DNA from: a virus
DNA: 23,295 bases
Virus record (IMG/VR): IMGVR_UViG_3300027777_000152
Coordinates: 1-23,295 of that record
Reading direction: 5' to 3' (one strand)
Positions 1 through 23,295 of this stretch are shown here, piece by piece (the first letter of the stretch is position 1; each line of letters begins with the position of its first letter). The notes beneath the pieces were generated by a model. It saw nothing but the letters and a program-made list of their open reading frames with translations. It did not search any database and was not told where the DNA came from. The position numbers were made by a program, and so were the translations under genes.

Positions 1-1397
1 GACACAGTGCGATCATCATGCAACAGATATGTATGATCAAACCTATATGCACTCCCGCTTGTCTTAATTATGAGGGCAGCTAATTCATCTGGTAAACATT
101 CACGCTTTTTGCCAACAACTAACGGTGCAGGATTCTGATACCATGCGAGTAGTCTATTCACTAGTAATGATCGCAATAGCTCTGCCATCTCATAGTTTTT
201 TTTACCTGATCGGCCATCAAATCTTTCAACCCTAGAACGGTTTTCAAACTTCTGTACGGTGCCCTCCATCTGCCATGGATCAACCACAATTAGTGGGTTA
301 TTATAGTTGTTTATTACACTCTCTAACCAATCTTCAACACTGGCAATACTTACAGGGTGCTCTGGTGTACCTTGTATTATGTCCATCCTGTCAAGCACAT
401 AAACACCATCTTGATTGCGATGCATTACACTCATAACAGTCCTATCTTTTCTAGCACCATAATCAACACTGGCTACATACTCTATGCCATGCAGACCTAC
501 GGTGGTGTATTGCAGGTTTAGTTCTTGACCCAGTGTAGAACCAATAGCTATATCGCTCCTTGTGAGATAGCCTGACTCTTCTGAAGGATCAATCCACACA
601 TTATCTATCACACGCCTAGCAACACCATTGGGTAATAATGCACGATCTCTTTGAATAGCTTCTTGGTCCATCCAGCTAGTGAGTTGTCCAGGTGCTTCGT
701 ACACTGTCCAGGTTGAATCTTCTTTTACTGTTTCTATTATCTCATGCTGCCAGCTTCCAAGTGTACCTGCATTAGTAATCACAACAAATACTGACCCAGG
801 GCGTTTTTGTCTACCACTCCAAAGTGTGTCCCACAGATCACGCTTTTTCCAATGTGTTACCTCATCGCAAACCACTAGATCGCAACGCAATCCAAATGAT
901 GTTGCACTATCCGCAGTTAATATTTTTAATACACCACCTGGGCCTTTAATTCTTTTTGCACCATAGGTAATTCTTTTGGCTAGCCATGGATTTAGTCGAG
1001 CTTCTGCACTCATGCTCTCAACCAATAGTGCAGCTTGGTCAAAGTCAGCAGCAGCAGCTACAATTTCTACAGGTTTACGACTAAATGCCAACACCCAATT
1101 GCATAACCTTGCAAGCCCAGTAGTCTTATCATGTCCACGGGGTAGGGTTTCCCAAGTGTTTCTAGGGCCATGGTATTCAGGCCTTAAACCGCATAAAGCT
1201 TCTATTGGTGGAGTCATATAATCTAATCTCTTCCACTGCCAATCGTGCGCGATATCCTTAAATCTTCTAGGCTCAGGCCTGGAGTCTATTACCACAGAAT
1301 CTAAGTAACCTTTAATACTTCTTGCACTGGCAACCTCTGCAATAGCATGTGCGTTTGCTAGTCGTTGTATCATTTCTTTTCTATGATCAATCTGCAT
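1..1397 (-). CDS. terL: Terminase large subunit (C-terminus cut by window edge)
   Basis: ATPase-nuclease motor that cuts concatemeric phage DNA and pumps it into the prohead. I translated the open frame from the ATG at 1397 to the left edge (465 codons, no stop). ATPase motifs: a deviant Walker A, PRGHDKTT (residues 86-93), Walker B LVVCDE with D178/E179, and a coupling motif VVITNAGT near 205-212. Nuclease motifs: D312 in ASVDYGARKDRT, D373 in IVVDPWQME, and an acidic HDDRT near 460-464 just before the cut, so only a short tail should be missing. The ribosome site is weak. An in-frame TTG lies 12 bases upstream without a better site, and a stop lies further upstream. The start overlaps a plus-strand promoter. 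The small terminase-like gene is about 4 kb away, separated by small genes, which is unusual but not rare. Confidence 0.93.
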   Translation of the reverse strand, partial: MQIDHRKEMIQRLANAHAIAEVASARSIKGYLDSVVIDSRPEPRRFKDIAHDWQWKRLDYMTPPIEALCGLRPEYHGPRNTWETLPRGHDKTTGLARLCNWVLAFSRKPVEIVAAAADFDQAALLVESMSAEARLNPWLAKRITYGAKRIKGPGGVLKILTADSATSFGLRCDLVVCDEVTHWKKRDLWDTLWSGRQKRPGSVFVVITNAGTLGSWQHEIIETVKEDSTWTVYEAPGQLTSWMDQEAIQRDRALLPNGVARRVIDNVWIDPSEESGYLTRSDIAIGSTLGQELNLQYTTVGLHGIEYVASVDYGARKDRTVMSVMHRNQDGVYVLDRMDIIQGTPEHPVSIASVEDWLESVINNYNNPLIVVDPWQMEGTVQKFENRSRVERFDGRSGKKNYEMAELLRSLLVNRLLAWYQNPAPLVVGKKRECLPDELAALIIKTSGSAYRFDHTYLLHDDRTV

Positions 1398-1425
1398 TGT
1401 GGAACCCAATGAATTATGCTACATT
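1397..1425 (+). promoter_or_regulatory. Predicted promoter for the orphan plus-strand gene
   Basis: TTGTGG (1397-1402), a 17-base spacer and an extended -10, TGC-TACATT (1417-1425). Transcription would start near 1432, about 36 bases before the ATG at 1468. The site overlaps the first bases of the terminase gene on the other strand, so the two may interfere. Prediction only. Confidence 0.45.
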
Positions 1426-1467
1426 GTTGCAGTGTTGAGAACTGTAACTAGTAACGGAGTACGAAAC

Positions 1468-1722
1468 ATGAAACGAGATGCAAAAAAAGGTACATTTAGG
1501 ATAAATGTTATCTTTAAAGATGGTAGTGATTATCAGTGTGATTGGCAACTAAATTTACTGAAAATGTACGCATTTATTGCAAATATAAATCATCATCGAG
1601 GTGATTTAATGCACTGGGTTATTGAATGTGGAGATGGTTCTATTGTTGATTCAGGTTCACTAGAGAAGGGCACATTGCGATTTACTAAAAGTGTCATGCG
1701 CGATTTATCATATGCAGGTTAA
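1468..1722 (+). CDS. Orphan plus-strand hypothetical protein, 84 aa
   Basis: I do not recognise this protein. It is small, basic at the N-terminus (MKRDAKKGTF) and looks like a beta-rich fold with one central helix. I chose the ATG at 1468, not the longer frame from 1399: a GGAG stands 8 bases upstream, and the extended -10 promoter at 1417-1425 lies inside the longer frame, so a transcript from it would not contain the earlier start. It is one of only two plus-strand genes in the window and has its own promoter and a strong terminator 20 bases after its stop. That organisation is typical of independently expressed accessory ('moron') genes or lysogeny-expressed genes, which is inference. Confidence 0.7.
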   Translation: MKRDAKKGTFRINVIFKDGSDYQCDWQLNLLKMYAFIANINHHRGDLMHWVIECGDGSIVDSGSLEKGTLRFTKSVMRDLSYAG

Positions 1723-1742
1723 TCGACTAGTGGTTAAACAGT

Positions 1743-1778
1743 AAAAGCCCGGAGCTTTAATGCTCCTGGGCTTTTATT
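1743..1778 (+). terminator. Rho-independent terminator after the orphan gene
   Basis: The arms AAAAGCCCGGAGC (1743-1755) and GCTCCTGGGCTTTT (1762-1775) pair with one bulged T around a six-base loop, followed by TTATTATTT. The A-run on the 5' side makes it potentially active on the minus strand too. Confidence 0.8.
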
Positions 1779-1807
1779 ATTTAGATTGCTAATATTTATT
1801 CTAGTTA

Positions 1808-1842
1808 GAGAATGCTGACGGGCTGAGGCCCTCTGCATTCTC
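1808..1842. repeat. Two-stage hairpin, GGGC-TGAG-GCCC inside GAGAATGC/GCATTCTC
   Basis: The outer arms (1808-1815 and 1835-1842) are perfect and enclose an inner stem GGGC/GCCC with loop TGAG (1820-1831). There is no clear T-run on either strand, so this is a structured element of unknown role, not an obvious terminator. Confidence 0.55.
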
Positions 1843-1859
1843 CAATTAGCTGTGTAAAT

Positions 1860-1891
1860 GAAATAAGATCGGCTGAAGCCGACCTTATTTC
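1860..1891 (-). terminator. Hairpin, probable terminator of the minus-strand small-gene operon
   Basis: GAAATAAG/CTTATTTC flank TCGGC-TGAA-GCCGA with a single A/C mismatch. It lies 33 bases beyond the stop of the minus-strand gene ending at 1924. The stem ends in CTTATTTC on either strand, giving only a modest T tract. It may act in both directions between convergent transcripts. Confidence 0.6.
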
Positions 1892-1923
1892 TATAGATAG
1901 TTTAACCTGGTAATTAATAGCTG

Positions 1924-2454
1924 TCAATCTAATTCTTTTTTTACCCTCTTGACTAGTACTAGTTCTCTTTTGCCATCGATGTCAACAGCATAAATTTTAC
2001 CATCAATATCATGTGTCAGGTCGGGGCATTCTATCTCACCCCAATTTTGTTTACACATGTCCAAAAAATCAGCTTCATCCCTGTAAGGGACTTCCCCTGT
2101 TGGGTCGTATCTATCATTTACACAATCATACCACCCCTCATATTCATCAGGTTTATTAATAGGCTCCCCATTACCTAAAGTGTTTGTAATTATATACTCC
2201 CTCCAACCTAGATACCATTGGTCGTGTGTCCATAATTCTCGAGCATACGGGTTGTCTATTATATATCCACCCCTGCTAGCATGTTCATACCCTGTATGCC
2301 AAGCATCAGATCTGGGGGTAGTATTACCTGCACCATTGGAACCCTCCTCGTATTCATTGCGCTCCTCCTCAGGCAGGTTTTTAAAATCTTCAAACGACCC
2401 TTCAAACCCTTGGGAACCTACTGCAAAATTATAAGCAATTCTATCATTATCCAT
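1924..2454 (-). CDS. Hypothetical protein with an RMF-like motif, 176 aa
   Basis: The function is unknown. The acidic N-terminal third precedes a segment, SDAWHTGYEHASRG..IDNPYARELWTHDQWYLGWREY (about residues 48-88), whose spacing of aromatic, Gly and NPY residues resembles the ribosome-modulation-factor fold seen in many small phage proteins. That resemblance is a judgement from pattern alone. I chose the ATG at 2454 because AGGAG lies 8 bases upstream; the GTG at 2463 falls inside that ribosome site. Its leader is identical over 15 bases to that of the gene starting at 2953. It is the last gene of the small operon driven from 3023-2995. Confidence 0.75.
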   Translation of the reverse strand: MDNDRIAYNFAVGSQGFEGSFEDFKNLPEEERNEYEEGSNGAGNTTPRSDAWHTGYEHASRGGYIIDNPYARELWTHDQWYLGWREYIITNTLGNGEPINKPDEYEGWYDCVNDRYDPTGEVPYRDEADFLDMCKQNWGEIECPDLTHDIDGKIYAVDIDGKRELVLVKRVKKELD

Positions 2455-2475
2455 TTTCAGCACTCCTGTTTAAAG

Positions 2476-2772
2476 TTAAATTCCAAGTTTGTAGTTATAA
2501 TGGTCGGTACACCAACCATCAATTATCTGATCAGCCCACCATGCTGATAGGATGTTGGTTGCGGTTTTTATTTTGTGTTTACGCACCAACTTCGCAGCCC
2601 TTATGAGCTTCTTTGTCGCAGTCTGGCTAAGGTTATGACATTTGGTAAACCCTCCCATTATTGGGTCATATAACCTCACCTCATTGCTAGCATCTACATT
2701 TGCACGGTGGTTCTCAATCCCATGCCCGGTGTAGCCAATAGCCCTGATTTTTAAATATATCTCATGCTCCAT
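2476..2772 (-). CDS. Conserved-looking phage hypothetical protein, 98 aa
   Basis: The ribosome site AGGAGG lies 7 bases before the ATG, within the end of the upstream gene. The core, GIENHRANV...VRLYDPIMGGFTKCHNLS followed by a basic helix, has the look of a small phage protein family I have seen in environmental phages (a 'VRVYDsv.g.yT.CHsLs' type pattern). No function is known to me. It contains C45 and a conserved-looking HN/H set but no complete metal-site pattern. Confidence 0.75.
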   Translation of the reverse strand: MEHEIYLKIRAIGYTGHGIENHRANVDASNEVRLYDPIMGGFTKCHNLSQTATKKLIRAAKLVRKHKIKTATNILSAWWADQIIDGWCTDHYNYKLGI

Positions 2773-2773
2773 G

Positions 2774-2953
2774 TTAATCCCTCCTAAAAAGTTGTGCTCT
2801 AAGTTGTTCGCATTCTAATATATCCAGACCCAATTTAAGGCGTTTTTTAATATCTTGGTTAACCAAGTCAAACCTGAGCTTGTTTGCATCAGATCTTTTC
2901 ATTGAATCTGCAATTAGCTGCAACTTGCGTTCCTTGAATTCTGCAATAGTCAT
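2774..2953 (-). CDS. Small helical hypothetical protein, 59 aa
   Basis: A mostly helical, charged protein (MTIAEFKERKLQLIADSMKR...) with no recognisable domain. The ATG at 2953 has GGAG 8 bases upstream; the longer GTG start at 2962 would lie inside that site. It is the first gene after the dyad-containing promoter at 3023-2995, with a leader of about 35 bases. Its stop overlaps the ribosome site of the next gene, so translation is coupled. Confidence 0.7.
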   Translation of the reverse strand: MTIAEFKERKLQLIADSMKRSDANKLRFDLVNQDIKKRLKLGLDILECEQLRAQLFRRD

Positions 2954-2994
2954 TTTCAGCACTCCATAAAAAAAGTTTTAATCAACACATTATT

Positions 2995-3023
2995 AGTATA
3001 CACCGAGTGTATACCGTAGTCAA
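2995..3023 (-). promoter_or_regulatory. Near-consensus promoter for the 2953-1924 operon
   Basis: On the minus strand: TTGACT (3023-3018), exactly 17 bases, then TATACT (3000-2995), preceded by TG. Predicted start is near 2988. The -35 overlaps the stop codon of the RHH gene. A perfect dyad covers the spacer and most of the -10, so this promoter is very likely repressible. Confidence 0.8.
2996..3014. promoter_or_regulatory. Operator-like perfect dyad GTATACAC-CGA-GTGTATAC
   Basis: Two 8-base arms around three bases, lying inside the spacer and -10 of the strong promoter. A protein bound here would block RNA polymerase. The adjacent RHH gene (3020-3190) is the obvious candidate binder, but that is inference. 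I saw no second exact copy in the window. Confidence 0.75.
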
Positions 3024-3190
3024 GTCTTCCTATTAGATTTATTTATTATTTTAACTACTGCGTTTAGACTGTATCTAATCGCAGCAACCTTGGATGTTAG
3101 TCCATACTCCTTTTGAATCTGCTCGATCTGTGCATCATCCTGAGGGGTTAGCCGGAATGTCTGAATAGGTACTCTGTTATTTGGTTTCAT
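3020..3190 (-). CDS. Small ribbon-helix-helix (RHH) DNA-binding protein, 56 aa
   Basis: I translated this short frame by hand. A basic N-terminus is followed by a beta strand, RVPIQTFRLT, then two helices (PQDDAQIEQIQKEYG and SKVAAIRYSLNAVVKII), the order expected of CopG/Arc-type RHH repressors, which dimerise and insert the strand into the major groove. The ATG at 3190 overlaps the end of the preceding gene by 14 bases. A purine-rich AAGGA lies about 12 bases upstream, a little far. Its stop codon lies in the -35 of the promoter carrying the 19-bp dyad, so it is well placed to control the next operon. No database match could be checked. Confidence 0.72.
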   Translation of the reverse strand: MKPNNRVPIQTFRLTPQDDAQIEQIQKEYGLTSKVAAIRYSLNAVVKIINKSNRKT

Positions 3191-3500
3191 TGCGGGGGAT
3201 TCCTTTAAAATCTAGAATTAAAAATACTGCTCCATTACAAGCCATGGAACCTATTAGATTACCACCCCACCCAATTTTATCTGCAAAATTCCTCGCCCGC
3301 TGCTCGAAATTTTCATACAAGTCTAGATCACTGGAGTAAGGGTAATAGCTTATCTTTTCCCCCGTGTCACCTCTGCGCTGCACCCCAATGAGTGCACCTC
3401 TTCTGCTAGTTGGTCCGTAATATTTGCAGTAAATTGCTGCATTGTGAACAAAGTTTACTTTTCTATCTATCTGGGTTTGAAAAATCTCTGGCTCTTTCAT
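3177..3500 (-). CDS. Hypothetical protein, 107 aa
   Basis: I do not recognise the family. The sequence alternates charged and hydrophobic stretches and ends in a hydrophobic strand (GAVFLILDF). There is no signal peptide or membrane helix. I prefer the ATG at 3500 (MKEPEIF) because AGGAG then sits 8 bases upstream; the ATG at 3506 would leave only 2. It overlaps the RHH gene by 14 bases and follows the 89-residue gene by 20 bases, in the operon starting at about 4442. Confidence 0.7.
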   Translation of the reverse strand: MKEPEIFQTQIDRKVNFVHNAAIYCKYYGPTSRRGALIGVQRRGDTGEKISYYPYSSDLDLYENFEQRARNFADKIGWGGNLIGSMACNGAVFLILDFKGIPRNETK

Positions 3501-3520
3501 TGTCATAGCTCCTATTAGGT

Positions 3521-3790
3521 TTAGTATTTAAAATCCACGGTACCTGTTTTGTTGCCGTTAGAATCACGCAGCGTCATTATGTTTTGGGGTTCTGATGGCA
3601 GTTCAGAAATCCTTCTGACCTGGTCTAGATCGTATTCATTTTTAAAGTTGTTAATGTCTAGTTCCATGTGATTGGGATAGCTGCCATGGTCACCAGCCGT
3701 GATAACGGTTTGCAGTATTCTGCATACCTCTGCGCATGTGTTTGGCTCAAATGCTGCATTATCAATATTTATCTCAATTAAGATTTTCAT
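3521..3790 (-). CDS. Hypothetical protein, 89 aa
   Basis: An acidic protein of unknown function (MKILIEINIDN...). The longer in-frame extension to 4018 is rejected because it runs through the real gene 3792-4040 in another frame and has no ribosome site. The ATG at 3790 has GGGGAGG 9 bases upstream and follows the previous stop by one base. A C-C pair in the middle (TCAEVCRIL) is not a known metal motif. Confidence 0.7.
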   Translation of the reverse strand: MKILIEINIDNAAFEPNTCAEVCRILQTVITAGDHGSYPNHMELDINNFKNEYDLDQVRRISELPSEPQNIMTLRDSNGNKTGTVDFKY

Positions 3791-3791
3791 A

Positions 3792-4040
3792 TTACATGCC
3801 CTCCCCGGTTTGGTTAGATACTGCGTGGCTAATTCTGTTTTCGAGCCTAGCTGTGGACTCCATTTGCTCATTAACTGAACGAAGTAAATCGTACAATTTT
3901 GCTGTGTGGTAAGCAGGTAATCCGCCTTCACGGAGTTTATCCCTAATTTGCCCCTTTTGTTCCCAATATTGGTTGTTAAGTCGGTTAAAGGCGGTTCGTA
4001 TGATAGTGAATTCTGCATAGCTAACTTCTAAATTAATCAT
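3792..4040 (-). CDS. Small helical hypothetical protein, 82 aa
   Basis: Predicted almost entirely helical, with heptad-like stretches (EFTIIRTAFNRLNNQYWEQKGQIRDKL and AKLYDLLRSVNEQMESTARLENRI), so a coiled-coil or helical bundle is likely. No known family. The ATG at 4040 has AGGGAG 8 bases upstream and starts 3 bases after the stop of the 120-residue gene. Confidence 0.72.
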   Translation of the reverse strand: MINLEVSYAEFTIIRTAFNRLNNQYWEQKGQIRDKLREGGLPAYHTAKLYDLLRSVNEQMESTARLENRISHAVSNQTGEGM

Positions 4041-4043
4041 GGT

Positions 4044-4406
4044 TTATGCTCCCTTATTCATTGAAAGTTGAAAACGGTTTTCAGTAGATAAATGGGCTGG
4101 CTCATCAATGATGGCCATGCCCACAACTGTCATAAGTGCGCGCCCTGCATCAGTAGTGGTATCTATTGGGCTATAGTCACCTGTAATCAGGTCCAAGCGT
4201 TGAAAGTGGTTGATGCCCTTAAATTGAGTGCACTCAATCGAGAAGGAATCTTCCCCAGCTTCATCCATCTCCCAATTGGTTACGGTATCTACAACCAGGG
4301 TCCCACTATAGGTGAGGCCAGCTATTGTGAACTCCTCGAAGGGGTATTTAAAATCCCCATCAACCAGGCTAACCCGAACTTTAATCAACTGATTTAAAAC
4401 ATTCAT
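4044..4406 (-). CDS. Hypothetical protein, 120 aa, first gene of its operon
   Basis: A beta-rich, acidic protein (VRVSLVDGDFKYPFEEFTIAGLTYSGTLVVD...) with no family I recognise. AAGGAG is 7 bases before the ATG. It follows the promoter at 4477-4449 by a leader of about 36 bases and starts a run of four or five overlapping small genes that ends with the RHH gene. Confidence 0.75.
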   Translation of the reverse strand: MNVLNQLIKVRVSLVDGDFKYPFEEFTIAGLTYSGTLVVDTVTNWEMDEAGEDSFSIECTQFKGINHFQRLDLITGDYSPIDTTTDAGRALMTVVGMAIIDEPAHLSTENRFQLSMNKGA

Positions 4407-4448
4407 AACTTTGCTCCTTTTTTACAATGTAGCGGTTAACACAATGTA

Positions 4449-4477
4449 AGGATATGATCAGGTATATACAAAGTCAA
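4449..4477 (-). promoter_or_regulatory. Promoter for the 4406-3020 operon
   Basis: On the minus strand: TTGACT (4477-4472), 17 bases, TATCCT (4454-4449). An AT-rich stretch and a perfect dyad lie just upstream. The same -35 hexamer and spacing are used by the promoter at 3023-2995. Confidence 0.72.
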
Positions 4478-4494
4478 CACTTCAAAAAAATAAA

Positions 4495-4513
4495 TTACAA
4501 AATAATTTTGTAA
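4495..4513. promoter_or_regulatory. Dyad TTACAAAA-TAA-TTTTGTAA upstream of the promoter
   Basis: Perfect 8-base arms around three bases, 17 bases upstream of the -35 at 4477. The position suits an activator or UP-like site rather than a steric repressor. It has the same 8-3-8 geometry as the dyad at 2996-3014 but a different sequence. Confidence 0.5.
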
Positions 4514-4731
4514 CAGCTTAAAACCCTCTACACTATATGTGTGGCTACTGGAGATATGAATGCACCAGCTTTCCATGTCTCTACCTGGGTGCAATATGTA
4601 ACAGCTTGAATGCGAATTTGGGTACAAAGTGCACCGGGTTGATACCTAGGCTGTTTTTTTGAGATCGTGCAATTTAGGGCCATCCTAGGCCATGCGCCAA
4701 AAAAGGGCAGGTTTATGATAAGATGGGGGTT
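4514..4731. other. Intergenic stretch without a convincing gene
   Basis: No frame with a ribosome site was found here. It holds the second copy of the direct repeat TGTAACAGCTTNAA (4597-4610; the first copy, 4509-4522, overlaps the upstream dyad), spaced 88 bases apart, and a short G/C hairpin around GGCC-ATCCTA-GGCC. Role unknown. Confidence 0.5.
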
Positions 4732-4935
4732 TTAGATGTGTTTTTGAGGTTTTTGGGGGTCTAGGTCGTTGTAGTCAGTTTTCGCCACTTTTAGGCGGTT
4801 TTCGTGACCTTTAGGGGGTTTCCCGCCCCCATATGTGCGCCAGGTTGAGACATGGGGCAGTGCAGGGCGCATACCTCTGCTAGCCTGTGATATGGGCCTA
4901 CTAGTTATTCGTTGGGGACCTGGGTTTATTGCCAT
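4732..4935 (-). CDS. Doubtful small basic protein, 67 aa
   Basis: An open frame rich in Pro, Arg, Lys and Gly with no recognisable domain and no clear ribosome site before the ATG at 4935. It overlaps the end of the preceding gene by 35 bases in another frame. The DNA is more G/C-rich than its surroundings and has runs such as GGGGGCGGGAAACCCCC. It could be a real coupled gene or chance coding in a 3' region. Confidence 0.3.
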   Translation of the reverse strand: MAINPGPQRITSRPISQASRGMRPALPHVSTWRTYGGGKPPKGHENRLKVAKTDYNDLDPQKPQKHI

Positions 4936-5149
4936 CAATTAGAAGAATTTCCTCAAGAAAATGTGCAGCGGTGCGGAGCTTATACAGCTTCCCAGTGTCG
5001 ATGTCTTTTGCATGGTAGACGGTGCGCCAGACTACCCCCTTACGGCTGGGGAACACCGCTAGCTTGATGTGGGTGACACGCAGTAGCATTTTTGCACCCT
5101 TTACCCTAGAATTATAAATAGTGCCGGGGATAATTTGGGGAGCGTGCAT
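4901..5149 (-). CDS. Hypothetical phage protein, 82 aa
   Basis: A basic protein starting MHAPQIIPGTIYNSR and ending with RTAAHFLEEI..., a pattern (ITPGTIY at the start, a helix near the end) that I associate with small uncharacterised phage proteins. No function is known to me. The ATG at 5149 has only a weak GGA upstream; the TTG three bases earlier is not better. It lies downstream of the terminator at 5263-5291, so it probably has its own promoter in the AT-rich stretch, though I could not place one with confidence. Confidence 0.6.
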   Translation of the reverse strand: MHAPQIIPGTIYNSRVKGAKMLLRVTHIKLAVFPSRKGVVWRTVYHAKDIDTGKLYKLRTAAHFLEEILLIDGNKPRSPTNN

Positions 5150-5198
5150 CAATAATCCATTTTAGTTACAAAGTAATAATATTTATAATATTTCAAAG

Positions 5199-5212
5199 TA
5201 GACTAAAGTCTA
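5199..5212. repeat. Palindrome TAGACT-AA-AGTCTA in an AT-rich leader
   Basis: A perfect 14-base inverted repeat in the AT-rich stretch between the terminator and the 82-residue gene. It could be an operator for that gene; no promoter could be fixed around it. The hexamer AGTCTA/TAGACT also builds the palindromes at 13166-13184. Confidence 0.4.
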
Positions 5213-5262
5213 GGTTAAATCTAAAATTGATTTGAATATTAAAATGAATAATAATTTAAATA

Positions 5263-5291
5263 AAAATACCCGCTTTAAAGGCGGGTATTTT
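5263..5291 (-). terminator. Rho-independent terminator of the replication operon
   Basis: Perfect 11-base arms AAAATACCCGC/GCGGGTATTTT around a 7-base loop, followed on the minus strand by TATTTAAATT. It lies 25 bases beyond the stop at 5316, the last gene of the long minus-strand operon. The plus strand also ends in TTTTATT, so it may work both ways. Confidence 0.9.
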
Positions 5292-5315
5292 ATTGAATAT
5301 TTAATTCAAAGTTAT

Positions 5316-5540
5316 CTAAAAGTTAAACCCATTCGCACTTAGACACGCAATAACGATTGACATTTGCGTGTGGTCTAAGGTTATGCCATCTTCTAATGTT
5401 TTCGTTTCAGCATTGTAAAGGGCTATCACGCAACCATCATCCGTATATCTAACATCTACCGTCTTAGTGGTTTCACCTGAGGTGTGCTCAACTACGAGGG
5501 TTGTTACTTTACCGGGCATAGAAATTACTGAACAAGGCAT
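5316..5540 (-). CDS. Hypothetical protein, 74-85 aa, last gene of the operon
   Basis: A small beta-rich protein (VTTLVVEHTSGETTKTVDVRYTDDGCVIALYNAET...) of unknown function. The start is uncertain: ATG at 5540 (74 aa) has only a weak purine stretch, while a GTG at 5573 (85 aa) would begin 12 bases after the terminase small-subunit stop. The strong terminator follows directly. Confidence 0.65.
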   Translation of the reverse strand: MPCSVISMPGKVTTLVVEHTSGETTKTVDVRYTDDGCVIALYNAETKTLEDGITLDHTQMSIVIACLSANGFNF

Positions 5541-5585
5541 GATAGACACTTTCTGTAAAGGTATAGAAACCACCGGGCTATAAAA

Positions 5586-6083
5586 CTACCGTTCTGGGAT
5601 ATCAGGCTTAAGTTCTAGCTGGTCAGGTGTGTAGGTTATACCCCACATTGATGCCTGTTGCGCTAGTTCTTGGTCCGACATATTCTGATAGGTGACCGTG
5701 GATTCGGTCCGTTTTGGGGCTTCTATTCCGAGTAATTTAACCTGCCTATCAATGATTGCAAGCGCAGAATTTAAAGATTCTCTATTTCCTTTAACTGCCT
5801 CCTCATAGTACACCTTTAAAAGCTCATCAAATCTACTTAAAGTAAGAGATAACGCCTTTTCAGCTACTATATTACCCTCTTTCAGCATGGAGGTAAATTC
5901 GCGCTCTACATAGGAGTACGCAGCTTGTCGTGAAACACCCATTTCTCGGCCTATTTCTGCATAAGTTAGGCCTCTTTTACGCATGGAGATTGCCTGTAAC
6001 CGTCTCTCCTTTTTTACAATTTTGTGTGGTGACATCCGGTTCTTTTTCCCCGCATTGTTGTCCCCAGTAAAGTCTTCTTTCAT
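5586..6083 (-). CDS. terS: Probable terminase small subunit, 165 aa
   Basis: An HTH near residues 30-65 (AISMRKRGLTYAEIGREMGVSRQAAYSYVEREF) is followed by a helical central region and a short tail. This is the layout of small terminase subunits, which bind the packaging site and oligomerise before handing DNA to the large subunit. A plain HTH regulator is the alternative; the HTH is also sigma-70 region 4-like. TAGGAG lies 6 bases before the ATG, and the first 107 bases overlap the end of the diphosphohydrolase-like gene in another frame. It is not next to terL, which weakens the call somewhat. Confidence 0.65.
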   Translation of the reverse strand: MKEDFTGDNNAGKKNRMSPHKIVKKERRLQAISMRKRGLTYAEIGREMGVSRQAAYSYVEREFTSMLKEGNIVAEKALSLTLSRFDELLKVYYEEAVKGNRESLNSALAIIDRQVKLLGIEAPKRTESTVTYQNMSDQELAQQASMWGITYTPDQLELKPDIPER

Positions 6084-6468
6084 AGTGTTCTCCTAGTTCG
6101 ATGGGCAGGTTTTTATTTTCTATTTCTTGCATAGTCCACATAGCTGACATCAAATTCCAGCACGCTGCTGCTAGATGATCTTCGTCTTTGCGTCCCATGC
6201 AGTATTTTGTGATGTGCCTAATCGCACTGTTGAGGTACCTGGAGACAGGTTGTCCCTTCTCCCAGTTGCGATCCCCATATTTCTTTGCACCGTGTTCGGT
6301 GTGGATTGCTATCCGTTCTAGAGCGCAGAACGGGAGTAGGTCATACCTACCCTTATTCTCTTGTGTGTCTCGTACACTCCCACTGGTGAATGTTTGGCGT
6401 GCGCCTGAATCAGGTAAGCACCATGCGTTTGAGTTGTTTTTAATTACATCTAGTTCTTTAGGGGTCAT
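5977..6468 (-). CDS. dATP/dGTP diphosphohydrolase-like protein (DUF5664 type), 163 aa
   Basis: The central block GRYDLLPFCALERIAIHTEHGAKKYGDRNWEKGQPVSRYLNSAIRHITKY..G..DEDHLAAACWNLMSAMW (about residues 40-112) is the signature of the DUF5664 family, an all-helical, MazG-like nucleotide pyrophosphohydrolase group. Acidic and His residues that would hold Mg are in HTEHGAKKYGDRNW and DEDHLAAACWN. The best studied relative, MazZ of 2-aminoadenine phages, cleaves dGTP, but the family is widespread in ordinary phages. GGAG lies 6 bases before the ATG and the start overlaps the polymerase stop (ATGA). The last third has no known domain. Confidence 0.8.
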   Translation of the reverse strand: MTPKELDVIKNNSNAWCLPDSGARQTFTSGSVRDTQENKGRYDLLPFCALERIAIHTEHGAKKYGDRNWEKGQPVSRYLNSAIRHITKYCMGRKDEDHLAAACWNLMSAMWTMQEIENKNLPIELGEHYERRLYWGQQCGEKEPDVTTQNCKKGETVTGNLHA

Positions 6469-8588
6469 GCTTTACTCCATGTTGCGCTTAGTTGTGCTTC
6501 TACTTTAGACTCCACAATACCAAATAGGACTCTATCCATTTGTGTCTCCATCATTTTAACCACCCTGTCTAAATGAAGTCCCGCCCCTTCGGTAGGGACT
6601 TCAACCACTAGCTCGTCATGTATGAACGCAACCACTGGGTACACTTGTGATACCTCGTACAGTGCTAGTTTTGCACCATCTGAGGCCAATCCTTGGAACT
6701 GGGTGTTGCAGGATTCTGTGTACTCTGCTGAACCTCGTACACGCCCTGTCAGTGTAACTACGGTAGAACCAAATAGTCTTCTGCGTAAATTCTGACTACC
6801 TCTTCTAGATCGGATTAGGAAGTCTAGTCCGTTGTCTCTGTTGACTATTTCGAGCGCGTCCCACACATACCGTCTAAAGGTACTGGGGTAGGCCTTACCT
6901 TTAAAGTTCTCCTTCTTACCAGAAACTACATCAGCTATTGCAGAGAATGCAAATATACCTATACCCTTAATACCGAAGCTGTTGCATATTTCTGCTGGGG
7001 ACGATTGCAGGTTATACGCCATGTTGTTGAGGGTCTGTTGTTCTAGGTACACAGATAGCTCAGGGTAGATCTCAGTGATCATTTTATTTTTCCATTCCTT
7101 GGCCTGTTCCATAGTCATCTCTACACCGTATTGGGCTAAAGAATACGCCATGAGTGCCTTAGCTCCTAGTCCACCGGGTACACCAAAGTTGATGGCTTTA
7201 GCTGCCTGTCGAAATTTAGCAAACTTCTTAGGCTCAGTAGATTTTAACCCCATAAATTTCTTGTAGTCCATGTTCAACAAGCTAGCTGCTGTGTACGCAT
7301 GTGGGTCCACACCCTCCGAGAATGTTTCGGCTAGTCTGGAGAACCCAAACCTAGACTTGCATATTGCTGCTAGGCATCTCAACTCAATAGCGTTGTAGTC
7401 AGCAATCACAAAGGTTGTGCCATCCCTAGGAACAAACAACTTGCGAAACCATTCAGCCTTAGGCATCTGCTGTAGGTTGGGCTTAGAGCATGAGGTGCGC
7501 CCAGTACGAACTAATGCCTGGTACTTAGGGTTAACACTGCCAATCTTAATCTGGTCCACAAAATTTAGTAGGGTAGCTTTGGTGGACATATCTTGCCACG
7601 CCTGGATGAATGGGTGTTTATGCTCACACCAGAAATCACCACTAGTGGTTATCTCTTGGGACTTAGCTGTCATGGGAATAGACTTGTTGGGGAGGTTTAG
7701 TTCTGCTGCTATACCCAGTAAATAAACACGCAGTGCCTTACTATCTATTGAGGGTACACCAGTAATAGGATTGACTATTAGTTGCCCCTTGCGCTTCTTA
7801 ACCACATCCCGTTTAAACAGGCTAGGGTAGTGCTCAGTTAGCCAGTTCACCCGGTCTTGTATCTGTAGCTTTATCTCCACACCCACCTCTTGCTGTGCTT
7901 TTTGGTCAACCTTGATACCCACTTTGGAGCAATCAGCTAGTGCAATCGCACCTTTAATTTGAGTATGGTGGGTTAGGTACCCGAACTCTTCTATTACACA
8001 GTTATTGTGCTGTGCTAAGTGTTTAGCCACTGGGTGCAGTTCGTTGTATAGCTCCCTAGTTGCTCTCGCATCGTGCAGGGCGTAGGCTAAGAACTCATCA
8101 GGCACATCCTCTAATGGTTTCTGATGCCACTGGAACCACTCACACTGTAGTGCCTTGCTAATATCTGTGTTCAGGTAGTGTTTACATAGGTCTAGTAGAG
8201 AGGACGGTCTTAGAGGACCATCCTCTTCCCCGTTAGCTAGTCTAACTAGGAAGTCCAATATCATCGTGTCCCACACACGGTTGTCTTCTACCATCTGTTT
8301 CCACACACGGATGTCTTCTACAAAGCCCAACGCATGATGTACCACATGGTAATCAAAGGCAAAGTTATGGGCCACCAGTGGACAACCACTAGCAGATACC
8401 ATCTGTACCCACTCAGGTAGTTGGTCAGGTGATACAATATATGCAGCATGGTTAGTCGCAAAGGTGAGTATGATTAACTCAGGTGTAACACCTGGCTCAA
8501 TCAATGTGGTTTCAGTGTCGAACGCCATCGCACCATCACATGGTACATGTTGTCCGTTCCATTTATACTTCTTTAATAGGTTGTTCAA
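6465..8588 (-). CDS. polA: Family A DNA polymerase with 3'-5' exonuclease, 707 aa
   Basis: Replicative phage polymerase. Exonuclease motifs are intact: FDTET (D24, E26), HNFAFD (D79) and YALHD (Y169, D173). Polymerase motifs: GRTSCSKPNLQQMP (363-376), motif A DYNAIELR (397-404), motif B RQAAKAINFG (460-469) and motif C HDE (657-659). Motif B continues VPGGLG, so the usual Tyr of NFG-xxYG is a Gly (472). A phage-type insertion of about 70 residues lies at roughly 525-600. There is no 5' nuclease domain. The start is TTG at 8588, with GGGGAGG 6 bases upstream; the next ATG (residue 21) would leave out the leader to the first exonuclease motif. It overlaps the nuclease gene upstream by 26 bases and the DUF5664 gene downstream by 4. 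Confidence 0.96.
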   Translation of the reverse strand: MNNLLKKYKWNGQHVPCDGAMAFDTETTLIEPGVTPELIILTFATNHAAYIVSPDQLPEWVQMVSASGCPLVAHNFAFDYHVVHHALGFVEDIRVWKQMVEDNRVWDTMILDFLVRLANGEEDGPLRPSSLLDLCKHYLNTDISKALQCEWFQWHQKPLEDVPDEFLAYALHDARATRELYNELHPVAKHLAQHNNCVIEEFGYLTHHTQIKGAIALADCSKVGIKVDQKAQQEVGVEIKLQIQDRVNWLTEHYPSLFKRDVVKKRKGQLIVNPITGVPSIDSKALRVYLLGIAAELNLPNKSIPMTAKSQEITTSGDFWCEHKHPFIQAWQDMSTKATLLNFVDQIKIGSVNPKYQALVRTGRTSCSKPNLQQMPKAEWFRKLFVPRDGTTFVIADYNAIELRCLAAICKSRFGFSRLAETFSEGVDPHAYTAASLLNMDYKKFMGLKSTEPKKFAKFRQAAKAINFGVPGGLGAKALMAYSLAQYGVEMTMEQAKEWKNKMITEIYPELSVYLEQQTLNNMAYNLQSSPAEICNSFGIKGIGIFAFSAIADVVSGKKENFKGKAYPSTFRRYVWDALEIVNRDNGLDFLIRSRRGSQNLRRRLFGSTVVTLTGRVRGSAEYTESCNTQFQGLASDGAKLALYEVSQVYPVVAFIHDELVVEVPTEGAGLHLDRVVKMMETQMDRVLFGIVESKVEAQLSATWSKA

Positions 8589-8913
8589 TGAAGGCCTCCC
8601 CAGCTAACTTTTCAACGATACAACTCCACAACCACCAAGGTAGTACGACCATGGGATCTTTATTATCTGCCTGAATGTGCAGTATGTCGTTCTCACCTAG
8701 CCAGTCGTAGATCTGTTTAAACCCAGTGGATCTGCATTTCACCTCACCAGTCCACTCGTACACACCAGCTTGTATCTTTAGGTCGCCTTTATAGTTGGCA
8801 TCAGCACCACTCAGTGGAACCCTATGGCAGAATATGCCAGGTATCTTCATGTACCTGTGCACGAATTCTCGTTCCCTACGCATTCCTTTGTCACGGCTAA
8901 ATTTTCCACTCAT
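8563..8913 (-). CDS. PD-(D/E)XK nuclease, Holliday-junction-resolvase-like, 116 aa
   Basis: The order KGMRRERE (N-terminal Glu), GADANYKGDLKI (D44 region), GEVKCR (E-x-K) and a Gln/Asp-rich segment, DILHIQADNKD, matches the small archaeal-Hjc-like or VRR-type endonuclease fold. It probably resolves branched DNA during replication or before packaging. The start ATG overlaps the stop of the primase-helicase (ATGA), and the end overlaps the TTG start of the polymerase. The ribosome site is distant (AAAGG 12 bases away), so coupling with the upstream gene is likely. Confidence 0.75.
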   Translation of the reverse strand: MSGKFSRDKGMRREREFVHRYMKIPGIFCHRVPLSGADANYKGDLKIQAGVYEWTGEVKCRSTGFKQIYDWLGENDILHIQADNKDPMVVLPWWLWSCIVEKLAGEAFIEQPIKEV

Positions 8914-10622
8914 AGTTCGGATCTACCTTTCCAATGGAGTTTAGTATCTTGCCAATCCGCACCTTCTAAGAATTCAAAGGCCCATGATGTTTGCTTAGGT
9001 GCCAGGTTGTTTTTAACTTGGCCCAATACCCTATCGCCAGTGTCCTCATCGTGCACCATGTAAAGGCACACCCTAGCAGCAGCAACCACAGCAATTGAGC
9101 CACCACCCTTATACATCTGGGAAACCTGTGCACTACCCTTAGTGAGATGTCTAATCATCAGCACAGTGCAGTTAGTGCGTTCAGCCATCTTCTTTAGTGG
9201 TGTTAACATCTGTCGCATAGACTGGTCCTTGTAGGAGTCTACCGTGTCATCTAAAAAGGCTAGTAGTGGATCAAGTATCACCAGCACAATGCCTAGCTGC
9301 TCGATGATGCGCTCTAGTTCAGCTATCTGTTTAGGGAAGGTTGGGGAATGATCCCAGAAGTAAACCTTGTTGAGATCTGCACCAGCAGCTTTCATCCTAG
9401 GTACTGTAATACTACCTGGGTCATCTTCTGCACTGAGGAACAACACAGATCCGCAAACAGGTTTATCTACTTCACCGGGGAATGGAGTGCAGGTGGTAAT
9501 TCGCATCGCAATATCGGCACAGAGGGTAGACTTGCCCAGCGATGGGTCACCCTCTAGCACTACGAGCATACCCTTAGGTAGCCACCCGCGCCACATCCAC
9601 TCGACCTTAACTGGTTTATACTCAGTCGCAGGTCGAACATTTGGGATTGATTCATCACTAGGTATAGACCTTAGGATGGAGATAGGTGACCCAGCAATAA
9701 GGGCATCATCAATGCCCTTATAAGCAGGGTCCCACACCTCTATTAAGGGTGTAATACCCTCATTCTTTAAGCCATAGAATAGTTCGGTGAGTGCTGTTTT
9801 GACATTGGGGTTGGTCTTCCAATCTATGTCAAACGCGATGTAAACTTCTTTTAATTGGAGTGACCGGGTAACCGGGAGTGCTGACTGCCAGTTAGTAACG
9901 CCCGGTACTCCAATTGTTAGTGCGGTGTCATCTAGACAACACGCAATGTCGGCCTTTAATACACCTTCGGTGATTCTAAGTTTCTCTCTACCCACAGCTT
10001 GCCATGGTACATGGCATGATACTTTAGCCTGAGTATCCCCAGTGAACCAAATGTATTTAGGTTCCCCACCTGTTTTTATTTGGAACCCTGATACCTTACC
10101 CTCAACGCTAACAACGGGCAACAGAATACCGCTCTGTGCCTTTATACGGTACTTACCCTTATTCTCCACAAACCCCGGCACACTACCAAGTAGATCCCCA
10201 TGTTTCTCTTGGAGTTGTAATACACTGCGCTTGGTGGTGGGGTCAGCTAATGAGCGGTACCCGCCCAGGTTAACCCACTCCTCAGTTAGACCCCGTGCAA
10301 CAAGCACCGTGTAGTCACCAAGCGACAGCTTTGATCCTTGTATAAGATCCTTGTACACTTCTGCAAACAGTTCTAGATCATCTTCAATAAACAGATCTCT
10401 AAAATCTAGATCCATTGCGTGAACAATATCCAATGTCTTGCACCCTGCATGGCAATGCAATAGAACTTGGTTACCTGATTGCCTAATAGAGAGGCTAGGG
10501 GATCTGTCCTCATGTGCAGGGCAGAGTGACTTCCACTCAGTTCCTGAGTTCGTCACCTGCTCTAGCTTTTCTAGAATTAAGGAGATGTTTTTCGTTCCAG
10601 ACTCGTTGTTGCTCAAAGACAT
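8910..10622 (-). CDS. Primase-helicase: zinc/TOPRIM primase plus RepA-like AAA ATPase, 570 aa
   Basis: A bifunctional replication protein. The N-terminal zinc site is C34PAH37 ... C57HAGC61. A TOPRIM-like segment has E219 in RITEGVLKAD and D265/D267 in IAFDID. The C-terminal half is a RecA-fold ATPase of the AAA_25/RepA type: Walker A EGDPSLGKST (357-366), Walker B VLVILDP (D451), and IRHLTKG (490-496) as a sensor. I chose the ATG at 10622 because GGGGGAA stands 7 bases upstream; the longer frame to 10745 runs through another gene and lacks a site. Even so, 86 bases overlap the upstream gene. It probably primes and unwinds the fork for the family A polymerase two genes downstream. Confidence 0.88.
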   Translation of the reverse strand: MSLSNNESGTKNISLILEKLEQVTNSGTEWKSLCPAHEDRSPSLSIRQSGNQVLLHCHAGCKTLDIVHAMDLDFRDLFIEDDLELFAEVYKDLIQGSKLSLGDYTVLVARGLTEEWVNLGGYRSLADPTTKRSVLQLQEKHGDLLGSVPGFVENKGKYRIKAQSGILLPVVSVEGKVSGFQIKTGGEPKYIWFTGDTQAKVSCHVPWQAVGREKLRITEGVLKADIACCLDDTALTIGVPGVTNWQSALPVTRSLQLKEVYIAFDIDWKTNPNVKTALTELFYGLKNEGITPLIEVWDPAYKGIDDALIAGSPISILRSIPSDESIPNVRPATEYKPVKVEWMWRGWLPKGMLVVLEGDPSLGKSTLCADIAMRITTCTPFPGEVDKPVCGSVLFLSAEDDPGSITVPRMKAAGADLNKVYFWDHSPTFPKQIAELERIIEQLGIVLVILDPLLAFLDDTVDSYKDQSMRQMLTPLKKMAERTNCTVLMIRHLTKGSAQVSQMYKGGGSIAVVAAARVCLYMVHDEDTGDRVLGQVKNNLAPKQTSWAFEFLEGADWQDTKLHWKGRSEL

Positions 10623-10917
10623 CTTCCATTTCCCCCATGTCGATCTGATAGCCAGATGCCTTGTTGCATTGTTGTGATAAGTGCTCTGCTGTCTTCGACA
10701 GGTTAGAACTGATACTGGCAATAGCTGCCCAGTAGGTGGTCGCATTGACTATAAAAACATCGTTTGATTTTTTGTAGTTTTTGGTGTTGATAGCAAACTC
10801 CTTCTCTAGAAGAGCGTAGGCTTCTAGAGAATCGGTTTGTACTTTTTTTATCCTCTGCGCCCACATAGTGAACGCATCGGTAAAAGTTTTAAACGCATCC
10901 GTGCGATCATAGTCCAT
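10537..10917 (-). CDS. Helical hypothetical protein, 126 aa
   Basis: No recognisable family. A predominantly helical sequence (MDYDRTDAFKTFTDAFTMWAQRIKKVQ...), probably a helical bundle. It starts in TAATG overlap with the stop of the putative ssDNA-binding protein and overlaps the primase-helicase start by 86 bases. The position between single-strand-binding and primase-helicase genes suggests a replication accessory or loader, which is guilt by association only. Confidence 0.6.
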   Translation of the reverse strand: MDYDRTDAFKTFTDAFTMWAQRIKKVQTDSLEAYALLEKEFAINTKNYKKSNDVFIVNATTYWAAIASISSNLSKTAEHLSQQCNKASGYQIDMGEMEDVFEQQRVWNEKHLLNSRKARAGDELRN

Positions 10918-11501
10918 TAGTAAGGTGACCTCTGGTAGGACTTACCACCCTTAGGAGTTTTAGCAGGGGCTACTTTTTTAGGAGTAGGCCTCTCTTCAAC
11001 TTCCTCAACCTCATCCTCAACCATCGTAGTAGATACATTGTTAGCCTCTTCTTGAAGTTTTTGTTGTTCTTTCCTGAACAACAGACCAAAGGTGTGTAAA
11101 TTAGCTTTGTCAAGTGGTGACGCAGCAGGGGCAACTGGGAACATACCCAGTCTTTCACGCATAATACCCTTTTGATCCTCTGCATGTTTGCAACTGATTT
11201 TGACCTCAATCCCAACTAGGCCAGATTCACCTTCTTGGTTCATACAGAGGCCGTCAATGTCATCTGATGTGTAACCCAACGCAGCTAGTGACTTCACTGA
11301 GTAGGGTAAAGCCTTCTCAGATAACCAATAGATAACACGCTTGATATCCCCATCACACTCCACTGCCTGACGGTCATTGTCAGTACCGCGGTGCAGTTTT
11401 ACATCTACCACAACGGCAGGTGTTTTTTTATCGCCAAACTGTGTGAGATCGTGTCCAACGATCTCACCAATGTAACTACCGACAGGTAACAAATTCGACA
11501 T
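10917..11501 (-). CDS. Possible ssDNA-binding protein, 194 aa
   Basis: The first 110 residues are beta-rich with OB-fold-like spacing (VGSYIGEIVGHDLTQFGDKKTPAVVVDVKL...). The C-terminal third is a disordered linker with an acidic block (VEDEVEEVEER) and then a basic tail. Acidic tails recruit partners in T7 gp2.5-like and SSB proteins, but here the tail ends in basic residues, which is not standard. The gene lies directly after recT and before the primase region. AAGGAG lies 7 bases before the ATG, within the recT stop region. I could not match a named family. Confidence 0.5.
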   Translation of the reverse strand: MSNLLPVGSYIGEIVGHDLTQFGDKKTPAVVVDVKLHRGTDNDRQAVECDGDIKRVIYWLSEKALPYSVKSLAALGYTSDDIDGLCMNQEGESGLVGIEVKISCKHAEDQKGIMRERLGMFPVAPAASPLDKANLHTFGLLFRKEQQKLQEEANNVSTTMVEDEVEEVEERPTPKKVAPAKTPKGGKSYQRSPY

Positions 11502-11503
11502 AA

Positions 11504-12232
11504 CTAAACTCCTTTAGAAGAATTGACAAATTGTAAAGCCTTACGAAACTCAACTTCGGTGATAGAATCTATCGATATAATACCCAGGTGCGAACAGAGC
11601 TTATTAACTTTGATACCCTTATCGCCACACTGTTGAACAAGCTTATAGCGGTCTTCAATACTAACATCTGATGTTCCACTAAAAGTTTTCTCCGCTGGGG
11701 ATTCTTCATCTAAAATATCCTCATTAGAGATAGCTCCACCAAGCTCTTCGGTGGTGTAAAAAGGGAACGCAGTTAAGTCTGGACAGTAAACCCTTGCACC
11801 TGCTGTGATACAGCGAGCAAACAGCATGGACTTAGGGTATTTCACCCAAATATCTTTTTTATCCAACCCAGCCCTCTTAGCATCTTCCATGGTAAAGCTG
11901 TGGTTTCCTACCACTTCACGGTCCTCATAGAAGTCCACACTACACGCAGTTGGGGTAAGCTCTTTAATGCGATAGTTGTAACCTGGTCTAGCCTTCTTGA
12001 TCAGGGCAGCTACAAAGTTTGCACTAAAGGTTGGGGTTCCCATGATTAGCTGAATAGCCTTTAGGCTAGCAGCAGCACCTAGGCCCAACTCACGACCAAC
12101 CTGGATACGCACCATGGCACTAGCAACATCCTTGATGTCCTTATAGATGCCAGATTTAACAGCAGCAGTGGCGAATCTTTCCATATCGGAAACATTTGTA
12201 AACACCTCAGCTACGGGGACTAAATTAGCCAT
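11504..12232 (-). CDS. recT: RecT-family single-strand annealing protein, 242 aa
   Basis: Anneals complementary strands resected by the phage exonuclease. It has the RecT/RecP core: IYKDIKDVASAMVRIQVGRELGLGAAASLKAIQLIMGTPTFSANFVAALIKKARPGYNYRI, followed by the strand-rich part with KRAGL..KDIWVKYPKSMLFARCITAGARVYCPDL. AGGAGG is 6 bases before the ATG at 12232; an upstream frame to 12280 lies inside the preceding gene. The partner is the YqaJ-type exonuclease at 14921-15523, separated from it by the integrase and attachment region. Confidence 0.9.
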   Translation of the reverse strand: MANLVPVAEVFTNVSDMERFATAAVKSGIYKDIKDVASAMVRIQVGRELGLGAAASLKAIQLIMGTPTFSANFVAALIKKARPGYNYRIKELTPTACSVDFYEDREVVGNHSFTMEDAKRAGLDKKDIWVKYPKSMLFARCITAGARVYCPDLTAFPFYTTEELGGAISNEDILDEESPAEKTFSGTSDVSIEDRYKLVQQCGDKGIKVNKLCSHLGIISIDSITEVEFRKALQFVNSSKGV

Positions 12233-12527
12233 TATTAACCTCCTCAGTTCTAGGGGCTTCACCCTCTGAAATATACTCACACGAACTATAGTGCAGGAAA
12301 ACGACCTGCATACTACCTGACACAGTTGAATTCTCTTGAGTTATCACAAGTGGCTCATCAAGTTTTACTAAGTATCCCATGGCAGTACTGTCACCATGGT
12401 AATAAGGGACTAGGGGAGAACAGATGGTTCCGTGTAGAACACTGTCTGGGTGTTCCCCAGACAGTCCCCACACATGCACCTTTGAGTACAAAGGGTAAAA
12501 CTCGCAGGTGCTAAGGGTTTCGTTCAT
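12225..12527 (-). CDS. Hypothetical protein, probably SH3-like barrel, 100 aa
   Basis: Alternating beta strands such as VLHGTICSPLVPYYHG...MGYLVKLDEPLVI suggest a small barrel. I know similar uncharacterised proteins in phages but no function. AAGGAG lies 7 bases before the ATG, and the start overlaps the stop of the acidic protein (TAATG). Its reading frame contains a perfect 10-base inverted repeat at 12441-12465. The end overlaps recT by 8 bases. Confidence 0.7.
   Translation of the reverse strand: MNETLSTCEFYPLYSKVHVWGLSGEHPDSVLHGTICSPLVPYYHGDSTAMGYLVKLDEPLVITQENSTVSGSMQVVFLHYSSCEYISEGEAPRTEEVNNG
12441..12465. repeat. Hairpin ACTGTCTGGG-tgttc-CCCAGACAGT inside a gene
   Basis: Perfect 10-base G/C-containing arms with a 5-base loop inside the SH3-like gene. 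It could be an RNA structure that modulates expression of the downstream genes, or a binding site; there is no T-run. Confidence 0.5.
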
Positions 12528-12730
12528 TAGTACTCTCCTTGAAAATTGTCGGTATCGTTTGGGGTATAGTCATCCTCATCTTCTGCGTAGGCATCAGATT
12601 TAGATTCTGCTTCCAGTGCATCTTCTGCACTGTCATCTTCAGATTGTTGATAATCTTTTTCGTCAGACTGATATGAATCCATATCATGGTCATCGTAGGG
12701 GTTGGGTTTTTTCCCGAATGGGTTAAACAT
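12527..12730 (-). CDS. Highly acidic small protein, 67 aa, first gene of the replication operon
   Basis: About a third of the residues are Asp or Glu (23 by my count) and only four are Lys, so the protein is probably disordered or a DNA-mimic-like decoy. The N-terminus MFNPFGKKPNPY is the only non-acidic part. AAGGAG lies 8 bases before the ATG. It is the first gene after the promoter at 12819-12791, so it is likely made early and abundantly. No known family; a DNA-mimic role is speculation. Confidence 0.7.
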   Translation of the reverse strand: MFNPFGKKPNPYDDHDMDSYQSDEKDYQQSEDDSAEDALEAESKSDAYAEDEDDYTPNDTDNFQGEY

Positions 12731-12756
12731 GCAGCACTCTCCTTGTTTACTGGGTC

Positions 12757-12770
12757 AACTGGTTACAGTT
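12757..12770. repeat. Inverted repeat AACTG-GTTA-CAGTT in the operon leader
   Basis: A short perfect dyad between the predicted start of transcription (about 12784) and the first gene. A possible operator or leader hairpin. Confidence 0.35.
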
Positions 12771-12790
12771 ACGATGCAACCACATAGACA

Positions 12791-12819
12791 AATCTACAAC
12801 TCTTGTCAGCAGACTGCAA
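12791..12819 (-). promoter_or_regulatory. Predicted promoter of the replication operon
   Basis: On the minus strand: TTGCAG (12819-12814), 17 bases, TAGATT (12796-12791). It has the same -35 hexamer as the divergent promoter for the RHH gene, so a shared regulator is possible. An imperfect dyad, GACAA...TTGTC (12787-12807), overlaps the -10. Confidence 0.55.
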
Positions 12820-12870
12820 GCCCAGTTGTTAATTAATTTGCAAATATTTCCCGAAAATACATAAATACAC

Positions 12871-12900
12871 TTGCAGACAAGGGGTTTTATTTCCTAGAAT
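12871..12900 (+). promoter_or_regulatory. Predicted promoter of the plus-strand RHH gene
   Basis: TTGCAG (12871-12876), 18 bases, TAGAAT (12895-12900). Transcription would start near 12907, about 23 bases before the ATG. It faces away from the replication-operon promoter, about 50 bases between -35 elements. Confidence 0.6.
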
Positions 12901-12929
12901 AATTTTGCTGACTGCCTAAAGGAGTTGAA

Positions 12930-13121
12930 ATGGCTGTTAAAAAGAATGACAATGCAGATGAATCTACTACCACCATGCGCGTAAGTCGTAAAACACTGCG
13001 GATGATACAAATTATCGCAGCATGGAAGGATTTGGGTATTAGTGAATATGTAGACCACCTGGTTAAAACCCAAGGTGCAAAGGATCTGGACGATATGAAA
13101 AAAGGTATAACTAGTCTCTAG
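12930..13121 (+). CDS. Ribbon-helix-helix-like DNA-binding protein, 63 aa
   Basis: After a polar N-terminus comes a beta strand, TTTMRVSR, and two helices (KTLRMIQIIAAWKDLG and SEYVDHLVKTQGAKDL), the RHH arrangement. AAAGGAG lies 6-7 bases before the ATG. It stands alone on the plus strand, divergent from the replication operon and convergent with the integrase, with the attachment region downstream. Candidate roles are repressor of the divergent promoter or a recombination directionality factor; both are inference from position. It is not obviously the same protein as the RHH at 3020-3190. Confidence 0.72.
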   Translation: MAVKKNDNADESTTTMRVSRKTLRMIQIIAAWKDLGISEYVDHLVKTQGAKDLDDMKKGITSL

Positions 13122-13128
13122 TATCTAA

Positions 13129-13166
13129 ACTAACTTATAAAAGTCTTTAGACTTTTATAAGTTAGT
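13129..13166. repeat. Near-continuous 38-bp palindrome after the RHH gene
   Basis: Arms of 18 bases (13129-13146 and 13149-13166) with only TT between them; the inner part reads AAAAGTCT-TT-AGACTTTT. It begins 8 bases after the RHH stop. It may be a terminator (the T-rich tail is weak), a cruciform or a protein-binding site next to the attachment region. Confidence 0.75.
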
Positions 13167-13184
13167 AGTCTATTAAATAGACTA
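13166..13184. repeat. Second palindrome TAGTCTATT-A-AATAGACTA
   Basis: Perfect 9-base arms around one base, abutting the 38-bp palindrome. It is followed by very AT-rich DNA with repeated TATA/GTATA steps (13204-13227), the kind of bendable DNA seen at attachment sites or origins. Confidence 0.65.
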
Positions 13185-13246
13185 GATTACTAAATAAACT
13201 AACCTATATAGTATATTAGTATATAAAAGCAATTTGTGTGCCAAAA

Positions 13247-13265
13247 CTGTACCCCGGAGGTACAG
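13247..13265. repeat. Dyad CTGTACC-CCGGA-GGTACAG left of the tRNA-like core
   Basis: Perfect 7-base arms. A near copy lies at 13450-13469 on the other side of the tRNA-like core, inside the integrase gene. They are candidate binding sites for the integrase arm domain, the RHH protein or an excisionase. Confidence 0.6.
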
Positions 13266-13286
13266 ATTTCTAAAATAACCCTAAAA

Positions 13287-13334
13287 CCCATCTTTCCACG
13301 GTTAGGAAAATGGTGATTTTCTGGGGCTTTTTTT
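13287..13334 (+). terminator. Terminator with an alternative competing stem
   Basis: CCCA (13287-13290) pairs with TGGG (13322-13325) enclosing GAAAAT-GGTG-ATTTTC (13306-13321), followed by seven T. A competing stem, CCATCTTTCC/GGAAAATGG (13288-13297 with 13305-13313, one bulge), would prevent it. It could end the RHH transcript. Confidence 0.55.
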
Positions 13335-13347
13335 GCGGTTGCTTCTT

Positions 13348-13400
13348 GCGCCCGTAGCTCAGGGGATAGAGCATCGGTTTCCTAAATCGAGGGTTCTCCT
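13348..13400 (+). other. attP: tRNA-Arg(CCU)-like 5' half, probable attP core
   Basis: The bases read as the first half of a tRNA: acceptor strand GCGCCCG (13348-13354), TA, D stem GCTC/GAGC with loop AGGGGATA, and anticodon stem TCGGT/ATCGA around loop TTCCTAA, anticodon CCT at 13381-13383. Resemblance ends after about GGGTTC (13391-13396): no T-arm and no 3' acceptor strand follow, so this is not a tRNA gene. The downstream bases form a new hairpin with the anticodon 3' strand (AAATCGAGG/CCTCGATTT). Next to an intact integrase, the best reading is a phage attachment core derived from a host tRNA gene. Confidence 0.65.
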
Positions 13401-13426
13401 CGATTTTAGCCTATAAAAATAGGCAT

Positions 13427-14416
13427 TTAGATCTTTCTTTTAGCCTTTACTGTACCCGTGGGGGTACAGAAACCTGTAACAGAATCGTCCAAAACATACT
13501 GGTCATAGATTTTTAAGGTGGTTGTGGGGCTAGTGTGGCCTAGTCTAGCTGCTACCATTCTAACATCACACACACCCAGCAGGTGGGTTGCATTAGTGTG
13601 CCTGAGGTCATGTATCCGCAATCGTATTTTCAATCTTTTTATAAGTGGGCACCACCACCTTCTCAAATTGTTGCGTGCTACCCTACACCCCTTAGGACTA
13701 GTAAATATTGGGGAATTGGGAGAACCCTTTAAACGGTCCAAAATTGAGATAAGCTTATCAGATAGGGTGATAGAGCGGTTACCCTTAGAAGTCTTAACTG
13801 GGATGATTTTAGCCCCCTTCAATTGGTCGTTGTAGGCTTTGTTGATGTGGATCTTGGGGGAGACATAGTCGGCCCAAGTCAAACCCAGGGCTTCGCCTAA
13901 CCTAGCCCCTGTGTCTAGGAGGAACAAAAGTAGTGGTTGGTAGTGGTTACCGTTGTTTAGCTCAATGAGTTTAAGTGTCTGTTCAGGGGTAAGTGCAACA
14001 CCCCTAGCCCTGGTAATTTTGGGCACTATTCCATAGGGTACTGGAACACCTGCAATCTTACACAGAGTGATTAAACGCTTAATTGTTCGATAGGCTTTAG
14101 GGAGTGCAAATATCTTGTTTATTTTAGATACGGTATTTAATACATTGACCTCTGTCATGTGCTCGCCCACTAGTGCTAGACGCAGTGAGTCGATTTCCTG
14201 TTTATACCTTCTGAGGCTAGACTCGCGCACATTTCTAGATGTTAAAAACTTGGAAAATGTGTCAGAAAAGCTATGTTGTTTTTCTGACACGGAGGTCTGA
14301 GGCATTAAAGCCTCAGCCTCCTCCCGTGTACGGTGGTAAGTACGCCTCTTCTTACCATCGGTGGAGGTTTGGAAGACCCAGAGTTTACTACCTTTACTAA
14401 AGAATATTGTAGCCAT
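13427..14416 (-). CDS. int: Tyrosine recombinase integrase, 329 aa
   Basis: Site-specific integrase of the phage type. An N-terminal arm-binding-like domain (1-45, FFSKGSKLWVFQTSTDGKKRR), a SAM-like core-binding domain (about 48-125) and a catalytic domain. Catalytic residues: R172 (TGARLGE), K208 (KTSKGNR), H269/R272 (HDLRHTN), H294 (LGHTS) and Y304 (IYDQY). Full length, no frameshift. It faces the attachment core about 30 bases beyond its stop. No convincing ribosome site precedes the ATG at 14416; the predicted promoter ends only 5 bases before it, suggesting a leaderless mRNA. It interrupts the run between the exonuclease and RecT genes but is on the same strand. Confidence 0.95.
   Translation of the reverse strand: MATIFFSKGSKLWVFQTSTDGKKRRTYHRTREEAEALMPQTSVSEKQHSFSDTFSKFLTSRNVRESSLRRYKQEIDSLRLALVGEHMTEVNVLNTVSKINKIFALPKAYRTIKRLITLCKIAGVPVPYGIVPKITRARGVALTPEQTLKLIELNNGNHYQPLLLFLLDTGARLGEALGLTWADYVSPKIHINKAYNDQLKGAKIIPVKTSKGNRSITLSDKLISILDRLKGSPNSPIFTSPKGCRVARNNLRRWWCPLIKRLKIRLRIHDLRHTNATHLLGVCDVRMVAARLGHTSPTTTLKIYDQYVLDDSVTGFCTPTGTVKAKRKI
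13450..13469. repeat. Dyad CTGTACCC-GTGG-GGGTACAG right of the tRNA-like core
   Basis: Perfect 8-base arms, inside the last codons of the integrase. It is the partner of the dyad at 13247-13265 and has the same outer sequence. Confidence 0.6.
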
Positions 14417-14421
14417 ACCCT

Positions 14422-14451
14422 GCTATACAATAACTGGGTTTCTACTGTCAA
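14422..14451 (-). promoter_or_regulatory. Predicted integrase promoter, leaderless
   Basis: On the minus strand: TTGACA (14451-14446), 18 bases, TATAGC (14427-14422), then only AGGGT before the ATG. Transcription would start at or within a base or two of the start codon. Confidence 0.55.
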
Positions 14452-14502
14452 GATGGCTAAAACACCGTATGCTAAATGGCTTGTTTTATAGTGTTTTGCC
14501 AT

Positions 14503-14530
14503 ATGATCCCGAAACAGATTTCGTGATCAT
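14503..14530. repeat. Inverted repeat upstream of the integrase promoter
   Basis: ATGATCCCGAAA/TTTCGTGATCAT, 12-base arms with one mismatch around CAGA. It overlaps the stop of the acetyltransferase gene and lies about 50 bases upstream of the integrase -35. It could be a weak terminator without T-run or a regulator site. Confidence 0.5.
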
Positions 14531-14961
14531 AAATCTAACCTCATTGTCGTACCGTTCACATAGAACCCGAAATGGGAGTAGTACTTTTCTAGTGAGGGAG
14601 CGCAGTCCAGGATGATTTTAAAACACCCTTTATTATGACAATAATTTATTGCGTGCCTGACTAGGTCTTTTCCTATACCCTTCTTTCTAAACTCCTCAGC
14701 CACTATGAAATCATCAACAAACGCATAGGGTTGTCTGTAGATCATTTTGTCCACTAGCTGCACTGTGATACTGCCTAGTGGCCTACCACAATCACTGTGG
14801 TATAAAAAAGTAGGACAGGTCCCTGCAAAGGACCTGTCCAAGTAGCACCGTTTCATCTCTTCTATTGTTGTAAAAACAGGTGCGAATTCATTCAGTAAAT
14901 CCATGTAGTTTTGGTCTAGGTCATGTAGATCGAGCCTTCTGATTTTCGATTTCTTGTACAA
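14527..14961 (-). CDS. GNAT-family N-acetyltransferase, 144 aa
   Basis: A compact GNAT with the acetyl-CoA loop RKKGIGKDL (about residues 92-100) preceded by the strand FVDDFIVAEEF and followed by CFKIILDC...LEKYYSHFGF. The overall order resembles GNA1-type glucosamine-phosphate acetyltransferases, but substrates of GNATs cannot be read from sequence. The start is TTG at 14961 with AAGGAG 7 bases upstream, nested in the exonuclease gene (41-base overlap), so the two are co-translated. A phage acetyltransferase could modify a host protein, a small molecule or a drug. Confidence 0.85.
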   Translation of the reverse strand: MYKKSKIRRLDLHDLDQNYMDLLNEFAPVFTTIEEMKRCYLDRSFAGTCPTFLYHSDCGRPLGSITVQLVDKMIYRQPYAFVDDFIVAEEFRKKGIGKDLVRHAINYCHNKGCFKIILDCAPSLEKYYSHFGFYVNGTTMRLDL

Positions 14962-15523
14962 AGCTTTGCTCCTTTAGAAAGAGTTCTTTGATGTAACCTT
15001 CGTTGGGTAACATTTCGACAATTGCGAGTCTCTCATGGTGCTTAAATTTAGGCACATCACTGTAGGAAACATAGTGCGCTATCTTTGCCCCTGTTACACC
15101 CAGTTGGTGTTGGATCTGTGGGTAGTAGTACTTAGGTATCCAACCCCTAAGGGCTTCTGCATGAGCACGGTCATTAGGACACTTTATCTCTAAAATAACT
15201 TCTCCATCGTCAGTGATACCGTCCAAGCTAGCCATAAACCATGGAAAGCTTTCATGCTCCACACAGGCTGGAGTCATTTTTAAACCTGTCAAGTCCTCAT
15301 ACATTTCGCGCACTATTGGTTCTAGTCTTTTACCCCTAGCCATGCGCTCATTCTCGTACATTTCACTAGCTATACCTAGCTTACGATCCCGTAGCTCTTC
15401 AGGTTTGCACCATGGATTTGCACCCATGAGTACTGCACAATCAGAACCACCTACCCCGCCCTGTCTCCACTGTAACCACTCTGCACCGCTCTGATCGAGT
15501 GTCACAAACTTGCAATTTGACAT
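14921..15523 (-). CDS. YqaJ-type (lambda-exonuclease-like) recombination nuclease, 200 aa
   Basis: 5'-3' exonuclease of the PD-(D/E)XK fold that makes 3' single strands for RecT. Motifs: EWLQWRQGGVGGSDCAVLMGANPW (15-38), GKRLEPIVREMY (64-75), D101 in ASLDGI, E112-x-K114 in ILEIKCP and YYPQIQHQLGVTG (about 132-144). GAGGA lies 8 bases before the ATG. The end contains the ribosome site and start of the acetyltransferase. It is not adjacent to recT, although both belong to the same functional pair. Confidence 0.9.
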   Translation of the reverse strand: MSNCKFVTLDQSGAEWLQWRQGGVGGSDCAVLMGANPWCKPEELRDRKLGIASEMYENERMARGKRLEPIVREMYEDLTGLKMTPACVEHESFPWFMASLDGITDDGEVILEIKCPNDRAHAEALRGWIPKYYYPQIQHQLGVTGAKIAHYVSYSDVPKFKHHERLAIVEMLPNEGYIKELFLKEQSFVQEIENQKARST

Positions 15524-15668
15524 GCTTAATATCCTCTGTATGATGTAATGGCAACTCTAACTCAGCCCTTAACTGCATAAGCAGAATCTTCTCAGGACTA
15601 CCTGGAAGAAACTTAGTTGGCTGATCTGGTAACATTGTAACATCATATACGAGAGAATGTATAGCCAA
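15441..15668 (-). CDS. Small hypothetical phage protein with PGSPEKI motif, 75 aa
   Basis: The segment FLPGSPEKILLMQLRAELELPLHHTEDIK resembles a short motif (PGTxEKIxVxxxRxxxGxxLxHPxD) found in many small phage proteins of unknown role. The start is uncertain: TTG at 15668 has AGAGG 4 bases upstream; an internal ATG (at DVTM) has no site. The C-terminus overlaps the exonuclease gene by 83 bases in another frame. Confidence 0.6.
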   Translation of the reverse strand: MAIHSLVYDVTMLPDQPTKFLPGSPEKILLMQLRAELELPLHHTEDIKHVKLQVCDTRSERCRVVTVETGRGRWF

Positions 15669-15685
15669 TCTGCCTCTTTTCTTAG

Positions 15686-15940
15686 CTAAATTTGCAAAGT
15701 AAACATTGGTGTGCTTGGTCCGACATATGCACCTGCGATATTGAAGTCGAAATACTCGCAAGCTTCATCGCGGTCCATGTCCTCCATAAGGCGATCTATG
15801 ATCTTAGAACGGTCATAGATCACCTTGTAGGCTGAATCAGGGGAGGACTGTCCCAGGCCGATAATGCAATCGTCATACCCGTCTAATAGTGCTATCTCGA
15901 CCCCATTAGCCTGGGCGAATTCTTCTATATCTTCTCTCAT
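15686..15940 (-). CDS. Hypothetical phage protein, 84 aa
   Basis: An acidic protein ending with DRDEACEYFDFNIAGAYVGPSTPMF, a C-terminal pattern (EYFDFNxxGAyVGxxTP) that recurs in uncharacterised phage proteins. Function unknown. GAGGA lies 7 bases before the ATG, which overlaps the stop of the 51-residue gene (ATGA). Confidence 0.75.
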   Translation of the reverse strand: MREDIEEFAQANGVEIALLDGYDDCIIGLGQSSPDSAYKVIYDRSKIIDRLMEDMDRDEACEYFDFNIAGAYVGPSTPMFTLQI

Positions 15941-16092
15941 GCTACATTCCTCAGTGCATTGCGTATTCCATAGGCAGCCATCCCAGCTAGGAACGACTGT
16001 CCTGCTGTTTCAAACTGTCCTTGGCTAAGTTGGTACAGGGCTAAACCGAACAGCCCTGCACACGCTAAATAGGTTTTATATCCTTCTAACAT
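15937..16092 (-). CDS. Small hydrophobic protein, 51 aa
   Basis: Found by hand translation: MLEGYKTYLACAGLFGLALY, a short polar turn, then FETAGQSFLAGMAAYGIRNAL. It has one hydrophobic helix at the N-terminus and a second amphipathic one. It starts in TAATG overlap with the stop of the 61-residue gene. Short proteins of this type occur beside phage lysis or tail genes; a holin role is possible but unproven. Confidence 0.65.
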   Translation of the reverse strand: MLEGYKTYLACAGLFGLALYQLSQGQFETAGQSFLAGMAAYGIRNALRNVA

Positions 16093-16277
16093 TACACACC
16101 CCCTGTGAGTTTTTTGAGTTCTTCTTCTACATTGACCGTCTTAGCCTCTTTAGCTTTTTGAGCTAAGAGCTTGCGTACACCATCAATAATTGGGTGGTCT
16201 TTAGGCTTGCAGGTTTCCCTAGCAACCCAACCACCTGCGAAACATACTGCACCGATAATCAAAGTAATTAAGCTCAT
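16092..16277 (-). CDS. Small membrane protein, 61 aa
   Basis: N-terminal membrane segment (SLITLIIGAVCFAGGWVA) followed by a charged, lysine-rich cytoplasmic tail with heptad-like spacing (VRKLLAQKAKEAKTVNVEEELKKL). The layout matches class III holins or spanin-like anchors only loosely. It overlaps the next gene's stop (TAATG) at both ends. Confidence 0.72.
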   Translation of the reverse strand: MSLITLIIGAVCFAGGWVARETCKPKDHPIIDGVRKLLAQKAKEAKTVNVEEELKKLTGGV

Positions 16278-17005
16278 TAGTCATCACTCCTTCTAAAAAA
16301 GAATATTGCCAAACCAAGTGTAACAACGATAATAACAACCAACAGAGATCCACTAAGGGTTTCTCTGAGATCTGGATCACCCCCCTTCCGGTAGTTAGGG
16401 TCAACCTTTCGCAGTGCTGCTGCTAGACCTACCGCACCATCCTTGTAATCGTTCTGTTTGTGGAGAACTGTCCCATCAGGAGATTGCACATAAATTGCAA
16501 CCTCGCCAGTAAGCTCAAAGCCTACCCCAGTGACTGACCAGTGGTTAGAAGGGTAGTCCTGCACCACCGTGATGGTTTTAAAGTCCTTGAGTTCAGGCGC
16601 ATTAAGTAAGTCATCCCTGATCTGTTTTCTAAGTGCATCTGGGCCAATGATAGTGAGTCGTAAGAACTCACTATCATCCGGTATACCCGTGTTTCCCATG
16701 AGCAGGAGCGCACTCTCCTTAGTAATCGCCCTTCCATTGTGGTAATAGGACTCTGGCCTACCCTTCATCTCAGATAGATCAATACCATAATTAGCGATCT
16801 TTTTTATAGGAAATAGCTCCAAATATTTTTCTGGTATTGGGGTTGGCAACTCAGATGTTTTAAAATCACCTGTAGGTGTCATCTCCAAATAGATGCGCTC
16901 AGGGATCTTATACACCCCTACCTGCACAGTGTCCTGATATAGTGCCACCTGACGCGAATCGTCAGTGGGCACCCAACTAAATATGAAAAAGGCGAATAAC
17001 AACAT
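16277..17005 (-). CDS. Protein with a membrane segment at each end, 242 aa
   Basis: The N-terminus MLLFAFFIFSWV is a short signal or anchor segment; the C-terminus LSGSLLVVIIVVTLGLAIFFFRR is a clear membrane helix followed by basic and acidic residues. The middle (about 13-215) is a mixed alpha/beta domain. I chose the ATG at 17005 because AGGAG lies 5 bases upstream, formed partly by the stop codon (TAG) of the cysteine-peptidase-like gene; a longer frame to 17062 overlaps that gene. No family recognised; the pairing with the next upstream gene recalls Planctomycetota-type sequences, from memory only. Confidence 0.75.
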   Translation of the reverse strand: MLLFAFFIFSWVPTDDSRQVALYQDTVQVGVYKIPERIYLEMTPTGDFKTSELPTPIPEKYLELFPIKKIANYGIDLSEMKGRPESYYHNGRAITKESALLLMGNTGIPDDSEFLRLTIIGPDALRKQIRDDLLNAPELKDFKTITVVQDYPSNHWSVTGVGFELTGEVAIYVQSPDGTVLHKQNDYKDGAVGLAAALRKVDPNYRKGGDPDLRETLSGSLLVVIIVVTLGLAIFFFRRSDD

Positions 17006-17013
17006 GAGAACTC

Positions 17014-17787
17014 CTAGCGTGGTACGGGTGGTGGTGGTGGTGCGAGCCAAACGAAGGCCCAACCATTAGAATCATTAGTCCATCTAACTTTAAACTCTTC
17101 TGGGGTCATCCATATTAACTCACCAGCAGTGCCGTTATTATCCCATATAGCTGCCCATTTATCATCTAGGTGGGCAAGGCATACCATGTGTGCAATGGTG
17201 CCAGAATAGCGCACCTTATCGCGTCCTGCGTAGGTGACAGCGGGCATTCTACCAGTCTTCAAAGCTAGCCTTAGAAGGTCTAGCTCCTTACCCTCGTACT
17301 GCACATATTCGGGTGTGTTCATACTAAGGGACTGGGAGTACTCTTTAAGTTGTTTATCAACCTTGCTGGGGTAACCACCTCCAGGCTTATTAGCACACCA
17401 ACTGCGTAGGCCCCTAATCGTTTCAAGGTTAGACCACCTAGCTGCCATCTCTATAGAACTCATCACACACATACCCGCACCATCCACCCTAGACCCAATA
17501 TTGGGGAGGTGTTGTGAGAGAGGGAAGTCAATCTGTAATGGTGTGGAACCGTCTGGTGCAATAGAACCACCTAGGGTAATAGACTCAACTGAGTCCACTA
17601 GGTCTGTGCCCCATGGTCGTTTTGGTTTAGGCTTATCGGGTGGTGCAATGTCGGGTATGACTGGGATCGGAGGTATCATCCTAGGGCGTAGCAGTGGAAG
17701 AGGGTCAAACTTCAGTGTTCCAAAGTAGACCTCGTTCGCAATAACTAGACCCGCTGCAAGTACTAGCATTCCAATAACTTTGTTCAT
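17014..17787 (-). CDS. Secreted papain/C39-like cysteine-peptidase-fold protein, 257 aa
   Basis: A signal peptide or N-anchor (MNKVIGMLVLAAGLVIANEV) is followed by a Pro-rich linker (about 28-58) and a papain-like domain. Candidate catalytic residues: C107 in GAGMCVMSSIEMAARW, H200 in TIAHMVCLAHL, and D216/N217/N218 in AIWDNN. This is the C39/papain arrangement. It may cleave a peptidoglycan peptide or a protein, acting outside the membrane; the substrate is unknown. AGGAG lies 6 bases before the second ATG (17787) and 3 before the first. It overlaps the 53-residue gene start-stop. Confidence 0.75.
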   Translation of the reverse strand: MNKVIGMLVLAAGLVIANEVYFGTLKFDPLPLLRPRMIPPIPVIPDIAPPDKPKPKRPWGTDLVDSVESITLGGSIAPDGSTPLQIDFPLSQHLPNIGSRVDGAGMCVMSSIEMAARWSNLETIRGLRSWCANKPGGGYPSKVDKQLKEYSQSLSMNTPEYVQYEGKELDLLRLALKTGRMPAVTYAGRDKVRYSGTIAHMVCLAHLDDKWAAIWDNNGTAGELIWMTPEEFKVRWTNDSNGWAFVWLAPPPPPVPR

Positions 17788-17948
17788 CATGCTCTCCTGT
17801 TAGTGAGAAGGAATAAAACAAAGAACGCAATACCCCCGCAAGTTACTCCGTCTTTAAATCCCCACCAGTATATTCTATCAATAGTCCACTTTAAAGGTAG
17901 CAAAATATCCTCTAATAACTCAATTGGGGGAAGATCCTGAGGTGTCAT
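17787..17948 (-). CDS. Small membrane protein, 53 aa, holin candidate
   Basis: Hand-translated: a polar N-terminus (MTPQDLPPIELLEDILLPLKWTIDRIYWWGF), then a hydrophobic helix (GVTCGGIAFFVLFLL) and a basic end (TNRRA). TGGAG lies 5 bases before the ATG. The stop overlaps the start of the secreted peptidase-like protein, so they are translated together. Size, single helix and neighbour make it a reasonable holin candidate. Confidence 0.7.
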   Translation of the reverse strand: MTPQDLPPIELLEDILLPLKWTIDRIYWWGFKDGVTCGGIAFFVLFLLTNRRA

Positions 17949-18303
17949 GTTCGCTCCATTTCCCTAGTGGACACTTTTCAGTAGTCCAGCTAGTCTTAGG
18001 TTTCAAAAAACAGCCACAAACGCCACATTTATCTTCTTTTTTAAATTCGCAGTTATTGCATAGATGGAACCTGTCCTCTTGCACCTCTAGTGGTACCCGT
18101 GTGCAACCTGCAAAGCCCCATGTCACAATAGAGGATATAAGAGATCCAGCTTGTTGCAACATAGGTGGTACGACTATTGGCTCATCATCATCCCATGCCC
18201 GCCTGATGCGGTCATTGTGATGATAGTGCCAACATAGTTGACACTGGGTGGAGTCCCATGTTGAGTTTGGTATCACATTGTTGCAAACACAGGGTCTTGG
18301 CAT
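17920..18303 (-). CDS. Cysteine-rich zinc-binding protein, 127 aa
   Basis: Two Cys clusters: an N-terminal one (PCVCNN...CQLCWHYH) and a C-terminal one (CNNCEFKKEDKCGVCGCFLKPKTSWTTEKCPLGKW), the latter a familiar treble-clef-like pattern in small phage proteins whose role is not known. AGGTGAACC precedes the ATG at 18303, close behind the adhesin stop at 18311. It overlaps the 53-residue gene by 29 bases. Confidence 0.75.
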   Translation of the reverse strand: MPRPCVCNNVIPNSTWDSTQCQLCWHYHHNDRIRRAWDDDEPIVVPPMLQQAGSLISSIVTWGFAGCTRVPLEVQEDRFHLCNNCEFKKEDKCGVCGCFLKPKTSWTTEKCPLGKWSEHDTSGSSPN

Positions 18304-18310
18304 GGTTCAC

Positions 18311-21300
18311 CTAAACTTGTAAGTACATCTGGTACTGCATACTGGACATTCCCATTGTGTCGGTTCCAGTGTTGAAATTTAGAACAATCGTTTGTCCAGT
18401 AGTTACCGCAACACTTCCAGAGATATAAGTGTTTGCAGCGTTCACTGCACCCTTGTCCACACCGTTTACCAGCAGGTGACCCACCACACCATACCCACTG
18501 CCATCGGAGGTGCTGTAGGAGTAGTAAAGTGTCCCATTACCCGCAGCGGTGAAGTTGACTGTTTCTGTTGCACCGTATCCATAGATATACCCACTAGTTT
18601 GATCGTAGGAGTTTAGTCCGTTACCGGAGTGGTATCCAGCATTTGAACTCTGACTTACAAAGTTAAACCCGTTGGTGAGTGGAACTGGAGGATGCAATGT
18701 AACACTAGCTGTAGCACCTGCACCGTTTGAGGTTACGGCTCGTATTAGGACGGTGCTGTTCACTCCATTGGTAAGTCCGTACACAGAGATCTGACCGGGT
18801 GAGGAACTATAGGTGCTCGTCCATGATCCACCGTTCACATTGTATTCGTAGTTATTAATGTACGCCCCGCCATCAGATGTAGGTGCGCTGAAAGTTATTG
18901 AGGGGTAGTTCATGGAACCGTCCCCAGATGTACTAGCTGTGATAACAGGTGCTGATGGTACTGGAAGTGTGTATGTGAACAGTGTGTTTGCGCCATTAAT
19001 ACCACCGGGTGTAATTGCAAAAACACTAACCGCACCCGCAGCGTGTGCAGGGGAAACTGCCGTTACAGTAGTTGCGTTTACCACCGTTACGCTTGTGGCT
19101 AGTGCTCCACCTATGATAACTGCACTGGTTCCTGTTAGGTTTGTTCCGGTAAGTGTTACACTAGTGGAACCTGTGATAACTCCTGAGTTTGGTGCAATAC
19201 TGGTAACAGTAGGGGATGGAGATGGGGATGGACTAGGAGTAGGTGTAGGAGTTGGTGTACTACCCGCAGTGTAGGTGAATAGTGTGTTAGCTACCGTAGC
19301 ACCACCCGTAGTAGTGGCCTGTACATCCACACCAGCAGAGTGCGCTGGGGTGGTTGCTGTAATGGTGGTTGCGTTCACATAGGTGATATTGGTTGCTGCA
19401 ACACCCCCAATTTTTAGTGTAGGGGATGGTGTGAAGTTAGTGCCTGTGATGGTGATTGCTGTACCACCCGCTGTGGTACCTGTCGCAGGTGTAATAGAGG
19501 TAATGGTGGGTAAGGGTGTTGAGTAGTACTCAGTCGCACCAATGGTAGGGGTTGTTGCAGAGCGTGCATAACCCCTTTGATCTAGTGCGTTGACGGGTGC
19601 TGCATTTGTTGCTGCTGCTGTACCTGCGTTGATAGCATTACTACCTGCACCAACCGCCATAGTCATTACGGTACCACCGTTGTTTTGTAGAGGCCCTAGA
19701 AGCGGAGAACCTGTGGTATTAGCTATGTTGGCTAGATCATATGTAGAAGCCGATCCTACAATATTGGTAGACTTTACATTAGCACTGCTATTGTTGGAAT
19801 ATGATCCAAAATCGTTGTAAGGTGTTCCCGTGTTACCTACGATAATACAGTTTTTAAGGGTCAGGCTGGTATATTCAGTACGGTTCAACCCACCTGCTGT
19901 GTTTGTAGAGGTGTTTCCTGAGATGGTGCTAGACAACACTGTATACGCAGATACTCCAGAAGAATCACTACCGTACAAAGCTAAAGCAACTCCACCTGTA
20001 TTGCCTGTAAATGTGCAGTTGTACACAGTGGTATTTCCACGACCGTATGTTTGTGCGTTATACGCACCTACGCCCGTATTATTGGAAAAGGTGCAGTTCC
20101 CTATTTTGTCGATGACAGACCAAAGACCTATAAAAACACCTGAACCGTTAGCAGCAGTATTTCCAATAAATGAGCTATTGGTTATGTTGGTAGAACCCGG
20201 AAAATAAGCTCCGTTATAATAGGGAGCGTGGTAAATCCCACCCCCATTGGCAGTGGTGGAGCACCCGCTGAAGGTGCAACAATCTATGGTGAGGTTGCAA
20301 GCTATATTATAAATACCCCCCCCTTCAACTGGGGTTACCGTTGTTTTACCGTTGGATATGGTTAAACCAGTAATCTTTACATCAAGTACCGCAGTTGTTC
20401 CACTAATACGGAACACCCTGTAGGTGCTGTTCCCGTTAATTGTGAGTACGGATAACCCAGGTCCTGTGATGGTTACACTGCGTGTAATTCCAGGAAGTGC
20501 GGATGTTAGTGTAATCACACCTGTTACCGTAAACGCAATGGTATTTACACTTGATGTTGCATTAGCTTGTGTAAGTGCCCAACGCAGTGTTCCAGAGTCT
20601 GTAGTGTCTAGGAGTGAGGTTACCATGAACACTGTTTGACTTGCTGCAATGTAGAAGAAGTGGGTATTGGCTGAGTTAGTACCAGCGGATGTGGTGACTA
20701 AAACACTTGCACTTCCAACGGTACCAGCGGGTGTAGTAGCTGTGATAGTGGTGTCATTAACTACAACAAAGCTAGCTGTAGCACCACCTATGGTAACCGC
20801 AGTTGCACCTGTGAAACTAGTACCTGTGATGGTGACTGTGGTCCCGCCTGATGCGGGTCCACTGGTCGCAGTTACACTGGTTACAGTTGGTGCTGGGTGT
20901 GAAACAGTTGGCGTAGGTGATGGTGTAGGTGCGGGTGCAAGACAGTACCTGTGCCATGCAGTACCCGTCCATGTCCATGCCCTACCTGCAAAGGAGTAGA
21001 TGGAGTTGAGTGCAGGTGTGAGTGGGAATACAAACGGGCCTGTGTTTGTGTCTGGTGGTGCAAGGCATGGGTTTAATGTTGGTGTAGGACTAGGTGTAGG
21101 CGTTGGTGTGGGAGTTGGCGTAGGTGTAGGGGTTGGTGTGGGAGTAGGTGTTGGTGTTGTAGATCCCCCAAAAAATACATTAAACACATACACATCTGTA
21201 CCTAAAGTGAAAGTTTTTGAGTATGTGGTTCCGCATGGGCGCATTGGAATTGCGGCACTTGCTGAAAATGAACCGCTGTTAACAAGGATATTAGTTGGCT

Positions 21301-22750
21301 CATTGTTCCCGTATGTATCGTATTGAAAAGCACAATAGGTGTTTCCTGTTAAAGTATTAGAATCGTAGTTTGTATAACTGGTTGTCCTTAAAGTAAAAGA
21401 AGTAAAGTTTCCTAAAATTACTCCGTTTTTTAAACAGTTTCCGCTTATTGGGATGCATTGTGCAACTGGTGCAAAATAGGTAAACAATGTATTTGCTGTG
21501 TTAGTTCCAACAGAGGTGGTTACTAGAACACTAGCCGTACCCGCAGCATGTGCACCTGTGGTTCCAGTGATGGTGGTTGAGTTAACAATGTTTCCATTAG
21601 TAAGTGCAACACCACCTACGGTGACTCCGGTTGCCCCAGTAAAGTTGGTGCCGGTAATGGTGATGCTAGTGCCACCTGCTGTAGATCCAGTAGTAGGTGA
21701 AATACTAGTCACGGTTGGGATTGGAGGTGCTATATATGTGCATGATAAAACAGCAACTTGAAATGTACCTATAGCTACGGTAATTTGGCTTAGTTGTTTT
21801 ACATAATACAACCCAGCAACATTCCCAAAACCTCCAATACCCCCCCACATATTTGGTAAAGTTACAGTATTTCCAATTTGTAAACCCATCGTACTATAAT
21901 CCGCATAGGGAGTAGTTTGTGAACCCCCAAACGATATACCCCACTCATCGGTAGACGATTTGTACAATAAAGCTGCCATTAGTGGCCTAGTAAAACCAAC
22001 AAGATTTGATGCAATATCTCCACTATACATCCCTATCTGGCCCGCTTCATCCCAACTAATAAAACAAGGGCCAGGGGTTGTTCTAACAATTAAACCATTG
22101 TAGGTTGAGTAATCTGACCCGTATCCTGTCGAGCCAGCGTACCTATATGCAATTGCACCGCTTGCTGTATTAGCAAATACATCGGATCCTCCCATTGTGG
22201 GGGCGTTATTCATGAAATAAACTTTTTTCAAACTAGTGCAGTTTTTAAACGCAGTATCAGCTATATTTGTAAGTGGAGTAGTTAAAGTAATTTTAGCTAA
22301 ACTTGTGCAGTTAATAAAAGCTGCAAGATTAATAGTGGTGAGATTATTAGGAAGTACAATTGACTTTAATCCAGTGCAATGACTAAAAGCCCCATTTGGG
22401 ATCACAGAAATATTATTTGGTAGTACGATGTTATCTAAAAGCGGGCTATAAGAAAACGCACCTATTCCAAGGGTAAATGATGAGGAGGTGTTGTTTGGAA
22501 AAGTAATTCCAAGTAAATTGGGGCAATTTGCAAATGCTGATGATCCAATACTAGTGACAGCATATGGAATTATAACCGAAGACATTGTTGAATTTAGAAA
22601 GGCGTTATCTCCAATGGCTACAACCGTATAACCACCAACTTGTGTTGGAATATTTACAACAGTATCCGAACCCGTGTACCCTGTTATTTCGCAAGTATTA
22701 CCAGGACCATTCACAACACCTGCGTAAATATAATTTCCTGCACTAGGCAT
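18311..22750 (-). CDS. Mosaic tail-fibre/adhesin with BspA, IPT, beta-helix and Fn3 domains, 1479 aa
   Basis: Probable host-binding tail protein. Domain order from the translation: BspA-type leucine-rich repeats (about 20-220, units like AIGDNAFLNST...IGSSAFANCPNL); IPT/TIG (about 346-430); a Cys-containing globular part; a Pro-Thr linker (about 535-565); a small Trp-rich module, FAGRAWTWTGTAW; a second IPT (about 622-705); a parallel beta-helix (about 708-1075) ending in a 'choice-of-anchor Q'-like segment GSNAINAGT...LDQRGYAR; a third IPT; a Pro-Thr/Ser linker (about 1168-1180); a fourth IPT; an Fn3-like domain (about 1265-1365); and a C-terminal beta domain. AAGGA lies 8 bases before the ATG. 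No chaperone or variable-repeat machinery is visible. Confidence 0.85.
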   Translation of the reverse strand: MPSAGNYIYAGVVNGPGNTCEITGYTGSDTVVNIPTQVGGYTVVAIGDNAFLNSTMSSVIIPYAVTSIGSSAFANCPNLLGITFPNNTSSSFTLGIGAFSYSPLLDNIVLPNNISVIPNGAFSHCTGLKSIVLPNNLTTINLAAFINCTSLAKITLTTPLTNIADTAFKNCTSLKKVYFMNNAPTMGGSDVFANTASGAIAYRYAGSTGYGSDYSTYNGLIVRTTPGPCFISWDEAGQIGMYSGDIASNLVGFTRPLMAALLYKSSTDEWGISFGGSQTTPYADYSTMGLQIGNTVTLPNMWGGIGGFGNVAGLYYVKQLSQITVAIGTFQVAVLSCTYIAPPIPTVTSISPTTGSTAGGTSITITGTNFTGATGVTVGGVALTNGNIVNSTTITGTTGAHAAGTASVLVTTSVGTNTANTLFTYFAPVAQCIPISGNCLKNGVILGNFTSFTLRTTSYTNYDSNTLTGNTYCAFQYDTYGNNEPTNILVNSGSFSASAAIPMRPCGTTYSKTFTLGTDVYVFNVFFGGSTTPTPTPTPTPTPTPTPTPTPTPSPTPTLNPCLAPPDTNTGPFVFPLTPALNSIYSFAGRAWTWTGTAWHRYCLAPAPTPSPTPTVSHPAPTVTSVTATSGPASGGTTVTITGTSFTGATAVTIGGATASFVVVNDTTITATTPAGTVGSASVLVTTSAGTNSANTHFFYIAASQTVFMVTSLLDTTDSGTLRWALTQANATSSVNTIAFTVTGVITLTSALPGITRSVTITGPGLSVLTINGNSTYRVFRISGTTAVLDVKITGLTISNGKTTVTPVEGGGIYNIACNLTIDCCTFSGCSTTANGGGIYHAPYYNGAYFPGSTNITNSSFIGNTAANGSGVFIGLWSVIDKIGNCTFSNNTGVGAYNAQTYGRGNTTVYNCTFTGNTGGVALALYGSDSSGVSAYTVLSSTISGNTSTNTAGGLNRTEYTSLTLKNCIIVGNTGTPYNDFGSYSNNSSANVKSTNIVGSASTYDLANIANTTGSPLLGPLQNNGGTVMTMAVGAGSNAINAGTAAATNAAPVNALDQRGYARSATTPTIGATEYYSTPLPTITSITPATGTTAGGTAITITGTNFTPSPTLKIGGVAATNITYVNATTITATTPAHSAGVDVQATTTGGATVANTLFTYTAGSTPTPTPTPSPSPSPSPTVTSIAPNSGVITGSTSVTLTGTNLTGTSAVIIGGALATSVTVVNATTVTAVSPAHAAGAVSVFAITPGGINGANTLFTYTLPVPSAPVITASTSGDGSMNYPSITFSAPTSDGGAYINNYEYNVNGGSWTSTYSSSPGQISVYGLTNGVNSTVLIRAVTSNGAGATASVTLHPPVPLTNGFNFVSQSSNAGYHSGNGLNSYDQTSGYIYGYGATETVNFTAAGNGTLYYSYSTSDGSGYGVVGHLLVNGVDKGAVNAANTYISGSVAVTTGQTIVLNFNTGTDTMGMSSMQYQMYLQV
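19207..19259. repeat. Hexamer tandem repeat encoding Pro-Thr/Pro-Ser linker
   Basis: Degenerate GGNGTN/GGNGAT hexamers between the third and fourth IPT modules of the adhesin. Copy-number change by slippage would stay in frame. Confidence 0.75.
21080..21160. repeat. Longest hexamer tandem repeat, Pro-Thr linker
   Basis: About thirteen GGNGTN-like hexamers encoding alternating Pro and Thr, a flexible linker between the first IPT region and the Trp-rich module. Third positions vary, so the run is old or selected rather than freshly expanded. Confidence 0.85.
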
Positions 22751-22761
22751 AATAGGATTCC

Positions 22762-23295
22762 TTAATTATTAAACTGCACCCAGGCTGTTTGGTAGTAGGT
22801 GTATTGAACCGCATCCGTAGTGTTAACCCATCTGTCACCCTGTGCTGGTGTGGCTGGTGCCGTTGCACCTGAGGTAAAGGTGTTTCCACTACCTCCACCA
22901 CCACTAGAGCTTATAAGTAAAACTGGTGTACCTGTTTCATCCGCAACATATAGCTTTTTATCAGGTATGTTTATGCAGATCTCAAATGGTACTAAATCTG
23001 TAGATAGTGGAACCTTACCTGCAACAATACTGCGCCTAGGCTTGATAATGTCGGTGTAGGATAGGTCTAGCTCTAGTACGGCTGGTGTGAGTCCAGGTGC
23101 ACCGAATGAGATAAGCACATGTGCCCCTGACGAGAATGTCAGGGCACTGAATATCACATAACCACTGGCGTTAGTGGATAGTGTGGTGGTACCGCTTACA
23201 TTAGCACCAGATGCGGTTACTACTACGCTCACACCTGCTAGTGCTATGTCATTATTAGTGGAGTCTTTTAGCTGCAACCTAATAGGTATCTGTAG
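22762..23295 (-). CDS. Tail protein with Ig-like domain (N-terminus cut by window edge)
   Basis: The frame is open to the right edge; the first visible residues LQIPIRLQLKDSTNND are followed by an Ig/invasin-like domain (LAGVSVVVTASGANVSGTTTLSTNASGYVIFSALTF) and then IKPRRSIVAGKVPLSTDLVPFEICINIPDKKLYVAD, a motif common at the start of phage fibre or neck modules, and a C-terminal VNTTDAVQYTYYQTAWVQF. It is probably a fibre attachment or collar protein. A TTG at 23277 could be taken as a start, but there is no ribosome site and homologous folds would begin earlier, so it is treated as partial. It ends 11 bases before the adhesin start. Confidence 0.75.
   Translation of the reverse strand, partial: LQIPIRLQLKDSTNNDIALAGVSVVVTASGANVSGTTTLSTNASGYVIFSALTFSSGAHVLISFGAPGLTPAVLELDLSYTDIIKPRRSIVAGKVPLSTDLVPFEICINIPDKKLYVADETGTPVLLISSSGGGGSGNTFTSGATAPATPAQGDRWVNTTDAVQYTYYQTAWVQFNN

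Follow-up and report, generated by a model that had tools for sequence, protein, structure and literature searches.

The stretch at 13348-13394 of the window (by which we mean the whole virus record analysed here, 23,295 bases) is probably the core of the attP in a temperate phage that infects freshwater Planctomycetota; this phage would insert into the single tRNA-Arg(CCU) gene of its host and have the tRNA rebuilt at the far end of the inserted DNA. The phage carries the 5' part of the tRNA, and its sister phages carry the 3' part. The host tRNA is probably repaired from opposite ends in two clades that have the same enzyme family and the same target.

The full reading of 13348-13394 is GCGCCCG TA GCTC AGGGGATA GAGC A TCGGT TTCCTAA ATCGA GGGT (Table 1). 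The sequence-only reading had described an acceptor 5' strand, a D arm and a whole anticodon arm beside an intact integrase, and direct reading confirms this make-up. It had also placed the end of the block past the anticodon stem, which is correct, at 13396 or 13400, which is slightly too far: identity to the host tRNA ends at 13394, in the variable loop, and is thus confined to the 5' part, with the 3' part left out. The tRNA 3' half of a classical attP is absent from the window and is present in two sister phages (L029 and G004). Neither ARAGORN nor Rfam at gathering score finds a complete tRNA in the window, and Rfam at gathering score finds no other RNA family in it; the covariance-model check proposed earlier returns a partial signal, with only 18.2 bits for the Rfam tRNA model over 13348-13427. 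The attP is located between the integrase gene, whose 3' end is 32 bases away, and a small RHH-like gene.

Table 1. Features of the attachment region, in window coordinates.
Feature	Position	Strand	Basis or remark
RHH-like gene, 63 aa	12930-13121	+	ORF; conserved neighbour, far side of attP
Left palindrome CTGTACCCCGGAGGTACAG	13247-13265	.	matched by right palindrome; about -107 from attP
5' part of tRNA-Arg(CCU), region identical to attB	13348-13394	+	read directly; 47 nt
Acceptor 5' strand GCGCCCG	13348-13354	+	direct reading; TA comes next
D arm GCTC-AGGGGATA-GAGC	13357-13372	+	direct reading; A comes next
Anticodon stem TCGGT, 5' strand	13374-13378	+	direct reading
Anticodon loop TTCCTAA	13379-13385	+	anticodon CCT at 13381-13383; presumed crossover site
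Anticodon stem ATCGA, 3' strand	13386-13390	+	direct reading; GGGT then to 13394
Perfect 9-bp hairpin AAATCGAGG-GTTCT-CCTCGATTT replacing tRNA 3' half	13384-13406	+	also in G002
Second small hairpin GCCTAT-AAAA-ATAGGC	13409-13424	+	between attP and integrase stop; no hairpin in G002
Tyrosine recombinase (integrase), 329 aa	13427-14416	-	PF00589, E 1.2e-16; PHROG integrase
Right palindrome CTGTACCCGTGGGGGTACAG	13450-13469	.	inside 3' end of integrase gene; about +96 from attP

The target gene was identified by an exact search with the 42-mer CGTAGCTC...GAGGGT in 84,980 species genomes (11.3 million genome contigs). The 42-mer is found at 3 loci only, all of them complete tRNA-Arg(CCT) genes in MAGs of freshwater planctomycetes (L015, L016 and L017). 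Over 13354-13394 (41 nt) the window is letter-for-letter identical to these single-copy tRNA-Arg(CCU) genes, and its acceptor strand has one mismatch to all three (position 5, C versus T) and equals the acceptor strand of the host of the lysogen G001 described below. Among 2.9 million viral contigs, a one-degenerate version of the 42-mer has 4 loci, each in a member of this phage group; L027 and L029 came in through integrase searches. The restriction of the 42-mer to three tRNA-Arg(CCT) loci and to this phage group excludes a chance match. A looser tRNA-Arg(CCT) pattern is found in 47 of 95 genomes of the host family, with one copy each, and only 3 of these 47 (the same MAGs) have a T at position 40, as in the phage. 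Target gene and host group are therefore well supported. The earlier proposals that a host genome should have a matching tRNA-Arg(CCU), and that the stretch is an attP directed at this gene, are borne out by three freshwater Planctomycetota MAGs, whose complete genes share the block exactly from 13354 on.

The protein encoded next to the attP is an intact tyrosine recombinase (PF00589 with catalytic R-K-HxxR-H-Y), whose residues R172, K208, H269, R272, H294 and Y304 are invariant in four relatives. The predicted structure of the integrase is too poor for use (pLDDT 40); the strand-strand-strand-helix order at its N-terminus hints at an arm-binding domain. The gene order RHH-like gene, attP, integrase, acetyltransferase, RecE is common to the window and the sister phages. 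The RHH label is our judgement of a protein without Pfam or PHROG match. Past the RHH-like gene there is a long AT-rich hairpin (13128-13166), with a stem that is kept and a sequence that is clade-specific (equivalents in L028 and L029). A RecT-like annealing protein (11504-12280) and a YqaJ/RecE-like exonuclease (14921-15523) flank the attachment and integrase module on either side.

The window clade has two known independent members, the window and G002 (L011-L013), as G003 is part of the G002 sequence. Their integrases are 78-81% identical to each other. Both have an intact acceptor 5' strand (GCGCCCG in the window, GCGCTCG in G002) and both lack the tRNA 3' half. Over the block, 47 of 48 bases agree, compared to 15 of 21 just upstream and about 85% identity in the neighbourhood (p about 0.004 against the latter, simple binomial). 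When each phage is recombined in silico with each of the 3 hosts and the junctions are scored by ARAGORN, all 6 recombinants of the window and G002 have a tRNA at the far side and none of the 6 has one at the integrase side; the restored tRNA, found at the non-integrase side only, consists of the phage 5' half and the host 3' half. Since the attP shares only the 5' half, integration must yield this combination with phage DNA upstream. The hybrid tRNA that had been proposed from the letters of the window, with a phage 5' half, a host 3' half and a position behind phage DNA, is hence supported by the shared block as well as by the recombination in silico. The two ends of the 51 kb G002 contig share an overlap of 230 bp (96% identity), which marks the genome as near complete and makes it look circular or permuted. 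Neither the window nor the near-complete G002 has a tRNA gene able to stand in.

The sister clade comprises the free phages L029, L027 and G004 (L028) and the prophage G001, with integrases 65-66% identical to that of the window. The contig end of G001 consists of 79 bases of host flank, 78 of which match L017 and L015, while the same positions in the free phages match at 14-21 of 79. Past the host flank follow a complete tRNA-Arg(CCT) and then the integrase side of the phage, where all 1300 positions compared are the same as in free L029. G001 is therefore an integrated copy of an L029-like phage, so that for this family, represented here by an integrase 65% identical to that of the window, the attP, the attB and one of the junctions are known. 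The rebuilt tRNA of G001 lies at the integrase side, behind the host's own 5' flank, which is the classical layout. The sister attP spans the D arm to the tRNA 3' end, and its 5' acceptor strand is decayed, reading TCCCTAG in L029/L027 and TCCCTCG in G004. In silico recombination of the sister phages gives two junctions accepted by ARAGORN; the one at the far side is without a proper acceptor stem, and its fold energies are about -18 to -23 kcal/mol versus -27 to -30 kcal/mol. A homologous prophage with the crossover elsewhere had been named as the finding that would speak against the layout of the window. G001 goes half way towards it, being such a relative that restores the tRNA on the opposite side; the attP of its phage carries the other half, so this is a difference between clades, and the layout of the window is not refuted. 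The tRNA 3' halves of the sister phages match the T arms of different host species exactly (L029 that of L017, G004 that of L015), and such a match is possibly a marker of the host species.

In place of the tRNA 3' half, the window clade has a perfect 9-bp hairpin that incorporates the 3' strand of the anticodon stem. Its stem is identical in G002, where the loop is GTTAT instead of GTTCT. The hairpin folds better than shuffles on the + strand (z -3.1), and the region 13380-13430 does so on the - strand (z -4.9). Judged from its fold and position, it is likely a putative end-of-transcript signal, for the integrase transcript on the other strand too, which would be a reasonable role. A terminator upstream of the 5' half looks likely by eye, yet has a z of only 0.2 versus shuffles. 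The palindromes flanking the attP covary as a pair across phages (TGTACC in the window and G004, TATACC in L029, AGTATAGT in G002), and they track residues 1-38 of the integrase: over the first 38 residues the integrase of the window is 82% identical to that of G004 and 53% to that of G002, versus 64% and 81% elsewhere. As they follow these residues and not the remainder of the protein, the palindromes are probably arm-type integrase sites, and in the four phages compared the N-terminal domain seems to be exchanged as a unit. Binding of the palindromes by the RHH-like protein is unlikely because the window and G002 have different palindromes but 98% identical copies of this protein.

The mechanism that we propose builds directly on the identity block, the target, the integrase, the integration of the same family at this tRNA and the rebuilding in silico. 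From these we infer that the phages of the window clade integrate and that strands are exchanged, most likely in the anticodon loop (13379-13385). The host promoter would then be left with a dead 5' fragment running into the hairpin beside the integrase gene, and a complete tRNA would be rebuilt at the other end from the phage 5' half and the host 3' half, behind phage DNA. In the lysogen, the 9-bp hairpin would lie behind the host promoter and beside the integrase end, and could end both transcripts. The mirror-image decay in the two clades suggests that the hybrid tRNA would be made and used; since neither a lysogen of the clade nor an upstream promoter was found and the host has a tRNA-Arg(UCU), its expression in the lysogen, and the dependence on phage sequences upstream that the sequence-only reading proposed, are steps that we infer.

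Integration at this tRNA is seen in the sister clade (G001), and no window-clade lysogen is found in the genomes and contigs searched. No integrase of the window clade turns up among 95 genomes from the host family or among 102 from the host order that largely include those 95, both sets being searched without any positive-control genome. A search for window-clade junctions among viral contigs by means of the host flanks recovers only G001. Searches for more clade members with the integrase, the RHH-like gene and RecE yield only G002/G003 and L030/L130, the contig of which ends inside the integrase gene, and GenBank phages include no near match to the phage. A scan for sigma-70-like promoters finds none in 13100-13500, including upstream of 13348. 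The scan is also blank before the host tRNA gene, so this negative says little in this phylum.

An alternative is that integration breaks tRNA-Arg(CCU) and that the break is tolerated, as tRNA-Arg(UCU) reads AGG by wobble; the sequence rebuilt at the far side would be silent, and the 5' half would serve as integrase substrate only. The host G005 indeed has a tRNA-Arg(TCT), able to read AGG, so rebuilding tRNA-Arg(CCU) may be unneeded and the host could perhaps do without it; AGG is nevertheless a frequent codon in both phage and host (43 of 156 and 38 of 218 counted Arg codons, respectively), which argues against a free loss. The empty promoter scan upstream fits a silent copy. The sister clade keeps its D and anticodon arms even though they land in the dead fragment, hence part of the conservation serves recombination. 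A tolerated break does not, however, account for the state of the 5' acceptor strand, intact in the window and in G002 but decayed in the sisters, and we regard it as unlikely.

The stretch could also be a worn-down relic, derived from the full-length attP of an ancestor by loss of the 3' half, in phages that no longer, or rarely, integrate here. The lack of a window-clade lysogen among the searched genomes and viral contigs would agree with this, as would a faint trace of a possible degenerate T arm in the sequence that replaces the 3' half (8 of 2000 shuffles in the best of ten comparisons), which is not seen in G002 and which we do not claim given the inconsistency between the two phages. 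An intact integrase with all catalytic residues, the agreement of window and G002 at 47 of 48 bases and the palindromes matched on both sides make a relic quite improbable. Least probable by far is that the 5' half acts first of all as a transcribed RNA, a decoy made of a tRNA half with the hairpin as its closure, its use as an attachment site being secondary: half and hairpin do fold better than shuffles, but no promoter is seen in the scan, the anticodon arm is not formed because the stable fold uses up its 3' strand, and the position next to the integrase and the family link to an observed integration site already explain the stretch.

The prevalence of 3'-half carriage among elements that target tRNA genes is usually explained by retention of the host promoter. 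The assumption of the sequence-only reading that the 3' half is the part most often carried agrees with Islander, which counts 3,760 islands with a 3' fragment and 159 with a 5' fragment, 3,919 in total (PMC4383910). In the latter, as proposed for the window, it is the 5' part that is displaced, and the element supplies the 5' part of the rebuilt tRNA; unlike the window clade, which is known from free attP sites alone, these islands were read from whole genomes (PMC4383910). The pTN3-type integrases of Thermococcus likewise use an attP with the 5' half, sharing 41 bp that cover the anticodon, and cut the rebuilt tRNA off from its original promoter (PMC5495485, PMC8371274). They differ in being archaeal and in having the attP inside the integrase gene, which is split upon integration, whereas the integrase gene of the window stays whole. 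In bacteria, 5'-half carriage is seldom met (PMC8371274). Among Mycobacterium and Gordonia phages, relatives at one tRNA site also differ in rebuilding the host tRNA (PMC10865867). Those with tRNA-dependent lysogeny do not rebuild it and carry a replacement tRNA gene, which the near-complete G002 does not have; the window clade is therefore not a case of this kind (PMC10865867). The closest comparison is given by the sister phages (G001, L029/L027 and G004), which share integrase family, host tRNA gene and gene order with the window, and differ from it in carrying the 3' half, in rebuilding the tRNA at the integrase side behind the host 5' flank and in the decayed acceptor strand.

We note that 5'-half carriage itself is known and rare; what is unusual is a polarity switch inside a single phage group that uses a single integrase family and target. 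For such a switch at one tRNA gene we found no report in the literature, which we covered in part. The two sister clades deal with one and the same problem, each from its own end of the gene, the unused end having decayed in each, and in uncultured phages linked to a planctomycete host group they offer a natural comparison for asking what polarity costs, in what way it changes and if a prophage is able to control a host tRNA. A wider scenario, which we consider rather doubtful, is that the polarity flipped by descent from an ancestor with a nearly whole tRNA copy, of which either half could decay, and that the host tRNA-Arg(CCU) came under phage sequences in the window clade, possibly controlled by palindrome-bound proteins. 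If true, the near-whole copy of the ancestor would leave two complete tRNAs upon integration.

Away from the attachment region, 18311-22750 of the window encodes a 1,479-aa protein with TPTPTP linkers and repeated domains, which is poorly conserved among relatives and is probably a tail or surface-binding protein.
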